Source: an uncultured Oscillospiraceae bacterium (GTDB taxonomy: Bacteria > Bacillota > Clostridia > Oscillospirales > Oscillospiraceae). Taken from it: a stretch of 64,000 nt of DNA. The stretch covers positions 1 to 64,000 of the forward strand of contig CANQTO010000005.1 in assembly GCA_947626785.1 (NCBI GenBank), read 5' to 3'. The notes under the pieces are model-generated. The model searched no databases. It saw nothing but the letters and a program-made list of their open reading frames with translations, and was not told the DNA's origin. The position numbers and the translations under genes were made by a program. Of this stretch, positions 1 through 64,000 are shown in pieces. Numbering within the stretch: position 1 is the first letter of the stretch; every line of letters starts with the position of its first letter.

Positions 1-11
1 CCAAAAAAGGA

Positions 12-51
12 GAGAGTTACCAAGGTCTTCCTTGGCAACTCTCTTCTTTTT
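12..51 (+). terminator. Intrinsic terminator of an off-window plus-strand transcript
   Basis: A 14-base stem with one mismatch (left arm 12-25, right arm 30-43) and a 4-base loop is followed by a T-rich run at 44-51. This is a typical Rho-independent terminator reading rightwards, so a gene or operon probably ends just left of the window. Confidence 0.75.
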
Positions 52-56
52 TTCAG

Positions 57-234
57 GGACTTTTTTCACAGCCCCTTCTGCGCCACTTTTTTCAGAAGGG
101 CTTGCCCTTCTGAAAAAACTCGCTACGCTCGGCAAAAGCCCGGTAAACCGGGCGTTTTGCTGGCGCGATCCAAACGCGAGGCGGGCCTTGCCCCCTCGCG
201 CACCCCCGCTGCTCACTCGTTTTTCATACGCAGC
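57..234 (+). repeat. Dispersed structured intergenic repeat, copy A
   Basis: This non-coding stretch reappears in inverted orientation at 49989-50162. The best-matching core is 83-234. It holds several hairpins: a palindrome centred near 103 (CAGAAGGGC arms), one at about 135-160 (GCCCGG...CCGGGC inside CAAAA...TTTTG), and a GC-rich one around 175-200. In the second hairpin one G-C pair of copy A is an A-T pair in copy B, so the stem is kept. An open frame of 68 codons spans it, but the other copy does not keep it. It could be a mobile MITE-like or REP-like element or a conserved 3'-end RNA structure. Confidence 0.8.
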
Positions 235-254
235 ATAGGGTTTGTCCACAGTTG

Positions 255-288
255 AGACCCCGGTGATTGTCATGATCGCCGGGGTCTT
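255..288 (-). terminator. Hairpin downstream of the GH25 gene
   Basis: An inverted repeat with AGACCCCGG and CCGGGGTCT arms lies 15 bases past the stop codon of the minus-strand lysozyme gene. No clear U-run follows on the minus strand, so it may act as a 3' stabiliser or a weak terminator. Confidence 0.55.
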
Positions 289-302
289 AGAGACTTTCTC
301 TT

Positions 303-2027
303 TTAAAATACTACGTTCATATCCACATAGCCGTTGATGCCGTCGATGAGGCCGCTGTCGGTGAACTGCCACATGTCGTAGCGGCCGCCGAAGTTGGGCA
401 GGGCGTTGTCCAGAGTATAGCTGGCAAGCCAAATGCTGTACTGGGAGATGCTGTTGTAGTCCAGGTTATTCTTCATGAAGTACTCCCCGGTGTAGACCCC
501 CGCCCGGTAGCCGCTGTTGCGGATGGTCTCGCAGAAGGCCCGGATGATCTCGCTGCGCTCGGCGGTGCTGAGGTTATCCGCCCGGCCCTCGGGCCGGATG
601 CCGGAGTACTCGGTGTCAAAGAAGACCGGGTAGTCCAGCCCCACGCCGTTGAGGGTCTGGAGGGCCACGCTTGCCTCCTCCACCGCCTCCTGGGGGGTGA
701 TGGCCGTGGAGTAGAAATAAGCCCCCACCTTCAGCCCGGCGTTTTTGGCTTTGGTGAAGTATTCCACCGTCCGGTAGTCGTCATACAGGACGCCCGACTG
801 CCAGGTGCGCCCGCCCACACGGATGATGGCAAAGTCGATGCCCTGGGCCTTGACCGCCTGCCAGTTGATGTCCCCGTTATAATAGGACACGTCGATGCCC
901 ACAGAACTGGCCCGCACGCCGTAGGCGTCGAAATAATAGACCCGGCCGTCGATCTTCTTCAGGCCCTTCACCGGGTTGCCGGTGGCGTCGTAATAGTACA
1001 TGCTGCCGTTGATCTCCCGCCAGCCCATCTCCACGGGCTGCTCGCTCATAAGGGGGACCGCGGTGATATCATACTCTGCGACGGGGGTGTTGTCCTCGTT
1101 AAAGAGCTCCACCGCGTTGACCACCTCGCCCTCCTGGCGCAGGCCGTAATAGACCCCCTGGCCCTCGTCCACCAGCTGCACGTCGCTGACCTCGTCCCGG
1201 TCCCGGTAGTACAGGTAGTTGGCCTCGTCGGTGTGGAAGGTATAGGTATAGGTCTGGTAGCCCCGGGAATCCAGCACCGGCTGCTGCTGGGGTACAAAGC
1301 CGCTGCCGGCATAGGGGTCCTCCGGCGTGGTGATCTCCTCGGCCACGGTCTCCGTGGGCGCGGTGTTCTCGTCCGGGGTCTTCACTTCGTCCTCCGGCAC
1401 CTGGGCCACGTCCAGGACCTCCACGTACTCGTCGATATCCTCGATCTGCTCATAGACCAGCTCGCCCAGCACCTGGCAGTTGATGGCCTCGGCCGGCTGG
1501 TAGCCCTCGTGGGCGTTCATGGTGACCCAGTAGTTGCCGGGCTCCAGCTTCACCAGATAGCAGCTGCCTTCGGTGTCGCTATCGTAGGTGTAGGTCTGGC
1601 CGTTTGGGAAGGTCACGCTCAGGCTGAAGACTTCCCCGGTGACCGGCTGGCCGGCCTCGTTGTAGACGGTGATATACAGATCCCGGTCGCTGGAGCTGGC
1701 CCGCATGACGGTCTTGATCTCCTGGGCCCCGGCAGAGGGCTCCGTGGAGGGCGCCGCCGAAGAGGCTGGGACAGCAGTAGACGCCGCCGGGGGCAGCGCG
1801 GAGGGGGGCGGCGCCACAATGACGTTCTGGGCCGGCGCAGCTTCCGGGGCGGCCGCCTGGGCGGGCTCCCGCCCGTAAGAGAACAGAGCGGAGATGGCCG
1901 GTGCCACGATCACGGCCGCGATCAGCAGCGCCGCGATGGGCGCGCCGATGATAATGACTTTCTCATATTTGGAGTCGCTGATCAGGCTCCAAAGCTTTTT
2001 CAGGAAGGCTTGCAGTTTTTCTTTCAT
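303..2027 (-). CDS. Membrane-anchored GH25 lysozyme with cell-wall binding repeat
   Basis: This is a predicted peptidoglycan muramidase held on the outer face of the membrane. From the N-terminus it has a short cytoplasmic segment, one membrane helix (about 24-49), a Pro/Ala/Ser linker (about 53-105), an Ig/SpaA-like beta domain (about 110-190), an acidic linker, a choline-binding-like repeat (WREINGSMYYYD..., about 340-372) and a GH25 domain (about 378-574). GH25 signatures are GIDVSYYNGDINW with the first acidic residue, DYPVFFDTEYSG with the catalytic acidic pair, and DMWQFTDSG near the end. An AAGGGA site precedes the ATG. It is monocistronic, with its own promoter and a hairpin behind it. 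The family call is secure. Its role in wall turnover or spore or surface remodelling is inferred. Confidence 0.9.
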   Translation of the reverse strand: MKEKLQAFLKKLWSLISDSKYEKVIIIGAPIAALLIAAVIVAPAISALFSYGREPAQAAAPEAAPAQNVIVAPPPSALPPAASTAVPASSAAPSTEPSAGAQEIKTVMRASSSDRDLYITVYNEAGQPVTGEVFSLSVTFPNGQTYTYDSDTEGSCYLVKLEPGNYWVTMNAHEGYQPAEAINCQVLGELVYEQIEDIDEYVEVLDVAQVPEDEVKTPDENTAPTETVAEEITTPEDPYAGSGFVPQQQPVLDSRGYQTYTYTFHTDEANYLYYRDRDEVSDVQLVDEGQGVYYGLRQEGEVVNAVELFNEDNTPVAEYDITAVPLMSEQPVEMGWREINGSMYYYDATGNPVKGLKKIDGRVYYFDAYGVRASSVGIDVSYYNGDINWQAVKAQGIDFAIIRVGGRTWQSGVLYDDYRTVEYFTKAKNAGLKVGAYFYSTAITPQEAVEEASVALQTLNGVGLDYPVFFDTEYSGIRPEGRADNLSTAERSEIIRAFCETIRNSGYRAGVYTGEYFMKNNLDYNSISQYSIWLASYTLDNALPNFGGRYDMWQFTDSGLIDGINGYVDMNVVF

Positions 2028-2062
2028 GGGCAGTCCCTTTCTGTCTGGAAACAGACACCCAC

Positions 2063-2091
2063 ATCATACCGCATTTTTTACCGAATTGCAA
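2063..2091 (-). promoter_or_regulatory. SigA-type promoter of the GH25 gene
   Basis: On the minus strand TTGCAA (2091-2086), a 17-base spacer and TATGAT (2068-2063) form a near-consensus housekeeping promoter. A small hairpin (TGTCTG-GAAA-CAGACA, about 2042-2057) sits in the leader between promoter and start codon. Confidence 0.7.
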
Positions 2092-2122
2092 CCATTTTTA
2101 TCTATTATGTTTCTTAATTTTG

Positions 2123-3010
2123 TCATTTTGAAAATTTTACCTGGATACACAGCCGTCCCTCCCGGAGCCGGGCGGAGATCTGGCCGCCCATCCGCTCGGT
2201 GAGGAGCCGGGCTATGGACAGACCCAGGCCGGTGGATCTCCGGGCGCTCTCCACGGTATAGAAGCGGTCGAAAAGCCGCTCCAGCTGGACTCTCTCCAGG
2301 CCGGGGGCGGCGTTTTCAAAGAGGACGCGGCCGTCCTCCGTCAGGGTGACCCGCAGGTCCCCGGCGCTGTACTTGGCGGCGTTGGAGAGGATATTCCCGA
2401 AGACACGGCTGAGGGCCGCCCGGTCCAGGCGGCGCTCCACCGGGTCCTCCGGCAGGGAGATCTCCGGCTGGATCCCCCGCTCCGTCAGCTGCACATAGGC
2501 GGCCGCCAGGCTCTCCTCCAGCACGGCCCGCAGAGAGAGGAGCTCCGGCCGGAGCTCCTCCTCGGCGGCGTCGGCGGAATAGCGGAGCAGCTCCTCCGTC
2601 AGCTGCTCCAGCACTTCGGTCCGGTTTCGGATAACGGACAGGCAGTCCTCCGCCCGGGGGCTCAGCTCCTCCCGCTCCAGCAGCTCCAGATAGCCGGAGA
2701 TGGCGGTGAGCGGGGTGCGCAGGTCGTGGGAAATGTTGGTGACGGCGCTTTTCAGCTCCGCGTCCCCCTGCTGATAGCGCAGGCGCTGGGCGCGCAGCTG
2801 CCGCAGCTGGGCGTTGACGCCCTCCGCCAGGCGGCGCATGTGCCGGTCCCGGCTGGAGATGTCGATCAGGGTGTTGGTCTCTGTCTCCAGCCGCTCAGAA
2901 AAGGCCGCGCCGATCTCGTCCGCCGACTTTTGCAGCAGGCGGAGCTTCCACAGCAGCAGGCCTACTACGGCCAGGGCCGCTCCCAATATTCCCCACGACA
3001 GTGCTGTCAT
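2123..3010 (-). CDS. Sensor histidine kinase without extracellular sensor domain
   Basis: This is the kinase partner of the response regulator at 4833. One N-terminal membrane helix (about 5-22) is followed by a HAMP-like coiled region, a HisKA dimerisation domain with phospho-acceptor motif SHDLRTPLTAI (about residues 94-104) and a HATPase domain with FGNILSNAAKYS (N box) and GLGLSIARLL (G2 box). Lacking an extracellular sensor domain, it probably senses through the adjacent ABC transporter, as known for bacitracin and lantibiotic sensing modules. Its ATG overlaps the TGA of the permease gene (ATGA), so the two are translationally coupled. It is the last gene of the RR-ATPase-permease-kinase operon. 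Confidence 0.9.
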   Translation of the reverse strand: MTALSWGILGAALAVVGLLLWKLRLLQKSADEIGAAFSERLETETNTLIDISSRDRHMRRLAEGVNAQLRQLRAQRLRYQQGDAELKSAVTNISHDLRTPLTAISGYLELLEREELSPRAEDCLSVIRNRTEVLEQLTEELLRYSADAAEEELRPELLSLRAVLEESLAAAYVQLTERGIQPEISLPEDPVERRLDRAALSRVFGNILSNAAKYSAGDLRVTLTEDGRVLFENAAPGLERVQLERLFDRFYTVESARRSTGLGLSIARLLTERMGGQISARLREGRLCIQVKFSK

Positions 3011-3843
3011 TTGATATCCTTCTTCTTAAAGATCGTGACGCCCACGGCGGACACCGCCGCCGCGAAGGCCAGGGACAAGGCCGGCCAGCGCTCCATGCGC
3101 GCGAATTCATTGTTGGACGCCGGGATGATTTGTCCCGTGGGCAGCAGGTCCTGAGCGAATTCCATGACCTGCCGCTGCGTACCGCTGATATAGAGCGGGT
3201 TTGGTTCCGGTTCAAGCCACTCCATCGTGCCGTCCTCGTGCACGATCATGGCCACGGCCGTCGTCTCTCCCTCCCGCAGCTGCGAGTCCAGCCAGGAGCA
3301 GGCCAGCAGGCTGAGGATCATCACGGCTGTCGCCAAGACGACCCCGATGGACTTTTTCTGGATGCTCATCGTCACCGTCAGGCAGGTGGCCGAGACAGAC
3401 ACCGTCGCGAGCAGGCAGCAGAGCACCTTGACCAGCAGCTCCCCCGCCGGCATCTGCGGAGAGTTCAGGAACAGGATGCCCAGGACATACATCAGCGCCT
3501 GGTTCACCGCCAGGATAAACAGGGAAGCGGCCGAGCAGACGATCAGCGCCGAAAAATAGATCTCCGCCCGCCGGTGCCCGCAGACCAGCTTGTTGCGCAC
3601 CGTGCCGTCGCTGTATTCGGTGCCCTGGAACAGACTGATGAGCATCGGGCAGGCAAAAACCATCATCGGCAGGATATTGAATACCATCTCCTCCGGCGTG
3701 CAGGAATAGGTGTCGGACCTTGTGTACATGTCATAGACATCATAAAAGCTGGCGAGGGAAATGGCGATACATGCGGCAAAAATGAGCCAGAAGGCCAGGC
3801 TCTTCCTGAGCCTCATAAAATCGGCGGAGAGCAGCTTACGCAT
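3007..3843 (-). CDS. ABC-2 type transporter permease
   Basis: This membrane subunit pairs with the ATPase encoded just upstream. About six hydrophobic segments are visible, with a large extracytoplasmic part between the fifth and the last one. That layout is usual for ABC-2 permeases of the lantibiotic-protection and multidrug type. The start at 3843 is preferred because GGAGGTGAGG lies directly before this ATG; a GTG nine bases upstream would fall inside that site. The start overlaps the ATPase stop by 8 bases. The substrate is unknown. The two-component partners suggest an antimicrobial peptide or bacitracin-like stress. Confidence 0.85.
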   Translation of the reverse strand: MRKLLSADFMRLRKSLAFWLIFAACIAISLASFYDVYDMYTRSDTYSCTPEEMVFNILPMMVFACPMLISLFQGTEYSDGTVRNKLVCGHRRAEIYFSALIVCSAASLFILAVNQALMYVLGILFLNSPQMPAGELLVKVLCCLLATVSVSATCLTVTMSIQKKSIGVVLATAVMILSLLACSWLDSQLREGETTAVAMIVHEDGTMEWLEPEPNPLYISGTQRQVMEFAQDLLPTGQIIPASNNEFARMERWPALSLAFAAAVSAVGVTIFKKKDIK

Positions 3844-4747
3844 GGTCCTCACCTCCGATCAAGTTGACATAATAACTTTCCAGGCTCTCCTCCCGCTCCT
3901 GCATGGATACGAGCTCGCAGTTCTCCCCCAGGAGGGCGGCCGCCAGGGCGGATACGGTAACGGGGCTGAAAATGTCCGCCTCCGTCTGGGAGACGATCTC
4001 ATACTCCGCGCCCGTGGCCTCCAACACCCGGGCCAGAGCCCTTGTGTCCGAGACCACCGCCCGGACGCATTTGCGGCTGGCGGCCTCCAGCTCCGCCGCG
4101 CTGAGCTCCCGGACCATATGCCCCTCGTTGATAAAGCCGTAATGGGTCGCAAGCTTAGAGAGCTCGTCCAGGATATGGCTGGAGATAAGCACCGTGATCT
4201 GCCGCTCCCGGTTGAGCTTCAGGATCAACTCCCGCATCTCGATGATGCCCTGGGGGTCCAGGCCGTTGATGGGCTCGTCCAGCACCAGAAAGTCCGGGTC
4301 CCCGGCCAGGGCCACGGCGATGCCCAGCCGCTGCTTCATGCCCAGGGAGAAGTTCCCGGCCCGCTTTTTACCGGTGTTCTCCAGGCCCACCAGCTTCAAG
4401 AGCTCCGGGATGCCCTCCTCCGAGGGCAGGCCCAGGATGCGAAACTGCTGCCGCAGGTTGTCCGCGGCGCTCATGTCCGAATAGATAGCGGGGACCTCTA
4501 CCACCGCGCCCATGCGCCGCCGGGCCTTTTCGATCCGGCCCCGCCGGGGGATGCCGTAGAGGCTGTAGTCCCCCGCGCTGGGCTCCTGCAGGCCGCAGAT
4601 GAGCCGGATGAGGGTGGTCTTGCCCGCGCCGTTTTTGCCCACCATGCCGTAGATCGAGCCTTTCGGCACGTGCATCGTCAGCTTGTCCAGGGCCAAAAAG
4701 CGGCCGTACCGCTTCGTCAGGTCCCTGGTCTCCAATACATATTCCAT
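3836..4747 (-). CDS. ABC transporter ATP-binding protein
   Basis: This is the nucleotide-binding subunit of an exporter. It has the Walker A motif GKNGAGKTTLIRL (about 36-48), the ABC signature FSLGMKQRLGIA (about 134-145), the Walker B motif FLVLDEPINGLDP (about 154-166) and a switch histidine in ISSHILDEL (about 191-199). The C-terminal third resembles the accessory region of BcrA-type ATPases. The ATG at 4747 has a well-spaced GGAGGG; the ATG two codons upstream sits directly on that site. The gene follows the response regulator by 85 bases and overlaps the permease gene. Confidence 0.9.
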   Translation of the reverse strand: MEYVLETRDLTKRYGRFLALDKLTMHVPKGSIYGMVGKNGAGKTTLIRLICGLQEPSAGDYSLYGIPRRGRIEKARRRMGAVVEVPAIYSDMSAADNLRQQFRILGLPSEEGIPELLKLVGLENTGKKRAGNFSLGMKQRLGIAVALAGDPDFLVLDEPINGLDPQGIIEMRELILKLNRERQITVLISSHILDELSKLATHYGFINEGHMVRELSAAELEAASRKCVRAVVSDTRALARVLEATGAEYEIVSQTEADIFSPVTVSALAAALLGENCELVSMQEREESLESYYVNLIGGEDHA

Positions 4748-4832
4748 AGTCATCCCTCCTTTAAGGTGGCTTTATCTTAGCGCAGGCCGGTAAAGCCGCC
4801 GGTAAAGAAAAGGGTAAAGATTTCGTCAAGAT

Positions 4833-5489
4833 CTACAGCAGCCGGAACCCGATGCCCCAGACGGCCTCGATGTGCTCCTCTCCGTCCGCCTCCCGGAGCT
4901 TTTTGCGCAGGTTGCTGACGTGGATCTTCAAGGAGCTCTCGGTGCAGTCCGGCGTGTCCTCAAATATGCCCTCCAGGATGGTGGACCGGGCCACCGCCCG
5001 GCCGGGGTTTTCCATCAGCAGCTTCAGGATCGCGTACTCCGTGCGGGTCAGGTGCACCGGCTGGCCGCCCGCCAGAAGCTCATGGGAGAGCGTGTCCAGG
5101 CGGAGCCCGCCGCGGCTCAGCACCCGGCTGTCCCCGCCGCCGGAGCGCAGCTGCACCGCCACCCGGGCCAGCAGCTCCTCGCTGTGGAAGGGCTTGGTGA
5201 TGTAGTCCGCCGCCCCGCCCAGCAGGAGCTTCACCTTGTCCCCCACCGCCGCCTTGGCCGACAGGACGATCACCTTGCTCCCCCGGAGCCGGGGCAGCAG
5301 TTCCTCCCCGCTCAGGCCCGGCAGCATCAGATCCAGCAGCACCAGGTCGGCGGGCTCTTTCTCCAGCAGCAGCGCCGCTTCGGTGCCGGAATAGGCCCGG
5401 AGCACCCGGTAGCCCGCCCCCGTCAGCAGCTCTTCTAAAAGGTTGCCGATATACACGTCGTCGTCCACCACGGCGATCGTCTTCCCCAT
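4833..5489 (-). CDS. OmpR-family response regulator
   Basis: A receiver domain (about 1-115) has the acidic pocket VDDD, the phospho-acceptor Asp in DLVLLDLMLPG (about residue 50) and the conserved Lys in ITKPFHSEEL. A winged-helix DNA-binding domain (about 125-217) ends in an EEHIEAVWGIGFRLL-type wing. The start at 5489 is chosen because AAGGAAGTGAG precedes it; a start seven codons upstream has no ribosome site. It is the first gene of a four-gene operon (regulator, ATPase, permease, kinase) and most likely controls that operon. Confidence 0.92.
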   Translation of the reverse strand: MGKTIAVVDDDVYIGNLLEELLTGAGYRVLRAYSGTEAALLLEKEPADLVLLDLMLPGLSGEELLPRLRGSKVIVLSAKAAVGDKVKLLLGGAADYITKPFHSEELLARVAVQLRSGGGDSRVLSRGGLRLDTLSHELLAGGQPVHLTRTEYAILKLLMENPGRAVARSTILEGIFEDTPDCTESSLKIHVSNLRKKLREADGEEHIEAVWGIGFRLL

Positions 5490-5513
5490 AAGCTCACTTC
5501 CTTTATGCACAAA

Positions 5514-5542
5514 ACCTTATCACAGGCTCTTTCTTTTTTCAA
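5514..5542 (-). promoter_or_regulatory. Promoter of the regulator-ABC-kinase operon
   Basis: On the minus strand TTGAAA (5542-5537), a 17-base spacer and TAAGGT (5519-5514) precede the response regulator start at 5489. The -35 lies back to back with the pcrA promoter. Confidence 0.55.
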
Positions 5543-5555
5543 CCCATTTTGCGCC

Positions 5556-5584
5556 TTGTCAGCGGCGGCAAACTATGCTAAAAT
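5556..5584 (+). promoter_or_regulatory. pcrA promoter predicting a leaderless mRNA
   Basis: TTGTCA (5556-5561), a 17-base spacer and TAAAAT (5579-5584) end only 7 bases before the ATG at 5592. The expected transcription start therefore falls at or next to the start codon. No Shine-Dalgarno sequence is visible, and two ATG codons stand in tandem. Confidence 0.6.
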
Positions 5585-5591
5585 CTCTCTC

Positions 5592-7955
5592 ATGATGACT
5601 ACTTTTGAAAAACAGTATATTGAGGCGCGGCGGAACGTGGTCCGCGCCGGCTTTAAAAAGCTCAACGAGCGGCAGCAGGAGGCGGTGCTGGCCACCGAGG
5701 GCCCCCTGCTCATTCTGGCCGGGGCCGGCAGCGGCAAGACCACCGTGCTCATCAACCGCATCGCCAACCTCCTGCGCTACGGCCGGGGCGGGGACAGCAC
5801 AGAAATCCCGCCGGACGCGGACGAGAAGCAGCTGGCTCTGCTTCGGGCCGGAGGGGAGGAAGCCCGCAGGCTGGCGGCCCTGGACCCGGTGGAGCCCTGG
5901 CGCATCCTGGCCATCACCTTTACCAACAAGGCCGCCGGGGAGCTGAAGGCCCGGCTGGAGGCCATGCTGGGCCCGGAGGCCAACGACATCTGGGCCTGTA
6001 CCTTCCACTCCGCCTGTGTGCGCATCCTGCGCCGGGACGCGGACAAGCTGGGCTTCTCCCCCAACTTCACCATCTACGACACCGCCGACAGCCAGAGCCT
6101 CATCAAGCGCATCTTGCGGGACATGAACCTGGACGACAAGGTCTATCCCCCCCGCTCCGTCCTGGCGGAGATCAGCCGGGCCAAGGACGCCCGTATCTCC
6201 GCCGCCGAGTACCAAAAGCAGGCCCAGGCCGAGCGGGACATCCGCCGCATCCGCCTGGGGGAGATCTACGCCGAGTACATGCGCCGACTCTTTGCCGCCG
6301 AGGCCATGGACTTTGACGACCTGATTTTCTTCACCGTGCTGCTCTTGGAACAGCATGAGGACGCCCGGGCCTACTGGCAGCGGAAGTTCCGCTACGTGCT
6401 CATCGACGAGTACCAGGACACCAACCACCTCCAGTACCTGCTGGCCTCCACCCTAGCCGGGGGCTGGGGCAACATCTGCGTGGTGGGGGACGACGACCAG
6501 AGCATCTACAAGTTCCGGGGCGCCACCATCGAAAACATCCTCTCCTTCGAGCAGCAGTACAAACACTGCCGCACCATCCGCCTGGAGCAGAACTACCGTA
6601 GCACCGGGCACATCCTGGACGCGGCCAACGCCGTCATCCGCAACAACCTGGGCCGCAAGGGCAAGGAGCTGTGGACAGACCAGGGCGCCGGGGACAAGAT
6701 CCAGCTCTATGTTGCCGGCAACGAGCACGAGGAGGCCCAGTTTGTAGCCTCCACCGTCATGGCCGCCTTCAGCCAGGGGGCCAACTGGCGGGACCACGCG
6801 GTGCTCTACCGGATGAACGCCCAGTCCAACCAGCTGGAATTCGCTTTTAAGAGGGCCGGCATCCCCTACCGGATCATCGGAGGCACCCGCTTCTTTGACC
6901 ACGCGGAGATCAAGGATCTGCTGGCCTATCTGAACGTGATCGCCTCCCCCTCGGACGACCTGCGCCTGTCCCGGATCGTCAACAGCCCGCCCCGGGGCAT
7001 CGGAGAGCGGAGCATGGAGGTGGCCCGGCAGCTGGCGGCGAGAGAGGGCCTGAGTCTCTTCGAGGTGCTGGACCATGCGGACAGCTACCCGGAGCTCCAG
7101 CGCCCGGCCCTGCGTATGCGGCAGTTTGCCGCCATGATGAAGGAGCTGCGGAGCTTTTCGGAGAACAACAGCCCCGACGCCCTGTACGACGAGCTGCTGG
7201 AGAAGACCGGCTACCTGCGCCTCCTGGAGCAGTCCGGGGACGAGAAGGACAAGACCCGGGCGGAGAACGTGAAGGAGCTCAAGAGCAGCATCCTCTCCTA
7301 CATGAAGGAGTCCGGGGACACGACGCTGGACGGGTATCTTGCCAACGTGGCCCTGTACACGGATATGGACAACTACGACCGGGAGGCGGACAGCGTGGTG
7401 ATGATGACCATGCACAGCGCCAAGGGTCTGGAGTTTCCCTCTGTGTTCATCGTGGGCATGGAGGAGAGCATCTTCCCCGGCATCCGGGCCATCGGGGAGC
7501 CGGAGGAGATGGAGGAGGAGCGCCGCCTGTGCTACGTGGCCCTCACCCGGGCCAAGCGGCAGCTGACCCTGGTCTGCGCCCGGCAGCGGATGCTCTTCGG
7601 CCGCACCACCTCCAACAAGGTCTCCCGCTTTGTGGACGAGATCCCGGAGGAGCATATCCAGAAGAACATCCCCAAGGGCTACGGCTTCCGGGAGCGGCCC
7701 CACGACCTGGGCTTTACCTATAAGGCCCCGGCTCCACGGCAGCGCCAGGTCTCGGCCCCGGCCGTCAGGGCGCCCTCCCCTGCCCTGCCCGCCTTCGCTC
7801 TGGGGGACAACGTGCGCCACCGGGCCTTCGGCCCCGGCGTCATTGTCAAGATGAGCCCCATGGGCGGGGATTACTTAGTGGAGATCAACTTCCAGGCCAC
7901 CGGCCCCAAAAAGCTGATGCTGCGGGCCGCGGCCCCCTATATGGAAAAAGAATAG
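5592..7955 (+). CDS. pcrA: UvrD/PcrA-type superfamily 1 DNA helicase
   Basis: This ATP-dependent 3'-5' helicase is expected to act in nucleotide excision repair and replication restart. Visible motifs are the Q-motif region LNERQQEAV, Walker A AGAGSGKTTVL (about residues 41-51), motif Ia ITFTNKAAGEL, motif II VLIDEYQDTN (about 268-277), motif III GDDDQSIYKFRGA, QNYRS in motif IV, HSAKGLEF in motif V and YVALTRAKRQL in motif VI. The last 50 residues form the Tudor-like tail with GDNVRHRAFGPGVI, typical of PcrA. Length (787 residues) is slightly above the usual 720-750. A start 29 codons earlier would lie inside the promoter, so 5592 or the adjacent 5595 is preferred. Confidence 0.93.
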   Translation: MMTTFEKQYIEARRNVVRAGFKKLNERQQEAVLATEGPLLILAGAGSGKTTVLINRIANLLRYGRGGDSTEIPPDADEKQLALLRAGGEEARRLAALDPVEPWRILAITFTNKAAGELKARLEAMLGPEANDIWACTFHSACVRILRRDADKLGFSPNFTIYDTADSQSLIKRILRDMNLDDKVYPPRSVLAEISRAKDARISAAEYQKQAQAERDIRRIRLGEIYAEYMRRLFAAEAMDFDDLIFFTVLLLEQHEDARAYWQRKFRYVLIDEYQDTNHLQYLLASTLAGGWGNICVVGDDDQSIYKFRGATIENILSFEQQYKHCRTIRLEQNYRSTGHILDAANAVIRNNLGRKGKELWTDQGAGDKIQLYVAGNEHEEAQFVASTVMAAFSQGANWRDHAVLYRMNAQSNQLEFAFKRAGIPYRIIGGTRFFDHAEIKDLLAYLNVIASPSDDLRLSRIVNSPPRGIGERSMEVARQLAAREGLSLFEVLDHADSYPELQRPALRMRQFAAMMKELRSFSENNSPDALYDELLEKTGYLRLLEQSGDEKDKTRAENVKELKSSILSYMKESGDTTLDGYLANVALYTDMDNYDREADSVVMMTMHSAKGLEFPSVFIVGMEESIFPGIRAIGEPEEMEEERRLCYVALTRAKRQLTLVCARQRMLFGRTTSNKVSRFVDEIPEEHIQKNIPKGYGFRERPHDLGFTYKAPAPRQRQVSAPAVRAPSPALPAFALGDNVRHRAFGPGVIVKMSPMGGDYLVEINFQATGPKKLMLRAAAPYMEKE

Positions 7956-7973
7956 AAAGCGAAGCGTTTCATT

Positions 7974-8861
7974 ATGCAAAGCAAAATGGGCCTGTACGGC
8001 AGGCTCGCCCTCTTCGTCACCACCCTGATCTGGGGCACCTCCTTCGTCATTCTCAAGACCACGCTGGACAGCGTGGGGACCCTCTGGGTCCTGGCCATCC
8101 GCTTTTCCGTGGCGGCGGTGATCCTGGGCCTGGCCGCCGGGAAAAAGCTCCGGCAGATGGGAAAGCCCCTGGTCAAGGGCAGCGCCCTTATGGGCCTGTG
8201 CATCGCGGCGGCCTATATCTTCCAGACCTACGGCCTGGTCTACACCACGCCGGGGAAGAACTCCTTCCTGACGGCCACCTACTGCGTGCTGGTGCCCTTC
8301 ATGGCCTGGGGCGTGTACAAGCGCAAGCCCGGCGGGGCAAACGTCCTCGCCGCCTTCCTGTGCCTGGCGGGGATCGGCCTGGTGTCTCTGGGCGAGAGCC
8401 TGACCGATATCAACATCGGAGACATGCTGACCCTCTGCTGCGGCGTCTTCTACGGGATGCAGATCATCATCATGGAGCAGTACATCGGCCAGGGGGACGC
8501 CCTGTCCATCAGCGCCGTCCAGTTCGCCGCCGCGGCGGCCATCTGCTGGGCCGGGGCCCTGCTTTTTGAAGCGCCGCCTACGGCGGCCCCCGCCTCCGCC
8601 TGGCTCAGCATCGCCTACTTAAGCGTGATGTGTACCGCCGTGTGCTTCTTCCTCCAGGCCTGGGGGATGAAATATACCCCCTCTTCTACTGCCGCCATGA
8701 TCATGTCCCTGGAGTCCGTCTTCGGGGTGCTGATCTCCGTGCTGTTCTACCATGAGCAGGTGACGCCCAAGCTGCTGCTGGGCTTCGCGCTGATTTTTGT
8801 CGCAGTGCTCATCTCCGAGACGAAGCCCAAACTTCCCCGCAGGAGGCTGAAAACACCATGA
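7974..8861 (+). CDS. DMT-family (EamA) membrane transporter
   Basis: A ten-helix protein of two EamA repeats: the first has TLIWGTSFVILK and GLVYTTPGKNSFLTATYCVLVP, the second GVFYGMQIIIMEQY and YTPSSTAAMIMSLESVFGVL. The family exports amino acids, metabolites or drugs; the substrate here cannot be read from sequence. It starts 19 bases after pcrA, and its stop overlaps the fumarase alpha start (ATGA), so it is translationally coupled to the fumarase and malic enzyme genes. That context hints at a C4-acid or amino-acid related substrate, which is inference only. Confidence 0.88.
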   Translation: MQSKMGLYGRLALFVTTLIWGTSFVILKTTLDSVGTLWVLAIRFSVAAVILGLAAGKKLRQMGKPLVKGSALMGLCIAAAYIFQTYGLVYTTPGKNSFLTATYCVLVPFMAWGVYKRKPGGANVLAAFLCLAGIGLVSLGESLTDINIGDMLTLCCGVFYGMQIIIMEQYIGQGDALSISAVQFAAAAAICWAGALLFEAPPTAAPASAWLSIAYLSVMCTAVCFFLQAWGMKYTPSSTAAMIMSLESVFGVLISVLFYHEQVTPKLLLGFALIFVAVLISETKPKLPRRRLKTP

Positions 8862-9697
8862 GGATCATCCAGTCTGAAGAGATCAGCGCCGCTGTGGCGG
8901 CGCTCTGCGTCCGGGCCAACCGGCAGCTGCCGCCGGACGTGGTCCGGGCCATGGAGCGGGCGGCTCAGGAGGAGCCCTGGTCCCTGGCGAAGGACACGTT
9001 GAAAGTGCTCTGTGACAATCGGACCGCCGCTCTGGAGCACTGCCTGCCCGTCTGTCAGGACACGGGGATGGCCTGCGTCTTCGCCCAGGTGGGCCAGGAC
9101 GTACATATTGAGGGGGACTTCTCCGCCGCCGTGGACGAGGGCGTCCGCCGGGGCTACGAGGCGGGTTTCTTACGCAAGAGCGTGGTGGCCGATCCTCTCC
9201 GCCGGGGCAACACCGGGGACAATACCCCTGCCGCCCTGACCGTGGAGCTGGTGCCCGGCGACCGGCTTCGGCTGACCGTGGTGCCCAAGGGCTTCGGCAG
9301 CGAGAATATGAGCGCTCTGAAGATGCTCAAGCCCTCCGACGGCGTCCAGGGCGTGAAGGACTTCGTCCTCTCCACCGTGAAGGCCGCGGGCTCCAACCCC
9401 TGCCCGCCCATCGTGGTGGGCCTGGGCCTGGGCGGGACCTTTGACAAGGCGGCGCTGCTGGCAAAGCACGCCCTGCTCCGGCCCCTGGACCTGCCAAACC
9501 CCGACCCCTATTATGCCGCCCTGGAGCGGGAGCTGCTGGAGGAGATCAACGCCTTGGGCATCGGGCCCCAGGGCTTCGGCGGGCGCACCACCGCCCTGGC
9601 CGTCAAGATCGAGACCATGCCCACCCATGTGGCGGGCCTGCCCGCCGCCGTCAACATCAGCTGCCACGTGACCCGTCGGGCCAGCATCGAGCTGTGA
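8858..9697 (+). CDS. fumA: Fumarate hydratase class I, alpha subunit
   Basis: Large subunit of the oxygen-sensitive [4Fe-4S] two-subunit fumarase (TtdA/FumA N-terminal type), which interconverts fumarate and malate. Cluster and substrate motifs are visible: VCQDTGMACVF with the first Cys (about residue 65), RRGNTGDNTP, GFGSENMSALKML, and SNPCPPIVVGLGLGGTFDKA with another cluster Cys. Length (279) matches the split-subunit family. It overlaps the transporter gene by 4 bases and is followed 9 bases later by the beta subunit. L(+)-tartrate dehydratase is the main alternative in this family; the malic enzyme neighbour favours fumarase. Confidence 0.92.
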   Translation: MRIIQSEEISAAVAALCVRANRQLPPDVVRAMERAAQEEPWSLAKDTLKVLCDNRTAALEHCLPVCQDTGMACVFAQVGQDVHIEGDFSAAVDEGVRRGYEAGFLRKSVVADPLRRGNTGDNTPAALTVELVPGDRLRLTVVPKGFGSENMSALKMLKPSDGVQGVKDFVLSTVKAAGSNPCPPIVVGLGLGGTFDKAALLAKHALLRPLDLPNPDPYYAALERELLEEINALGIGPQGFGGRTTALAVKIETMPTHVAGLPAAVNISCHVTRRASIEL

Positions 9698-9706
9698 GGT
9701 GCCGCT

Positions 9707-10264
9707 ATGGAAGTGAAACTGACAAGTCCTGTCGATAAAAAGGACCTGGCCTCCCTCCGGGCCGGGGACCGGGTGCTGCTCTCCGGGCCGGTGTACACCG
9801 CCCGGGACGCCGCCCACAAGCGGCTGACGGAGCTGATCGCCCAGGGGAAAACTCTCCCCTTCTCCCTGCCTGGGAGCGTGATCTACTATGTGGGCCCCAC
9901 GCCGGAGGCCCCCGGCCAGATCATCGGCTCCGCCGGGCCCACCACCTCCGGGCGCATGGACGCCTACTCCCCCACGCTGCTGGACCTGGGCCAGCCGGTG
10001 ATGATCGGCAAGGGGAACCGGAGCCGGGAGGTCGTGGACGCCATCGTTCGCAACGGGGCGGTCTACCTGGCCGCCATGGGCGGCGCGGGGGCGCTGATGG
10101 GCGCCTGCGTCAAGTCGGTGGAGCTCCTGTGCTGGGAGGACCTGGGCTGTGAGGCCGTCCGCCGCCTGGAGGTGGAAGACATGCCCCTGACCGTTGCCAT
10201 CGACAGCCGGGGCGGGAACCTGTACGAGAGCGGCCCGGCCGCCTATTTAGAGAGTGTGAGGTAA
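9707..10264 (+). CDS. fumB: Fumarate hydratase class I, beta subunit
   Basis: Small subunit partner of the fumarase alpha protein (C-terminal FumA/TtdB domain). Typical motifs are GDRVLLSGPVYTARDAAHKR, which provides substrate-binding residues, GSAGPTTSGRMDAYSP, and MIGKGNRS. The size of 185 residues is normal for the separate beta subunit. GAGGTG lies at a normal distance before the ATG. With the malic enzyme 6 bases downstream, the cluster can take fumarate via malate to pyruvate plus CO2, or run in the reductive direction. Confidence 0.92.
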   Translation: MEVKLTSPVDKKDLASLRAGDRVLLSGPVYTARDAAHKRLTELIAQGKTLPFSLPGSVIYYVGPTPEAPGQIIGSAGPTTSGRMDAYSPTLLDLGQPVMIGKGNRSREVVDAIVRNGAVYLAAMGGAGALMGACVKSVELLCWEDLGCEAVRRLEVEDMPLTVAIDSRGGNLYESGPAAYLESVR

Positions 10265-10270
10265 ACGGAT

Positions 10271-11443
10271 ATGGATTACGCGCAGAAGTCTCTGGAGCTC
10301 CACTATCAGTTGAAGGGCAAGATCGAGGTGGTCTCCCGGGCGAAGGTGGACAGCCGGGAGGCCCTGAGCCTGGCCTATACGCCGGGCGTGGCCCAGCCCT
10401 GCCTGGAGATCCAGAAGGATATCAACAAGAGTTACGAGCTGACCCGCCGCTGGAACACTGTGGCCGTGGTCACCGACGGTACCGCCGTTCTGGGCCTGGG
10501 GGACATCGGCCCCGAGGCGGGCATGCCCGTCATGGAGGGCAAGTGCGTGCTCTTCAAGGAGTTCGGCGGGGTGGACGCCATCCCCCTTTGCATCCGCAGC
10601 AAGGACGTGGACAACATCGTCAACACCGTCGCCCTGCTGGCGGGCTCCTTCGGCGGAGTGAACCTGGAGGACATCTCCGCCCCCCGCTGTTTTGAGATTG
10701 AAGAGAAGCTGAAGGCCCGCTGTGACATTCCCGTCTTCCATGACGACCAGCATGGCACCGCCGTCATCGTCCTGGCCGCCCTGCGCAACGCCCTGCGGGT
10801 CACCAGTAAGCGGATGGAGCAGATCAAGGTGGTCACCTCCGGGGCCGGGGCCGCGGGCACCGCGGTGGTGAAGCTGCTGGCTAAGGCCGGGGTCCAAAAC
10901 CTCATCATGTGCGACCGGACCGGGGCCATCTACGCGGGCCGGGAGGGCCTGAACCCCGCCAAGGCGGAGATCGCCGCACAGACCAACCCCGACCGGGAGC
11001 AGGGCCAATTGAAGGACGTTCTCCAGGGCGCGGACGTGTTCATCGGTGTCTCCGCCCCCGGCGTCCTGACCGGGGACATGATCCGCACCATGGCCCGGGA
11101 CCCCATCATCTTCGCCTGCGCCAACCCCGTGCCGGAGATCCTGCCCGACGAGGCCAAGGCCGCCGGGGCCGCCGTGGTCTCCACCGGCCGGAGCGACTAT
11201 CCCAACCAGGTCAACAACGTCCTGGCCTTCCCCGGCATCTTCCGGGGCGCTCTGGACGCCCGGGCCAGCGACATCAACGACGAGATGAAGCTGGCCGCCG
11301 CCGGCGCTCTCTCCGGCCTGGTGACGGACGGGGAGCTCAGCGCGGACTACATCCTCCCCCTGGCCTTTGACAGCCGGGTGAAGGACGCGGTGGCAAAGGC
11401 CGTGTATGATGCGGCGGTAAAGACCGGCGTCGCGCGGATCTAA
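10271..11443 (+). CDS. Malic enzyme (oxaloacetate-decarboxylating malate dehydrogenase)
   Basis: Short bacterial-type malic enzyme of 390 residues converting malate to pyruvate, CO2 and NAD(P)H. Visible features are the catalytic Tyr in AYTPGVAQPC, KARCDIPVFHDDQHGTA with metal-binding Asp residues, and the Rossmann motif VTSGAGAAGTAVVKLL. It sits last in the exporter-fumarase-malic enzyme operon, followed by a strong terminator. Cofactor preference (NAD or NADP) is not clear from the motif. The NADPH and pyruvate made here would feed fermentation. The PTA-fused long form is excluded by length. Confidence 0.93.
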   Translation: MDYAQKSLELHYQLKGKIEVVSRAKVDSREALSLAYTPGVAQPCLEIQKDINKSYELTRRWNTVAVVTDGTAVLGLGDIGPEAGMPVMEGKCVLFKEFGGVDAIPLCIRSKDVDNIVNTVALLAGSFGGVNLEDISAPRCFEIEEKLKARCDIPVFHDDQHGTAVIVLAALRNALRVTSKRMEQIKVVTSGAGAAGTAVVKLLAKAGVQNLIMCDRTGAIYAGREGLNPAKAEIAAQTNPDREQGQLKDVLQGADVFIGVSAPGVLTGDMIRTMARDPIIFACANPVPEILPDEAKAAGAAVVSTGRSDYPNQVNNVLAFPGIFRGALDARASDINDEMKLAAAGALSGLVTDGELSADYILPLAFDSRVKDAVAKAVYDAAVKTGVARI

Positions 11444-11451
11444 ATTCTCAT

Positions 11452-11496
11452 AAACAATACGAAAACCCGCCGGATGGCGGGTTTTTCGTATTGTTT
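11452..11496. terminator. Bidirectional terminator between malic enzyme and phosphoesterase genes
   Basis: A long inverted repeat (arms AAACAATACGAAAACCCGCC and its complement, loop GGAT) contains A/T tracts on both outer sides. It can stop the plus-strand fumarase operon and the convergent minus-strand phosphoesterase gene. Confidence 0.85.
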
Positions 11497-11511
11497 CCTC
11501 TTGAAAATGTT

Positions 11512-12726
11512 TCAGGAGCCTTCGATCATGCTCTCCATATAGTCCAGCCAGAAGCTCCCCTCTCCCAGCTGCTTCCAGAGGGCCCAGCGGGGGTCGGCAA
11601 GGGCCGCCGCCTGGTCCAGCTCACCGGTAAAATACTGGCGGTTCAGCTCCACGGCAAACTCCAGCATCTGCGAAGCCTGCTCCTCCGGCAGCTCCAGGGC
11701 CTGCACGGTGGGCTCCAGCTTCACGCGGCTGCATCCGTCAAAGCGCTCCCGCGCCTCCCGCTGCAAGAGCGGCAGGCTCTCCGCCCGGTAGCTGACATTT
11801 CGCTCCCCGTCCAGCTCCACTAAGGCATAGCGCAGGGGCGTCAGGCTCAGGGCCTCGGTGCAGTAGTCGGTAAAGCCGTCCTCCTCCGAGGCGTGGAGGA
11901 TATGGGAGTGCCCGCTCAGGTTGGTGCGGACGCCGCCCGCCCGCAGGAGCTCCAGGACCTCCTTCCGGTTGCCGACCACGTAGTTCTTGTTCAAAAGAGC
12001 GTTCTGGGGCAGCAAATTTTGATGGGTCACTGAGATTACCTGGGCCCCCGCCTCTTCGGCGGCGCCCAGCTGCTCCCGGGCCCACTGAAGCGTCTCCTCC
12101 TTCAGCTTGCCCCCGGCCCCCGCTGCGTTGGCGTCCAAAAACAGCAGCCGCAGGTCCTCCGCCAACTCATAGACATAGCTGAAGGAACTCTCATCCGCCG
12201 CCAGGGCCCGGTCCGGGCCGAATTCGGCGCAGAGGTCCCGGAAATCGCCCTGGGAGATATTCGTCGTCTGGTAGGCAGTATCCCCCTCAAAGCGGCAGGC
12301 GAAGATAGCGCCGATATCGTGGTTACCGGGCAGCACCAGCACCGGGATCCCGCCCTCCTGGGCCCGGCGGAGCTTTTCCGTCAGGTCCAGCAGGCTCTCC
12401 CGCTCTCCGTTGAAGGTCAGATCCCCCGTGAGGACCAGGGCGTCCGGCTTCAGCTCCAGGACCCGGTCGATCAAGGCGTCCACCACCGTGTCCATATACT
12501 CCACCAGCTTTCCGTCGCCTCGCTCCACCGTCTGCGTGAAGAAGCTCCCGCCGTCGGTGAGCCGGGGCGAGAGGTAGTGCAGGTCTGTCGCCACGACCAG
12601 CCGCAGGGGCCGGCCGGCCCCGGCCGGGCCCGGCAGAGCTTTTGGCTGCTTCAGGGCCGCCAGGCAGCCCAGGGCCAGGACCAGGAACAGCGCCGCCAGC
12701 AGGCACAGCCAATTTCTCTTTTTCAT
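11512..12726 (-). CDS. Exported calcineurin-like metallophosphoesterase
   Basis: A predicted N-terminal signal anchor (about residues 3-24) is followed by a metallophosphoesterase core with the five expected metal motifs: ATDLHYLSP, GDLTFNGE, LPGNHDIG, SVTHQN and SGHSHI. The family hydrolyses phosphomonoesters or diesters with two metal ions; this clade is exported or surface-bound. The start at 12726 has GGAGGGAACT in front; the longer frame reaching 12747 lacks a ribosome site. It lies downstream of the rnf terminator and shares no operon. Substrate is unknown; a wall or lipid-linked phosphate is plausible. Confidence 0.87.
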   Translation of the reverse strand: MKKRNWLCLLAALFLVLALGCLAALKQPKALPGPAGAGRPLRLVVATDLHYLSPRLTDGGSFFTQTVERGDGKLVEYMDTVVDALIDRVLELKPDALVLTGDLTFNGERESLLDLTEKLRRAQEGGIPVLVLPGNHDIGAIFACRFEGDTAYQTTNISQGDFRDLCAEFGPDRALAADESSFSYVYELAEDLRLLFLDANAAGAGGKLKEETLQWAREQLGAAEEAGAQVISVTHQNLLPQNALLNKNYVVGNRKEVLELLRAGGVRTNLSGHSHILHASEEDGFTDYCTEALSLTPLRYALVELDGERNVSYRAESLPLLQREARERFDGCSRVKLEPTVQALELPEEQASQMLEFAVELNRQYFTGELDQAAALADPRWALWKQLGEGSFWLDYMESMIEGS

Positions 12727-12746
12727 AGTTCCCTCCGATGGAAACA

Positions 12747-12778
12747 CAAAACCGGCAATATGGATATTGCCGGTTTTG
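12747..12778 (-). terminator. Terminator of the rnf operon
   Basis: A perfect 14-base inverted repeat (CAAAACCGGCAATA arms, 4-base loop) lies 24 bases past the NusG-II gene. On the minus strand the right arm ends in TTTTG-TGTTT, giving a U-rich tail. Confidence 0.8.
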
Positions 12779-12801
12779 CGAACAAATTTGCGTGGGGCTG
12801 C

Positions 12802-13173
12802 TTAGCCGGAGATGATATCCACCGGCGCGTCCTCCCCTCCGGTCACAGTGACCGTCAGCTTATTGGGCAGGCAGGTGATCGTCTGGCCGTTCAGATGGAT
12901 CTTCCCCTGGCGGACGCAGAGCTTGTCCGGGCAGTTGGCGTCCCGGAGCCAGGCCTCCCCGCCGCCGATGACCAGGATGTTGCTGCCCCCGTTGAGCGGG
13001 TACTCACCGTCCGCCGTCAGGGAGTAGCGGGCCGTCTCCTGGCCGTTCACCTTCACGACCACCTCCGCGCCCGCGTCCTGCCCACGGATGAGCAGGACAT
13101 ACAGGCCGGCTGCCAGCAGCAGGAAGAACAGGATCAGGAGCAGATCGCCGCGCTTGACCTTCGCCGGTTTCAT
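12802..13173 (-). CDS. NusG domain II-containing membrane-anchored protein
   Basis: A 123-residue protein with one N-terminal membrane helix (about 9-28) and an exported NusG-II-type beta domain (about 35-123) containing DANCPDKLCVRQGKIHLNGQ and TCLPNKL, with the paired Cys residues usual for this family. The family is often encoded next to Rnf or ApbE genes, but its role is unknown. The ATG at 13173 overlaps the rnfA stop (TGATG); a TTG one codon earlier is less likely. It occupies the place where rnfB normally follows rnfA. Confidence 0.82.
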   Translation of the reverse strand: MKPAKVKRGDLLLILFFLLLAAGLYVLLIRGQDAGAEVVVKVNGQETARYSLTADGEYPLNGGSNILVIGGGEAWLRDANCPDKLCVRQGKIHLNGQTITCLPNKLTVTVTGGEDAPVDIISG

Positions 13174-13727
13174 CAAAAGGCCAGCAAGGCCATCGACAGG
13201 ATGCCCGCGGAGATCAGCATGATGGGCAGGCCCCGGAAGGAGGCGGGCACGTGGTGCTCATCGATCCGTTCCATCACGCCCGCCATCAGGAACAGGGCCA
13301 GCAGGAAGCCAAGGCCCGCACCCAGAGCGGTAGCCAGCGCCTCGGGATAGCTCAGAGCGGCCGTGTTGACGGCGGCGCCCAGGACCGCGCTGTTCAGGGC
13401 GATCAGGGGGGCGTAGGCCTTCAGAGGCTGGTGGAAGATCTTCGCCGCGGCTGCCCCAACCAGATAGACGATCAGGACGATGAGCAGCAGGAAGACCATG
13501 ATCTGGAGGTAGCCCAGGCGGTAGGCAGCCAGCACATAGGTCTGCACCGGCCAGAGCACCGCCACGGCCAGCAGCGTCACGGCGGTGACAGTCAGGCCCA
13601 AGCCCAGGATCTTCTCCCCCTTGCGGGAGAAGCCCAGGAACGGAGTGACGCCCAAGAACTGGGTCAGGGCATAGTTGTTGGCCAGAACGCCCGCCAGGAT
13701 AAGCAGTATCAGAGCTTTAAAGTCCAT
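13173..13727 (-). CDS. rnfA: Rnf complex membrane subunit A
   Basis: A six-helix integral membrane protein of 184 residues with the conserved N-terminal half LANNYALTQFLGVTPFLG and the C-terminal ERIDEHHVPASFRGLPI loop. RnfA and RnfE form the pseudo-symmetrical core that passes electrons across the membrane in the ion-pumping ferredoxin:NAD oxidoreductase. AAGGAGG precedes the ATG; rnfE ends 12 bases upstream. Assignment to Rnf rather than Nqr follows from the rnfC and rnfD neighbours. Confidence 0.95.
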   Translation of the reverse strand: MDFKALILLILAGVLANNYALTQFLGVTPFLGFSRKGEKILGLGLTVTAVTLLAVAVLWPVQTYVLAAYRLGYLQIMVFLLLIVLIVYLVGAAAAKIFHQPLKAYAPLIALNSAVLGAAVNTAALSYPEALATALGAGLGFLLALFLMAGVMERIDEHHVPASFRGLPIMLISAGILSMALLAF

Positions 13728-13739
13728 GGTTCAGCCTCC

Positions 13740-14372
13740 TTATTCTTCCGGGTCCTCGCCCAGGCCGGCAACCTCACAGGCGGCGCCCTTGGGCTCCGCC
13801 TTGGCCGGGCAGAGCTTGTTCAGCACGGCCAGCACGAAGGCAAAGACCACAAATCCGCCCGGGGCCTGGGCCAGCAGGGGCACGGTGTAGTTTTTCAGCG
13901 CGGCCACCGGGATCCCGGCAAAGCTTGCGCTGCCGAAGAGCTCCCGCACCGCCGCCATGACCACCACAGCAGCGGTGAAGATCAGCCCCGCGCTGACGGC
14001 TCCGCCCAGAGCGGCCCCCAGGCCGCCCTCGTCCGTCTCCTCCGCCTCATGGAAGAGCAGCAGGCTCACGGCCAGGACCGCCAGGTACACGCCCATCATG
14101 GGATAGACGGAGGGCAGAAAGGCGTTCATCAGCATCTGGACAGCGGACACAAAGCAGGAGATGACCACCAGCTTTGCAAGCACGCTCCCGCCCAGGATCC
14201 CCCGCAGGAGCCAGAGGACCAGGTTGGACAGCAGCATCACCAGCAGGGCGGCCACGCCGACGGCCAGAGCGGAGAGGACGTTGGCCGACAGGGCCATGGC
14301 CGGGCAGGCGCCCAGGAACAGCAGCAGCACCGGTTTCCGGGTCAGAGCGGCGCTGAGAGAATTATCACGCAT
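13740..14372 (-). CDS. rnfE: Rnf complex membrane subunit E
   Basis: RnfE homologue of 210 residues with six membrane helices, starting MRDNSLSAALTRKPVLLLFLG, and the characteristic GLGAALGGAVSAGLIFTAA and FGSASFAGIPVAALKNYTVP-type segments. The start at 14372 is set by GGGAGGGG seven bases upstream; it overlaps the end of rnfG by 8 bases. Together with RnfA it builds the electron-transfer membrane core. The C-terminal tail is acidic and variable, as usual. Confidence 0.94.
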   Translation of the reverse strand: MRDNSLSAALTRKPVLLLFLGACPAMALSANVLSALAVGVAALLVMLLSNLVLWLLRGILGGSVLAKLVVISCFVSAVQMLMNAFLPSVYPMMGVYLAVLAVSLLLFHEAEETDEGGLGAALGGAVSAGLIFTAAVVVMAAVRELFGSASFAGIPVAALKNYTVPLLAQAPGGFVVFAFVLAVLNKLCPAKAEPKGAACEVAGLGEDPEE

Positions 14373-15654
14373 TGCTTTCCCCTCCCGCAGTTTTATCGAT
14401 TTGGTCAAAGGCCTGGAAGATGTCCGCGATACCGGTCTTCACGCCGTCGGTGCTGAAGGTAGCGCCGGTGATCAGCGCCTCGTCGCCGGTGAAGCTTCCG
14501 GCAGTCAGGCCCTCGAAGCCGGCCTTGTAGGAGTCTTCCTCCAGCTCATAGGCGTCGAAGTACTCGGAGAAGAAGATGAACTCGTCCGCGTTCATAGCCA
14601 CAATCGCGCCGCTTTCATCCAGCACCGCATAGATCTCCATAGGCATATTGTTGTAGCCGTAGGGCTTGGCGGTAAAGGCGTACTGCACGCCGTCGGCAGA
14701 CTCCACCAGGTACGCGCCGGTGACGGAGTTGAAGACAGGCTCCAGGGACAGAGGTGTCGCCGTCGCGTCCTCGGGCAGGAGCCTCTTGAGCTTCCGCTCC
14801 GGCTCCGTGGCCGGGCTCAGGTCAGAGGCCGCGGCCTTGGCCTCCTGGACCAGGGCGTCCACAGAGGCGGCGTCCACCGCGTTGCCCTCCGTATCGTAGA
14901 CCAGCACGCCGCCGGCGGCGTTGCAGATCACCAGATAGCTGGCGCTGCCGTCGGAGCCGATGAAGGCGTAGCCGGTGCCGTTGAGGGCCTTCATGACCTT
15001 CTGGAAGGAGCCGGAGGCTTCCAGCTCCTCATATTGGAGGATACCGGCGGGATTGACGATACCGGGATAGACGCCGGGCAGCAGTTCCTCCAGGATCTGG
15101 GAGTCGTCCTTGACGCCCTCGCTGATGAGCCCCTGGCTGACCAGGACGCCCAGGCCGTCGCTGACGGCGTTCTTGAAGGCGGAGGAGGAGTAGGTGATGC
15201 CCGCCACCAGGTTCACCCCGGCCAGAGCGGAATCCTGCCCGATGTAGGTCTGGGGATAGTCCTCGCCGAAGTCCTTGGTCTCCGGATAGTTGGTCATCTC
15301 CACCGCGGAGATTTTGCCCTCCGCGTCCACGGCCAGGGTGAACTCGATGGGTTCGCCGGTGTAGCCCTGGGTGGTGGAGAGCTGGAGCACGAAGCCCAGC
15401 CCGGAGGTCTCGGTATAGACGCCCTTGACGGTCTCCGGCACCTCGGTCAGGGTGTCGTTCTCCCCGCCGTAGAGCTGCTCAAAACCGGCGGCGTCGGGCA
15501 TGACGCCCAGCAGCGCCTCAAACTGCTGGCTGGCCCCGTTGCTCTCGATGATGGGGGCCGTAAAGCCGTTGATCCCGGCGAGCAGCAGGAAGGCGAGCAC
15601 GATCAGTACGGCCAGCGCCGCGGCGGCAAGGCCTTTATTCTGTTTCCTTTCCAT
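14365..15654 (-). CDS. rnfG: Rnf subunit G, enlarged with two FMN-binding-like domains
   Basis: RnfG carries covalent FMN on the outer membrane face. One membrane helix (about 8-30) precedes two FMN_bind-like regions. The C-terminal one has the flavinylation-type motif ITGATFST (395-402, probable FMN on Thr399). The first (about 70-175) has a weaker match, AGITYSSSAF (151-160). A middle segment (about 225-260) may be a degenerate third copy. The protein is 429 residues, about twice the usual 190-220. The neighbouring apbE gene supplies the FMN transferase. The C-terminal copy is the better candidate for the working site. Confidence 0.88.
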   Translation of the reverse strand: MERKQNKGLAAAALAVLIVLAFLLLAGINGFTAPIIESNGASQQFEALLGVMPDAAGFEQLYGGENDTLTEVPETVKGVYTETSGLGFVLQLSTTQGYTGEPIEFTLAVDAEGKISAVEMTNYPETKDFGEDYPQTYIGQDSALAGVNLVAGITYSSSAFKNAVSDGLGVLVSQGLISEGVKDDSQILEELLPGVYPGIVNPAGILQYEELEASGSFQKVMKALNGTGYAFIGSDGSASYLVICNAAGGVLVYDTEGNAVDAASVDALVQEAKAAASDLSPATEPERKLKRLLPEDATATPLSLEPVFNSVTGAYLVESADGVQYAFTAKPYGYNNMPMEIYAVLDESGAIVAMNADEFIFFSEYFDAYELEEDSYKAGFEGLTAGSFTGDEALITGATFSTDGVKTGIADIFQAFDQIDKTAGGESNA

Positions 15655-15657
15655 ATC

Positions 15658-16581
15658 TCAACCTCCCAAGGGTTTTCTGGCGGTCCACTTCTCCAGGTAG
15701 GGCGACAGGATGTTCATGATCAGGATGGAGAAGGACACGCCCTCCGGATAGCGGCAGAACCAGCGGATGATAAAGGTGATCAGGCCGCAGCCCACAGCGA
15801 AGAGCATCCGGCCATGGGCGTTGATGGGCGTGGTCACATAGTCGGTCGCCATGAAGATGGCGCCCAAGAACAGGCCGCCGGCCAGGATCTCATACAGGGC
15901 CAGCACCACATCGCCGGAGGCGATGAAGCAGCAGACAAAGACGGTCCCGATGAAGATGGCAGGCACGTACCACTTGATGACCTTCCGGACCACCAGGTAC
16001 ACATAGCCCAGCAGCAGAGCCAGGGCGCAGGTCTCGCCCACAGCGCCCCCGCACAGGCCGATGAACATCTCCCAGAGGCTGGGCAGCTGGTCGCTGACCC
16101 CGGCGGGGAGCAGTTCCAGGGGCGTTGCCCCGGTAGCCAGTTCCGCTCCGGCGGGCATGGCGCCTCCGGCCACGGCGGAGAAGGCCAGCAGCATGAACAC
16201 GCGGCCGGCAATGGCGGGGTTGGCAAAATTGTGCCCCAGGCCGCCGAACAGGCACTTGACCACGATGATGGCGAACACGGAGCCCACCGCGCACTGCCAC
16301 AGGGGCACGTTGGTGCTCAGGTTCAGGCCCAGCAGCAGGCCCGTGACGATGGCGCTGCAGTCGCCCACCGTCTGGGGCTTATGTACCAGCACATTGAACA
16401 GCGCCTCGGCCGCCACCGCGCTGACGACGCAGACAGCCAGCACCGCCAGGGCCTTCATGCCGAAGATCACAACGGCGGCGACGGAGGCGGGGAGCAGAGC
16501 AATGATCACATCCAGCATGATCCGGCGCGAGGATGCGCCGCTGTGGATATGAGGAGAGGATGTAGAGATCAGCTGTTCCAT
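15658..16581 (-). CDS. rnfD: Rnf complex membrane subunit D
   Basis: A multi-helix membrane protein of 307 residues that carries a covalently bound FMN. Typical elements are the N-terminal SPHIHSGASSRRIMLDVIIALLP-type start, GGLGHNFANPAIAGRVF in the middle, and FMATDYVTTP near residue 235, where the Thr after the Asp-Tyr-Val segment is the expected flavin attachment region. GGAGG precedes the ATG and rnfC ends directly upstream. It contributes to the sodium- or proton-translocating part of Rnf. Confidence 0.95.
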   Translation of the reverse strand: MEQLISTSSPHIHSGASSRRIMLDVIIALLPASVAAVVIFGMKALAVLAVCVVSAVAAEALFNVLVHKPQTVGDCSAIVTGLLLGLNLSTNVPLWQCAVGSVFAIIVVKCLFGGLGHNFANPAIAGRVFMLLAFSAVAGGAMPAGAELATGATPLELLPAGVSDQLPSLWEMFIGLCGGAVGETCALALLLGYVYLVVRKVIKWYVPAIFIGTVFVCCFIASGDVVLALYEILAGGLFLGAIFMATDYVTTPINAHGRMLFAVGCGLITFIIRWFCRYPEGVSFSILIMNILSPYLEKWTARKPLGG

Positions 16582-17913
16582 TTACTTGCCTCCTTCTTTC
16601 TTGGCGCGGGCGGCCTTCTTGGACAGGGCCAGGCCCTCCCGGTTGTTCTGCACCAGAGGCCGGTGGGCAGGGCAGACATAGGAGCAGCAGCCGCACTCCA
16701 TGCACAGCTTGATGTTGTGCTTGTCCAGAGCGGCCACCTTCTCCGCCTCATCCTCGATCTCCAGGTCCCGGGCAAAGGCGGTGGGATTGAGGCCGATGGG
16801 GCAGTTCTCCACGCAGCGGCCGCAGTGGATGCAGGCCGTGGGCTCCATCTGGGCCGAATCCTTCTGGTTGAAGGCCAGGATGGCGCCGGTGGCCTTGACG
16901 ATGGGCTCGGACAGGGTGGTCGTGGTGCGGCCCATCATGGGTCCGCCCAAAAGCACCTTGCCGGCAGGCTCGGAGAAGCCGCCCGCCTGCTCGATCATAT
17001 AGCCCACCGAGGTGCCCACAGGGGCCACATAGTTGCCGGGCTTGGCCACGGCGGAGCCGTCCACGGTGACGCAGCGGTCCACCAGGGGCATGCCGTCGGT
17101 CAGGTACTGGGCCATCTTGGCGAGCGAGGTGACGTTGATAACGATGACGCCCAGAGAGGCCAGGCGCTGGCCCGGCTGGACCACCTTTCCGGTAGCGTTG
17201 TACAGCAGGATCTGCCGCGCCCCCTGGGGGTACACGCTCTCCATGGCCATGACCTTCACGGAGGGGTCGTCCTTAAAGGTCTCCTCCAGGTGGGCGATGG
17301 CGTCGGGCTTGTTGTTCTCGATGCCGATGATGAATTCTTCCGCCTTCAGATAGGTGCGCAGATACTCCACGCCCTTGACGATCTGGTCGGCGTGCTCCAG
17401 CATGAGCCGGTGGTCGCTGGTGATATAGGGCTCGCACTCCGCGCCGTTGATGAGCACGGTGTGGACCGGATTGGTCCGGACCGCGTCCAGCTTCTTCCAC
17501 ACCGGGAAGGCCGCGCCGCCCAGGCCCACCACGCCGCTCTTCTGCACGGCGGCCAGGAAGCTGTCCAGGTCATGGACCTCCGGGACCTGGATGTTGGGGT
17601 CCTTCTCCATCTTCCCATCGCCCTTGATGCGGATGGCGGTGACCGTCCGTCCGGTATTCAGCTTGACCGGCTCGATGGCACTGACCGTGCCCGATATGGT
17701 GGCATAGACGGGGGACGAGATCTCCCCGCCCTCCTTGCCGATCAGCTGCCCCACGCGGACATAGTCGCCCACCTGCACAACGGGCTCCGCCGGAGCTCCG
17801 GAGTGCATGGACATGGGCAGCACGACCTCCGGCGGCGGCGCCACAGGCACAGAGGCGCAGCCCGCCGTGTGCTTGTTGTGGGGCACTTTCAATCTCGAAA
17901 CTTTTTTCTTCAA
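16582..17913 (-). CDS. rnfC: Rnf complex subunit C, NADH/FMN and Fe-S protein
   Basis: The NAD-reactive peripheral subunit. An N-terminal barrel-sandwich part (PPPEVVLPMSMHSGAPAEPVV) is followed by the FMN/NADH-binding SLBB-type domain with GLGGAAFPVWKKL (about 133-145) and two 4Fe-4S motifs, CIHCGRCVENCP (about 370-381) and CMECGCCSYVCP (about 409-420). Length 443 is typical. It starts at a TTG codon (17913) behind AGGAGG; no better ATG fits the family start. It transfers electrons between the ferredoxin branch and NAD+. Confidence 0.95.
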   Translation of the reverse strand: MKKKVSRLKVPHNKHTAGCASVPVAPPPEVVLPMSMHSGAPAEPVVQVGDYVRVGQLIGKEGGEISSPVYATISGTVSAIEPVKLNTGRTVTAIRIKGDGKMEKDPNIQVPEVHDLDSFLAAVQKSGVVGLGGAAFPVWKKLDAVRTNPVHTVLINGAECEPYITSDHRLMLEHADQIVKGVEYLRTYLKAEEFIIGIENNKPDAIAHLEETFKDDPSVKVMAMESVYPQGARQILLYNATGKVVQPGQRLASLGVIVINVTSLAKMAQYLTDGMPLVDRCVTVDGSAVAKPGNYVAPVGTSVGYMIEQAGGFSEPAGKVLLGGPMMGRTTTTLSEPIVKATGAILAFNQKDSAQMEPTACIHCGRCVENCPIGLNPTAFARDLEIEDEAEKVAALDKHNIKLCMECGCCSYVCPAHRPLVQNNREGLALSKKAARAKKEGGK

Positions 17914-17943
17914 ACTTCTATCTCCTCCTATAATGGGATGATG

Positions 17944-19005
17944 CTACTCATCCATGATCAGCGCCTGCATACCCGGGGTGCTGCGAATCTCCCCGTCCGG
18001 AAGGATCCAGACGACCTCCACGTTCCCCAGGCTCTCTGTAAGAGACAGGCCCTCCTCATAGGACATACAGAACAGGGCTGTGGACAGCCCGTCCGCCAAA
18101 GCGCTGTCCGGCGTCACGACTGTGACCGAGGCATAGTGGTCCGACGGGAAAAGGGTATCCTTGTCGATGATATGGTGATACCGCTGCCCGTCCACCGTAT
18201 AATAGCGCTCATAGATGCCGGAGGTGACGCAGGCCGTATCCTGGAGCTTGAGCCGGAGGGCGAACTCCCCGTCCGGGTCCAGGGGGTTTTTCACCCCGGT
18301 GGTCCAGCCGGAGCCGTCGGGCTTGGCGCCGATGATGCGGATGTTTCCGCCCACATTGAGCACGTAGCTCTCCGCCCCCTGCTGCCGCAGATAATCGGCG
18401 GCCCGCTCCACGGCGTAGCCCTTCCCCAGGGCCCCCACGTCCAGGGAGGCCTCCGGGTCCGCCAGGCGCACGGTGCCCTTTTCCTCGTCGATCTCCAAGA
18501 GGCCGATGTCCGTGTGCTCCGCCGCGGCCTGAAGCTCGCTGAGCTCCGGCACCTGGGCGGAGGCCGGATCGGCCGAGGCGGCCTCCCGGCAGTCATGCCA
18601 GATGGCCAGCACCGCGCCCAGCATCACGTTCATCTCGCCGTTCGTATCCTGATACAGCTCTTTGGCATAGAGCAGGAAATCGATCAGCTTCCCGTCCACC
18701 TCCACCGGCTCGCCGCCGGCCAGGCGGTTCACCGTACACAGGTTGTTGATCCCCGAATACTCGTGGTAGATATCGAAAAGCCTGTGATATTCCTCCAAAA
18801 CGGCGGAAGCTCCGGCAGAAAGTTCATCAAACCGTTCCGCCGGATCTCCCGCGTAGTCATATACGTAGGAGACGGTATCAAAATACGTAAAATAGGATTT
18901 TCCCCTGGGCTCCGCCGCCGGCTCTTCCCGGGGGGCGCAGCCTGTGAGAACAGCCGCCAGCCACAGGCAAGCGAGCAGCCCGGCCGCCGTTTTACGGTAT
19001 TTCAA
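17944..19005 (-). CDS. apbE: FAD:protein FMN transferase, lipoprotein
   Basis: ApbE links FMN covalently to Thr residues of RnfG and RnfD on the outer side of the membrane. A signal peptide with lipobox LTGC (Cys about residue 23) is followed by the ApbE domain with FDTVSYVYDY, LDVGALGKGYAVERAAD and DGLSTALFCM. The catalytic and Mg-binding regions look intact. It begins with TTG (19005) preceded by GGAGGA at normal spacing, and is the first gene of the rnf operon, 30 bases before rnfC. Co-transcription with its RnfG and RnfD targets is the expected arrangement. Confidence 0.93.
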   Translation of the reverse strand: MKYRKTAAGLLACLWLAAVLTGCAPREEPAAEPRGKSYFTYFDTVSYVYDYAGDPAERFDELSAGASAVLEEYHRLFDIYHEYSGINNLCTVNRLAGGEPVEVDGKLIDFLLYAKELYQDTNGEMNVMLGAVLAIWHDCREAASADPASAQVPELSELQAAAEHTDIGLLEIDEEKGTVRLADPEASLDVGALGKGYAVERAADYLRQQGAESYVLNVGGNIRIIGAKPDGSGWTTGVKNPLDPDGEFALRLKLQDTACVTSGIYERYYTVDGQRYHHIIDKDTLFPSDHYASVTVVTPDSALADGLSTALFCMSYEEGLSLTESLGNVEVVWILPDGEIRSTPGMQALIMDE

Positions 19006-19078
19006 TCCCGCTGTCCTCCGTTTCTTTCAAGCTCCTGCCGGCCGCGGTCTTTCCTCGCGGCCGCTCAAAACATGGCAT

Positions 19079-19111
19079 ATTGCTCCTGCGATCACAGACC
19101 GCAGGAGCAAT
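19079..19111 (-). terminator. Hairpin after the lipoprotein gene
   Basis: A perfect 12-base inverted repeat (ATTGCTCCTGCG arms, 9-base loop) follows the lipoprotein stop codon. The U-tail on the minus strand is weak, so partial read-through into apbE-rnf is possible. Confidence 0.6.
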
Positions 19112-19127
19112 ACAGAATTCCCTTGAT

Positions 19128-20237
19128 TTACCGGGCGTAATCAGCCGCCTCGGCGATCACGTTGGTCATGCCGTCCACGGCCATGGTGACGGAGGCGAAC
19201 AGGGTCTCGTCAACAGCGACCGCATGGCCTTCCTCGTTGGTGGTCGTCTCGATGCCGCGGAGCTCCTCGGCGGTCTTGCCGGCCGCGTAGTCAGAGAAGG
19301 CCTTGGACTGAGCATCCCACTCGGCGATGGCGGCGCCGTAGGCGACCATGCCGTAGTCCGGGCCCAGCTCACGCTTGGTGCCCTTGAAAACGGTGTCGGT
19401 GATAGCGCCGTCCACATCCACCTTGATCTGGGGCTGGATAGCATCGTTCAGGGCGGAGATGATCACGCCATCAGCGCCGACGACAGCGGCGCCGAACTCG
19501 GTGTACATCTTGACCACGCCGTCCTCATCCTCGGTGGCGGAGGTGGACTCTTCGTCGGTGCTGATGGCGGCGACGCCCAGAGTGAACGCGCCGTCAGCGG
19601 CGAAGGTCTGGCCCTTCTCGTCGTTGCAGGCCTTCACAACAGCCTCTTTGAAGGCGGTGATGTCCATGGTGCAGGTAGCCAGCAGGGCCTCGTCCACGGA
19701 AACATTGTGGCCGGAGTCGTTGACAGCGGTCTCCATGCCCTCGACCTCAGCGGCGGTCTTGCCGACCACGAAGGCCTCAAAGCCCATGGCCTGCTCGTAC
19801 CACTCGGCAGAGATGCCGCTGACGCCCTTCATGCCGTAGGCTTCCTTCTTCTCCATCTTGGTGGGATACTCGGCGCCGGTGACGACCTCGCCGCCGACCA
19901 CTTCCATCTTGTTCTGGGCCACATCCAGACGGCACTGGACGATCTTGCCCTCGCCGTCCAGAACGACGGCGGCCACGGTGGCGTCCACCTGGGCCAGCTC
20001 ATCCTTGGAGCTGTCCGTGCTCACAACCACGCCCATGCCCAGCTTGTAATCGCCGGACGCGGCAGGGGCCTCTTCGGCGGGCTCTTCAGCGGGGGCCTCT
20101 TCGGCGGGGGCTTCCTCGGCGGGAGCCTCAGCGGCAGGGGCCTCGGTAGCGGCCGGAGCGGGGGCACTGCTGCCGCCGCAGGCGGCCAGGGAGAACATCA
20201 TGCAGAGTACAGCCAGTAACGCGATAAGTTTTTTCAT
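19128..20237 (-). CDS. Surface lipoprotein with internal duplication, FMN_bind-like
   Basis: A lipoprotein (signal peptide, lipobox LAAC, Cys about 20) with an Ala/Pro/Glu-rich spacer of repeated APAEE units (about 27-62), then two similar domains of roughly 150 residues. Each begins with LGMGVVVSTD or LGVAAISTD and contains an E(Y/L)...K...YGM segment, a hydrophobic F..(V/A)GKTAAE motif and an (E/D)EALLAT or DETLFAS motif. The layout resembles degenerate tandem FMN_bind lipoproteins of Gram-positive electron-transfer systems. No clear flavinylation motif is seen, so cofactor binding is unproven. It lies just upstream of apbE-rnf in the same direction. The function is not known. Confidence 0.7.
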   Translation of the reverse strand: MKKLIALLAVLCMMFSLAACGGSSAPAPAATEAPAAEAPAEEAPAEEAPAEEPAEEAPAASGDYKLGMGVVVSTDSSKDELAQVDATVAAVVLDGEGKIVQCRLDVAQNKMEVVGGEVVTGAEYPTKMEKKEAYGMKGVSGISAEWYEQAMGFEAFVVGKTAAEVEGMETAVNDSGHNVSVDEALLATCTMDITAFKEAVVKACNDEKGQTFAADGAFTLGVAAISTDEESTSATEDEDGVVKMYTEFGAAVVGADGVIISALNDAIQPQIKVDVDGAITDTVFKGTKRELGPDYGMVAYGAAIAEWDAQSKAFSDYAAGKTAEELRGIETTTNEEGHAVAVDETLFASVTMAVDGMTNVIAEAADYAR

Positions 20238-20560
20238 AATTTGTCCTTTCTTTCCATTCAGATCGTACTTTTTCCTCTGCTAAGGCAAAACAGAACTGCA
20301 GCGGGCATTGGGTGCGTTTCATTTACTTTGACACCGCGATCCGGGCAAGCCCGGAAGGGCATAAGGGCCAAGGCAGCGGAACCTACATCCAAATTCTGCT
20401 CCAGTTCATTGATAATTATATAACTAATCCCTCCTATAATCAAGCTCTGTTCTCTACAATTTCTGTGCAATTTATGAACAAATTGTAAATTTTACAAATT
20501 TTGTATATCGTAATCCCATTAAATTGCACATCACTGTTTTTGTCAAAAAGCATTTTGCCG
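20238..20560 (-). promoter_or_regulatory. Long AT-rich leader with palindrome upstream of the lipoprotein
   Basis: This 323-base gap contains no convincing gene. A 15-base palindrome TTGTAAATTTTACAA (20483-20497) lies in a very AT-rich block, as expected for an operator. Nearer the gene a GC-rich hairpin (TCCGGGC-TT-GCCCGGA, about 20338-20354) interrupts the leader, and AGGAGGG appears at about 20430 without a nearby start codon. A promoter could not be fixed, as several weak -10-like elements compete. The known FMN riboswitch core was looked for and is absent. Confidence 0.45.
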
Positions 20561-21349
20561 TTAACCCGCCGCCAGCAGAGCCCAGGCCAACGCAAAAACG
20601 GTGAGATTACTTAAAAAATTCACTCCATCGTTGTTGACGCGGCGCAGGCCCTTTACACGTTCTGCCGGAACGCCGCAGCAGCGCTCCCGCTCCATGACAG
20701 CGCCGCAGACCGGGCAGCGGTATTTGACCTGGAGCAGCGAGCCGTACACGCTGTCCAGCAGCGCGCCCATAAAGCCCAGCAGTGCGATCAGCACAGCCAG
20801 CCGGAGGGACCAGCCGAAGAGCAGGGACAGCAGCCCCACCAACGCCGCCCCCAGCAGGGAGGCCGCCGTCCCCCACAGGGAGACGCCGCCGGAGAGGCCC
20901 TTCTCTATGGGGCGCAGGGTGCAGATATCCACCGTCCTGCCGGTGCTCAGAGGCCCCAGCTTGGAGGCCAGGCTGTCCGCCAGGGACTCCGCCAGCACGG
21001 CGGCGTAGATGCAGCGGGCCCCCGTCTCCCCCAGGGGCCCTGCCAGCAGCAGGGCTGCGGTGCCCACGCCCACATTACAGAAGACCCGGACGGCGTCCCT
21101 CCGGCCGGACTTGCGCCGGACGCCCCGGGGGTCGGCCCGCTCCCCGGCCAGCCGGCCGGCCCCCACGGTGCACAGGAAGGTCGCCGCCAGGATCAGGAAA
21201 GCGGGCAGGCCGCCGAAAGCGCAGATCAGCACACTTAGAAGCCAGGCCAGCGCCGTGCCGCCGGCAGTCAGGGCTCTTTTCCATACGGCCAGCCCCGCCA
21301 GGGCCGAGCTGAGGAGAAGCGCCGCCGGCAGCCCCTGGACCGCCGTCAC
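20561..21349 (-). CDS. DUF92 integral membrane protein (possible polyprenyl/phytyl-phosphate kinase family)
   Basis: About 262 residues with 6-7 membrane helices and the DUF92 signature ESLADSLASKLGPLS, the Gly/Pro-rich loop GGVSLWGTAASLLGA and FMGALLDSVYGSLLQVKYRCP with a CPVCG segment. Plant and cyanobacterial DUF92 relatives act as phytyl-phosphate or farnesyl-phosphate kinases; bacterial function is open. The start is a GTG at 21349 that overlaps the TGA of the upstream ferredoxin-like gene (GTGA), showing translational coupling. A longer reading frame to 21748 exists only because it shadows that gene. Confidence 0.75.
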   Translation of the reverse strand: MTAVQGLPAALLLSSALAGLAVWKRALTAGGTALAWLLSVLICAFGGLPAFLILAATFLCTVGAGRLAGERADPRGVRRKSGRRDAVRVFCNVGVGTAALLLAGPLGETGARCIYAAVLAESLADSLASKLGPLSTGRTVDICTLRPIEKGLSGGVSLWGTAASLLGAALVGLLSLLFGWSLRLAVLIALLGFMGALLDSVYGSLLQVKYRCPVCGAVMERERCCGVPAERVKGLRRVNNDGVNFLSNLTVFALAWALLAAG

Positions 21350-22356
21350 GGCTCTTTGGTGGCGGCCGTCTCGCCCTTGTAGGGCTGGGCGTACTTCTCC
21401 CCGCCGTGGATGTAGCCCGGCTGCTTGGTGCTGATGATGTCCTTCTCCCGGGGGTCGGAGCGCATCAGCTCCATTTTGCTTCCGGCCAGGTGCTTGTAGA
21501 CCCACACGCCCGGCATGAAGACGGCGTAGACGTATGCGACGGACAGGGCTGCCCGCAGGCGGCCGGGCTCTGTGACCTTCCGGGCCCGGCTCTCCGTGTA
21601 GACCATTTTGCCGATATGCTTGGGACAGCTGCTCTCGCAGATGCCGCAGCCCAGGCACTTGTCCAGGTCGATCTGCCGCCTGCCGTTTTCGTCGAAGCGC
21701 ATGGCTCCCACCGGGCAGGCCTTCACGCATTTCTGGCAGTGGACACACTGACTCTCGTCAAATTCCGGCAGATAGGGCCCGTTGTAATTGACGAAGGGGA
21801 CATGGTACTGGGTCTTCAGAGTCAGAGGCATACAGCAGCAGGGGCAGCAGAAGCAGAGGTTGTCCTGATAGGGCTGGACGCAGCTCTCGATGACGGCGAT
21901 CAGCCCCCGCTCGTGGGCCATATCCGCCACGGCCAGGCACTCCTCCACGCTGACCGCCCGCTCCCCCGCCTTCTTTTTCAGGCTGCCGTAGAAGTTCAGC
22001 CCAAAGCAGGTGTTGATGGGGTTGTCGCAGTTGCCCCGGACCGTCCGGCACACGCAGGGGGACACGGCGATGTCCGTGGTGTTGCGAATAATGTCCTTGG
22101 CCACCTCGATAGGGACCACCACGGAGTTGGTATGGATGTAGCGGTAGTGCAGCTCCAGGCTCTTGCGGATCAGCGGCCCGATGACCGGCTTGACCGCCAG
22201 CTTCCCCATCATATAGGAGAAGCGGACCACGTCCACCGTGTTCTTCAGATGCTTTTTCAGGAAGTTTTTCCGAAAGCGCGCCTCGCTGTCATACAGGGTG
22301 ATGCCGTCCACCTCCACCTTCCGGGAGGTATAGGGATTTAGGTTCGTATGATCCAT
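21346..22356 (-). CDS. 4Fe-4S ferredoxin-type protein with Cys-rich middle domain
   Basis: Residues 1-85 are basic and partly hydrophobic. A Cys-rich part follows (about 93-180) with CVCRTVRGNCDN, NTCFGL, ESC and CFCCPCCCMP. Then comes a bacterial-ferredoxin pair, CVHCQKCVKACPVG (about 203-216) and CLGCGICESSCPKH (about 232-245). The protein probably carries two or more 4Fe-4S clusters and moves electrons in the cytoplasm; partner and substrate are unknown. GGAGAAAAAAC precedes the ATG. It is divergent from a LysR gene, its likely regulator, and coupled to the DUF92 gene. Confidence 0.8.
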   Translation of the reverse strand: MDHTNLNPYTSRKVEVDGITLYDSEARFRKNFLKKHLKNTVDVVRFSYMMGKLAVKPVIGPLIRKSLELHYRYIHTNSVVVPIEVAKDIIRNTTDIAVSPCVCRTVRGNCDNPINTCFGLNFYGSLKKKAGERAVSVEECLAVADMAHERGLIAVIESCVQPYQDNLCFCCPCCCMPLTLKTQYHVPFVNYNGPYLPEFDESQCVHCQKCVKACPVGAMRFDENGRRQIDLDKCLGCGICESSCPKHIGKMVYTESRARKVTEPGRLRAALSVAYVYAVFMPGVWVYKHLAGSKMELMRSDPREKDIISTKQPGYIHGGEKYAQPYKGETAATKEP

Positions 22357-22456
22357 GTTTTTTCTCCTTCTTTCCTTGAATGGTTATTACTATTGTAGCA
22401 AGGCAAGGAGAAAAAAGATAATATTTTGTCAAGCAAAGTTCATAACTCCCAGGTTA

Positions 22457-22485
22457 TTGACGCACGGGGCGCTCCGGTGTATGAT
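22457..22485 (+). promoter_or_regulatory. Promoter of the LysR gene at 22504
   Basis: TTGACG (22457-22462), a 17-base spacer and TATGAT (22480-22485) place transcription start near 22492, leaving a leader of about 12 bases with GAGGTGAG. This also rules out the longer reading frame that starts at 22426. Confidence 0.6.
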
Positions 22486-22503
22486 GGCTTTGAGGTGAGC
22501 GAA

Positions 22504-23412
22504 ATGGAACTGCGGGATCTGCGTTTTTTCTGCCTGACGGCGGAGCTGGGCACGGTCACTAAGGCGGCGGAGCGGCTGTACGTGTCCCAGCCCTTTGTCA
22601 CCAAGGTGATCCACCAACTGGAGGAGGAAATGGGCGTCAGGCTGTTCGATCTGGAGAAGCGGCGGCTGGTTTTGAACGACAACGGGCTGTATTTTTATAA
22701 GTCCGCCAAGGCGATCCTCCAGAGCGTGGACCAGCTGGCGGACAGCATGGCCGCCCGGCGGAAGCGGGAGGAGGCCCCCATCCGCCTGCTCTACAACAAT
22801 GCCGGCTATCTCAGCGCCCTGAACAGCGCCTTCATGGAGAAGTATCCGGAGAGCGTCCTGTCCGAGACCTTCGCCGTCCGGGGGGACATCATCGAGCTTT
22901 TGAACAGCGGCCAGGCAGATTTTGCCATCACCCTGCCTCCCATCACCCGGGAGGAGTCCCGCATGATCGAGAGTATCACCGTTTTGAAGGACACCGGCAG
23001 CATCATGCTCCCGCCGGACCACCCGCTGTTTCAGAAGGACTTCGTCACCCTGGAGGAGTTGGCCCCCTGCCCGATCATCATTGCGCCCAAAGGCAGCGGC
23101 ATGCGGGACACCATCGACCAGATCTATTTCAGCCACGGGCTGACGCCCAACGTGGTCTACGAGACCAACGACATGGACTTACAGCAGCGGGCCGTCCTGG
23201 TGGACAAGCGGGGCATCGCCTTCATGTCCGTTATCCACACCCAGGACCCGCTGATCGGCCAGTATTGCCGCAAGACCCTGACCGACGAGTGCTTCGGCAC
23301 GGTGGGCCTGAGCTATAACCGCTTCCGGCAGGAGACCGCCGCCACCCAGCAATTTAAAAAATTTGCCCTGGCCTTTTTCGGCCGGCTCCAGGCCCTGGCG
23401 GACAGCTTATAG
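22504..23412 (+). CDS. LysR-family transcriptional regulator
   Basis: A 302-residue regulator with an N-terminal winged helix-turn-helix (MELRDLRFFCLTAELGTVTK, helix with AAERLYVSQPFVTKVIHQLE) and a periplasmic-binding-like effector domain (about 90-300). Start 22504 is chosen for its GAGGTGAG site and because the promoter lies upstream of it. Divergence from the ferredoxin-like/DUF92 pair suggests it regulates those genes. Its stop codon abuts the stop codon of the convergent degV gene with no intervening base. The effector is unknown. Confidence 0.9.
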   Translation: MELRDLRFFCLTAELGTVTKAAERLYVSQPFVTKVIHQLEEEMGVRLFDLEKRRLVLNDNGLYFYKSAKAILQSVDQLADSMAARRKREEAPIRLLYNNAGYLSALNSAFMEKYPESVLSETFAVRGDIIELLNSGQADFAITLPPITREESRMIESITVLKDTGSIMLPPDHPLFQKDFVTLEELAPCPIIIAPKGSGMRDTIDQIYFSHGLTPNVVYETNDMDLQQRAVLVDKRGIAFMSVIHTQDPLIGQYCRKTLTDECFGTVGLSYNRFRQETAATQQFKKFALAFFGRLQALADSL

Positions 23413-24261
23413 TCACCGGCAGCCGAAGAAGGCCACGGCGACGGCCCCAGGCCCCGCGTAGGTGCCGATGGTGCTGCCGATGGCGCAGATGGGGATCTTG
23501 TCCGTCTTCCCCTCATAGAGGGACGCGCTGTCCGCCAGGTACTTTTGCAGCAGCGCGTCGGACAGGCCGCTGTAGGCCAGGGCGTAGGGCATGGAAAAGT
23601 CGATGCCCCCGGCCTGCTCGATATAGGTCCTCAGCAGGTTGTTCCCGTTTTTGGAGCCCCTGGCCTTCCCCAGCAGCACCACTTCCCCGGCCACCGTGGT
23701 CACCACCGGCTTGATGGACAGCAGCCCGCCCGCGAAGGCCGCCGTAGAGGAGATGCGCCCGCCCTTTTTCAGGTACTCCAAGGTGTCCAGCAGGCCCAGC
23801 ACGTGGACGCGGCTTTTCTCCCGCTTCAGTTCCGAGGCGATCTCCGCCGCCGAAAGGCCCCGGTCCCGCAGCCGGACGGCCAGCCGCACCAGGATCTGCT
23901 CCCCGATACTGACGGTCTCGCTGTCCACCAGATGCACCTGCCCCGGGAAGTCCGCCATAGCGATATGGGCGCTGTTGTAAGACCCGGAGAGCTTGGCGGA
24001 GAGGCTGATGCAGACCGCCTCCTCCCCCGGCCCCAGGCGCCCGAACACCTCAGCATATTGGGCGGGCGTCACCTGGCTGGTGTGGGGGAACTCGTCCGTC
24101 TCGACCAGCATCTCGTAAAACTGCCGGCTGCTCATGGTGACCCCGTCCAGGTACTCCCGGTCACCGAATACGGTAGTCAGGGGCAGCAGCTCCACCCCCA
24201 TTTTCTCCGCCTCCTCCCTGGGCAGGTCGCAGGCGGAATCTGTGATGATCTTTACGCTCAT
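23413..24261 (-). CDS. DegV-family fatty-acid-binding protein
   Basis: A 282-residue DegV protein with IITDSACDLP at the start, HTSQVTPAQY and SAKLSGSYNSA in the lipid-head-binding region, and the C-terminal GSTIGTYAGPGAVAVAFFG. DegV/FakB proteins present fatty acids to the FakA kinase. Which fatty acid this one binds cannot be told. The start at 24261 carries AGGAGGGAGACT; the 25-codon upstream extension has no ribosome site. It is transcribed alone. Confidence 0.9.
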   Translation of the reverse strand: MSVKIITDSACDLPREEAEKMGVELLPLTTVFGDREYLDGVTMSSRQFYEMLVETDEFPHTSQVTPAQYAEVFGRLGPGEEAVCISLSAKLSGSYNSAHIAMADFPGQVHLVDSETVSIGEQILVRLAVRLRDRGLSAAEIASELKREKSRVHVLGLLDTLEYLKKGGRISSTAAFAGGLLSIKPVVTTVAGEVVLLGKARGSKNGNNLLRTYIEQAGGIDFSMPYALAYSGLSDALLQKYLADSASLYEGKTDKIPICAIGSTIGTYAGPGAVAVAFFGCR

Positions 24262-24358
24262 AGTCTCCCTCCTTTTCTGGAAACTACGGTGAGTATACAC
24301 CGTTCTTTTTACTTTTTCAAGTTTTTGTTTAGACATTTTATGTCTTTATGTAAAAATC

Positions 24359-24389
24359 GGTCCGGCAGCCCCAAGCGGGCTGCCGGACC
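24359..24389 (-). terminator. Terminator of the tetR gene
   Basis: Perfect 13-base arms GGTCCGGCAGCCC / GGGCTGCCGGACC flank a 5-base loop. On the minus strand the hairpin is followed by GATTTTTA. It may also work rightwards (ATATTTTAATT). Confidence 0.85.
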
Positions 24390-24415
24390 ATATTTTAATT
24401 ATAAAGGTATGCTCT

Positions 24416-25012
24416 CTACTCTTCCAGATATTTGAGGGCCGCCACAAAGACAGGCACATGGGCCATACAGAGGATGTCCAGGGCCTCCGGCGTGTCCATA
24501 GGCACATCGTAGATGCAGCCCCGGAGAAAGCCCGCGATGGCGGAGGCGCTGTACCAGCAGACTAGCCGGTAGCCTTTGTTTGCAGAGGAGCCGGGAAACA
24601 GCTGCTCGGTCAGGTCCAGCAGGGTGTCCCGCAGCTTATCTGTGAGCTTGGCGAAAAAGACGTGGGCATGTTCGCCGGTCAAAATCGGCGTCAACAGCCC
24701 CCGCCGGCTGAGCAGGACCTCACCGACCATGTGCATATGCCGCTGGGCGTAATCCTCCTCGCTGTCTCCGGGCAGCATCTCCGTATTCTGAAAGCTGCTG
24801 CAAATCGTGTCCACGAAGCTGTCCACGATCTTCTCGTACAGCGCCTCCTTGTATGGGAAGTGCAGATAAAAGGTATTGCGGCTGCACTGGGCCCGGTCGC
24901 AGATCTCCGTCACGCTGATCTCCTCCAGGGGCTTTTCTTGCAGCAGCGCCAAAAAGCTGTCCATAATGTTCCGCCGGGTCTTGAGCACCCGCAGGTCCTG
25001 TTCGTTTTTCAT
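24416..25012 (-). CDS. TetR-family regulator
   Basis: A 198-residue regulator with an N-terminal TetR helix-turn-helix, ISVTEICDRAQCSRNTFYLHF (about residues 30-50, split motif), and an all-alpha ligand domain. GGAGGGCCT sits before the ATG at 25012. It is divergent from the two-gene ene-reductase operon, and similar ATAGTNYAC boxes occur in both promoters, so it most likely represses that operon and itself until its inducer, perhaps the reductase substrate, appears. Confidence 0.9.
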   Translation of the reverse strand: MKNEQDLRVLKTRRNIMDSFLALLQEKPLEEISVTEICDRAQCSRNTFYLHFPYKEALYEKIVDSFVDTICSSFQNTEMLPGDSEEDYAQRHMHMVGEVLLSRRGLLTPILTGEHAHVFFAKLTDKLRDTLLDLTEQLFPGSSANKGYRLVCWYSASAIAGFLRGCIYDVPMDTPEALDILCMAHVPVFVAALKYLEE

Positions 25013-25025
25013 AGGCCCTCCAAAA

Positions 25026-25055
25026 AATATAGGACAATTGTACACTATTTGTCAA
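25026..25055 (-). promoter_or_regulatory. tetR promoter with putative operator in spacer
   Basis: On the minus strand TTGACA (25055-25050), an 18-base spacer and TATATT (25031-25026). The spacer and -35 carry GACAATTGTACACTATTTGTC-like symmetry (GACAA...TTGTC, 25033-25053), a fit for TetR autorepression. Confidence 0.6.
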
Positions 25056-25084
25056 TTATTGAACGAACTCGCCAACGCTGTCCA

Positions 25085-25142
25085 TTGACAGACATAGCCC
25101 TCTTTGATAGGATACAAGCGCAACTTATAGTACACTTGTATT
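25085..25142 (+). promoter_or_regulatory. Promoter and putative operator of the ene-reductase operon
   Basis: TTGACA (25085-25090), 17 bases, TAGGAT (25108-25113). Just downstream at about 25126-25142 lies ATAGTACACTTGTA, which resembles the reverse complement of the box in the tetR promoter (ATAGTGTACAATTG). A repressor there would block transcription at its start. Confidence 0.55.
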
Positions 25143-25213
25143 TTAACTTTGTCAAGCCGGCTGCCGGAAAAAAGCAGCTGAAAATAAATCAGATGAAAGG
25201 AAAGGTACATACC

Positions 25214-25888
25214 ATGGGTAAAGTCACTACGCTTACGCCGGAGGAGATCCGGGAACTGGAAATGGCCCCCAGCGAGGTCATTCGGGAGAAGATCGCGGCC
25301 CTGGGCAATGAGGAGGCTGTGAAGGCCTTCGATGAGTTTGTCGGTATGTTCAACGGCGTCCACGACGGCTATCTGATGCAGGCCAACGCCGCCGAGTGCG
25401 CTCTCTTCAAAGAGGTCGGCGCGGACAAGTATCTGGAGTACATGAAGCCCTTCTTCTTCAATGCCAACGCCCCCATGCTGGAAGGTTACTGGGACAAGCC
25501 CTTCAAAGAGCGGGTCATTCAGGCCATCAACGCGCCGCGCACCTACCACAACTGTCGGATGAAGATCCTGGGCGAGGACGACAAGAAGCTCTGGTTCGTG
25601 ATGGATCCCTGCGGCGCGGGCCAGAAGCTGTGGGAGGCCGGTCAGTGCGAGGGCGGCTGCATCGCCGATCCCCACGCCATCACCGCCGGCGGCAAGAACT
25701 TCCCCGTGTACTGCACCCACGCCCCCATCGCCGAGATCGTCTGCAGCGAGCTGAACACCTGCTACTTCTATCAGCAGGATTACCCCGAGCAGGTTGGCCC
25801 CTGCTCCTGCGTCTTCAACGTCTACAAGCACAAGGAAGACATTCCCGACAGCTACTTTGACCGCATCGGCAAGAAGCGTCCGGAATAA
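25214..25888 (+). CDS. Cysteine-rich protein of unknown function, partner of the ene-reductase
   Basis: A soluble protein of 224 residues without signal peptide. The N-terminal half is helical and acidic. The C-terminal half holds conserved-looking Cys/Gly motifs: DPCGAGQKLW, GQCEGGC, YCTHAPIAEIVC, NTC and GPCSC. The spacing of Cys and His could bind a metal, heme or Fe-S cluster. I do not recognise the family. It is the first gene of a TetR-controlled operon, 34 bases before the flavin/Fe-S reductase, so it may be a substrate-binding, cofactor or second catalytic component. The start at 25214 follows a GAAAGG site. Confidence 0.7.
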   Translation: MGKVTTLTPEEIRELEMAPSEVIREKIAALGNEEAVKAFDEFVGMFNGVHDGYLMQANAAECALFKEVGADKYLEYMKPFFFNANAPMLEGYWDKPFKERVIQAINAPRTYHNCRMKILGEDDKKLWFVMDPCGAGQKLWEAGQCEGGCIADPHAITAGGKNFPVYCTHAPIAEIVCSELNTCYFYQQDYPEQVGPCSCVFNVYKHKEDIPDSYFDRIGKKRPE

Positions 25889-25922
25889 GGCGGCAGCCGC
25901 AGATCGAGAAGGAGGAAGAACA

Positions 25923-27926
25923 ATGGCTCTGAAATATCCTGAGCTTTTCAAGCCCTACAACATCGGCAAGCTCCGCATCAAGAACCGGGTCGCCATGGCC
26001 CCCATGCACCTGGGCGGCCGCAACGACGACACCGGCAACATGACCGAAGAGGTCATCGACTACTATGAGGCCCGGGCCAAGGGTGGCTTCGGCCTGATCG
26101 TCACCGGCGGCTATGCCTGCGCCGGCGGCGCGGAGATCACCACCGCCGCCCTCAACGCCATGGACAACCCCGCCGCCTTCAACTCCACCATCAGTAAGGC
26201 GACGGAAAAGATCAATTCCTACGACACCAAGCTCTTTGTTGAGGTGGGCGCTCCCTTTGGGCGGGTAGCCTTTCTGGAGACCCTGGCCCCGGAGATGAAC
26301 GGCCAGCCCGTGGCCCCCTCCGCCGTGCCCAGCCGCTGGGACCCCAGCGTCATGTGCCGGGCCCTCACCACTGAGGAGTGCCAGGGCCTGATCGACAACC
26401 AGCTCATCGCGGCGGTCACCGCCGCCCGGGCCGGGGCCGACGGCGTCTGCGTAGGCGGCCCCTACGGCGGCTACTTTGCCGACCAGTTCGCCGTCCGCGC
26501 CTTCAACAAGCGGGACGACGAGTTCGGTTTTGCCCAGGGCGGCCAGTACCGGGTATTTACCGACGTCATCAAGGGCATCAAGGAGCAGATGGGCCCCGAC
26601 TACCCCGTCATGGTGCGTCTGTGCGTGCGGCACTACATGAAGGATATCGGCGTGGCTCCCCTGCCCGGCGAGGAATTCACCGAGCACGGCCGGGACGTGG
26701 AGGACAGCCTGGCCCTGGCAAAGGCCCTGGAGGAGGCCGGAGCGGACGCCATCCTCATCGGCAACGGCAGCTATGACAGCTTCTACTGGCTCTATCCCCC
26801 CACCTATCAGGCCGAGGGCCTCTGGCTGGAGGACGCCAAGCGGGTCAAGGAAGTGGTCAACATCCCCGTTATCTGCCCGGGCAAGATCCTGACCCCGGAG
26901 ATGGCCGAGAAGGCCATCGAGGAGGGCTACGTGGACGCCGTGGCTCTGGGCAAAGCCTCCCTGGCCGACGCCGAGTGGGCCAACAAGGCCCGCGCCGGCA
27001 AGGCCGAGGACATCCGCCCCTGCATCGGCTGCCAGAACGGCTGCATGGCCCGCGTCTTCAACGGCGGCCAGGTCACCTGCGCGGTGAACCCCCAGCTGTT
27101 CTATGAAAAGAGCGACCCGGTCACCCCCGCCATGGAGAAGAAGCACGTGGTCGTCATCGGCGGCGGCGTGGGCGGCATGGAGGCCGCTATGATCGCGGCC
27201 CAGCGGGGCCACGACGTGGACCTGTACGAGAAGAGCGGTAAGCTGGGCGGCCTGTTCAATCTGGCGGCTGTGCCCGAGTTCAAGACCGGCGACCACCGGC
27301 TCCTGGCCTGGTTCCCCCGCATGGTGGAGAGGGCCGGCGTCAAGGTCCACCTGAACACCGAGCTCACCGCGGCGGACGTGGAGAAGCTGGACGCCGACGA
27401 GATCATCGTCGCCACCGGCGCCAACCCCAAGAGCTTCAAGATCGAGGGCGCGGAGACCGTCACCGCCTCCGACGTGCTGGCCGGTAAGGACGTGGGCAAG
27501 AGCTGCGTCATTGTAGGCGCCGGCCTGGTGGGCTGCGAGACCGCCGTGTGGCTGGCCCGGAAGGGCGTGAAGGTCACTCTGGTGGAGGCCCTGCCCATGC
27601 CCATGATGGCGGGCGCGCCCGTCCCCACCCCCAACTTCCTGATGATGCTGGACATGATTCCCGGCGCGGGCATCACCATGTACACCTCCGCCAAGTTCGC
27701 CGGCTGGAAGGACGGCGTCGCCACCGTCATCGACGCCGAGGGCAAGGAGCAGAAGGTGGAGGCCGAGACCGTGGTCCAGGCCGTGGGCTTTGCCCCCAAC
27801 AACGCCCTGTACAAGGAGCTGGAGGCCAACGCCGCCGTCCCCGTGTGGAACATCGGCGACAGCAAGGAGCCTGCCAACGTGATGGAGGCCGTCCGCGGCG
27901 GCTTCTTCGTGGGCAAGAACATCTGA
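25923..27926 (+). CDS. Old-yellow-enzyme family NAD(P)H:flavin ene-reductase with Fe-S and FAD domains
   Basis: A 667-residue enzyme of the 2,4-dienoyl-CoA reductase (FadH) / BaiCD-BaiH / trimethylamine dehydrogenase group. An FMN-binding TIM barrel (about 1-370; NRVAMAPMHLGGRN near the start) is followed by a 4Fe-4S Cys cluster CIGCQNGCMARVF...C (about 366-385) and an FAD/NAD(P) module with VVVIGGGVGGMEAAM (about 410) and a second Rossmann motif CVIVGAGLVGCETAV (about 528). Such enzymes reduce activated C=C bonds of dietary, bile-acid or aromatic enoates. GAAGGAGGAAGAACA precedes the ATG. The substrate is not deducible; TetR control suggests an inducible exogenous compound. Confidence 0.92.
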   Translation: MALKYPELFKPYNIGKLRIKNRVAMAPMHLGGRNDDTGNMTEEVIDYYEARAKGGFGLIVTGGYACAGGAEITTAALNAMDNPAAFNSTISKATEKINSYDTKLFVEVGAPFGRVAFLETLAPEMNGQPVAPSAVPSRWDPSVMCRALTTEECQGLIDNQLIAAVTAARAGADGVCVGGPYGGYFADQFAVRAFNKRDDEFGFAQGGQYRVFTDVIKGIKEQMGPDYPVMVRLCVRHYMKDIGVAPLPGEEFTEHGRDVEDSLALAKALEEAGADAILIGNGSYDSFYWLYPPTYQAEGLWLEDAKRVKEVVNIPVICPGKILTPEMAEKAIEEGYVDAVALGKASLADAEWANKARAGKAEDIRPCIGCQNGCMARVFNGGQVTCAVNPQLFYEKSDPVTPAMEKKHVVVIGGGVGGMEAAMIAAQRGHDVDLYEKSGKLGGLFNLAAVPEFKTGDHRLLAWFPRMVERAGVKVHLNTELTAADVEKLDADEIIVATGANPKSFKIEGAETVTASDVLAGKDVGKSCVIVGAGLVGCETAVWLARKGVKVTLVEALPMPMMAGAPVPTPNFLMMLDMIPGAGITMYTSAKFAGWKDGVATVIDAEGKEQKVEAETVVQAVGFAPNNALYKELEANAAVPVWNIGDSKEPANVMEAVRGGFFVGKNI

Positions 27927-27941
27927 TAGTCCTATATAATG

Positions 27942-27974
27942 AAGGGGCGCTGTCTTTTGGCAGCGTCCCTTTTC
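27942..27974 (+). terminator. Terminator of the ene-reductase operon
   Basis: Arms AAGGGGCGCTG / CAGCGTCCCTTTT with an 8-base loop and a T-run lie 15 bases past the stop. It also separates the convergent mobA-like gene. Confidence 0.8.
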
Positions 27975-27988
27975 TATCATGTTTAAAT

Positions 27989-28552
27989 TTATAAGCCGCA
28001 GATCTCCCGGTACTCCTCCGGCGTGTTGCAGTTTGCCAGCAGCCGCAGGTCCCCGGCGTATTCCAGAGTGCGCGTCTCGGTCCTCTCCAGCAGCCGCCGG
28101 ACCGAGGTCCGGGGACTCTGCAAGATCTCCTCGCAGTCCCCCGCCAGCGCCCGGTCATAGACGGCGATCAGCGGCTCGATCTCTCCGCCGTGGGAGACGG
28201 CCGTGACGCCCACCGTGTGAGCGCGTATCAGCTGCCTGAGCAGCTCCTCCGGCAGCAGCGGGGCGTCCACGGGGATCACCAGGGCGGCAGAACGGCTTAC
28301 AGTCAGCAGCCCGGCGTGGATGCCGCTCAAGGGCCCCCGGTGGGGGACCACATCCGGGGCATAGACCGTGCCCTCTACAGGCGCGGCGAAGCCGGACAGG
28401 ACGATCTCCCCTATCCCCAGCCCCCGCAGCTTCTCCACCTGGTGCTGTACAAGAGGGACGCCGTGCCAGTCCAGCTCCGCCTTGCAGCGCCCCATGCGGG
28501 AGCTGAAGCCCCCTGCCAGCAGGATAGCGGAACAGTCTTTGGCGTGCTTCAT
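27989..28552 (-). CDS. mobA: MobA-like nucleotidyltransferase (molybdenum cofactor guanylyltransferase family)
   Basis: A 187-residue protein with the nucleotidyltransferase signature AILLAGGFSSRMGRCKAEL near the N-terminus, GPLSGIHAGLL in the middle and PVDAPLLPEELL, where the Asp would bind Mg. Family members attach GMP or CMP to molybdopterin, so the cell probably makes a molybdenum or tungsten enzyme encoded elsewhere. Start 28552 follows AAGGAG; the 26-codon extension upstream would cross the promoter region. MocA-type cytidylyltransferase is the main alternative. Confidence 0.85.
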   Translation of the reverse strand: MKHAKDCSAILLAGGFSSRMGRCKAELDWHGVPLVQHQVEKLRGLGIGEIVLSGFAAPVEGTVYAPDVVPHRGPLSGIHAGLLTVSRSAALVIPVDAPLLPEELLRQLIRAHTVGVTAVSHGGEIEPLIAVYDRALAGDCEEILQSPRTSVRRLLERTETRTLEYAGDLRLLANCNTPEEYREICGL

Positions 28553-28601
28553 GTTTTGACTCCTTTTCAAATTTGCCGATCCCTTATTGACCTCTGTTCG
28601 C

Positions 28602-28630
28602 AGTATACACCAAACCGCGGGCCGGGGCAA
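28602..28630 (-). promoter_or_regulatory. mobA promoter
   Basis: On the minus strand TTGCCC (28630-28625), 17 bases, TATACT (28607-28602), about 50 bases before the start codon. Confidence 0.6.
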
Positions 28631-28759
28631 TATCGGATGTTCGCTCCATCCTCGGTCTTGTTTTTCATGCGTTCCACGTCAATTTCTTCAAACTTTGCTT
28701 TAAATCAGAATCTTTTTTCGTGAGATTCAGAGAAATTGCTCGAAAAGGAAATTTTTTCC

Positions 28760-28788
28760 TTGTGTTTTTTCAACCAAAAGACTATACT
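28760..28788 (+). promoter_or_regulatory. Promoter of the ammonium transporter gene
   Basis: TTGTGT (28760-28765), 17 bases, TATACT (28783-28788). Expected start is near 28795, giving a structured leader of about 120 bases. The AT-rich stretch from 28640 to 28760 holds no gene. Confidence 0.65.
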
Positions 28789-28807
28789 GGGCGCATCCAA
28801 GGCAAAG

Positions 28808-28890
28808 GCGCCGGGGCGAGAGGCTCCGGCGCTCTCTTTTTCTTGGGAGGAAGGGACAAAGGCGTCCAAGCGAAAGGCTTGGGCGCCTTT
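28808..28890 (+). promoter_or_regulatory. Twin leader hairpins, candidate attenuator of amt
   Basis: Two related hairpins lie in tandem: 28808-28832 (GCGCCGGGGC-GAGAG-GCTCCGGCGC), followed by TCTCTTTTTC, and 28858-28890 (AAAGGCGTCCAAGC-GAAAG-GCTTGGGCGCCTTT), followed by GTTCC. Both have five-base GARAG loops closed by GC pairs. The first looks like an intrinsic terminator inside the leader, so nitrogen-dependent antitermination is plausible. Loops do not match the ANTAR consensus hexaloop. Confidence 0.6.
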
Positions 28891-28917
28891 GTTCCATATA
28901 TGGAAGGAGCAATTCAT

Positions 28918-30666
28918 ATGACAGAGGAAATCCTGGGAGCGGTCAGCGGCGAGATCTTCGCCGTCTGGTTTCTGATCGGCGCGGCGCTGGTGTTCTGGAT
29001 GCAGGCGGGCTTCGCCATGGTGGAGACCGGCTTCACCCGGGCCAAGAACGCCGGCAACATCCTGATGAAGAACCTGATGGACTTCTGCATCGGCACCATC
29101 GTGTTCATCCTCATCGGCTTCAGCCTGCTGCTGGGCGAGGATATGGCCGGCTTCATCGGCAAGCCGGGCCTGGACATCTTCACCGCCTACGAGAGCTTTG
29201 ACTGGTCAAACTTTGTGTTCAACCTGGTCTTCTGCGCCACCACCGCCACCATCGTCTCCGGCGCTATGGCCGAGCGGACCAAGTTTTTGTCCTACTGCAT
29301 CTATTCCGCTGTGATCTCGGCCCTGATCTACCCCATCGAGGCCCACTGGATCTGGGGCGGCGGCTGGCTGGCCCAGCTGGGCTTCCATGACTTTGCCGGC
29401 TCCTGCGCTATCCACATGGTGGGCGGCATCTGCGCCCTGATCGGCGCGAAAATGCTGGGGCCCCGGCTGGGCAAGTACCAGCGGGACGCCTCCGGCAAGG
29501 TGGTGAAGGTCAACGCCTTCCCCGGGCACAGCCTGCCCCTGGGCTGCCTGGGCGTGTTCATCCTCTGGCTGGGCTGGTACGGCTTCAACGGCGCGGCCGC
29601 CAAGAGCGTGGACCAGCTGGGCTCCATCTTCCTGACAACGACCGTGGCCCCCTCGGTGGCGACGGTGGTGTGCATGATCTTCACCTGGCTCAAGTACGGC
29701 AAGCCGGACGTGAGCATGTGCCTCAACGCCTCCCTGGCGGGCTTGGTGGCCATCACCGCCCCCTGCGACGTGACCGACGCCCTGGGCGCGACCGTCATTG
29801 GAGCCGTGGCCGGGCTGCTGGTGGTCTTCGCCGTGTGGCTGCTGGACTATAAGCTCCGCATCGACGATCCGGTGGGAGCCGTGGCGGTCCACTGCTGCAA
29901 CGGCATCTGGGGCACCATCGCCGTGGGCCTGTTTGCCACCGACACCGCCCCGGGCTACTCCATCGCCAACGCCGCCGGGGAGAAGCTCACCGGCCTGTTC
30001 TACGGCGGCGGCTTTGAGCTGCTGGGCTTGCAGCTGCTGGGCTTCGTCACAGTCGCGGCCTGGGCCGCCGTCACCATCACCCTGTTCTTCCTGCTGGTCC
30101 GGGCCACGGTGGGCCTGCGGGTGGACCGGGAGGAGGAGCTGGAGGGCCTGGACCCCACAGAGCACGGCCTGGCCTCCGCCTACGCCGGCTTCAGCATCAT
30201 CGATACGGTCCACGCGGAAGAGGCCGGATCGGAGCCCGTCCCCGTACCCTCCGCGCCCCCGGTCATTCGCAGCAGCGCCGCCCCGGCGGCCCGGGACCCG
30301 GGGAGCCCGAAGCTGACCAAGGTGTCCATGGTCTTCAAACAGGAGCGGCTGGACGCTTTGAAGACCGCCATGAATGCCATCGGCGTCAGCGGCATGACCG
30401 TGACCCAGGTGATGGGCTACGGCGTCCAGAAGGGGCACGACGACTACTACCGTGGCGTCAAGCTGGACAGCATCAAGCTCCTGCCCCAGGTGAAGGTGGA
30501 GATCGTGGTCAGCAAGGTGCCGGTCCGGCAGGTGATCGAGACGGCCCAGAAGGTGCTCCACACCGGCGAGATGGGCGACGGCAAGTTCTTCGTCTACGAC
30601 GTGGAGGACGTGTTCCGGGTCCGCACCGGCGAGACGGGCTACGACGCCCTCCAGGACAACGCGTAA
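28918..30666 (+). CDS. amt: Ammonium transporter fused to a C-terminal PII regulator domain
   Basis: A 582-residue fusion. Residues about 1-415 are an Amt channel with eleven membrane helices and the markers MQAGFAMVETGF, GAMAERTKFLSYC, HWIWGGGWLA, DFAGSCAIHMVGG and HCCNGIWGT with the pore His. A linker rich in Ala and Pro (about 440-467) leads to a complete PII domain (about 468-582) with T-loop KGHDDYYRGVKL, including the Tyr usually uridylylated, and B-loop HTGEMGDGKFFVYDV. Normally GlnK is a separate protein that plugs Amt. Fusion would give each trimer its own sensor. GAAGGAG marks the ATG at 28918; the longer frame upstream overlaps the leader hairpins. Confidence 0.93.
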   Translation: MTEEILGAVSGEIFAVWFLIGAALVFWMQAGFAMVETGFTRAKNAGNILMKNLMDFCIGTIVFILIGFSLLLGEDMAGFIGKPGLDIFTAYESFDWSNFVFNLVFCATTATIVSGAMAERTKFLSYCIYSAVISALIYPIEAHWIWGGGWLAQLGFHDFAGSCAIHMVGGICALIGAKMLGPRLGKYQRDASGKVVKVNAFPGHSLPLGCLGVFILWLGWYGFNGAAAKSVDQLGSIFLTTTVAPSVATVVCMIFTWLKYGKPDVSMCLNASLAGLVAITAPCDVTDALGATVIGAVAGLLVVFAVWLLDYKLRIDDPVGAVAVHCCNGIWGTIAVGLFATDTAPGYSIANAAGEKLTGLFYGGGFELLGLQLLGFVTVAAWAAVTITLFFLLVRATVGLRVDREEELEGLDPTEHGLASAYAGFSIIDTVHAEEAGSEPVPVPSAPPVIRSSAAPAARDPGSPKLTKVSMVFKQERLDALKTAMNAIGVSGMTVTQVMGYGVQKGHDDYYRGVKLDSIKLLPQVKVEIVVSKVPVRQVIETAQKVLHTGEMGDGKFFVYDVEDVFRVRTGETGYDALQDNA

Positions 30667-30705
30667 GGCCTGACGGAAAATAAAGAAGCGGATATAATGG
30701 ATAGC

Positions 30706-30752
30706 AAAGGTCCCATAGGCGTGCAAAAAGCAGCGTCTATGGGACCTTTTTT
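30706..30752. terminator. Bidirectional terminator between amt and lysR
   Basis: Arms AAAGGTCCCATAGGCG / CGTCTATGGGACCTTTTTT around a GCAAAAAGCA loop, with T-run rightwards and A-run on the left. Confidence 0.85.
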
Positions 30753-30757
30753 GCGGC

Positions 30758-31687
30758 TCAGCTGTCCGCACAGCAGATCTCCACGACCCGGTCCCAGAAG
30801 TCCCGGGCCGGGCGGGGCAGGGGCTTGCCTTTCTTATGGATGATGCAGAAGGGCCAGGAGAAATCCTCCTCCCCCAGCCGCAGATAGGCCAGCTTTTCAC
30901 AGCCGCCGGCCGCCAGGTGCTCATAGATCGTATAGTCCGGCATGAAGGCAAAGCCCGAGTCAGGCCCCTCCTGGATCAGGTCGATGATGGCGTCCAAGTT
31001 GGACATCATGATGCGCTGCCGGGGCTCGATGCCGTACCGCTCCATCTGCGCCGCCGCCGCTTCCCGCAGGATGTACTCCGGCCCCATCTGGTAAAAGATC
31101 TGGCTGCTCAACTCCTCCGGGGAGACCCGGCAGGTCCGGTCCACAGAGGAGGTCTGCCCGTGCAAAACGGGGTCGTCCCGGTGGCAGACGATCAGCACCC
31201 GCTCCCGTTTCAGGCAGCGGGCCGTCAGCTCCCCGTCCTGTTCAGCCAGCATATGGCAGAACCCGATGCTCAGCTCCCCCTTCAGGACCCTCTCCCGGAC
31301 GGTGATGGAGGTACCCTCCCAGATGGAGACGGGGACCTGGGGAAGGCCCAGCCGGGGGAGGATCTTCCGCAGGACATCCCTGCTCTTCTGCAGGGGGATG
31401 CCCACCGTCAGGGCGGTCTCGTTCTCCCGGCGGAGCTCCCCGAGAGAGCGCTGAAAGTCCTCCTCCAGGGCGCGGGCCGCCTTGAGGTACTCGTAATACA
31501 GCTGCCCGCCCCTGGTCAGGCGCAGGGGCGTATGGCTGCGGTCGATCAGCTTGATCTCCAGCTCCGACTCCAGCTTGTTCAGATACTGGGTCAGGGACGG
31601 CTGGGAGACCATCAGCTGCTCGGAGGCCCGGGTCAGATTGCGGGTCTCCGCGATGGTCAGAAAATAGTACTGCCGGCCGGAGGCCAT
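30758..31687 (-). CDS. LysR-family regulator divergent from the pan/THF operon
   Basis: A 309-residue LysR protein. The helix-turn-helix covers FLTIAETRNLTRASEQLMVSQPSLTQYLNKLE (in two parts, about residues 8-40), followed by a substrate-binding-like effector domain. The ATG at 31687 (MASGRQYYF) aligns with LysR N-termini; the longer frame adds 12 residues without a good ribosome site. It faces the panB operon across 258 bases that hold a LysR-style palindrome, so it is the probable activator, with a pathway intermediate such as pantoate or ketopantoate as likely effector (inference). Confidence 0.88.
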   Translation of the reverse strand: MASGRQYYFLTIAETRNLTRASEQLMVSQPSLTQYLNKLESELEIKLIDRSHTPLRLTRGGQLYYEYLKAARALEEDFQRSLGELRRENETALTVGIPLQKSRDVLRKILPRLGLPQVPVSIWEGTSITVRERVLKGELSIGFCHMLAEQDGELTARCLKRERVLIVCHRDDPVLHGQTSSVDRTCRVSPEELSSQIFYQMGPEYILREAAAAQMERYGIEPRQRIMMSNLDAIIDLIQEGPDSGFAFMPDYTIYEHLAAGGCEKLAYLRLGEEDFSWPFCIIHKKGKPLPRPARDFWDRVVEICCADS

Positions 31688-31762
31688 GTCCGTCACCGCC
31701 TTTCCGCTTCCAATATACGGCATCCCAGAGGGCCTGTCAACGGACAGAAAAAGATTTTTTTA

Positions 31763-31810
31763 TGAAATCTGTGGAAATTTCACAAGCGGGTCCTCCGGAT
31801 GTTTTATAAT
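31763..31810 (+). promoter_or_regulatory. LysR-type operator and activator-dependent promoter of the panB operon
   Basis: Palindrome TGAAAT-N8-ATTTCA (31763-31782) is followed 22 bases later by TATAAT (31805-31810), which lacks a proper -35. A palindrome touching the -35 zone is the classic layout of LysR-activated promoters. Confidence 0.55.
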
Positions 31811-31857
31811 CTGACCGAAAGTATAAGCTGTAAGTTATGATCGAAAACGAATTGGTA

Positions 31858-31886
31858 TTGGACAAGTCCGGAAAAGCGATTATGAT
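31858..31886 (+). promoter_or_regulatory. Second possible promoter of the panB operon
   Basis: TTGGAC (31858-31863), 17 bases, TATGAT (31881-31886), 60 bases before panB. It could give basal transcription independent of the LysR site. Confidence 0.45.
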
Positions 31887-31945
31887 GGAAGCAGAAACAG
31901 CGCAGGCTCGCAGGCCGCGCATATACGGAAAGGAGAACCCCGGAA

Positions 31946-32779
31946 ATGAAGCAGAAAATGACGGTTTTGGATTTCAAAAAGTACAAGGAGGAAGGCCGCA
32001 AGTTCGCCTACTGCACCGCTTACGACTACACCATCGCCTCCATCGTGGACGACAGCGATGTGGAGGTCATCCTGGTGGGCGACTCCCTGGCCATGACCAT
32101 GCTGGGCTACAGCAGCACCGTGGGCGTCACGCTGGACGACATGATCCACCATATCCGCCCCGTCGTCAAGGGCGCGCCCCACACCTTCGTGGCCGGCGAC
32201 ATGCCCTTCGGCTCCTATCAGGAGAGCCCGGAGCAGGCCATCCGCAGCGCCTGCCGCATCCTCATGGAGACCAACTGCGACTGCGTGAAGCTGGAGGGAG
32301 GCGCCAACATGGCCCCCACCATCAAGCGCATGGTCGACGTGGGCATCCCTGTCATGGGCCACATCGGCATGACCCCCCAGTCCGCGACCAGCTTCGGCGG
32401 CTTCAAGGTACAGGGCGGCACGCCCGAGAGCGCAAAGAAGCTGATCCAGGACGCCAAGGCCCTGGAGGCCGCCGGGGTGTTCTCCATCGTGGTGGAGTGC
32501 GTACCCAGCGTGGTGGGCAAAGCCATCTCAGAGGCGGTCAGCGTTCCCGTGCTCGGCATCGGCGCCGGTCCGGACGTGGATTGCCAGGTGCTCGTGACGC
32601 ACGATCTGCTGGGCATGTACGGTGACTTCAAGCCCAAGTTCGTCAAGCGCTTTGCGAACATCCGGGAAGAGATGGTGAAGGGTCTGAACCTATTCCATGA
32701 GGAGAGCGTCACCGGCGCGTTCCCCACGCCGGAGTACAGTTTCAACAAGCAGGTGGAGATCCCGCCTCTGGACGACTGA
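31946..32779 (+). CDS. panB: 3-methyl-2-oxobutanoate hydroxymethyltransferase (ketopantoate hydroxymethyltransferase)
   Basis: PanB reversibly transfers a hydroxymethyl group from 5,10-methylene-THF to 2-ketoisovalerate, giving ketopantoate. The 277-residue barrel shows all active-site elements: VILVGDSLAM and VAGDMPFGSY (Mg-binding Asp residues), CVKLEGG and IVVECVPSVV (catalytic Glu), and IGAGPDVDCQVLVTHDLLGM near the end. AAGGAGAACCCCGGAA precedes the ATG. It is the first gene of a seven-gene operon that lacks panC and panD, which makes a catabolic (retro-aldol) role possible. Confidence 0.93.
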   Translation: MKQKMTVLDFKKYKEEGRKFAYCTAYDYTIASIVDDSDVEVILVGDSLAMTMLGYSSTVGVTLDDMIHHIRPVVKGAPHTFVAGDMPFGSYQESPEQAIRSACRILMETNCDCVKLEGGANMAPTIKRMVDVGIPVMGHIGMTPQSATSFGGFKVQGGTPESAKKLIQDAKALEAAGVFSIVVECVPSVVGKAISEAVSVPVLGIGAGPDVDCQVLVTHDLLGMYGDFKPKFVKRFANIREEMVKGLNLFHEESVTGAFPTPEYSFNKQVEIPPLDD

Positions 32780-32813
32780 AAGCATACATCAACCATAAGA
32801 AAGGAAGGATCAC

Positions 32814-33512
32814 ATGAGCAAGTATGTAGAGATCGGCTATCCCATTTATGACGGCATGGGCGTCTACCCCGGCCTGCCCATCCCCAAGGTGACCATCCGC
32901 GAGGATCTGCTCAAGGGCGACGACTGGAACGGCTCCGTTCTGGAGATCTATCTGCACGCCGGCACCCACTGCGACGCCCCCTGGCACTACATGGGCGGCG
33001 ACGCCCCCATGATGGACGACATCCAGGCGCTGCCCACCGAGTCCTTCATCTATAAGCACCCCCTGCTGGTGGACTGCCCCTTTGAGGAAAAGAACGGCGA
33101 GATTGACCTGGAGCAGCTGAAGGCCTGCGGCGATGAGCTGTACGAGGCGGACCTGCTGATCTTCAACACCCACAGCTGGCCCAAGAGAAGCGTGGACTTC
33201 GCGGATTACGGCACAGACTTTGCGGCTGTCGGCCCCGAGGCGGCGGAGTTTATCCGCATGGAGCTGCCCAAGGTCAAGGCCGTAGCCATCGACACGCTGA
33301 GCATCGAGAACATCGCCAACGGCCGCGCCAACGGCTTCCGCACCCACAAGGCGTTTCTGGACCCCGATCGCAGCGACCACACGGTCCGCATTTTTGAGGA
33401 CGTGAACCCCGAGCCCATCATCGGCAAAAAGCTCGTCAGCGCCTTTACCTCGCCCCTGCGCATCCATGGCGACGCCTGCATCTGCAACATCGTAGTCGAG
33501 ATCGAAGACTGA
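32814..33512 (+). CDS. Cyclase-family metal-dependent hydrolase
   Basis: A 232-residue protein of the kynurenine-formamidase/isatin-hydrolase-like cyclase family. The metal motif HAGTHCDAPWHY (about 44-55), a D..SIENI region and the C-terminal CICNIVVEIED are visible. The family hydrolyses amides, lactones or cyclic ketones with Mn or Zn. AAGGAAGG lies before the ATG. Placed between panB and panE, it might open pantolactone or split pantothenate to pantoate and beta-alanine; no relative with that activity is known to me, so this is inference. Confidence 0.85.
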   Translation: MSKYVEIGYPIYDGMGVYPGLPIPKVTIREDLLKGDDWNGSVLEIYLHAGTHCDAPWHYMGGDAPMMDDIQALPTESFIYKHPLLVDCPFEEKNGEIDLEQLKACGDELYEADLLIFNTHSWPKRSVDFADYGTDFAAVGPEAAEFIRMELPKVKAVAIDTLSIENIANGRANGFRTHKAFLDPDRSDHTVRIFEDVNPEPIIGKKLVSAFTSPLRIHGDACICNIVVEIED

Positions 33513-33527
33513 ACGGAGGAAAACGCT

Positions 33528-34445
33528 ATGAATATCGCTATTATCGGCGCGGGCGCCATGGGCTGCATCTACGGCATGTATCTGTCCCGCCAGAACCCGG
33601 TGCTGCTGATCGACGTGGTGAAGGACCACGTGGACGCCATCAATGAGAAGGGCCTGGAATTTACCCATCTGGACGGCACGACCGAGATCGTAAAGAGGGT
33701 GAAGGCCACCATGGACACCGGCAGCTGCTCTCCGGCGGATCTGGTGATCCTGCTGACCAAGGGCTATCAGAGCGCCGAGGCCCTGGAGAAGAACGCCAGC
33801 CTCATCGGCCCGGACACCATCGTCTGCTCCCTGCAGAACGGCTACGGCAACGCCGACGACATCGTGAAGTACGTGCCCGAGGCCCAGGTAGTTCTGGGCA
33901 CCAGCGGCGGCGGCGCTATCGTCGCCGGGCCCGGCAAGATCCTGCACAAGGGCCAGGGTACCACTCAGCTGGGCTGCCTCACCGCCGGCCAGAGCAAGGC
34001 CGAGATCGTGGCCAAGGCCATGATCGACTGCGGCGTGCCCGGGGTGGAGCTGGTCCCGGACGTGAAGAAGCTGCTGTGGACCAAGCTCTTCGTCAACATC
34101 GGCATCAACCCCATCTGTGCGCTCACCGGCGAGACCAACCAGTCCATCGCCAACAACCCCTTCTCCCACGCCGTCTCCGCCATGCTGGTCAAGGAGGCCG
34201 TGGAGGTCGCCAACGCCACCGGCATGGACTTTGAGTATGAGGCCGCGTTCCAGCACGTGATCGACCTGGCCCTGGGCACCGGCGGCAACATCTGCTCCAT
34301 GCTGGCGGATGTGAGCCACAAGCGCCGCACCGAGGTGGACAGGATCAACGGTGCCGCCGTCTCCGAGGCCGCCAAGGTGGGCATGAAGGCCCCCCTGAAC
34401 GAGATGATTACCGCGCTGATCCACGCAAAAGAGAAAACCTACTGA
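33528..34445 (+). CDS. panE: 2-dehydropantoate 2-reductase (ketopantoate reductase)
   Basis: A 305-residue ApbA/PanE protein interconverting pantoate and ketopantoate with NADP(H). The Rossmann start IAIIGAGAMGCIYGMYLS, the LLTKGYQSAEAL hinge, the catalytic Lys in KLLWTKLFVNIGINPICALT and the Glu in RRTEVDRINGAAV are all present. GGAGGAAAACGCT precedes the ATG, 15 bases after the hydrolase gene. The paralogue family includes enzymes for other 2-ketoacids, but the panB neighbour supports ketopantoate. Confidence 0.92.
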   Translation: MNIAIIGAGAMGCIYGMYLSRQNPVLLIDVVKDHVDAINEKGLEFTHLDGTTEIVKRVKATMDTGSCSPADLVILLTKGYQSAEALEKNASLIGPDTIVCSLQNGYGNADDIVKYVPEAQVVLGTSGGGAIVAGPGKILHKGQGTTQLGCLTAGQSKAEIVAKAMIDCGVPGVELVPDVKKLLWTKLFVNIGINPICALTGETNQSIANNPFSHAVSAMLVKEAVEVANATGMDFEYEAAFQHVIDLALGTGGNICSMLADVSHKRRTEVDRINGAAVSEAAKVGMKAPLNEMITALIHAKEKTY

Positions 34446-34452
34446 TATAACC

Positions 34453-34486
34453 GCCGATACGCCGCCGAAAAAGGCGGCATATCGGC
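34453..34486 (+). other. Intra-operon hairpin between panE and the permease gene
   Basis: Arms GCCGATACGCCGCC / GGCGGCATATCGGC with one mismatch and a 6-base loop, with no T-run. It probably protects or processes the mRNA and could change the dose of upstream and downstream genes. Confidence 0.5.
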
Positions 34487-34504
34487 AAAAAGGAGTCTGA
34501 CTGT

Positions 34505-35473
34505 ATGAACGTTCCCATTCTGAAAACCCTGAGAAAGATCCCCGGCGGCGTCATGATCATTCCCCTGCTGCTGGGTGCCCTGCTCAATTCCGTCTGCCCG
34601 CAGGTCCTGGAGATCGGCGGCTTTTCCACCGCCATGTTCAAGACCGGCATCAACGCTTTCGTCGCCCTCTTCTTCGTCTGCTCCGGCTCCCAGATCAAGA
34701 TTCGGGAGGCCGCTCTGCCCCTGGCAAAGGGCACTGTCCTCCTGATCAGCAAGTTCGTCGTGGGCGCGGCCCTGGGCCTTCTGATCAGCAAGATCTGGGG
34801 TATGGCGGGCTTCCTGAGCATCACGCCCCTGGCCGTCGTCTCCGCCGCTACCAATTCCAGCGGCACTCTGTACGTAGCGCTGGCCAACGAGTACGGCGAC
34901 AACAGCGACGTGGCCGCCATCGGCCCCCTCTGCCTCAACGACTCCCCCTTCCTGACCATGCTCTTCTTCGGCGCGGCGGGCCTGGCGGATATCCCGCTGC
35001 TGTCTCTGCTGGCGGCGATCCTGCCCCTGCTCCTGGGCATGCTCATCGGCAACCTGGACCCGGACTTCCGTAAACTCCTGGAGCCTGGCACCGCTATCAT
35101 CACACCCTTTGTTGCCTTCACGCTGGGCGCCAATCTCCGCCTGCAGGCCATTCTCTCGGCCGGTATCGGCGGCGTGATCCTGGGCCTGATGACGGTCCTC
35201 TTCACCGGCCTGGGCGGCTATTACGCCATCGCCATCTGCAACCACGGCAAGCCCAAGGCGGTGGGCGCGGCTATCGGCTCCTGCGCGGGCATCTGCTCCG
35301 CCACGCCCATGTATCTGGCCCAGATCGACCCGTCCCTGGCCCCCTATGTGGAGTCCTCTACGGCCAGCTGCACGGCGGCCACCATCATCACCGCCATCCT
35401 TTGCCCGGTGCTGGTGGCGTTCCTGTATAAGATCGACCAGAAGAAAGAGGCCAAGCGGCTGGCAAAGAGCTGA
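34505..35473 (+). CDS. kdgT: KdgT-family 2-keto-3-deoxygluconate-type permease
   Basis: A 322-residue membrane protein with about ten helices. It begins [25 protein letters not shown]-like (family start IPGGxMxxPLLLGAL) and contains [31 protein letters not shown] and a Ser/Thr-rich C-terminal [20 protein letters not shown]. KdgT proteins import 2-keto-3-deoxygluconate by proton symport. Here no KDG kinase or aldolase is nearby, and the operon handles ketopantoate, a branched 2-keto hydroxyacid, so ketopantoate or pantoate import is a reasonable proposal. AAAAAGGAG precedes the start. Confidence 0.88.
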
Positions 35474-35496
35474 GCCGCAGGGAAAAGGAGAACACC

Positions 35497-37167
35497 ATGC
35501 CTTTTAAGACTGACATAGAGATCGCCCAGGAAGCGGCCCTGCTCCCTGTCAACGAGATCGCCGCCTCCCTGGGCATCCCGGCCGGGGCGGTGGAGAACTA
35601 CGGCCGGTACAAGGCCAAGCTGGACATCCACGCCCTGAAGGAGCTGCCCGAGAAGGGCAAGCTCATCCTGGTCACGGCCATCACCCCCACCCCCGCCGGT
35701 GAGGGCAAGACCACCACCTCCGTGGGCCTGGCCGACGGCCTGCGGAAGATCGGCAAGAATGCTGTGGTGGCCCTGCGGGAGCCCTCCCTGGGCCCCGTGT
35801 TCGGCGTGAAGGGCGGCGCTGCCGGCGGCGGCTACGCCCAGGTAGTGCCCATGGAGGACATCAACCTCCACTTCACCGGCGACTTCCACGCCATAGGGGC
35901 AGCCAACAACCTCCTGGCCGCCATGCTGGACAACCACATCCAGCAGGGCAACGCCCTGGGCATCGACCCCAAGCAGATCACCTGGAAGCGGGCCGTGGAC
36001 ATGAACGACCGGCAGCTGCGGCATATCGTGGACGGCCTGGGCGGCCGGATGCAGGGCGTGCCCCGGGAGGACGGCTTTGAGATCACGGTTGCCAGCGAGA
36101 TCATGGTGGTGCTGTGCCTGGCCTCCGGCCTACAGGACCTGAAGGAGCGCCTGGCCCGCATGATCGTGGCCTACACCTACGACGGGAGACCCGTCACCGC
36201 CGCCGGCCTGAAGGCCCAGGGGGCTATGGCGGCGCTGCTGAAGGACGCCATCAAGCCCAACCTGGTCCAGACGCTGGAGCACACCCCCGCCCTCATCCAC
36301 GGCGGACCTTTCGCCAACATCGCCCACGGCTGCAACTCCGTTACCGCCACCCGGACCGCTCTGAAGCTGGCGGACTACGTGGTCACAGAGGCCGGCTTCG
36401 CCGCCGACCTGGGCGCGGAGAAGTTCCTGGACATCAAGTGCCGCATGGCGGGCCTGCGCCCCTCCGCGGTGGTCATCGTCGCCACGGTGCGCGCCCTGAA
36501 ATACCACGGCGGCGTTCCCAAGGCGGAGCTGAACAACGAGGATCTGGCCGCGCTGGAGCGGGGCCTGCCCAATCTGCTGCAGCACGTGGAGAACGTGAAG
36601 AACGTGTACGGCCTGCCCTGCGTCGTCGCGGTCAACGCCTTCCCGACAGATACCGAGGCGGAGCTTGAGCTGGTGGAGGCAAAATGCAGAGAGCTGGGCG
36701 TCCGGGTCGCCCTCAGCGAGGTGTGGGCCAAGGGCGGTGAGGGCGGCAAGGCCCTGGCAGAGGAGGTCGTGCGCCTGTGCGGGCAGCCCAACAGCTTCAG
36801 CTTCACCTACCCGCTGGACTGCTCCATCGAGGAGAAGCTGGAGGCCATCTGCAGGCGGGTCTACCGGGCCGGCGGCGTGATCCTGACGGACAACGCCAAA
36901 AAGCAGGCCAAACAGCTGACCGAGCTGGGCTTTGCCGGCCTGCCCATCTGCATGGCCAAGACCCAGTACAGCTTTTCCGACGACCCGGCCAAGCTGGGCG
37001 CGCCCAGGGGCTTCACCGTCACGGTGCGGAACCTGAAGGTCTCCGCCGGAGCGGGCTTCATCGTGGCCCTCACCGGGGACATCATGACCATGCCGGGACT
37101 GCCCAAGGTCCCCTCCGCGGAGAAGATCGACGTGGACGAGAACGGGCGCATCACCGGCCTGTTTTGA
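35497..37167 (+). CDS. fhs: Formate-tetrahydrofolate ligase
   Basis: A 556-residue homotetrameric enzyme that joins formate, THF and ATP to 10-formyl-THF, or makes ATP in reverse. The P-loop [20 protein letters not shown] (about 64-83), [21 protein letters not shown] (split, about 90-110), [18 protein letters not shown] and the C-terminal [13 protein letters not shown] are canonical. AAAGGAGAACACC lies before the ATG. In purine-fermenting clostridia this enzyme is known to run in the ATP-forming direction, which would suit a catabolic reading of this operon. Confidence 0.96.
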
Positions 37168-37176
37168 GGAGAGAAC

Positions 37177-38031
37177 ATGGCTGAGATCTTAAAAGGCGCG
37201 CCGGTAGCGGCCGCCATTACCGAGGACCTGACCGCCCGGGCGGAGGCCCTGAAGGCCCGGGGCGTGGAGCCGTGCCTGGCCATCCTGCGGGTGGGCGAAC
37301 GGGCGGACGACCTGGCCTACGAGCGCGGCGCCATGAAGCGCTGCGAGAAGATCGGCATCCGGGTGGAGCAGATCGTGCTGGAGGAGAGCTGCACCCAGGA
37401 GGAACTGGAGATCGCCATCCACCGGATCAACGGGGACTGGACCGTCCACGGCTGCCTCATGTTCCGCCCGCTGCCGAAGCATCTGGACGAGCAGGCAGTC
37501 AGCGAAACGCTGCTGCCCTGTAAGGACGTGGACAGCATGACCGCCGCGAGCCTGCGGACCGTGTTCGCCGGCCGGGGCGAGGGCTTCGCGCCCTGCACAG
37601 CCCAGTCGGTGATTGAGCTGCTGGACTATTACGGCATTGAGCTTGCGGGAAAGCGGGCTGCCGTGATCGGCCGGAGCCTGGTGATCGGCAAGCCCGTGTC
37701 CCTGATGCTCCAGACGCGAAACGCGACTGTCTCCATGTGCCACACCAGGACCGTGGACCTGCCGGCGGTCTGCCGCCAGGCGGAGATCCTGGTGGTCGCG
37801 GCGGGCCGGGCCGGCGTAGTAGACGGGAGCTTCACGAACCCGGACCAGATCGTCATCGACGTGGGGATCAACGAAGCGCCCGGCGGCGGCATCTGCGGCG
37901 ACGTGCAGTTTCAGGCGGTGGAGCCCCGCGTGCGCGCCATCACCCCGGTCCCCGGCGGCGTCGGCTCCGTCACCACCGCCGTGCTCTGCAAGCACGTGAT
38001 CGAGGCCGCGGAAAAGGCCGCCCGGCAGTAA
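37177..38031 (+). CDS. folD: FolD: methylene-THF dehydrogenase / methenyl-THF cyclohydrolase, divergent clade
   Basis: A 284-residue FolD interconverting 5,10-methylene- and 10-formyl-THF with NADP(H). FGPCTAQSVIELLDYYGIEL-like active-site loop (APCTA region), GKRAAVIGRSLVIGKPVSLML and VITPVPGGVGSVTTAVL are present. In the catalytic N-terminal helix the usual Y-x3-K-x-K is replaced by YERGAMKRC: the Lys four residues after the Tyr, needed for cyclohydrolase action in studied FolDs, is Ala, while the Lys at +6 remains. It starts 9 bases after fhs. GGAGAG precedes the ATG. Confidence 0.93.
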   Translation: MAEILKGAPVAAAITEDLTARAEALKARGVEPCLAILRVGERADDLAYERGAMKRCEKIGIRVEQIVLEESCTQEELEIAIHRINGDWTVHGCLMFRPLPKHLDEQAVSETLLPCKDVDSMTAASLRTVFAGRGEGFAPCTAQSVIELLDYYGIELAGKRAAVIGRSLVIGKPVSLMLQTRNATVSMCHTRTVDLPAVCRQAEILVVAAGRAGVVDGSFTNPDQIVIDVGINEAPGGGICGDVQFQAVEPRVRAITPVPGGVGSVTTAVLCKHVIEAAEKAARQ

Positions 38032-38043
38032 GGAGGCAGGAGC

Positions 38044-38598
38044 ATGGAGACTGGCAAAACAAAACAGCTGGCCCTGGACGCCATGCTGGCGGCCATGTGC
38101 GCCGTGCTGGGCTATCTCTCCCTGGACTTCATCAGCCTGAAGATCACCTTTGAGAGTCTGCCGGTGCTGCTGGGCGCGCTGCTGCTGGGCCCGGTCAACG
38201 GCTGCGCCATCGGGCTGATCGGGACGCTGGTCTACCAGCTGCTGCGCTATGGGGTCACCCTGACGACGCCGCTGTGGATCCTGCCTTATGCGGTCTGCGG
38301 CTTTGCGGTGGGACTCTGCGCCAAACGCAAAGGGTTTGAGCTGAGCCAGGGGCAGATGACGGCTCTCGTCGTTCTCAACGAGCTGCTGATCACCCTGCTG
38401 AACACCGGCGTCATGTACATAGACAGCCTTCTCTACCACTACTATTTCCCCGGCTTCATTACGGGTTCCCTGGCGCTCCGGCTGGTGATCTGCATAGGAA
38501 AAGCGGTCGCTTTCGCCTTCCTCCTGCCGGTAGTCCTGAAGCCCGCCCGGGCGGCGCTGAGTCAAAACGCCGGCGCAAACAGGAGAGCCGCGGTATGA
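38044..38598 (+). CDS. folT: ECF transporter S component, probably folate (FolT-like)
   Basis: A 184-residue six-helix substrate-binding membrane subunit of an energy-coupling-factor importer. It shows the typical N-terminal lysine-poor helix with ALDAMLAAMCAVLGYL, then LKITFESLPVLLGALLLGP and GLIGTLVYQLLRYG. No A, A' or T subunits are nearby, as expected for group II systems that share them. Position after fhs and folD favours folate; pantothenate is the second choice given panB and panE. TAAGGAGGCAGGAGC precedes the ATG. Confidence 0.85.
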   Translation: METGKTKQLALDAMLAAMCAVLGYLSLDFISLKITFESLPVLLGALLLGPVNGCAIGLIGTLVYQLLRYGVTLTTPLWILPYAVCGFAVGLCAKRKGFELSQGQMTALVVLNELLITLLNTGVMYIDSLLYHYYFPGFITGSLALRLVICIGKAVAFAFLLPVVLKPARAALSQNAGANRRAAV

Positions 38599-38631
38599 TC
38601 CACCCGGCGCGCGCCGGATCTGTCCGTTTGC

Positions 38632-38680
38632 AAAACGTACCCATAGACGCGTGACTTACAGCGTCCATGGGTACGTTTTT
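38632..38680. terminator. Terminator of the pan/THF operon
   Basis: Arms AAAACGTACCCATAGACGC / GCGTCCATGGGTACGTTTTT with a T-run. It also faces the convergent HAD gene and resembles in plan the terminator after amt. Confidence 0.85.
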
Positions 38681-38705
38681 AATGTCTAATTGTTGTTCCC
38701 TGCCG

Positions 38706-39434
38706 TCACCGGGCGCTGGTCAGGAGCTGGTAGAGCCGGGAGAGGTCCGGCTTTTCGAGCACGTAGCCGGCCGGGGGCGGCGCCTCGTCCGGGGAGAGGC
38801 CGGAGCGGAGATAGACCGTGGAGAGCCCGGCGGCTTTGGCGGGCAGGCAGTCGCAGGCCCCGTCGTTTCCCACCATCACGGCCCGGGCCGGGTCGATGGC
38901 CTGCCCGCGCAGCAGAAATGCAAAGAAAAGGGGGTCCGGCTTTTTGCAGCCCCAGTCGGAGGACAGGTAGATCCCGTCAAAGAGGGGCGTCAGACCCAGA
39001 CGGTCCAGCTCCGGGGCGGTAAAGAGCCTCTGGGCATTGGACAGGAGCCACACCCGCTGCCCGTTTGCCCGGAGGGCCCTCAGCAGCTCCGCCGCCCCGT
39101 CATAGGGCCGGATGTATACCGTGGAGAGTTCCCGGAAGCGCTGCCCGGTGCGGTCGACCGTCTCCGGAGAGGCCTCCACGCCCCGGAGCCGGAAGAGCTC
39201 CCGAAAGACCTCCTCGATCTGGATCTCCGGATACGCCGTCCGGGCCCGCAGACCCTCCTCCATCGTCCTGATCGTGCGCCGCCAGAGCCTATGCAGCTCC
39301 TCCGGCGCATAGGCCGCGCCCTCCCGGCGGTAGAGCGCCGCCATAGCCTCCCAGAGCTCCGGCGCGCCCTCGTCCGTGCGGATGTCCACCAGGGTGCCGT
39401 ACAGGTCGAAGATACAGTCTGTCCAGCGCGTCAT
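38706..39434 (-). CDS. HAD-superfamily phosphatase
   Basis: A 242-residue HAD hydrolase. Motif I is DCIFDLYGTLVD (nucleophile Asp about residue 10), motif II lies in WLLSNAQRLF, the motif III Lys in WGCKKPDPLFF, and motif IV is MVGNDGACDC. The cap is helical, as in YjjG/phosphoglycolate-type members. Its ATG overlaps the stop of the alpha-glucosidase gene (ATGA), so it belongs to the glycan-degradation operon and may dephosphorylate a sugar phosphate; the substrate is unproven. Confidence 0.88.
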   Translation of the reverse strand: MTRWTDCIFDLYGTLVDIRTDEGAPELWEAMAALYRREGAAYAPEELHRLWRRTIRTMEEGLRARTAYPEIQIEEVFRELFRLRGVEASPETVDRTGQRFRELSTVYIRPYDGAAELLRALRANGQRVWLLSNAQRLFTAPELDRLGLTPLFDGIYLSSDWGCKKPDPLFFAFLLRGQAIDPARAVMVGNDGACDCLPAKAAGLSTVYLRSGLSPDEAPPPAGYVLEKPDLSRLYQLLTSAR

Positions 39435-41062
39435 GGCCGGAGCTCCCGCCGGAGCATGTAGCCCTCATAGGGCCGCAGCCCGTCCCCCGGGGCGCCGCAG
39501 TTGGAGATCAGCAGCTCCGCTCCGGCAAAGTCCTCCGGCACTTGCCAGGCAGCATCGGCGGCGCTGAAATTGCAGACGGTCAGCAGCCGCTCCTCCCCGG
39601 TCTCCCGGATATAGGCGAACACCTGCTCGTTCTCCGCTTCCAGGAGCGTAAAGGTCCCGTCCCGGAACACCGGGTAACGCTTGCGCAGGGCGATCAGCTT
39701 TTGGTAGGTGTAAAAGACGGAGTCCGGATCGGCCAGGGCCGCCTGGGCGTTGATCTCCGGATAGTTGGGGTTCACCGCAAACCAGGGCATGCCGGTGGTA
39801 AAGCCGGCGTTTTTCTCCCCGGACCACTGCATGGGCGTGCGGGCGTTGTCCCGGCTGCGGGCATGGACAACGGCCAGGACCTCCTCCGGCCGCTCCCCCG
39901 CGGCTACCCGCTCGGCGTACAGGTTCCGGGTCTCGATGTCCTCATAGGCCTCGATGGGCAGGCGGATATTGGTCATGCCCAGCTCCTCGCCCTGGAAAAT
40001 GTAGGGCGTCCCCTGCAGGCCGTAGAGGGCGATGGCCAGCATCTTGGCGGAGCGCACCCGGTACTCGCCCTCGTCTCCCCAGCGGGAGACGATCCGGGGC
40101 AGGTCGTGGTTGTCCCAGAAGAGGCTGTTCCAGCCCTGCCCGTAAAGGCCCGTCTGCCACCGGGCCAGGCAGCTTTTCAGCCTGGGCAGGGACAGCGGGG
40201 CCAGGTCCCACTTTCTCCCGCCGGCCGGGCAGTCGGCAAAGTTGTGCTCGAACTGGAACACCATGCTCAGCTCCCGGCCTGAGGGGTCGCTGTACCGTTT
40301 GGCCTCCTCCACGTCGGCGCTCCAGGCCTCCCCCACCGTGACCAGGCCCTCTTCTCTGAAAGCCTCCCGGCTGAGCTCCCGGATATACTCGTGCAGCCGG
40401 GGCCCCCGGGAGGTGATCATCCGGTCCGGCTCCTTGCCCACCGAGTCGATCACGTCCAGCCTAAAGCCCTCCACGCCCCGGTCCACCCAGAAGCGGATCA
40501 TGTCGTACAGCTCCCGGCGCAGGCGGGGATTTTCCCAGTTCAGGTCCGGCTGCTGCACGGCGAACTGGTGGAAGTAATACTGCCCCAGCTTCTCCACCCA
40601 CTCCCAGGCGGAGCCGCCGAAGTTGGCGCGCATCTCATTGGGCGGCGTGCCGGGGACCCCGTCCCGCCAGATATAGTAGTCGTGCCAGGGGTTGTCCCTA
40701 CTCTTCAGGGCCTCCCGGAACCAGCGGTGCCGGTCGGAAGTGTGGTTCAGCACCAGGTCCATGATGATGGAGATGCCCCGCTTTTTGGCCTCGGCGATCA
40801 GCCGGTCCATATCCGCCATGGTGCCGAAGGGCTCCCAGATGGCCCGGTAGTCGGAGATATCGTAGCCGTTGTCGGCCTGGGGAGAGGCATAGACCGGGGA
40901 CAGCCAGATGCCGTCCACCCCCAGCTTCTCCAGATAGTCCAGCCGGGAGAGGATGCCGGGAAGATCCCCGATCCCGTCCCCGTCGCTGTCCTGAAAGCTC
41001 TTGGGATAGATCTGATAGAAGACCGCGGACTGCCACCAGCCGCGTTTTGTTTTGTCAAGCAT
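39431..41062 (-). CDS. GH13 alpha-glucosidase / oligo-1,6-glucosidase
   Basis: A 543-residue GH13 subfamily 31-type enzyme cleaving alpha-1,6 or alpha-1,4 glucose units from short oligosaccharides. Conserved regions: GIGDLPGILSRLDYL, IMDLVLNHTSDRH (region I), GFRLDVIDSVGK (nucleophile Asp, region II), VTVGEAWSADVEE (acid/base Glu, region III) and FWDNHDLPRIVSRWG (region IV). The SFFEPKPF-like QPDLNWENPRLR is typical. The start at 41062 has AGGAGGA; upstream codons shadow the neighbouring gene. It is intracellular (no signal) and overlaps the debranching gene by 8 bases. Confidence 0.93.
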   Translation of the reverse strand: MLDKTKRGWWQSAVFYQIYPKSFQDSDGDGIGDLPGILSRLDYLEKLGVDGIWLSPVYASPQADNGYDISDYRAIWEPFGTMADMDRLIAEAKKRGISIIMDLVLNHTSDRHRWFREALKSRDNPWHDYYIWRDGVPGTPPNEMRANFGGSAWEWVEKLGQYYFHQFAVQQPDLNWENPRLRRELYDMIRFWVDRGVEGFRLDVIDSVGKEPDRMITSRGPRLHEYIRELSREAFREEGLVTVGEAWSADVEEAKRYSDPSGRELSMVFQFEHNFADCPAGGRKWDLAPLSLPRLKSCLARWQTGLYGQGWNSLFWDNHDLPRIVSRWGDEGEYRVRSAKMLAIALYGLQGTPYIFQGEELGMTNIRLPIEAYEDIETRNLYAERVAAGERPEEVLAVVHARSRDNARTPMQWSGEKNAGFTTGMPWFAVNPNYPEINAQAALADPDSVFYTYQKLIALRKRYPVFRDGTFTLLEAENEQVFAYIRETGEERLLTVCNFSAADAAWQVPEDFAGAELLISNCGAPGDGLRPYEGYMLRRELRP

Positions 41063-43010
41063 GGGCTTTTTCCTCCTGTTCCAGCGTCTCATACACCCGC
41101 AGCAGCTCCCCCACGCTCCAGGCTTGGGCATAGCAGCCCTTGGAGGGGCCGGGCGCGCCGCCGTCGTAGATCTCCGGCAGCTGGCCCACGCAGCCCTCCC
41201 GCAGGATGCCGGCCATGGGCGAGAGCCATTCCCGGACCTGCCGGAGCGCCTCCGGGCTGTACCCCTGGACCTTCAGATAGGCCAGATACCAGGCCCCCAG
41301 GGGGAAGGGCCAGACGGTGCCCTGGTGATAGGCCAGGTCCCGCTCCCGCTGGCTCCCGCCGTAGAAGGGCCGGAACTCCGGGTCCTCTGGGGAGAGGGTC
41401 CGCAGGCCCTGGGGCGTGTAGAGCTGGCGGTACACCGTCTCCACCACCCGCGCCTCCCGCTCAGGCGGCAGCATGGTAAAGGGCAGGGAGACCGCCCAGA
41501 TCTGGTTGCAGCGGATCTGGCTGTCGGCCTTGGTCCCTGAGAGCACATCCCACAGGCAGCCCTTCTCCTCCATCCAGAACTTCCCGTTGAAGGCCGCCTT
41601 CACCCGCTCCGCCAGCGCCCCGTATTCTCCACCGTCCGCTCCCGCCAGAGGGGCCAGCTCCCGGAGGACGCACAGGGCGTTATACCAGTAGGCGTTGATC
41701 TCCACCGGCTTCCCGTGGCGGGGCGTGGGGAGGAAGCCGTCTATGCGCACATCCATCCAGGTGACCTGGTCCAGCCCCTCTCCCGCGTGGAGAAGGCCGT
41801 CCGTGTCCATGTAGATGGCGTGGCGGGTGCCCTGCCGGTAGGCACGGACGATGCGCTCCAGCACCGGCCAGGCCTCCCGGACAAAGGCAGTGTCCCCCGT
41901 GCGCCGGAAATACAGCCAGACGCAGTTGATGAGCAGGAGCGCCGCGTCCGCCGTGTTGTAAAGAGGCTCTGCCCCGCCCTCGGGAAAGAGGTTCGGCACC
42001 AGGCCCTCCCGCTCATAGGCCAGGAAGGTGCGCAGAATGCTTTTTGCCGTGTCAAAGCGGCCCGCTGCCAGCACGCAGCCGGGCAGGGCGATCATGGTGT
42101 CCCGCCCCCAGTCGGCAAAGAGGGGGTAACCGGCGACGATGGTCCCCCCGCCGGTGGAGTCCCTGCGGGCCACAAAGGCGTCCGCCGCTGCGACCAGCTG
42201 CCTGGCCACCGGGTCAGCCAGTCCGGCCCGGTCCTCCAGGGCCCTCTGCCGCTCCGCCATGGCGGAGAGCAGCACCTCTCCGGAAGCCTGTACCGGCCGG
42301 TCGGAAAAGAGCAGTTCAAAGCGCCCTCTCCCCCCGGCAGGGACCCGGAGCTCCGCTGTGCAGCAGCTCCCGGCCCAGCCGGAGGCGGGCCGTCCGTCCC
42401 GGGCGTCGTCCGGGTAGGAGAGCCGCTCCCAGGCCGGGGCGGTCTCCCGGAGCAGGGCGTCCGTGCGCAGATACACGGTCTGTCCGTTTGCCCGGATCCT
42501 TCCACCCTCCCAGCGGAGAGAGGGCTTTTCCTTTAGGGCCTCGCCCTTGGGCGCGCCCAGGAAGAAGGGCCTCACCCGCAGGACGCAGGGCTCCGCCGTG
42601 CCGTTTTCCACTTCGTACAGTACCGCCGCCGTGTTCTCCCCGTGGGCCAGAGCGCAGCGCCGGCGCACCCGGACGCCGCCCTCTTCATACAGCCACTCCG
42701 GCCACCGGTCTACAGTGAAGCGGAGCAGCCGGGTAAGCCCGTCCTCCGGCTGCCGTCCGTCCCCGAAGCGCTGGGCGGACAGGTATACAGACCGCTCCCC
42801 CACCGTCAGCGTCTCCGACAGGCGGTGGACCAGAGCGAAACGGTGGCCGGGGGCCTCCCGGGCGGCGATGAGCAGCCCCTGGTCGCAGCGGGTGGCGGAG
42901 AAGTCCGCCGAGAGGGAGGCATAGCCCCCCAGGCCGTTGGTGAGCAGCCAGTAATGACTCTCCGCCCCGGGCAGGGCGGAGAGCTCTTCTTTTTCAAAAT
43001 CAAATCTCAT
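41055..43010 (-). CDS. Glycogen debranching enzyme (amylo-alpha-1,6-glucosidase type)
   Basis: A 651-residue protein of the archaeal/bacterial GDE type. An N-terminal beta-sandwich domain (about 1-250; WLLTNGLGGYASLSAD) is followed by a six-hairpin (alpha/alpha) catalytic domain (about 290-640) with FADWGRDTMIALPG, GLVPNLFPEGG and YNTADAALLLINCVWLYF. The enzyme hydrolyses alpha-1,6 branches left on limit dextrins. Start 43010 is the first ATG matching the family N-terminus and overlaps the pullulanase stop by 11 bases; the longer frame is a shadow of pulA. TAAGGA lies immediately before the ATG. Confidence 0.9.
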   Translation of the reverse strand: MRFDFEKEELSALPGAESHYWLLTNGLGGYASLSADFSATRCDQGLLIAAREAPGHRFALVHRLSETLTVGERSVYLSAQRFGDGRQPEDGLTRLLRFTVDRWPEWLYEEGGVRVRRRCALAHGENTAAVLYEVENGTAEPCVLRVRPFFLGAPKGEALKEKPSLRWEGGRIRANGQTVYLRTDALLRETAPAWERLSYPDDARDGRPASGWAGSCCTAELRVPAGGRGRFELLFSDRPVQASGEVLLSAMAERQRALEDRAGLADPVARQLVAAADAFVARRDSTGGGTIVAGYPLFADWGRDTMIALPGCVLAAGRFDTAKSILRTFLAYEREGLVPNLFPEGGAEPLYNTADAALLLINCVWLYFRRTGDTAFVREAWPVLERIVRAYRQGTRHAIYMDTDGLLHAGEGLDQVTWMDVRIDGFLPTPRHGKPVEINAYWYNALCVLRELAPLAGADGGEYGALAERVKAAFNGKFWMEEKGCLWDVLSGTKADSQIRCNQIWAVSLPFTMLPPEREARVVETVYRQLYTPQGLRTLSPEDPEFRPFYGGSQRERDLAYHQGTVWPFPLGAWYLAYLKVQGYSPEALRQVREWLSPMAGILREGCVGQLPEIYDGGAPGPSKGCYAQAWSVGELLRVYETLEQEEKAHA

Positions 43011-44970
43011 AATCCTTACAGCACAGTCCAAAGAAGGCCGCGGAGACAGGCGGGAGGGTGAAGTGCCCCTCCGCCGCTTCCGGGCTTTTCCATTTCCAGC
43101 TGGAGGACCCGTCCACCAGAAGCTCCCAGTTTCCCGGCGGCAGGGGGAAGTTTGCCTCCCCGTCTCCGGCGTTGTAGGCCAGGAGCAGCCGCCGCCAGGG
43201 GCTGTTGCCTGCGTTGTCCAGCTCCAGCACCGCGCAGCCGTTCGCTGGGACGAGGGCGGGGGAAAACCGCTCCCCCGCCTTTGGGGACTTGTCGCAGAGG
43301 CCGGGGAGGCGCTGCCGCAGGGCCAGCAGGCCCCGGTAGTAGTCCGCCAGCTCCTCAAAGCGCCAGGCCCGCTCCCAGTCCAGCCGGTTGAGGGCGAGCG
43401 GCGCGTTATAGGTGTTCTGCACCCCCTGTTTGGTGCGGCCGAACTCCTCCCCGGAGAGCAGGAACAGCTGGCCCTGGCAGCTGAAGCAGACTGCCGCTGC
43501 AAAGCGGTTGGCCCGCAGCAAGGCCGGTGTGGCCGCGTCGAAGCCGGCGCCCGGGTCCAGGGTCAGCGCCAGCCGGTCCCACAGGGTCCAGTCGTCGTGG
43601 GCGGAGAGGTAGCTGACCGTCTGGGAGGGGGCCTTGGCGGGGAAGCCCTCCCCGGCCCAGCCCCGCAGGCAGCAGCGCAGCTGCTCCGCATCCAGCCCTC
43701 CGCCGTTTGCCAGGCCCCGGGCGTCGGGGCTGAACAGACTGCCCTTCACCGCGTCCCGGGTGCTGTCGCAAAAGGCGGCGATGCCGCTGTCCAGGCGGGA
43801 CAGGTTCTCCTTGTCCGCTAAAAGCGTGCCGGGCCGGACGGCGGCCCGGTCCGCCGCCCAGGGCTCCCCCAGCAGCAGCTTCTCCCCCGGCCCGTAGCGC
43901 CGGTCCAGGGCCCGGCGGATGGAGTTCATGAGCTCCGTGTCCAATAGGCCCATCAGGTCAAAGCGGAAGCCGTCCATGTGGTACTCCTCCGCCCAATACA
44001 GGACCGAGTCCAGGATGTACTGTCCGCACATGCTCCGCTCGGTGGCCAGGTCGCAGCCGCAGCCGGAGCCGTTGGAGGTTTTTCCGTCCGGCCACTGGCG
44101 GACATAGTACCAGGGGACCGTCCGCCACAGCCAGGAGTCCAGCCGGTAGGTGTGGTTATACACCACGTCCATGACCACCCGCAGGCCCGCCCGGTGGAGG
44201 GCCTGCACGGCCTCCTTCAGCTCCCGGATGCGGACCTCGCCTTTAGCGGGGTCCGTGGAATAGGAGCCCTCCGGGACGTTGTAGTTCACCGGGTCGTAGC
44301 CCCAGTTGAACTGCTCCGGGCTGCCGCCCTCGTCCACCGAGCCGTAGTCAAAGACCGGCATCAGCTGGACGTGGGTGATCCCCAGGCCCTTCAGATAGTC
44401 CAGGCCTGTGGGGTGGGCCCCGTCGCCGTGGAGGCTGGTCCCCTCCTGGGTGAGGGCCTTGAAGCGGCCCCGCCACTCCGGCTTTACGCCGCAGGCCGGG
44501 TCCCAGGAGAAGTCCTTCACATGGACCTCGTAGATCACCGTCTCCGCCTTCCTGGCCGGTGCTCGGTCCGTCTCCCAGCCCTCCGGGTCTGTCCGGCGCA
44601 GATCGACGACCATGCTCCGCTCCCCATTCAGGCCGCAGGCCCGGGCGTAGGGGTCGGCCGTCCGGCGGCAGAGCCCCTCCACGGTGACCAGATAGTCATA
44701 GTAGACCCCGTGCAGGTCCCCCTCTGCCTCAGCGGACCACAAGCCCCGCTTGCCGGGCTCCAGATCCAGCTCCTCCAGCGGCGCGCCGCCGGTCCCCTCC
44801 CGGAAGAGGCGCAGGCGCACCCGCCCCGCCGTGGGGGCCCAGAGGCGAAACTCTGTCCTCTCCGGAGCCCAGAGGGAGCCCAGGGGCAGAGCGCAGTGAT
44901 AGGCGGCCTCAAACTCCGGCGAGTCGAACCAGGCGGCCTGATCTTCTGTTTTCCGTGTTCTCAGTTTCAT
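43000..44970 (-). CDS. pulA: Type I pullulanase
   Basis: A 656-residue cytoplasmic GH13 pullulanase debranching pullulan and branched dextrins. An N-terminal CBM48-like domain (FRLWAPTAGRVRLRLF, about 40-55) precedes a GH13 barrel with the type I marker FNWGYDPVNYNVPEGSYS (YNWGYDP), VVMDVVYNHTYR, MDGFRFDLMGLLD (nucleophile Asp), LLLGEPWAA (acid/base Glu) and LSAHDDWTLWDRL. No signal peptide. The ATG at 44970 has no Shine-Dalgarno site and follows a -10 box by 7 bases, so leaderless translation is predicted. It heads the pulA-debranching-glucosidase-HAD operon. Confidence 0.94.
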   Translation of the reverse strand: MKLRTRKTEDQAAWFDSPEFEAAYHCALPLGSLWAPERTEFRLWAPTAGRVRLRLFREGTGGAPLEELDLEPGKRGLWSAEAEGDLHGVYYDYLVTVEGLCRRTADPYARACGLNGERSMVVDLRRTDPEGWETDRAPARKAETVIYEVHVKDFSWDPACGVKPEWRGRFKALTQEGTSLHGDGAHPTGLDYLKGLGITHVQLMPVFDYGSVDEGGSPEQFNWGYDPVNYNVPEGSYSTDPAKGEVRIRELKEAVQALHRAGLRVVMDVVYNHTYRLDSWLWRTVPWYYVRQWPDGKTSNGSGCGCDLATERSMCGQYILDSVLYWAEEYHMDGFRFDLMGLLDTELMNSIRRALDRRYGPGEKLLLGEPWAADRAAVRPGTLLADKENLSRLDSGIAAFCDSTRDAVKGSLFSPDARGLANGGGLDAEQLRCCLRGWAGEGFPAKAPSQTVSYLSAHDDWTLWDRLALTLDPGAGFDAATPALLRANRFAAAVCFSCQGQLFLLSGEEFGRTKQGVQNTYNAPLALNRLDWERAWRFEELADYYRGLLALRQRLPGLCDKSPKAGERFSPALVPANGCAVLELDNAGNSPWRRLLLAYNAGDGEANFPLPPGNWELLVDGSSSWKWKSPEAAEGHFTLPPVSAAFFGLCCKDYEI

Positions 44971-44977
44971 AGCATGT

Positions 44978-45006
44978 TTTATAGCACGTTCCCAAGCGTT
45001 TCGCAA
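44978..45006 (-). promoter_or_regulatory. pulA promoter predicting a leaderless mRNA
   Basis: On the minus strand TTGCGA (45006-45001), 17 bases and TATAAA (44983-44978) end 7 bases before the ATG. This is the same geometry as upstream of pcrA. It lies directly behind the malEFG terminator. Confidence 0.6.
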
Positions 45007-45015
45007 GATGAAAAA

Positions 45016-45047
45016 GGGTCTGTTCCGGAAATCACCGGAACAGACCC
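45016..45047 (-). terminator. Terminator of the malEFG operon
   Basis: Perfect 13-base arms (GGGTCTGTTCCGG / CCGGAACAGACCC) with a 6-base loop, followed on the minus strand by TTTTTC. It lies 14 bases past malG. Confidence 0.88.
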
Positions 45048-45061
45048 GGGGAAACTGGATA

Positions 45062-45934
45062 TTAACCCTTGACCGCGCCGGAAGTCCCGTTGACGTAGAA
45101 CTTCTGCAGGTTCAAAAACAGGATGGCGATGGGGATGGAGATGAGCACCGCGCCGGCGGCAAAGGAGGTGTACCAGTTGTCGATATACTCCTTCTCCAGC
45201 ATCCGCCACAGGCCGATGGCCACCGTGTACTGGTCGGCGTTGGCCCGGCAGATGACCTTGGCGAAGATGAAGTCCACCCAGGGCCCGATGAAGGAGGTCA
45301 GCACCGTGTAGATGATGATGGGCTTGGACAGGGGCAGGGTGATCTTGGTGAAGATCTGCCACTTGGTACAGCCGTCCAGCGTGGCCGCCTCGTCGATGGC
45401 GAAGGGCGTGGTGTCAAAGAAGCCCTTTGCGATCTGGAAACCCAGCGCCGCGCTGCCGGAGTAGCACAGGACCAGGGCAAAGCGGATCAGGTTGCCTTCT
45501 GTCAGCCCCACCGCCTTCAGGATGAAGTACACGGCCACCATGGACATGAAGCCGGGGAAGAGGCCCAGGATCATGGCCATGTTCATGAAGGGCTTGCGCA
45601 TCTTAAAGCGCATCCGGGACAGGCAGAAGGAGGCGGAGAGCTGGAAGAAGGTGGTCATGATGCAGGAGAAGATGGCGATGATCAGAGTGTTCATGAACAT
45701 CCTGGGGAAGTTGAGGATGGTGGTGTCCGTGAACAGCTTAGTGTAGTTGGCAAGGGTGAAGGCGTGGGGGAAGAAGGTGGAGATATAGGAGCCCTTCTCC
45801 GCCCGGAAGCTGGTCATGATGACCCACAGCACGGGGAACACCCAGATGAAGGCCAGGACGGCCAGCAGGATATGGATGAGGATATTGTTGCGGACTCTCG
45901 CGGCTTTGGCGCTTTTCAGACGTTCTCCTTTCAT
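45062..45934 (-). CDS. malG: Maltodextrin ABC transporter permease, MalG type
   Basis: A 290-residue MalG-type permease with six membrane helices and the EAA loop DEAATLDGCTKWQIFTKITLP (in part), which contacts the ATPase. It pairs with MalF. AGGAGGATTTTAACC lies before the ATG, 2 bases after malF. The family fits di- and oligosaccharide import; maltodextrin is inferred from neighbouring pullulanase and glucosidases. No ATP-binding subunit is encoded nearby, so a shared MsmK-type ATPase elsewhere is expected. Confidence 0.92.
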   Translation of the reverse strand: MKGERLKSAKAARVRNNILIHILLAVLAFIWVFPVLWVIMTSFRAEKGSYISTFFPHAFTLANYTKLFTDTTILNFPRMFMNTLIIAIFSCIMTTFFQLSASFCLSRMRFKMRKPFMNMAMILGLFPGFMSMVAVYFILKAVGLTEGNLIRFALVLCYSGSAALGFQIAKGFFDTTPFAIDEAATLDGCTKWQIFTKITLPLSKPIIIYTVLTSFIGPWVDFIFAKVICRANADQYTVAIGLWRMLEKEYIDNWYTSFAAGAVLISIPIAILFLNLQKFYVNGTSGAVKG

Positions 45935-45936
45935 GG

Positions 45937-47334
45937 TTAAAATCCTCCTTCCTCTTTGTAGGACTTACTGTTGCGGTAGGTGAGCAGGGAGCCGGCGGCC
46001 AGGATGATAAAGGTCAGAATGCCCACCACGGAGCCGATGTTGTAGTACTGCTTGTCGATGGTCAGCTTGTACAGCCAGGTGACCAGCAGGTCCGTGGAGC
46101 CGGCGGTGGAGGCCAGGTTGGTCACCGGGGCGCCGCCGGAGAGCAGGTAGATCACGTTGAAGTTGTTGACGTTGCCGGTGAAGGTGGAGATCAGGTAGGG
46201 GGTGGTCACATAGAGCATGTAGGGCAGGGTGATCTTGAAGAACTGCTGGACCTTGTTGGCGCCGTCCAGATCCGCCGCCTCGTAGAGGTCGTTGGGGATG
46301 TTCTGCAAAACGCCCGTCAGCTGGAGCAGCGTATAGGGCACACCCACCCAGATATTGATGACGATGACCGTGACCCTTGCCCAGGTGGCGTTGGTGAAGA
46401 AGGGCAGGCTGTCCTTGATGAGGCCCAGGTTCCGCAGCAGCACGTTCACCGCGCCCTCGGGCTGGAGCATGGTGCGCATGATGAGCAGGGACACGAACAT
46501 GGGCACCGCGCAGGAGATGACGAAGCAGAAGCGCCAGAAGCCCTTGGCCTTGGTGTCCTTCCGGTTGATGATGATGGCCAGGATCATGCCGAAGAAATAG
46601 TTTGTGAAGGTGGCGAAGAAGGCCCAGATCAGGGTCCAGCCCAGGACGGACCAGAAGGTGCTGCCCAGGACGCTGCCGCTGTCAAAGAGGGTGGCGAAGT
46701 TCTTCAGGCCCACCCAGTCGAAGAGCACAAGATGGTCGTCGATCTTGCTGTAGCTGGTGAAGGCCATGCAGATCATAAAGACCAGGGGCAGGATGTTCAG
46801 CACGATGATGAAGAACATGGACGGGGTCATGAGGAGCCGGTACAGGTTCTCGTCCAGCAGGGAGGCCAGGTCCTCCCCCAGGGTGGCCACGTGGCGGCCC
46901 GCCTTGTCGGTGAGCTCGGCGCTGTAGGCGCTCTTGAGGGTGCCCCGCCAGATCCAGAACATGACGGCGGTCAGGAGGATGGTGGCCACGCCGTACAGCA
47001 ACAGCAGCACGGACTGGTCGCCCTTGGTGTACAGATAGACCTGCAGCTCCTCGTTCCAGACCTCCTGCTGCTCGATGCTGCCCAGGGAGACCAGCATCGC
47101 CAGGTTGTGGAAGCCGTTTGTGATCATGAAAACGATATAGGCGATCTCGGCGGCGAGGAACAGCAGCCCCTTGGGGACCTGCTTATGTACCATGTTGCCA
47201 AGACCCATGACCAAAGCGGAAGCTTTGGTCTCCGGCCCGCCGCTGCGGAGGGCCGCCAGGCAGCTCTTGGCCCGGATCATCTCCCGGGTGCCGATGCGCG
47301 CCTGTCTCTGTAACTCTTTGGTGGTCGTTGTCAT
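45937..47334 (-). CDS. malF: Maltodextrin ABC transporter permease, MalF type
   Basis: A 465-residue MalF-type permease, long because of an N-terminal extension with extra helices (about 75-160) before the core six-helix domain (about 190-460). The EAA loop YEAADLDGANKVQQFFKITLP (in part) and the preceding NIWVGVPYTLLQLTG segment are clear. The start at 47334 follows GGGGCGAGAG, a moderate site. It lies between malE and malG in one transcript. Confidence 0.92.
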   Translation of the reverse strand: MTTTTKELQRQARIGTREMIRAKSCLAALRSGGPETKASALVMGLGNMVHKQVPKGLLFLAAEIAYIVFMITNGFHNLAMLVSLGSIEQQEVWNEELQVYLYTKGDQSVLLLLYGVATILLTAVMFWIWRGTLKSAYSAELTDKAGRHVATLGEDLASLLDENLYRLLMTPSMFFIIVLNILPLVFMICMAFTSYSKIDDHLVLFDWVGLKNFATLFDSGSVLGSTFWSVLGWTLIWAFFATFTNYFFGMILAIIINRKDTKAKGFWRFCFVISCAVPMFVSLLIMRTMLQPEGAVNVLLRNLGLIKDSLPFFTNATWARVTVIVINIWVGVPYTLLQLTGVLQNIPNDLYEAADLDGANKVQQFFKITLPYMLYVTTPYLISTFTGNVNNFNVIYLLSGGAPVTNLASTAGSTDLLVTWLYKLTIDKQYYNIGSVVGILTFIILAAGSLLTYRNSKSYKEEGGF

Positions 47335-47351
47335 TTCGTCTCTCGCCCCTT

Positions 47352-48602
47352 TCAGCTGATGCCGTTGCTGTTCATGGCGGCGTTCATGCCCTCCGTCTGC
47401 TCCGCGGCGTTGGCGTGGGTCGTGGTGCCGTTGCGGATCGACTCGCCCATGTTCTGCACCGGCGTCCAGCAGTTGCCCATGGCGGATACGGTGGGCTGGA
47501 GGATGGAGGTGCGGTCAAAGGTGTCGTTCTGGGCGATGACCACCGGGTCTGCGGTGATATCCTCATGGGTCAGGAGCTCGGTGTTGCTGGGGATGGTGCT
47601 GCGCAGCTCATAGTGGAGCTTCTGGGCCTCGGCGGAGCCCAGGTAGATGGCCAGCTCCACCGCCGCCACCATGTGCTCGGAGTGGGCGTTGACGCCGATG
47701 GCCTTGGAGCCGGCGTAGGCCATCATCTGCTTTTCCTCCCCGTTGAGGTCAAAGCAGGGAGGCGCCACGGCGCCCATATTATCGCCCAGGATCTCCTTGA
47801 TGCTGGGCGCGTCCCAGGAGCCGGTGAAGATGGCGTGGATGCTGCCGTCCCGGAGGCCGGCCATGCCGGCGCCGTCGTTGTCGATGACGAAGTTGGGGTT
47901 CGCCGCCAGGTCGATCAGGTAATCGGTGACCTCTGCCGCGTTCTCGCCGCCGAAGTCCACGCCCAGCTCCTCCTGGTTGTTGTTGCCGAAGAGGGTGCAG
48001 CCGTTGGCCACATAGAAGGCGGGCAGGTACCAGGAGTTGGTGAAGGGGAAAGCCACCCGTCCCTTTGCCAGCATGGCCTCCAGGCTCTTCACGTCCTCCT
48101 CGGTGAAGAAGCTCTTGTCATAGTACATGAACCAGGTGTTGGTGGTGTAGGGCACGCCGTAGAGGTAACCGTCCAGGGAGACGGAGTCCACCAGCGCCTG
48201 GCTGGTGAAGGACTTGATCTCATCTGCGTATTTGCCGCCGATCTTGGCCAGGGCCTTGGCGTCGGTGAGGACAGTGATGTTGTCGTTGGCGTACATGAAG
48301 ACGTCGGCGCTGTCCTCCGGGTCATAGGCCACGGTGCTGGCGGAGGTGGCCTCGTCGGCCACGCCGTAGTTGAAGGTGATGTTCCACTCGGGATGCAGGG
48401 CCGCGAAGTTGTTGCAGCAGGTCTGGAGCCATTCGCCGCTGGCCTGGGCCTGGTCTTCCGACGGCGCCCACACCAGCAGGCGGATATCCTCCGCGCCGGA
48501 GCCGGAGCCGCCGCCGGAGCTGCCGCTGCCGCATCCGGCAAGGCACAGCGCCAGGGCAGAGAGCAGGAGCAGCGCAAGAAGTCGCCTGGGTTTTTGGAGC
48601 AT
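47352..48602 (-). CDS. malE: Maltodextrin-binding lipoprotein, MalE type
   Basis: A 416-residue extracellular solute-binding protein of family 1. A signal peptide with lipobox LAGC (Cys about residue 24) and a Gly/Ser-rich spacer are followed by the two-lobed binding fold with DVFMYANDNITVLTDAKALAKIG and FPFTNSWYLPAFYVANG-like segments. It captures malto-oligosaccharides for MalF and MalG. GGGGGGATCTTTT lies before the ATG. Expression is likely repressed by the divergent LacI protein through the repeats around the transcription start. Confidence 0.92.
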   Translation of the reverse strand: MLQKPRRLLALLLLSALALCLAGCGSGSSGGGSGSGAEDIRLLVWAPSEDQAQASGEWLQTCCNNFAALHPEWNITFNYGVADEATSASTVAYDPEDSADVFMYANDNITVLTDAKALAKIGGKYADEIKSFTSQALVDSVSLDGYLYGVPYTTNTWFMYYDKSFFTEEDVKSLEAMLAKGRVAFPFTNSWYLPAFYVANGCTLFGNNNQEELGVDFGGENAAEVTDYLIDLAANPNFVIDNDGAGMAGLRDGSIHAIFTGSWDAPSIKEILGDNMGAVAPPCFDLNGEEKQMMAYAGSKAIGVNAHSEHMVAAVELAIYLGSAEAQKLHYELRSTIPSNTELLTHEDITADPVVIAQNDTFDRTSILQPTVSAMGNCWTPVQNMGESIRNGTTTHANAAEQTEGMNAAMNSNGIS

Positions 48603-48628
48603 AAAAGATCCCCCCGTTGTGATAAAAT

Positions 48629-48682
48629 GTTTCGTGAAGTTTCGCTAATCCGCAGTGTATGCCTATTGCTTCAAAAAGTCAA
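48629..48682 (-). promoter_or_regulatory. malE promoter with LacI-type operator at the start site
   Basis: On the minus strand TTGACT (48682-48677), 17 bases, TACACT (48659-48654). At the expected start lies GCGAAACTTCACGAAAC (48645-48629): two CGAAAC units exactly 10 bases apart. A related CGAAAC occurs at 48778-48783 upstream of the lacI promoter. Confidence 0.7.
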
Positions 48683-48816
48683 GATAATATATTCACAAAT
48701 TTTTAATTTCTACGCTTTGCACACCGTGAATAGTCGATTTTTGTTGAAGTCGCCGGATTTCTCCGCCTCCCAATTTACGAAACTTTCCAAAACACGGGGA
48801 AGTTCTATACTTTCCG

Positions 48817-48845
48817 TTGATTTTCTCCGGATAATGGGCTATAAT
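48817..48845 (+). promoter_or_regulatory. Promoter of the lacI-type gene
   Basis: TTGATT (48817-48822), 17 bases, TATAAT (48840-48845), 44 bases before the ATG. The rest of the 287-base intergenic region is AT-rich and non-coding. Confidence 0.7.
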
Positions 48846-48889
48846 CAAGATAATCATAAACTTTACTTCTGGGATCGAGGTGTTCACGC

Positions 48890-49882
48890 ATGGCGACGAT
48901 GGACGATATTGCCCGGCGTCTGGGCGTCTCCAAGGGGACCGTGTCCAAGGCGCTCAGCGGCGCGGCGGACGTGAGCGAAACAATGCGAAAATCCGTGGTG
49001 GAGACCGCCGTGGAGATCGGCTATTCCCGCATCGCCCGCGGCGCCTCCGGAAAACGCCTGTGCGTGTTCGTCAACAACATGGCCTATGAAAAGCCGGACG
49101 ACTTCGGCTGGGATATCATCACGGGCTTTCGCAAGATGGCGGAGCCCACGGACTACCAGGTGGATATCATCCCCTTCAACGAGCAGATGCAGAAGGAGTC
49201 CAGGTACGATGAGTTCATGCTCCGCCACAACTATCTGGGGGCGGTGTTTTTGGGCCTGACCCTGCTGGACCCCTGGATGAAGGATTTCCAGAGCTGTACC
49301 ACCCCCGCCGTGCTGTACGACAACCATGTCCAGTCCAACCCCGCCGTCACCCACCTGGGGATCGACAACGACGAGGGCATGGAGATGGCGGTGGCCCGGC
49401 TGGTGGAGCTGGGGCACCGGAAGATCGGCTATCTGAGCAGCGCCCTGGGCTCCTATGTCTATCAGGCCCGGTACGCCTCCTTCTTCCACGCCCTGCGGCA
49501 GTTCAAGCTGGACGCCCACCAGTACATGGCGGGCTACGCCTACCGGAGCTCCGACTGTCTGGCCAAGCACCTGCCCCGGCTGCTGGACAAGGGCTGCACG
49601 GCGGTGATCTGCAGCCACGATCTGCTGGCCCATACCCTGCTGATCCACTGTGCGGAGCTGGGCCTGCGGGTGCCGGAGGATCTGAGCGTGGTGGGCATCG
49701 ACGATCTGCCCCTGTGCCGGTACACCTCTCCCCCGCTGACCACCATCCGGCAGGACCGGACCCAGCTGGGCAAGAGCGCGTTCTACGCCCTCTCCAGCCT
49801 GATCGAGCACGTGCCCATCAGTACGCTCCTGCTCCACGCGGAGCTGATCGAGCGGGCCTCCACCGGCCCCGCGCCCGTCTGA
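48890..49882 (+). CDS. LacI-family repressor of the maltodextrin genes
   Basis: A 330-residue LacI/MalR-type regulator. The N-terminal helix-turn-helix MATMDDIARRLGVSKGTVSK and hinge helix are followed by a periplasmic-binding-like sugar domain with VFLGLTLLDPW, LGIDNDEGMEMAVARLVELGHRKIGYLS and VVGIDDLPLCRYTSPPLTTI. It is divergent from malEFG and probably represses both promoters until a maltodextrin or maltose binds. No strong ribosome site is seen (ATCGAGGTGTTCACGC has GAGGTG at long spacing). Confidence 0.9.
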   Translation: MATMDDIARRLGVSKGTVSKALSGAADVSETMRKSVVETAVEIGYSRIARGASGKRLCVFVNNMAYEKPDDFGWDIITGFRKMAEPTDYQVDIIPFNEQMQKESRYDEFMLRHNYLGAVFLGLTLLDPWMKDFQSCTTPAVLYDNHVQSNPAVTHLGIDNDEGMEMAVARLVELGHRKIGYLSSALGSYVYQARYASFFHALRQFKLDAHQYMAGYAYRSSDCLAKHLPRLLDKGCTAVICSHDLLAHTLLIHCAELGLRVPEDLSVVGIDDLPLCRYTSPPLTTIRQDRTQLGKSAFYALSSLIEHVPISTLLLHAELIERASTGPAPV

Positions 49883-49926
49883 CAGGACCATATCACAGAA
49901 GGGGCCCGTAGAAAAACGGCCCAAAG

Positions 49927-49967
49927 AGCAACACCGAGGACTAACTCCATTAGTCCTCGGTGTTGCT
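49927..49967 (+). repeat. 41-base hairpin repeat, left copy
   Basis: A 17-base stem (AGCAACACCGAGGACTA and its complement) with loop ACTCCAT. An identical 41-base sequence in the same orientation stands at 50186-50226. The two bracket the dispersed element. Confidence 0.85.
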
Positions 49968-49988
49968 GAGACTGTCAAAAAACTTAAA

Positions 49989-50162
49989 GCTGCGCAGGAA
50001 AGCGAGTGAGCAGCGGGGGAGCGCGAGGGGGCAAGGCCCGCCTCGTGTTTGATCACCGCCAGCAAAACGCCCGAAAATTCGGGCTTTTGCCGAGCTTAGC
50101 GAGTTTTTTCAGAAGGGCTTGCCCTTCTGAAAAAAGTGGCGGCTTAGCGTGCAAAAAAGTCC
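49989..50162 (-). repeat. Dispersed structured intergenic repeat, copy B
   Basis: The inverted counterpart of 57-234. The reverse complement of 49989-50139 aligns along its whole length with 83-234, most bases identical and only small length differences. The CAGAAGGGC palindrome, the GCCCG...CGGGC stem and the GC-rich stem are all preserved. No gene is visible in 49883-50252; it is a repeat island between lacI and a two-component operon. Confidence 0.8.
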
Positions 50163-50185
50163 AAAAGGACTTTTTTGACACGCTG

Positions 50186-50226
50186 AGCAACACCGAGGAC
50201 TAACTCCATTAGTCCTCGGTGTTGCT
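50186..50226 (+). terminator. 41-base hairpin repeat, right copy, with T-run
   Basis: Identical to 49927-49967 but followed by TTTTT, so this copy can act as an intrinsic terminator for rightward transcription from the lacI gene. Confidence 0.8.
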
Positions 50227-50252
50227 TTTTAAGTGGTAAAACTTTGGTGTGA

Positions 50253-50339
50253 AACACAGTACCGCGTATAGTTTATGGCACACGCAAGCGGAACGCGCAG
50301 GAGGAGACCGGCGAGGTTTTCGCGGAAAAGGAGCTGTAG
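50253..50339 (+). pseudogene. Possible C-terminal remnant of a lost gene
   Basis: An open stretch of 28 codons without start ends in TAG and encodes a charged tail of YGTRKRNAQEETGEVFAEKE type, with coding-like composition. It begins directly after an in-frame stop and lies beside the repeat island, as expected for debris left by a deletion. It could equally be chance. Confidence 0.25.
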
Positions 50340-50377
50340 CTCAACTTTCCATTTTGCCATAGCCCCTATACCGAGTT

Positions 50378-51439
50378 TTAGCTCTGCCGCTCCGGCAGCG
50401 TGACCGTAAAGGTAGTGATCCCGCCCTCGCTGCTGACCGACACACGCCCGTTGTGCAGCTCCACCACTTTTTTGACGATGGCAAGGCCGATGCCGTTCCC
50501 CTCAGAGGAGTGGGATTCGTCCGCCTGATAGAACTTGTTGAAGACTCTCTCCAGACAGTCCGCCGGGATGTCTTTTCCGTTATTGGAGATGGCGACGCTG
50601 GTCTCCCGCTCGCCCTCGGCGATCTCCACCCGGATCCTCCCGCCGGGCTCGGAGAATTTCACGGCGTTGTCCAGCAGATTGAGCCATACCTGCTTCAGCA
50701 GTTCCTCATTGGCGTAGATCAGGTGCTCGCCGAAATCGATATCCATCTCCAGCTCCTTCTGGGTCCATTTGTCCTCCAGGACCAGGATCGCGCCCCGGAT
50801 CTGCTCCGAGAGGTTGAATTTGGAGACATTGGTCAGGATGGTCTGGTTTTCCACCTTGGTCAGGTTCAGCACGTTGATCGCCATGGAGGACAGGCGCAGG
50901 GACTCCTCCTCGATCACCGCCAGGTACTCCTGCTCTTCCTCCTCCGTCAGATTGCCGCGGCGCAGGAGCTTGGCAAAGCCGGCGATAGAGACGATGGGGG
51001 TCTTGAACTCGTGGGAGAAATTGTTGATGAAATCCGTCCGCAAAACCTCCGTGTGCTCCAGCTCCTCGGCGGCCCGGTTGAAGCTCCTCTCGATCTCCTG
51101 AAAGGCCGGCAGCTCCCCGATGGGCCGGCCGAACGCCAGCCGCGCCCGAAAGTCCCCCCTGGACAGCCGGTCGAGCTTGTCGATGACCCGGTTGAAGGGC
51201 TTCAGGTAGATCTTGCTGGCGGGCAGCGCCAGCAGGAAGCCGGTCCCCGTGCTGATCAGCAGCAGGAAAAGGAGGATGTCGCTGATCCCGGGCTGCTCCT
51301 CAGCGGAGCCGAGCACGCCGAATCTCACCAGGAGATAGAGGATGGCGATAGCCAGCACGATGGCCACGGTGATGATGACAAATACAAAGACCGACAGGAG
51401 CAGGGTGAGCGTAAATCGTGGATGTTTGTCTCTTTTCAT
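50378..51439 (-). CDS. Sensor histidine kinase
   Basis: A 353-residue kinase with two membrane helices (about 11-38 and 50-68) separated by a very short outer loop, a HAMP linker (about 68-125), HisKA with NNFSHEFKTPIVSIAG (phospho-acceptor His about residue 144) and a HATPase domain with LLDNAVKFSEPGG and GNGIGLAIVKKVVELH. The short loop suggests sensing within the membrane, for example of lipid state or a partner protein. Its ATG overlaps the response-regulator stop by 4 bases (ATGA). Confidence 0.92.
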   Translation of the reverse strand: MKRDKHPRFTLTLLLSVFVFVIITVAIVLAIAILYLLVRFGVLGSAEEQPGISDILLFLLLISTGTGFLLALPASKIYLKPFNRVIDKLDRLSRGDFRARLAFGRPIGELPAFQEIERSFNRAAEELEHTEVLRTDFINNFSHEFKTPIVSIAGFAKLLRRGNLTEEEEQEYLAVIEEESLRLSSMAINVLNLTKVENQTILTNVSKFNLSEQIRGAILVLEDKWTQKELEMDIDFGEHLIYANEELLKQVWLNLLDNAVKFSEPGGRIRVEIAEGERETSVAISNNGKDIPADCLERVFNKFYQADESHSSEGNGIGLAIVKKVVELHNGRVSVSSEGGITTFTVTLPERQS

Positions 51440-52110
51440 AGCTTTTTGACCGCCTTATAGCCCAGTCCGCGCACGGACACGATCTCAAACTCATCCCAGC
51501 CCTCAAAGCGCCGGCGCAGCCGGCCCACATGGACGGTGACCGTCTCCCAGCCGGTGTCGCTGTCGGCTCCCCAGATCTCGTCCATCAGCTGGATGCGGGT
51601 AAAGATCTGGCCGGGGTAGGACAGCAGCTTATACAGGAGCAAAAACTCCTTCTGGGGCAGCTCCTGACTCTCCCCTCTCCGCGTGACGGTATAGGAATTG
51701 TAGTCCAGCGTCACGTCTCCGATCACGATCTTCCGCTCGCTGACGATCTGCGCACGGCGGAGCAGGGCTTTGATACGCAGCAGCAGCTTCTCCTCGTCGA
51801 TGGGCTTGGTGATGTAGTCGTCCGTCCCCACGAGAAAGCCTTTCTTCTCATCGGCCGGCAGGTGCTTGGCGGTCACCATCAGGATGGGCAGAGCCGCGTC
51901 GGTCTCCCGGATGCGCTGGGTAAACTCATAGCCGTCCATCTTCGGCATCATCACGTCCAGCACCACCAGGTCGATGTGCTCATGGTCCAGCACCTCCAGC
52001 GCCTCTTCCCCGTTGCTGGCGGTGGTCACGGTGTAATTGGCGTTCTCCAAAAGGGCGGTCAGCAGCCGCCGGGTGTTCTTATCGTCGTCCGCCACGAGAA
52101 TATGAAACAT
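51436..52110 (-). CDS. OmpR-family response regulator
   Basis: A receiver domain with VADDDKNTRRLL, phospho-acceptor Asp in DLVVLDVMMPKMDG (about residue 52) and ITKPIDEEKL, followed by a winged-helix domain ending RGLGYKAVKKL. The start at 52110 has GGGAG at 9 bases; an ATG three codons upstream touches that site. It is divergent from a four-gene membrane/glycolipid set. TTTCGT/ACGAAA boxes lie between them, so it may control both directions. Confidence 0.92.
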   Translation of the reverse strand: MFHILVADDDKNTRRLLTALLENANYTVTTASNGEEALEVLDHEHIDLVVLDVMMPKMDGYEFTQRIRETDAALPILMVTAKHLPADEKKGFLVGTDDYITKPIDEEKLLLRIKALLRRAQIVSERKIVIGDVTLDYNSYTVTRRGESQELPQKEFLLLYKLLSYPGQIFTRIQLMDEIWGADSDTGWETVTVHVGRLRRRFEGWDEFEIVSVRGLGYKAVKKL

Positions 52111-52150
52111 TCCTGCCATCTCCCAATTTCGATTATTAAGATTTGTTTAA

Positions 52151-52177
52151 TTTTTCGTAAAACGAAAAAAGTTTCGT
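52151..52177. promoter_or_regulatory. Candidate operator between the two-component system and the lipid genes
   Basis: TTTTTCGT-AAA-ACGAAAAA (52151-52169) is a perfect inverted repeat. A further TTTCGT (52172-52177) makes a three-box array TTTCGT / ACGAAA / TTTCGT. It lies 41 bases from the regulator start and about 60 from the divergent gene. Confidence 0.5.
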
Positions 52178-52237
52178 TTCAGTTTAGAAAAGGATGCTAC
52201 ATTTTTAAAAAATTTGAAACAGCAGAGGAGATGTGCC

Positions 52238-52720
52238 ATGGGTTTTCTCAAATGCGCCTGTTATCTGGCCCTGACCGGCGTCCTCGCCTTTCTGGCCGGG
52301 CGCATCGTCCCCAAGGGCTGGTTCCATGCGGACCGCTTCCCCTACCGGTGCTTTCCCTTTGAGGACGAGGGCCGGTTCTACAACAAATTTAAGATCCGCG
52401 TCTGGCAGAACAAGGTCCCCGACATGAGCAGGATCTTCCCAGGGCTCCTCCCGCCCAAGAGTCTGACGGGAAATTACAGAGAGCGGCTGCCCCGCATGCT
52501 CCAGGAGACCTGCGTGGCCGAGCTGACCCACGCCCTGCTGTGTGTGACGGGCCTGTACTGCGTGCGGCTGTGGCCCGGCGCCGGCGGCGCGGTAATTGCC
52601 CTGCTGAACGTTTTCCTTAATATGCCTTTCATCTTGATCCAGCGGTACAACCGCCCAAGGCTCGCGAGACTGGCCCAGGGGCTCAGAGAGCCCCGCAACC
52701 TTAAACCTATCTTAACATAA
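52238..52720 (+). CDS. Small membrane protein, CrtO-like acyltransferase family
   Basis: A 160-residue protein with an N-terminal membrane helix, a conserved cytosolic part (FPFEDEGRFYNKFKIRVWQNKVPDMS in pieces) and two C-terminal helices ending NMPFILIQRYNRPRL. This matches the family named after glycosyl-diaponeurosporenoate acyltransferase of staphyloxanthin synthesis. No other carotenoid genes are nearby, so the substrate is probably another glycolipid (inference). GAGGAG is spaced 7 bases from the ATG. First gene of the set 52238-55842. Confidence 0.75.
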   Translation: MGFLKCACYLALTGVLAFLAGRIVPKGWFHADRFPYRCFPFEDEGRFYNKFKIRVWQNKVPDMSRIFPGLLPPKSLTGNYRERLPRMLQETCVAELTHALLCVTGLYCVRLWPGAGGAVIALLNVFLNMPFILIQRYNRPRLARLAQGLREPRNLKPILT

Positions 52721-52736
52721 ACTTCCGAGGCTTTCT

Positions 52737-53459
52737 ATGACTACAAAAAGAACAAAAAGAAAATTTTCCCCGCCGGAGGTGGATTACCGCCGGCTCCGCC
52801 TCCGCAACCTGAACAGTGAGGAGTACCGGCACCTGTGGTATCTGCTCTATTGGCCGGTATACGGGCTGCTCTTCCTGTTCGTGGAGCGCTTCTATTCCGT
52901 GGGCAGCTACCGTGTGGTCTACTGCCGGGCGGACGACCTGATCCCCTTCTGCGAGCTCTTCGTCATCCCCTATCTGCTCTGGTTCGCCGCCCTGGTGGGG
53001 ATGCACCTGTACACGCTGCTCTACGACATCCCCAGCTTCAAGCGGATGATGCGCTTTATCATCATCACCTATTCCGTGACCATCCTGGTCTATCTGCTCT
53101 GCCCCACCTGCCAGCAGCTCCGCCCCGCCGCCTTTGCAAGGGACAACATTCTGACCCGGTTCATGGCCGCCTTCTATCGGTTTGACACCAACACCAACGT
53201 CTGCCCCTCCATCCACGTCATTGGCGCTCTGGCGGTCATGTTTACGGGCCTCCACTGCCGCCGTCTGAGCCGGGGCACGAAGGCGGCCCTCTCGGTCCTG
53301 TGCGTTTTGATGTGCCTGTCCACCGTCTTTCTCAAGCAGCACTCCCTGATCGACGTGGCGGCCGCCCTGCCCGTCTGTCTACTGGCCTATGTCCTGTGCT
53401 TCCGCACCCCGGAGCGGCACGCGAAGCTCCGGACGGCGAGAGGCGTACAGCGCATTTAA
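52737..53459 (+). CDS. PAP2-superfamily membrane phosphatase/transferase
   Basis: A 240-residue protein with about six membrane helices. PAP2 signatures are reduced but visible: RDNILTRFMAAFYRFDTNTNVCPSIHV (the PSxH motif, read in parts) and LKQHSLIDVAAALP with the catalytic His of the third motif. Relatives include inositol phosphoceramide synthase-like and lipid-phosphate phosphatases, which act on the outer leaflet. It starts 16 bases after the acyltransferase-like gene. Confidence 0.82.
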   Translation: MTTKRTKRKFSPPEVDYRRLRLRNLNSEEYRHLWYLLYWPVYGLLFLFVERFYSVGSYRVVYCRADDLIPFCELFVIPYLLWFAALVGMHLYTLLYDIPSFKRMMRFIIITYSVTILVYLLCPTCQQLRPAAFARDNILTRFMAAFYRFDTNTNVCPSIHVIGALAVMFTGLHCRRLSRGTKAALSVLCVLMCLSTVFLKQHSLIDVAAALPVCLLAYVLCFRTPERHAKLRTARGVQRI

Positions 53460-53477
53460 ATGAGAGGAGAAGTTTCT

Positions 53478-54608
53478 ATGCGCATCCTGATCCTGAGCTG
53501 CAACACCGGCGAGGGGCACAACTCCTGCGCCAGCGCCCTGAAGGAGCTCTTTGACAGCAAGGGGCACTACTGCGTCACGGAGGAGGCCCTCAGCTTCATC
53601 TCGCCTGCGGCGGCCAGGCTGATCTCCCGGGGGCACACGCTGATCTACCGGTACTTCCCCGGTCTGTTCCGCTGGGGCTACGGCTTTGCCGAGAGGCACC
53701 CGGCGGCCTACCGCAGCGGCTCCGCCCTGAACCGGTTCTTCTGCTCCGGCCGGCAGCGCCTGGCGGAGTATATCGACTCCCGGGACTTTGACGCGGTGAT
53801 CTGTACCCACACCTTTGCCGGCATCATGCTGACCGGGGCAAAGCAGCTGTGCCGGACGGACTTCACCACCGCCTTTGTGGGGACGGACTACACCTGCAGC
53901 CCCACCACGGAGGCCGGAGACTTTGACGTGTACTTTATCCCGGACGACACGCTGGCAAAGGAATACACGGACTACGGGATCCCCGCGTCCAAGCTGGTCC
54001 CCAGCGGCATCCCCATCCGGCAGATGTTCTATACGGACATGGAGAAGGCGGCCGCCAAGGCGGCGGAGGGCGTGGACAGGGAGCACAAGCATCTGCTTGT
54101 CATGGGCGGGAGCATGGGCTGCGGCCGGCTCGACAAGCTGATCTTTCTGCTGGCAAACTCCCTGCGGCCGGACGAGGAGATCACCGTCATCTGCGGGACC
54201 AACAAGCGGATGCAGAAAAAACTCAGCCGGCGCTATCGGAGAGCGCCGAATATCCACATCCGGGGCTATGTGTCGGACGTGCCCTGCCTGATGGACAGCG
54301 CGGACCTCTACCTGACCAAGCCGGGCGGCATCAGCGTGACGGAGGCCAAGCACAAGCACCTCCCCATGATCTGCCTGAACACCGTCGCCGGCTGCGAGGC
54401 ATACAACTGCCGCTTCTTCGTGGAAAAGGGCTGCGCGGTCTCGGAGAACAATATCGCCGCTCTGTCCCGGCAGTGCCTCTCTCTCCTGCGGGGAGATGAG
54501 GAGCGCATGAAGCTGGAGGCACACTATGCAGCCCTGGCGGACCGGAACTCCGCCCAGATCATCTATGACTATCTGACCAGTAAAGTGTTGTTCGCAAGCT
54601 CGTTTTGA
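53478..54608 (+). CDS. Glycolipid glycosyltransferase, MGDG synthase/UgtP-like
   Basis: A 376-residue GT28-type enzyme. The N-terminal lobe starts MRILILSCNTGEGHNSCAS (the GxGH motif of diacylglycerol glycosyltransferases). The C-terminal lobe has MGGSMGCGRLDKLI, ICGTNKRMQKKL and YLTKPGGISVTEAKHKHLPMI, which bind the nucleotide sugar. Members add glucose or galactose to diacylglycerol. The start at 53478 follows AGAGGAGAAG; a start six codons earlier lacks one. It sits with PAP2 and acyltransferase-like genes, so membrane glycolipid synthesis is likely. Confidence 0.88.
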   Translation: MRILILSCNTGEGHNSCASALKELFDSKGHYCVTEEALSFISPAAARLISRGHTLIYRYFPGLFRWGYGFAERHPAAYRSGSALNRFFCSGRQRLAEYIDSRDFDAVICTHTFAGIMLTGAKQLCRTDFTTAFVGTDYTCSPTTEAGDFDVYFIPDDTLAKEYTDYGIPASKLVPSGIPIRQMFYTDMEKAAAKAAEGVDREHKHLLVMGGSMGCGRLDKLIFLLANSLRPDEEITVICGTNKRMQKKLSRRYRRAPNIHIRGYVSDVPCLMDSADLYLTKPGGISVTEAKHKHLPMICLNTVAGCEAYNCRFFVEKGCAVSENNIAALSRQCLSLLRGDEERMKLEAHYAALADRNSAQIIYDYLTSKVLFASSF

Positions 54609-54624
54609 GACTTCTTATAAAAAC

Positions 54625-55842
54625 ATGAAAACATTTATCCAAGACGGCATCGCTGCCGTGTGCAGTAAGTTTAAGAGACGGTCGGCCGGTTCGGAGAGCG
54701 AATACGCCTGCCAGAGGTATTTTGCGGAGGAGCTGGGGCAGTGGTGCGACCGGGTGGACATCGAGGAATTCAAGCTCCATCCAAAGGCTTTTCTGGGCTG
54801 GATCCTCCTCTGCGCCTCGTCGGAGCTGCTGGCCGCCGTTCTGCTGTGGGTCGGGGCGGTGTTTGACCGGCGGGGCGCTGTCTGCGCCGCCCTGGTCCTG
54901 GCCCTGTTCTCCGTGTGCCTGGCCTGGTTCGAGTTTTTCCGCTACCGGGAATTCATCGACTTTCTGTTTCCCTCGGCCAGCTCCCACAACGTCTTCGCCG
55001 TCCGGGAGAGCCTGGAGCCGCCCCGGCGGCGGATCATCTTCGGAGGCCACGCGGACGCGGCCTATGAGTTTACCCTGGTCCGCAAGGCGGACGGGAAGCT
55101 CTGCGTCCCGCTGATCGTCCTGTCCGTGGCGGGCGTCGCCCTGACCTTTGCCATGTCGCTCCTGTCGCTGGCGGCCTTCTGGGCAAAGCCGCCCCTCTCC
55201 CGGCGGCTCCGGTACGCGGCGGCCGTTGTCGCGACAGTCTTTGCGCCGGTCTTCGTCCTGTTTCTGTTCTTCACCAACTGGAACTGCGTGACCGACGGAG
55301 CCAACGACGACCTGTCGGCCTGCTACGCGGCCTTTGCCGTCCTGCGGCACATGGAGGAAAACGGCATCCGCTTTAAAAATACGGAGGTCTGCTGCCTCAT
55401 CAGCGGCTCCGAGGAGTCCGGCCTGCGGGGCGCGAAGGCCTTTGCCAGGCGGCACCGGCAGGAGCTGACAGAGATCGAGACGGTCTTCATCGCCATGGAC
55501 ACCCTGCGGGAGACGGAGCAGCTACAGGTGTACACCAACGGCATGTTCGGCATGCAGAAGTCCAGCGAGGCCGTGGGCGCTCTGGTGAAGGAGGCGGCCC
55601 GGGACTGCGGGGTGAAGCTGCCCTATGCCGCCCCCTATCCCGGGGCGGTGGACTCCGACGCCTTTGCTCAGGAGGGGCTGCTCTCCTGCGGGCTCTGCGG
55701 CGTAGACCACGACCCGAAGCCCTACTACCACACCCGGCTGGACACCGCGGACAACATAGACCCCGCCTGCATCGAGCTGTGCGCCCGGATCTGCCTCCGG
55801 GCCGCGGAGCTCTACGACCGGCAGGGCCTTGGAAGCATGTAA
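54625..55842 (+). CDS. Membrane-embedded M28-family zinc peptidase-like protein
   Basis: A 405-residue protein whose peptidase core is interrupted by membrane helices. Two helices at about 60-100 and two at about 160-215 flank the first metal ligand segment IIFGGHADAAYEF. Then come GANDDLSACYAA (bridging Asp), LISGSEESGLRGAKAF (catalytic Glu pair), FIAMDTLRE and YYHTRLDTADNI (last His ligand). This is the ligand order of M28 aminopeptidases. The physiological substrate is unknown; the glycolipid gene neighbours suggest an envelope role. It follows the glycosyltransferase by 16 bases. Confidence 0.82.
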   Translation: MKTFIQDGIAAVCSKFKRRSAGSESEYACQRYFAEELGQWCDRVDIEEFKLHPKAFLGWILLCASSELLAAVLLWVGAVFDRRGAVCAALVLALFSVCLAWFEFFRYREFIDFLFPSASSHNVFAVRESLEPPRRRIIFGGHADAAYEFTLVRKADGKLCVPLIVLSVAGVALTFAMSLLSLAAFWAKPPLSRRLRYAAAVVATVFAPVFVLFLFFTNWNCVTDGANDDLSACYAAFAVLRHMEENGIRFKNTEVCCLISGSEESGLRGAKAFARRHRQELTEIETVFIAMDTLRETEQLQVYTNGMFGMQKSSEAVGALVKEAARDCGVKLPYAAPYPGAVDSDAFAQEGLLSCGLCGVDHDPKPYYHTRLDTADNIDPACIELCARICLRAAELYDRQGLGSM

Positions 55843-55849
55843 AACAACC

Positions 55850-55893
55850 AAAACACAGGGACATCCAAACTAACGGATGTCCCTGTGTTTTTT
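55850..55893. terminator. Bidirectional terminator after the M28 gene
   Basis: Arms AAAACACAGGGACATCC / GGATGTCCCTGTGTTTTTT with an 8-base loop separate the M28 gene from the convergent DUF2812 gene. Confidence 0.88.
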
Positions 55894-57259
55894 ATTTTGC
55901 AAACCTCTCCGCCACCACCGCGATCTGCTCTGCCGTGGGTTCCCAGGAAAAGCGTATCTCCACAAGATAGTCCTCATAGCACAGCAGATACTGATCCAGA
56001 TATCCCGTGCTCCAATTGAGCCGGTAGGCCTCTTGAGCCCGCCAGGGGGCCGGGTCCCAGGGCTCATAGTGGTCGGCCAGGACCGCCTGTCCGTCCTGCA
56101 CCTCGTCCTCATGGCTGCCGAGCAGGCTGTCCCGGCAGAAGCCGTAGAGGAGCGGGAGCTTCACCTCCGTGACCGTGAGCTCCAGCTCAGGCCGTTCACC
56201 CGCCGCCGCGTCCGGCCGGGGCCGCTGCCGGGTGCTGATCCGCCCCAGCAGCAGGGACTCCTCCCGCTGGACTTCCCGGCGGTAGTCCTCAAAGGAGCCG
56301 GGCAGCAGCTCCTCGAGCGCCAGGGGCAGGCTGCCGCTCTCCTCCGCCGTCTCCCGGTCAAAGGACCCGTTCCGAACGGCCCGCAGGATGCCGAAGGTGG
56401 CGCCGCCCATCAGGGCGAAGGCCAGCACAAAGCTGGTAAGAACGGTCAGGGTCCGGTTCAGGCCCCGGGGCGCCTTCAGGCGCTTGAGCAGCAGCTTGAC
56501 GCCGTTGACCAGCAGGATCAGTGCGGCCGTGACCGGCAGCATGATCAGGGCCACGGTCCGCTGTAGGGCGCTGCCCTGGGTCAGCGTGGAGAGCAGCCAA
56601 TAGACGAAGCCCAGCAGGACCAGGACCAGAGCCCCCTTCTGGACCCGGGAAAAGCTCCGGGTCTCCGGCAGCTCCCCCCGCTCCGCCGCCCGGGCCGCCC
56701 TCCGGGACCAGACGAAATATCCGCCCAACTCCAGGGCGCAGAGCAGGAACAGGAGCAGCCAGGTAAAGCCCGTGAACATGTTCAGGGCGCTGGCCAGCAG
56801 CCCGATGGGGTCCCCCAGCAGCCGGGAGACGAACAGGCCGCAGTCCAATGCGGCGATCAGCAGCAGAGCGGACCAGACGGGCAGATAGCTTCTTTTAGCC
56901 GCGGCCCGGATGGTCTGCACCTCCACGGCCGGGTCCGTCTCCAGAGGGACCGGGTCCTCCCGTTCATTGTAAAAGATCTGCATCTGAGCGGACTGGGCCG
57001 CCGGCGCCCAGCCGGTCTGGGCGCAGAACTCGTGGAATTCCCGCTGTTCCCCGGTGGGCTCCGGGTCAAATTCCGAGGCCTTGGGGAAATAGCTGACCCA
57101 GAAAGACAGCTTCTTCGGTTCGATCCGCCGGTAGACCCAGCCGAAATTGGTCATGCCCTCGATCAGCCAGCCCTCTTCGGCCATCCTGCTCAGATGCCGG
57201 GCGATCCCGGTATAGTCAAAGAAGGAAAAGGCCTCCAGGCGGCGTTTCCTGTCTCTCAT
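55892..57259 (-). CDS. DUF2812 membrane protein, partner of PadR
   Basis: A 455-residue protein. The N-terminal DUF2812 domain (about 1-130) has FDYTGIARHLSRMAEEGWLIEGM and FWVSYFPKASEFDP. Five or so membrane helices follow (about 150-340), then an extracytoplasmic C-terminal domain. DUF2812 proteins are commonly encoded with a PadR regulator; they may be anti-sigma-like or stress sensors, but no function is established. The ATG overlaps the padR stop (ATGA). GAGGGGGAGGCGAA precedes it. A longer upstream frame only shadows padR. Confidence 0.82.
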   Translation of the reverse strand: MRDRKRRLEAFSFFDYTGIARHLSRMAEEGWLIEGMTNFGWVYRRIEPKKLSFWVSYFPKASEFDPEPTGEQREFHEFCAQTGWAPAAQSAQMQIFYNEREDPVPLETDPAVEVQTIRAAAKRSYLPVWSALLLIAALDCGLFVSRLLGDPIGLLASALNMFTGFTWLLLFLLCALELGGYFVWSRRAARAAERGELPETRSFSRVQKGALVLVLLGFVYWLLSTLTQGSALQRTVALIMLPVTAALILLVNGVKLLLKRLKAPRGLNRTLTVLTSFVLAFALMGGATFGILRAVRNGSFDRETAEESGSLPLALEELLPGSFEDYRREVQREESLLLGRISTRQRPRPDAAAGERPELELTVTEVKLPLLYGFCRDSLLGSHEDEVQDGQAVLADHYEPWDPAPWRAQEAYRLNWSTGYLDQYLLCYEDYLVEIRFSWEPTAEQIAVVAERFAK

Positions 57260-57579
57260 TTCGCCTCCCCCTCTCTGAAAACGGCGCGGTAATCCGCCGC
57301 CTGGGCGCATATGCGCCGGTACTCCTCCTCCAGCCGCTTCCGGCCCGTCTCCGTGAGGATGTAGCTGCGCCGCCGCCCCTCCACCTTCGTCTCCCGGATC
57401 AGCCCCGCCTCCACGAACTGCTCCAGCAGGGTGTAGAGCGTGCCGGAGCCGATGCGGACCCGCCCGCCGGTCATGGCCGGGACCCGGTCCAGGATATCCA
57501 TCCCGCACAGCTCCCTCTCCAGGCACAGGAGCGTATAGAACATCTGCTCCGTCAGCGTTTGAAATTTCAGCCGCGGCAC
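57256..57579 (-). CDS. PadR-family regulator
   Basis: A 107-residue winged-helix repressor with EQMFYTLLCLERELCGMDIL, the conserved IGSGTLYTLLEQFVEAGLI recognition region and RRRSYILTETGRKRLEEEYRR. It starts at GTG (57579) behind AGGGGACACCC. It likely represses its own operon through the two CTCGAATATCGAG sites at its promoter, and the DUF2812 gene is coupled to it. Inducer unknown; PadR proteins respond to phenolic or amphipathic compounds or to partner proteins. Confidence 0.92.
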   Translation of the reverse strand: MPRLKFQTLTEQMFYTLLCLERELCGMDILDRVPAMTGGRVRIGSGTLYTLLEQFVEAGLIRETKVEGRRRSYILTETGRKRLEEEYRRICAQAADYRAVFREGEAK

Positions 57580-57595
57580 GGGTGTCCCCTTCTTT

Positions 57596-57650
57596 CTCGA
57601 ATATCGAGTTTAACTGTCTTGATTATATTCTCGATATTCGAGATTGTCAA
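57596..57650 (-). promoter_or_regulatory. Consensus padR promoter with two inverted operator sites
   Basis: On the minus strand TTGACA (57650-57645), 17 bases and TATAAT (57627-57622) are a perfect sigma-A match. The spacer contains CTCGAATATCGAG (minus strand, 57642-57630). A second copy in opposite orientation lies at 57608-57596, just past the expected start near 57615. Repressor binding would cover promoter and start site. Confidence 0.85.
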
Positions 57651-57685
57651 GAGGGCTGTAGAAAACAAAAAAATTTTTTAAAACA

Positions 57686-57715
57686 TGAAACCAACTGCCC
57701 CTTTTTGTTGACTAA
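57686..57715 (+). promoter_or_regulatory. Candidate ECF-type promoter of the sigma factor gene
   Basis: TGAAACC at 57686 resembles the -35 of ECF sigma promoters, and GTTGACTAA lies about 16 bases downstream. This suggests autoregulation. The -10 of this sigma group is not known, so confidence is low. An A-run and T-run at 57662-57680 precede it. Confidence 0.4.
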
Positions 57716-57749
57716 TAGAATGAGAGCTCTCAACACAAGGAGAAACCCC

Positions 57750-58307
57750 ATGGAAGATCAAGCCATCGTCGATCTGTACTGGCAGCGGTCCGACCAAGCC
57801 ATCGAGGAGACGGACCGGAAGTACGGCCGCTACTGCCACGCTATCGCCTATAAGCTCTGCGCCGACCACCGGGACGCGGAGGAGTGCGTCAACGACACCT
57901 GGCTCTGCGCCTGGAACCTGATGCCGGACAAGCGCCCGTCCATTCTGTCCAGCTTTCTGGGCACCATCACCCGGAGCCTCGCCATCAACCGCTATAAGGC
58001 AAAGACCCGGAAAAAGCGCGGCGGCGGGGAGACGGCGCTGGCGCTGGAGGAGCTGTCCGAGTGCATCCCCAGCCGGGTGGATGTGGAGCGGAGCTACGAG
58101 AGCAAGGAATTTGAGGCCGCCATCGGCCGCTTCGTCAAGGGCCTCTCCGAGACGGAGCAGAAGATCTTCGTCTCCCGCTACTGGTACATGGCCCCGGTGG
58201 CGGAGATCGCGGAGCGGATGCACTTCAGCCTGGGCAAGACGAAGAGCATCCTGTTCCGGCTCCGGGGCCGGCTGCGCACGTATTTACAGGAGGAAGGACT
58301 ATGTTAG
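57750..58307 (+). CDS. ECF-type RNA polymerase sigma factor
   Basis: A 185-residue sigma-70 family protein with region 2 (YGRYCHAIAYKLCADHRDAEECVNDTW, read in parts) and region 4 (LSETEQKIFVSRYWYM followed by the helix-turn-helix VAEIAERMHFSLGKTKSILFRL). The Arg/Lys-rich link KAKTRKKRGGG lies between. AAGGAGAAACCCC precedes the ATG at 57750; the earlier open frame is intergenic. It overlaps the next gene by 7 bases, whose product is probably its regulator or target. Confidence 0.9.
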   Translation: MEDQAIVDLYWQRSDQAIEETDRKYGRYCHAIAYKLCADHRDAEECVNDTWLCAWNLMPDKRPSILSSFLGTITRSLAINRYKAKTRKKRGGGETALALEELSECIPSRVDVERSYESKEFEAAIGRFVKGLSETEQKIFVSRYWYMAPVAEIAERMHFSLGKTKSILFRLRGRLRTYLQEEGLC

Positions 58308-59287
58308 ACGCCTGGTTTCTCTTAGACGCCATGAACGGCATCGGCCCGGAGGAGGTCCGCGCCGCCGGGAAGTTTTTGCAGCTGGGGATGGGCGTCCGGC
58401 TCCCCAGCCGCCGGAGGCTCTGGACCGCCGCCCTGGCGGCGGCGCTCCTGGCCCTGCTGCTCTCCGCCTTTGCCTATGCCCAGGGCTGGTTCGGCCTGAG
58501 CGGCTGGGTCACCGCCTCGGAGGACAGCTCCCCCTATGCGCCCCAGGAGGAGAGCGTGGGGACCCGGGGCTATATGGTCAGCAACGGCTACGCGGACTCC
58601 CCGGAGAGTCTGGCCGGGGCCGAGTGGAGGCAGTATTATTGGGAACACGCCGATGAGGCCCTGAAGCACGACTCCCCCGACTGGCCGAATGACATGGGCG
58701 AATACGCCCAGACCGCCATGATCTACGGGGTCTTTGACCAGGAGATGCTGGACGCCCTGCTCTCCATCCGGGACCGGTACGGCCTGGCCATCCACACGGC
58801 CTTTCTCCATCTGGGCTCCGAGAACGCGCACTTTACGGAGGACACCGGCGTGGGGTCCTTCCTGCCCCGGCAGGACCTGGGCGACAGCTGGAGCTGCTTC
58901 TACATCTTTGAAGACGGCAGCTTCAAGGGCGAGGGCTCCCTCTATCTGGACGGGAAAGAGTTTGGCTACGCCCTGGAGCGCTATAAAAGCGGCACGGTGG
59001 ACCCCTACGCCTTCTTCATCCAGGACACGGCAAATTATGAGGAGTGGAAGCTGGAGCTGGACGGCCGTACGCTGTACCTGGCTCTGGAGCCGGACGCCGA
59101 CTGGCCCAGCGGCTTTATCCTTTTCAACTCCGGGGATATGTATGTCACGATCCGCATCTACTCCGAGGTCCTCAAGGCGGAAGACGGACGCCCGTTGTTC
59201 CAGGATCTCAGCCGGGAGACGCTGGAGGCCCTGGCCCCCCGCTTCAACTATGGTGAGCTCACCGGCGAAAGCAACAACAGCAACTAA
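58301..59287 (+). CDS. Single-helix membrane protein, possible anti-sigma factor
   Basis: A 328-residue protein. A short N-terminal cytosolic part (about 1-43; MLDAWFLLDAMNGIGPEEVRAA) precedes one membrane helix (about 44-60) and a large outer domain (about 65-328) rich in aromatic and acidic residues with no family I can name. Overlap with the sigma gene and this topology fit an anti-sigma factor whose inner tail binds the sigma protein, but no ZAS or RsgI motif is visible. GGAGGAAGGACT lies before the ATG. Confidence 0.65.
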   Translation: MLDAWFLLDAMNGIGPEEVRAAGKFLQLGMGVRLPSRRRLWTAALAAALLALLLSAFAYAQGWFGLSGWVTASEDSSPYAPQEESVGTRGYMVSNGYADSPESLAGAEWRQYYWEHADEALKHDSPDWPNDMGEYAQTAMIYGVFDQEMLDALLSIRDRYGLAIHTAFLHLGSENAHFTEDTGVGSFLPRQDLGDSWSCFYIFEDGSFKGEGSLYLDGKEFGYALERYKSGTVDPYAFFIQDTANYEEWKLELDGRTLYLALEPDADWPSGFILFNSGDMYVTIRIYSEVLKAEDGRPLFQDLSRETLEALAPRFNYGELTGESNNSN

Positions 59288-59340
59288 GAAAACCTCCCCT
59301 CGACCGGCAAGGGTCGGGGGGATAACATCAGGAGGCAAGC

Positions 59341-61548
59341 ATGAAACGATTCATTTCTATACTTTTGATCCTCTGCCTGGCTCTGTCCCTGACGGCCTGC
59401 GGCAAGGGGAAGGACAGCGGCAAAGAGAAGGACAGCGCCACGGGGCAAGCCAGCGCCAAGACGGAGCAGCCTGACTATACCGGCGGGCAGATCGTGGGCA
59501 GCGACCTGACCGGAAAAGGCGGGGCCCGGCTGTTCTGGGCCCAGCCGGTAGAGCTGCCGGACGAAGGCGCCACCGTGCGCAAGGCGGTAAAGGCGGGCAA
59601 CGAGGTGTTCCTCTACGCCCGGACCGGCGACCCGCTGAACACCCAGGGCGGGGATCCCTGCTTTTACTTTCTCGGCGCCAACGGGACCGTGACAAAAGTG
59701 GAGCATATCCAGCCGGGCCAGATCGTCACGATCGGCAGCGGCACGGACGGAAGCGCCTATATTCTGTTTACGGACATCAACGGGAACCCGATGCTGGACC
59801 GGCTCCAGGGTGGGGAAGTACAGTCCGTTGCCCCGATGGGCTTTCTGGCGGACCGGCTGGAGGACATCTGGGATCTGACGGTGACGGACGGGGGCTATCT
59901 GGCCGAGACTCCCAGCGGTATTCTATGCTACGATCTGGACGGGAATCTGCTCAAGGAGCTGGGAGCCGATAGAGCGTCCTGCCAGCTGACCCAAAACCCC
60001 TCTGAGCTGGTGCTGTCCATCGTGAAGGAGGGGAATACGGAGTTTCAGGTGCTGGGGCCGGACTATGAGGCCACCGCCAGCTATGAGGTCCCCATACAGA
60101 TCTACTACCCGATTTCCGGCAGCCGGGACGGCCACATCTTTTACGAGGACGCAGGCATCGTCTACGATCTGGACTTTACCACCGGGGAGCGGACGGCCTA
60201 CGCCAACCAGCAGGCCAGCGGCGGAACGGGCGACTTCCTGTATCTGGCGGACGACCTGTACTTTGAGACGGCCGACAAACAGCCGGCCCTGTACACTCTG
60301 GCCGGAGAGGAGGCCAAGGAGATCCAGTATCTCAAACTGGCCATCTACGATCCGGAGGAGCTGACAGATTTGTCAGATTATATCCGGCAGTTCAACTCCT
60401 TCAGCCGGGAGTACCGGATCGAGGTAGTCAACTACGGCGCGGATGACGAACAGGGCGGCGAGCAGACCGGGCTCCAGCGGCTCACCGCCGATATCCTCTC
60501 GGGCAACACCCCGGACATCTACGACCTGTTCAGCATCAACGCCTTTTCCTTTATGGATAAGGGCCTGCTGGAGGACCTGACACCCTGGTTTGAGAGCTCC
60601 GAGGCGATCAGTCTGGAGGATCTGACGCCCAGCGTCGTGGACGTGCTGAAATACAAGGGGGCTCTGTACGGCCTGGTCCCCGCCTACCGGGTGGACACCT
60701 TATACGGCCCCTCCAATTTGACTGACCCCGGCACCTGGAGCTTCGAGAGCTTTCTGGACCTGGCAAACAACACTACCCAGTCCCTGTTCGGGCCGTGGGT
60801 GACCAAGGCGGACTATCTGCGGCTGCTGCTGACGAGGACGGGCGGGGCCTATCTGGACCTGGAAAACGCCCGCTGCAATTTTGTTGACTCCTCCTTCCCC
60901 GCCATGCTGGCCCTGGCGGACAAAGTGCCCGCGGAGATGATCGACGGCTGGTGCGACGATTACGGCTGGATCTTCACCGGGCAGCAGCTCTTTCTCCTGA
61001 GGGAAGGCGACTTGTACGATCTGGAAATTGCCAAGGCGGTCTACAGCGGGAACATGACCGTGCTGGGTTTCCCCTCTCAGGGGAGCGGCATCGCCCTGGA
61101 CCCGGAGCTGTACCTGGGCATGTCCTCCTCCAGCGAAAAGAAGGAGGGCGTGTGGAGCTTCTTCGAGTATCTCCTCAGCGACAGCTTCCAGAACGACCCG
61201 CCGATAGATTCTCTGCCGGTCAAGGAAGCGGTCCTGGAGGCGAAGCTGGACAAGGCCCTCGCCCGTAATGCGGAGGCGATCCAAACCGGGGAAATGAAGG
61301 CCGTGGCGGGCTTTGCGGACGATCATCAGATCTACGAGATCCCCTACCTCCCCGCGGTGCCGGAGGAGAAGGAGGCGGTGCGGGATATGATCGACCGGAT
61401 GGACTGCATCGATGTCTGTGATGACGCCCTGTACGACCTGGTCCTGCGGGAGGCCACGCCCTTCTTCCAGGGCGGCATCAGCGCCCAGCAGGCGGCAGAG
61501 AACATCCAGTCCAAGGTGAGCATCTATCTTGCGGAGCAGTACGGCTGA
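59341..61548 (+). CDS. Lipoprotein fusing a beta-propeller-like domain to a solute-binding domain
   Basis: A 735-residue lipoprotein: signal peptide with lipobox LTAC (Cys about residue 20), charged spacer, then about 290 residues of short beta repeats (for example LYARTGDPL, ILFTDINGNPML, ILCYDLDGNLLKELG, IVYDLDFTTGERTAY) like a propeller, then a family 1 solute-binding domain (about 340-735) with NTPDIYDLFSINAFSFMDKG and YGLVPAYRVDTLYG. No permease genes are adjacent, so it may sense or scavenge rather than feed a transporter. CAGGAGG precedes the ATG. It follows the sigma and membrane protein genes in the same direction. Confidence 0.78.
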   Translation: MKRFISILLILCLALSLTACGKGKDSGKEKDSATGQASAKTEQPDYTGGQIVGSDLTGKGGARLFWAQPVELPDEGATVRKAVKAGNEVFLYARTGDPLNTQGGDPCFYFLGANGTVTKVEHIQPGQIVTIGSGTDGSAYILFTDINGNPMLDRLQGGEVQSVAPMGFLADRLEDIWDLTVTDGGYLAETPSGILCYDLDGNLLKELGADRASCQLTQNPSELVLSIVKEGNTEFQVLGPDYEATASYEVPIQIYYPISGSRDGHIFYEDAGIVYDLDFTTGERTAYANQQASGGTGDFLYLADDLYFETADKQPALYTLAGEEAKEIQYLKLAIYDPEELTDLSDYIRQFNSFSREYRIEVVNYGADDEQGGEQTGLQRLTADILSGNTPDIYDLFSINAFSFMDKGLLEDLTPWFESSEAISLEDLTPSVVDVLKYKGALYGLVPAYRVDTLYGPSNLTDPGTWSFESFLDLANNTTQSLFGPWVTKADYLRLLLTRTGGAYLDLENARCNFVDSSFPAMLALADKVPAEMIDGWCDDYGWIFTGQQLFLLREGDLYDLEIAKAVYSGNMTVLGFPSQGSGIALDPELYLGMSSSSEKKEGVWSFFEYLLSDSFQNDPPIDSLPVKEAVLEAKLDKALARNAEAIQTGEMKAVAGFADDHQIYEIPYLPAVPEEKEAVRDMIDRMDCIDVCDDALYDLVLREATPFFQGGISAQQAAENIQSKVSIYLAEQYG

Positions 61549-61572
61549 TCTGCGCCGCACAGGTCGAAAAAA

Positions 61573-61605
61573 TACCGGGTGAAGACGCCTTCACCCGGTA
61601 CTTTT
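61573..61605. terminator. Bidirectional terminator before asparaginase
   Basis: Arms TACCGGGTGAAG / CTTCACCCGGTA with a 4-base loop, A-run left and CTTTTT right, sit between the convergent lipoprotein and asparaginase genes. Confidence 0.88.
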
Positions 61606-62618
61606 TATTCTGTCAGTTCGCCCCGCAGGTCCCGGCCCATCTGGAATTTGACCTGTTCCTGGTCCAGCCCCTTGCTGAACAGATAGATCAGCTTGGTCAG
61701 GGCGGCCTCGGTGGTCATGTCGTGCCCATCCACAGCGCCGATGCGCCGGAGGGCCTGGCTGGTGGCGTAGGTGCCCAGAGAGACCTCCCCCTGGACACAC
61801 TGGGAGCAGACGGTGATCACCGTGCCGCTGCGGTAGGCCTTGTCGATGATGTGCAGCAGAGAGCTGCGGGCGCTGGGGATATTGCCGCTGCCGAAGGCCT
61901 CCAGCACCACGCCCCGGAGCTTCTCCGTCAGGATCGGCTCAAAGATCTCAAACTGGATGCCCGGGAAGATCTTCAGCACCCCCACCGGCTGCTCCTCCAG
62001 CTCCTGGAGCCGGAAGGGCCCCTCCGGCTCCGGCGAACCGGGGACCGGGAAAAACCGCATCCGGATGCCCGCCTCCGCCAGGCAGGGGGCGTTGGGGGAT
62101 TCGAAGGCCGCCAGCTGGTCCGAGGACCGCTTGGTGCTCCGGTTGCCCCGGAGGAGCTTCCCGTCAAAGTACAGCCCCACCTCCCGGACCCGGCCGGAGG
62201 CCGCCAGCGCCAGGGCGTTGACGATGTTGCTCCGCCCGTCGCTGCGCAGCTCGCACAGGGGGATCTGGGCCCCGGTAAAGATCACGGGCTTGTCCAAATT
62301 CTCCAGCATATAGGACAGGGCCGAGGCGGAGTAGGCCATGGTGTCCGTCCCGTGGAGCACCACAAAGCCGTCATAGGCCGCGTAGTTCTCCGCGATGGCC
62401 CGGCCCATCTGGTTCCACTCGTTCACGGCGATATCGCAGGAGTCCAGCAGCGGGGAGAAGCTCAGCAGCTCCCAGTCCGGGCTTTCGGGATAGTGCAGAT
62501 CCGGGATGGCCTCCAAGGTCTCCCGGAAGGACTGCCCGTCCGGCACATAGCCTTTCTCGCTGCGGACCATGCCGATGGTGCCGCCGGTATAGAGCAGCAG
62601 GATCTTTTTCTTTGCCAT
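61605..62618 (-). CDS. ansA: Type I (cytoplasmic) L-asparaginase
   Basis: A 337-residue asparaginase splitting asparagine to aspartate and ammonia. Signature 1, LLYTGGTIGM (nucleophile Thr), and signature 2, VVLHGTDTMAYSASALSYML, are intact. No signal peptide, so it is cytoplasmic. It begins 6 bases after the small membrane protein gene and has only a weak ribosome site, so translation may be coupled. The aspartate produced could pass via fumarate into the fumarase and malic enzyme route found elsewhere in the window. Confidence 0.93.
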   Translation of the reverse strand: MAKKKILLLYTGGTIGMVRSEKGYVPDGQSFRETLEAIPDLHYPESPDWELLSFSPLLDSCDIAVNEWNQMGRAIAENYAAYDGFVVLHGTDTMAYSASALSYMLENLDKPVIFTGAQIPLCELRSDGRSNIVNALALAASGRVREVGLYFDGKLLRGNRSTKRSSDQLAAFESPNAPCLAEAGIRMRFFPVPGSPEPEGPFRLQELEEQPVGVLKIFPGIQFEIFEPILTEKLRGVVLEAFGSGNIPSARSSLLHIIDKAYRSGTVITVCSQCVQGEVSLGTYATSQALRRIGAVDGHDMTTEAALTKLIYLFSKGLDQEQVKFQMGRDLRGELTE

Positions 62619-62624
62619 AGGCCG

Positions 62625-62909
62625 TTATTTGTCCGGCCGGGCCAGCCGGTAGGCGCAGACGATCATCACCAGGGACATGGAGATAGCCGTACCCACCAGG
62701 GCGCCTTCGTAGCGGAAGGGCAGAGAATTTCGCAGCAGGAAGATCGACCCCAGCGCCGCTATATCCACCAATACCCGGCCCAGATTGCCCAGCAGCATAG
62801 CGACGGTCGTACCCTTATCCAGGCATTTTTTACTGATAAAGGCGTTGAGCAGCGCGGCGGCCGCTCCCCAGACGATACCCGCCAGGGCGCCCCAAACAAA
62901 TCCCATCAT
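62625..62909 (-). CDS. Small membrane protein, three helices
   Basis: A 94-residue protein (ATG at 62909 or the next codon) with three or four membrane helices. AGGAGGAGCAC precedes the start. The pattern FVWGALAGIVWGAAAALLNAF and LLGNLGRVLVDIAALGSIFLL recalls ATP synthase subunit I proteins, but no atp genes follow; the likeness may be only general. It lies directly upstream of asparaginase. Confidence 0.65.
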   Translation of the reverse strand: MMGFVWGALAGIVWGAAAALLNAFISKKCLDKGTTVAMLLGNLGRVLVDIAALGSIFLLRNSLPFRYEGALVGTAISMSLVMIVCAYRLARPDK

Positions 62910-62936
62910 GTGCTCCTCCTGTAGTTCCATAGAAAG

Positions 62937-62956
62937 GCGCGGGCGGACGCCCGCGC
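62937..62956 (-). terminator. GC-rich hairpin after the 26-residue gene
   Basis: Arms GCGCGGGC / GCCCGCGC with a 4-base loop, followed on the minus strand by CTTTCT. It separates the tiny gene from the membrane protein gene. Confidence 0.65.
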
Positions 62957-62973
62957 TTGTAATCAGTTTCTTT

Positions 62974-63054
62974 TTACGCCGTGGTGTGCTGGTGGTAATA
63001 GATGACAAGAGCGGCGACGCAGCCGATAAAGGTGACCAAGCTGAGCTTCTTCAT
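62974..63054 (-). CDS. 26-residue membrane microprotein
   Basis: An ATG at 63054 with AGGGGGAGCATAG in front opens a 26-codon frame: Lys-rich start MKKLSLVTFIGC, a hydrophobic helix VAALVIYY and a HQHTTA tail, ending in TAA. A terminator-like hairpin follows. The size, ribosome site and single helix suit a genuine small membrane peptide, perhaps sporulation related given the coat genes across the intergenic region. It could also be a chance frame. Confidence 0.5.
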   Translation of the reverse strand: MKKLSLVTFIGCVAALVIYYHQHTTA

Positions 63055-63211
63055 CTATGCTCCCCCTTCCGTTTTTTCTTGTCCTGATTTTACCATAAAA
63101 GGCCGCGTTTGCCAATGGGGTTTTCACAAGATTTTTACAGACCGCATTTTTCTTTTTTTGCCTCGGTTAAGACGGACACGTTTGCAGATACTAAACCACG
63201 AGGTGATGAAA

Positions 63212-63385
63212 ATGAGTCCCAAAGAGCTGCTCTATATTGAAGATGCGCTCGGCCACACCCAGTTTTTGATGAACCAGTGCCGCAACGCCGCCAACCAGCT
63301 GACCGACCCGGTCCTGCGCCAGCAGGCCCAGCAGCTTGTAAACGGCAACCAGAAGCTGTTTACGCAGTTTTATAACCTGGTATAA
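63212..63385 (+). CDS. Small spore-coat-type protein (CotF-like)
   Basis: A 57-residue helical protein beginning MSPKELLYIEDALGHTQFLM, rich in Gln and Asn, like the short companions of CotF-type coat proteins that are encoded in pairs in clostridia. The ATG at 63212 lies 7 bases after GAGGTG; the ATG two codons earlier touches that site. It is followed 12 bases later by the second coat gene. A sporulation sigma promoter could not be assigned with confidence. Confidence 0.75.
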   Translation: MSPKELLYIEDALGHTQFLMNQCRNAANQLTDPVLRQQAQQLVNGNQKLFTQFYNLV

Positions 63386-63397
63386 AGGAGGAGCGAC

Positions 63398-63646
63398 ATG
63401 AGCGACAAAGAGATTATGGAAGGCATCCTGCTGACCACCAAGGGCGTGTGCGACCTGTATATGCACGGCTCCATCGAGTCCGGCACGCCCCAGGTCCACC
63501 AGGCCTTCAATGCGGCCCTGAACGACGCTCTGTGCATGCAGAGCGCCATCTACCAGCAGATGGCCGGCCACGGCTGGTACACCGCGGCCCAGGCCCAGCC
63601 CCAGCAGATCCAGCAGGTGAAGCAAAAATTCGCCACCGCCGGATAA
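63398..63646 (+). CDS. CotF-family spore coat protein
   Basis: An 82-residue protein with the CotF-like helix pair: MSDKEIMEGILLTTKGVCDLYMHG and FNAALNDALCMQSAIYQQMAGHGWY, then a Gln-rich tail. Such proteins coat the spore surface. AAAGGAGGAGCGAC marks the ATG. It and its upstream partner form a two-gene operon with a terminator behind. Confidence 0.85.
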   Translation: MSDKEIMEGILLTTKGVCDLYMHGSIESGTPQVHQAFNAALNDALCMQSAIYQQMAGHGWYTAAQAQPQQIQQVKQKFATAG

Positions 63647-63665
63647 AGAGAAACAGCACGTCATC

Positions 63666-63695
63666 AAAAGGAGCGCCCGCGGGCGCTCCTTTTTG
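63666..63695. terminator. Bidirectional terminator
   Basis: Palindrome AAAAGGAGCGCCCGCGGGCGCTCCTTTTT-like (arms AAGGAGCGCCC / GGGCGCTCCTT) between the coat gene and the convergent symporter gene. Confidence 0.88.
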
Positions 63696-63712
63696 ACGGT
63701 TCGACTTTGCTC

Positions 63713-64000
63713 TTATTTATCCGCGAAGTAGTCCTTGGTGATCTTGGCCACCACGCCGGACAGGGCCAGCAGGGCGACCAGGTTGGGGATCGCCATCAGG
63801 CCGTTGAGGGTGTCGGAGATGTCCCACATCAGATCGCCGGAGCCGGTGGCGCCCACCACGCACACGCAGATGAAGATCAGCTTGTAGACCAGCTTCACCG
63901 TCTTGTTGTCGTGGGTCAGGTAGCCCCAGCAGCGCTCGCCGTAGTAGCTCCAGCTGAGAATGGTGGACAGGGCGAAGAACAGCAGGCTGATCTGGATGAT
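63713..64000 (-). CDS. Sodium:alanine symporter (AGCS family), C-terminal part
   Basis: The minus-strand frame runs off the window end. The visible 95 residues include the AGCS marker FFALSTILSWSYYGERC and a hydrophobic helix pair ending in the SGVVAKITKDYFADK tail. AGCS proteins import alanine or glycine with sodium. The N-terminus and promoter lie beyond 64000. Sodium coupling would fit a sodium-pumping Rnf complex. Confidence 0.88.
   Translation of the reverse strand: MIQISLLFFALSTILSWSYYGERCWGYLTHDNKTVKLVYKLIFICVCVVGATGSGDLMWDISDTLNGLMAIPNLVALLALSGVVAKITKDYFADK

Follow-up and report, generated by a model that had tools for sequence, protein, structure and literature searches.

IS1272, a staphylococcal member of the IS1182 family, inserts at inverted repeats, whatever their sequence, and takes their place (PMC5678879), and insertions of IS1272/TnSha1 are often found at terminators (PMC4923244). 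The model drawn for this process includes an alternative, pathway b of Fig. 13, in which the 3′ ends of the element join at the 5′ feet of the stem-loop and the whole stem-loop is duplicated (PMC5678879). Here we describe a family of short structured repeats from an uncultured Oscillospiraceae bacterium that carry the footprint of pathway b. The repeat is very probably a MITE-like non-autonomous transposable element that is moved in trans by IS1182-family (DDE) transposases; its identity as a MITE-like element with IS1182-family ends is well supported by sequence comparison.

The original prediction concerned two copies of a repeat in the window (the whole stretch of DNA that was analysed, 64,000 nucleotides), placed at 57–234 (copy A) and 49989–50162 (copy B). 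Both copies are present and opposite in orientation, with the copy A arm at 81–223 being 88% complementary to the copy B arm at 49999–50141 over 143 nt; their ends required correction, to approximately 76–254 for copy A and to 49968–50184 for copy B. The base-pair change described for one stem was borne out, GCCCGG/CCGGGC in copy A corresponding to GCCCGA/TCGGGC in copy B. Copy A is a plus-strand remnant (about 76–254), the 5′ side of which is cut by an insertion sequence (IS) end at 1–75; the contig breaks inside this IS end, which abuts copy A at the place expected for the first hairpin, P1. Copy B is complete, sits in the gap between convergent genes for a LacI-type regulator and a histidine kinase, and lies between two 42-nt terminator hairpins, each complete and the two identical in sequence. 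The parts of the two loci are as follows.

1–75, minus strand: IS1182-type left end, GGGGCTGTGAAAAAAGTCCC followed by an internal hairpin; aligned to the IS1182-family left end at L111
76–254, plus strand: copy A, truncated at the 5′ side, P1 missing; delimited by sequence comparison of copies
80–85, plus strand: 5′ strand of P2, which closes the three-way junction and pairs with 161–166; 6 of 6 pairs changed on both sides
87–118, plus strand: P3 hairpin, TTTTTTCAGAAGGGC/GCCCTTCTGAAAAAA; 15 of 15 pairs changed on both sides
132–160, plus strand: P4 hairpin, GCAAAAGCCCGG/CCGGGCGTTTTGC, the stem of the original prediction; terminator-like on the plus strand (site at 138–153); 12 of 12 pairs changed on both sides
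161–166, plus strand: 3′ strand of P2, from covariation
175–214, plus strand: P5 hairpin (175–200) and conserved CACCCCCGCTGCTC tail; greatest sequence conservation within the element
241–254, plus strand: 3′ terminal inverted repeat, TTTGTCCACAGTTG; the same end is found at many other places
255–287, unstranded: terminator hairpin, AGACCCCGG...CCGGGGTCT, adjoining the 3′ end of copy A; read directly
303–2027, minus strand: glycosyl hydrolase family 25 gene (PF01183), 3′ end towards copy A
48890–49882, plus strand: LacI-type regulator gene (PF00356, PF13377), ending before copy B
49926–49967, unstranded: terminator hairpin of 42 nt, duplicate 1; repeat family D10, 100% identity to 50185–50226
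49968–50184, minus strand: copy B, complete, 217 nt, with the P1 5′ terminal inverted repeat hairpin (50146–50184), the P2–P4 three-way junction, P5, tail and 3′ terminal inverted repeat
50185–50226, unstranded: terminator hairpin of 42 nt, duplicate 2; flank alignment score 42
50378–51439, minus strand: sensor histidine kinase gene (PF02518, PF00512), ending towards copy B

The observation as a whole was confirmed and is stronger than first stated. The repeat forms a family and not just two copies. BLAST returned 45 pieces in the source genome (2.75 Mb, 98 contigs), which correspond to 20 near-whole copies (L001–L020) and three copies with internal insertions (L021/L025, L022/L024 and L023), and a covariance model built from 18 cores gave 25 matches. 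With this model the element was found in 54 of 102 genomes of the genus and, in an order-wide sample of 295 genomes from 149 genera, only in the source genome; few candidates were scored per genome in the order-wide search, so this absence elsewhere is not strict. Pattern matches elsewhere fall in records of uncultured Oscillospiraceae and other Clostridia, several of them from animal guts. One site (L004 and L036) is common to two species, and the P3 hairpins there differ by paired changes. No Rfam model matched the window at its gathering score, and the weak matches in four tested loci, all far below gathering scores, were rejected as identifications. A phage origin was considered and set aside: comparison with phage records yielded a single 38-nt match, in an unannotated 4.7-kb phage record, and viral contigs searched with one IS left end returned nothing.

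Other repeats accompany the family. A second structured repeat family in the source genome (for example, L062 at G000:C58:1180-1400, L045 and L063) has the same 3′ end, TTTGTCTACAGTCTGA, and other hairpins (CAAATGCGACCC...GGGCTCGCATTTG and GTTTTTGAGGCGGCAAAGCTGCCTCAAAAAC); it gave 41 BLAST matches in this genome, several of which lie between duplicated terminators. The P3 hairpin of one first-family copy, L098, resembles a hairpin of the second family (AATCAAACCCGCTTACGCTGGGCTTTGATT), possibly reflecting exchange between the two. A third hairpin-rich module (GGCGTCAGAAC...GACGAGG) is present inside copies of both families (L022, L023, L060, L061, L065 and L074), as if the elements nest in one another. 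At L048 (approximately 76–119), a very short element of about 42 nt, hardly more than both ends (CAGCTTGCAGACAAAGTTCTTTTGGGTTTGTCTACAGTCTG), adjoins an IS1182-type IS end. The same sequence (ATCGGGTAGGAGGGGGTGGCTAACCCCC...), which resembles the end of a group II intron, breaks the 3′ end of the copies L007 and L013, at contig ends.

In the folded core of the element, the closing helix P2 and the two hairpins that it encloses, P3 and P4, make up a three-way junction; a further hairpin, P5, comes after it. In A4, an alignment fitted to the covariance model (92 distinct rows, including the antisense matches L011:1608-1737 and L034:534-641), 39 of 43 pairs are changed on both sides, and 96.4% of cells pair, compared with 44–51% when the partner is slid by 1 to 3 columns. 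The counts of cells changed on both sides, which are not independent events because the copies share ancestry and modules, were 655 in A4 against a shuffle mean of 188 and 51 in the sequence-only alignment A3 (18 rows) against a shuffle mean of 14.3, in each case reached by 0 of 500 shuffles; the number of further pair types in A3 was reached in 39 of 500. RNAalifold recovered 13 pairs only from the mixed alignment A2, a result of the misalignment of P3/P4 between the two architectural types by MAFFT, and a type-1 alignment and the covariance model were therefore used instead. P5 and CCCCGCTGCTC are highly conserved in sequence. Modules have been exchanged: all four P3 × P4 combinations (two types each) occur among the 21 of 23 copies of the source genome that could be typed.

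That structure is kept beyond a single compensatory change is thus strongly supported by the larger alignment, in which the earlier change is one of many; further copies and further covariation both exist, contrary to the outcome named in advance as refuting. The interpretation placed on that change held in part. Paired structure is confirmed, but the change cannot be read as a single selective event, nor do we count each paired change as one, because modules are exchanged between copies. The structural reading also missed mobility, as the copies appear to arise by transposition into terminators.

When all copies are placed side by side, the 5′ end reads CAGCTTGTAGACAAAGTCC or CAGCGTGTCAAAAAAGTCC and leads on to P1, a palindrome in which the same end recurs in reverse, and the 3′ end reads GTTTGTCTACAGTCTG or GTTTTTTGACAGTCTC. 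The whole element is about 217 nt long, with imperfect terminal inverted repeats (5′ CAGCTTGTAGACAAA or CAGCGTGTCAAAAAA; complement of the 3′ end CAGACTGTAGACAAA or GAGACTGTCAAAAAA). The flanks are duplicated in 38 of 83 testable copies, compared with 2 of 2000 mismatched flank pairs (local alignment of left against right flank, score of at least 16; null pairs taken from different copies; testable copies being the 97 matches minus identical copies and those with short flanks). Nearly all duplicated stretches contain a single complete hairpin; their lengths run from 20 to 47 nt, and they vary between sites. The 16-nt duplicate at L033 is not a convincing hairpin. The other 45 of the 83 have no scored duplication, which may reflect age or another mode of insertion. 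Of 85 copies, 44 have a perfect stem of at least 8 pairs in the 50 nt next to their left side; on the right side the proportion is 44 of 91, and among control windows it is 5 of 508. The adjacency to terminators noted originally is thus borne out. Two low-scoring antisense matches (the same L011 and L034 stretches) were left out of the duplication, adjacency and G–U tests, leaving 97 rows, 90 of them distinct. Gene orientation around 54 copies, as judged by the longest frame, was unreliable in this GC-rich DNA, in which antisense frames win, and was not used. The loop of the terminator duplicated at L032 is exactly inverted in one duplicate relative to the other (TTTCGCAA / TTGCGAAA), which is a trace of hairpin-mediated inversion.

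We also searched the 101 other genomes of the genus for empty sites corresponding to copy B and to L008. Flanking genes were found and no base-exact empty site, because in G124 and G018 the two sides of copy B fall on separate contigs (L209, from G018, gave no anchor) and because gene-end hairpins turn over between species, differing at orthologous ends. The element core is absent from the examined stretch in all 13 L008-flank orthologs inspected (L222–L234) and in L208; L223 has a TGTAGACAAA stretch beside its hairpin.

Transposase genes of the IS1182 family (NF033551) were matched in 26 of 61 genomes of the genus, in 9 of them over the cut-off. A complete IS1182-family element in G016 (L131) starts with CAGCTTGTCAAAAAACTT (the CAGCTTGTCAAAAAA end), ends with ...TTCTTTGACAGGCTG, and is bounded on both sides by a 32-nt terminator hairpin, the two copies being identical; the transposase that it encodes exceeds the NF033551 cut-off and carries PF13751/PF01609/PF05598. 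The left ends of other IS1182-family elements (CAGCTTGTCAAAAAA at L105, CAGACTGTAGACAAA at L115 and L132) each follow directly after a hairpin. In the element at L103, CAGCCTGTCGAAAAA forms one end and the complement of CAGCTTGTAGAAAAA the other, the end that reads CAGCTTGTAGAAAAA being directly beside a hairpin; both of its ends are readable and it lies between two different hairpins without a duplication, so not every element is flanked by one. Contig ends truncate most of the remaining IS copies, which leaves L131 and L103 as the elements on which duplication could be checked. The terminal inverted repeats of the MITE match these IS1182-family ends of the genus (CAGCTTGTCAAAAAA, CAGACTGTAGACAAA and CAGCTTGTAGAAAAA); other IS1182-family elements of the genus (L104, L106, L109 and L129) have different ends, of the TGTCTCAAAA type. 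In the window itself, positions 1–75 align to the IS1182-family left end at L111 with a score of 99 (shuffled maximum, 51), and the L111 transposase is over the NF033551 cut-off, with PF13751/PF05598. The IS end that replaces the P1 hairpin of copy A is again a case of a hairpin as target. One IS1182-family element in G067 (L118), possibly an intermediate between IS and MITE, has an internally deleted transposase and lies beside other elements whose ends are of the same kind; near-identical GGCGACCAAAGGTCGCC hairpins adjoin all of them.

In the assembly of the source genome, no IS1182-family transposase was found (NF033551, 0 of 1), as would be expected if the mover were another transposase or recombinase with the same preference. 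We consider such another mover very improbable, given that the ends are common to IS1182-family elements of the genus, one of which has the same target duplication, and that the IS1182-type end breaks contigs of the source genome (the sequence at 1–75 recurs at the ends of other contigs, L009 and L048), so that the assembly probably lacks a multicopy IS. It is unlikely, too, that the elements act mainly as terminators or insulators working in both directions at the ends of operons and that this service is what retains them. Their location at gene ends, the terminator-like site in P4 of both copies and the strand symmetry of pairing described below would fit such a role, but the duplicating insertion already leaves a terminator on either side, the T-tracts are short, and the orthologous gene ends examined for one copy lack the element, which is hence dispensable there.

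Whether the fold is kept as RNA or as DNA bears on the remaining alternatives. If the plus strand were selected as RNA, G–U pairs would be tolerated and A–C mismatches would not. The acceptor and T stems of tRNAs from the same genome follow this expectation, with 26 G–U against 2 A–C in 300 cells (25 distinct of 30 tRNA loci, stems located by at least 9 of 12 Watson–Crick pairs), whereas P2–P4 have 23 G–U against 37 A–C in 2668 cells. As G–U is no better tolerated than A–C in P2–P4, pairing there is kept symmetrically for both strands, and the scarcity of G–U pairs, which are nearly absent, speaks against a simple gene for a single-stranded RNA. We judge it improbable that the repeats are a functional non-coding RNA family dispersed by transposition, with the three-way junction and P5 selected as plus-strand RNA. 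Covariation is present and strong in all four helices, P5 and CCCCGCTGCTC are highly conserved, copy B has an RNA fold z of −8.0, and P5 does favour G–U over A–C (32 against 9 in 892 cells, though 29 of the 32 lie at the outermost and innermost pairs); however, the G–U tolerance expected of the transcribed strand failed in P2–P4, copy B folds equally extremely as DNA (z of about −8), a sigma-70-like promoter was found in neither copy, and no Rfam family reached its gathering score in the window or the four loci. The strand symmetry suggests a strand-symmetric constraint or arm-to-arm copying, not ordinary RNA, and fits selection on a DNA cruciform, selection on both transcripts or correction between arms. 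There is a real possibility that the covariation is mostly mutational, with palindrome arms corrected by template switching, modules exchanged and little selection on the fold: intermediates changed on a single side are nearly absent (columns 18/46 hold 55 U–A, 34 C–G, 0 U–G and 0 C–A), all four P3 × P4 module combinations coexist in one genome, P3 loops TT and AA occur on the same stem, and the loop of the duplicated terminator at L032 is inverted between its copies. Such correction sits less easily with P2, which covaries even though some 75 nt, including two hairpins, separate its arms, or with an architecture that is kept across types having little P3 sequence in common.

We tentatively propose, at slightly below an even chance, that in this genus the transposases of the IS1182 family act in a structure-dependent way, transposing at the 5′ feet of cruciforms and duplicating the entire terminator, and that a large population of passengers (two or more families, some 60 copies in a single genome) has evolved as folded DNA under strand-symmetric cruciform selection, harmless at gene ends. 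On the MITE-like account itself, which we hold to be very probable, insertion takes place at an intrinsic terminator hairpin, with the extruded cruciform possibly being what the transposase sees, and repair would copy the whole hairpin to leave one on each side. With the whole hairpin duplicated, the gene keeps its terminator and the insertion does little harm; such entry into gene ends without terminator removal could explain dozens of copies per genome. The interior (P1, the three-way junction P2–P4, and P5) would be maintained as paired DNA, a compact palindromic cargo that may serve transposase handling or two-way transcription insulation, and the hairpins may evolve through substitutions in pairs, copying from arm to arm and swapping of modules among copies. 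More generally, covariation, which is usually taken as proof of RNA, can also mark folded DNA, and the comparison of G–U with A–C, which separates the two, is applicable to other repeat families.

Several described systems share part of this combination. Conserved folding is known for bcr1, and ISfinder-type tables give IS1182 elements variable direct repeats of up to about 60 bp, so whole-hairpin duplication may have been seen before; among open-licence papers, we found neither a description of the element nor an observed duplication of a whole terminator by IS1182-family elements. Similar to bcr1–bcr18 of the Bacillus cereus group, which are described in PMC6542083 as repeats of 100–400 bp with many copies per genome and features of mobile elements, the family is short and numerous; mobility of the bcr elements is tied there to a TTTAT motif, whereas the ends, target and IS partner are different here. 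TTTAT repeats were not found at the ends of our elements, which are terminal inverted repeats, commonly beside hairpins. Classical prokaryotic MITEs such as RUP and QMITE2 are likewise short, with terminal inverted repeats, target duplication, stable folds and no transposase (PMC10969869), but the target duplications given there are short (7–9 bp for QMITE2), in contrast to the entire hairpins, of varying length, that are duplicated here. Palindromic extragenic DNA also acts as a landing site for IS elements in the case of REP palindromes (PMC1525189); there the palindrome is a repeated sequence, whereas the targets here are unrelated terminators. There is also a likeness to IS1272/TnSha1, in which the target is again a hairpin, often a gene terminator, without a common target sequence; in PMC5678879 and PMC4923244, however, IS1272 replaces or deletes the hairpin without duplication, whereas 38 of 83 copies of the present element have flanking duplications, nearly always of a complete hairpin. 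The family thereby offers many natural examples of the outcome drawn beside the observed one in the published model, a hairpin recognized by its shape and duplicated whole. What sets these elements apart is the combination of IS1182-family ends, hairpin targets, whole-terminator duplication and a covarying, strand-symmetric fold.
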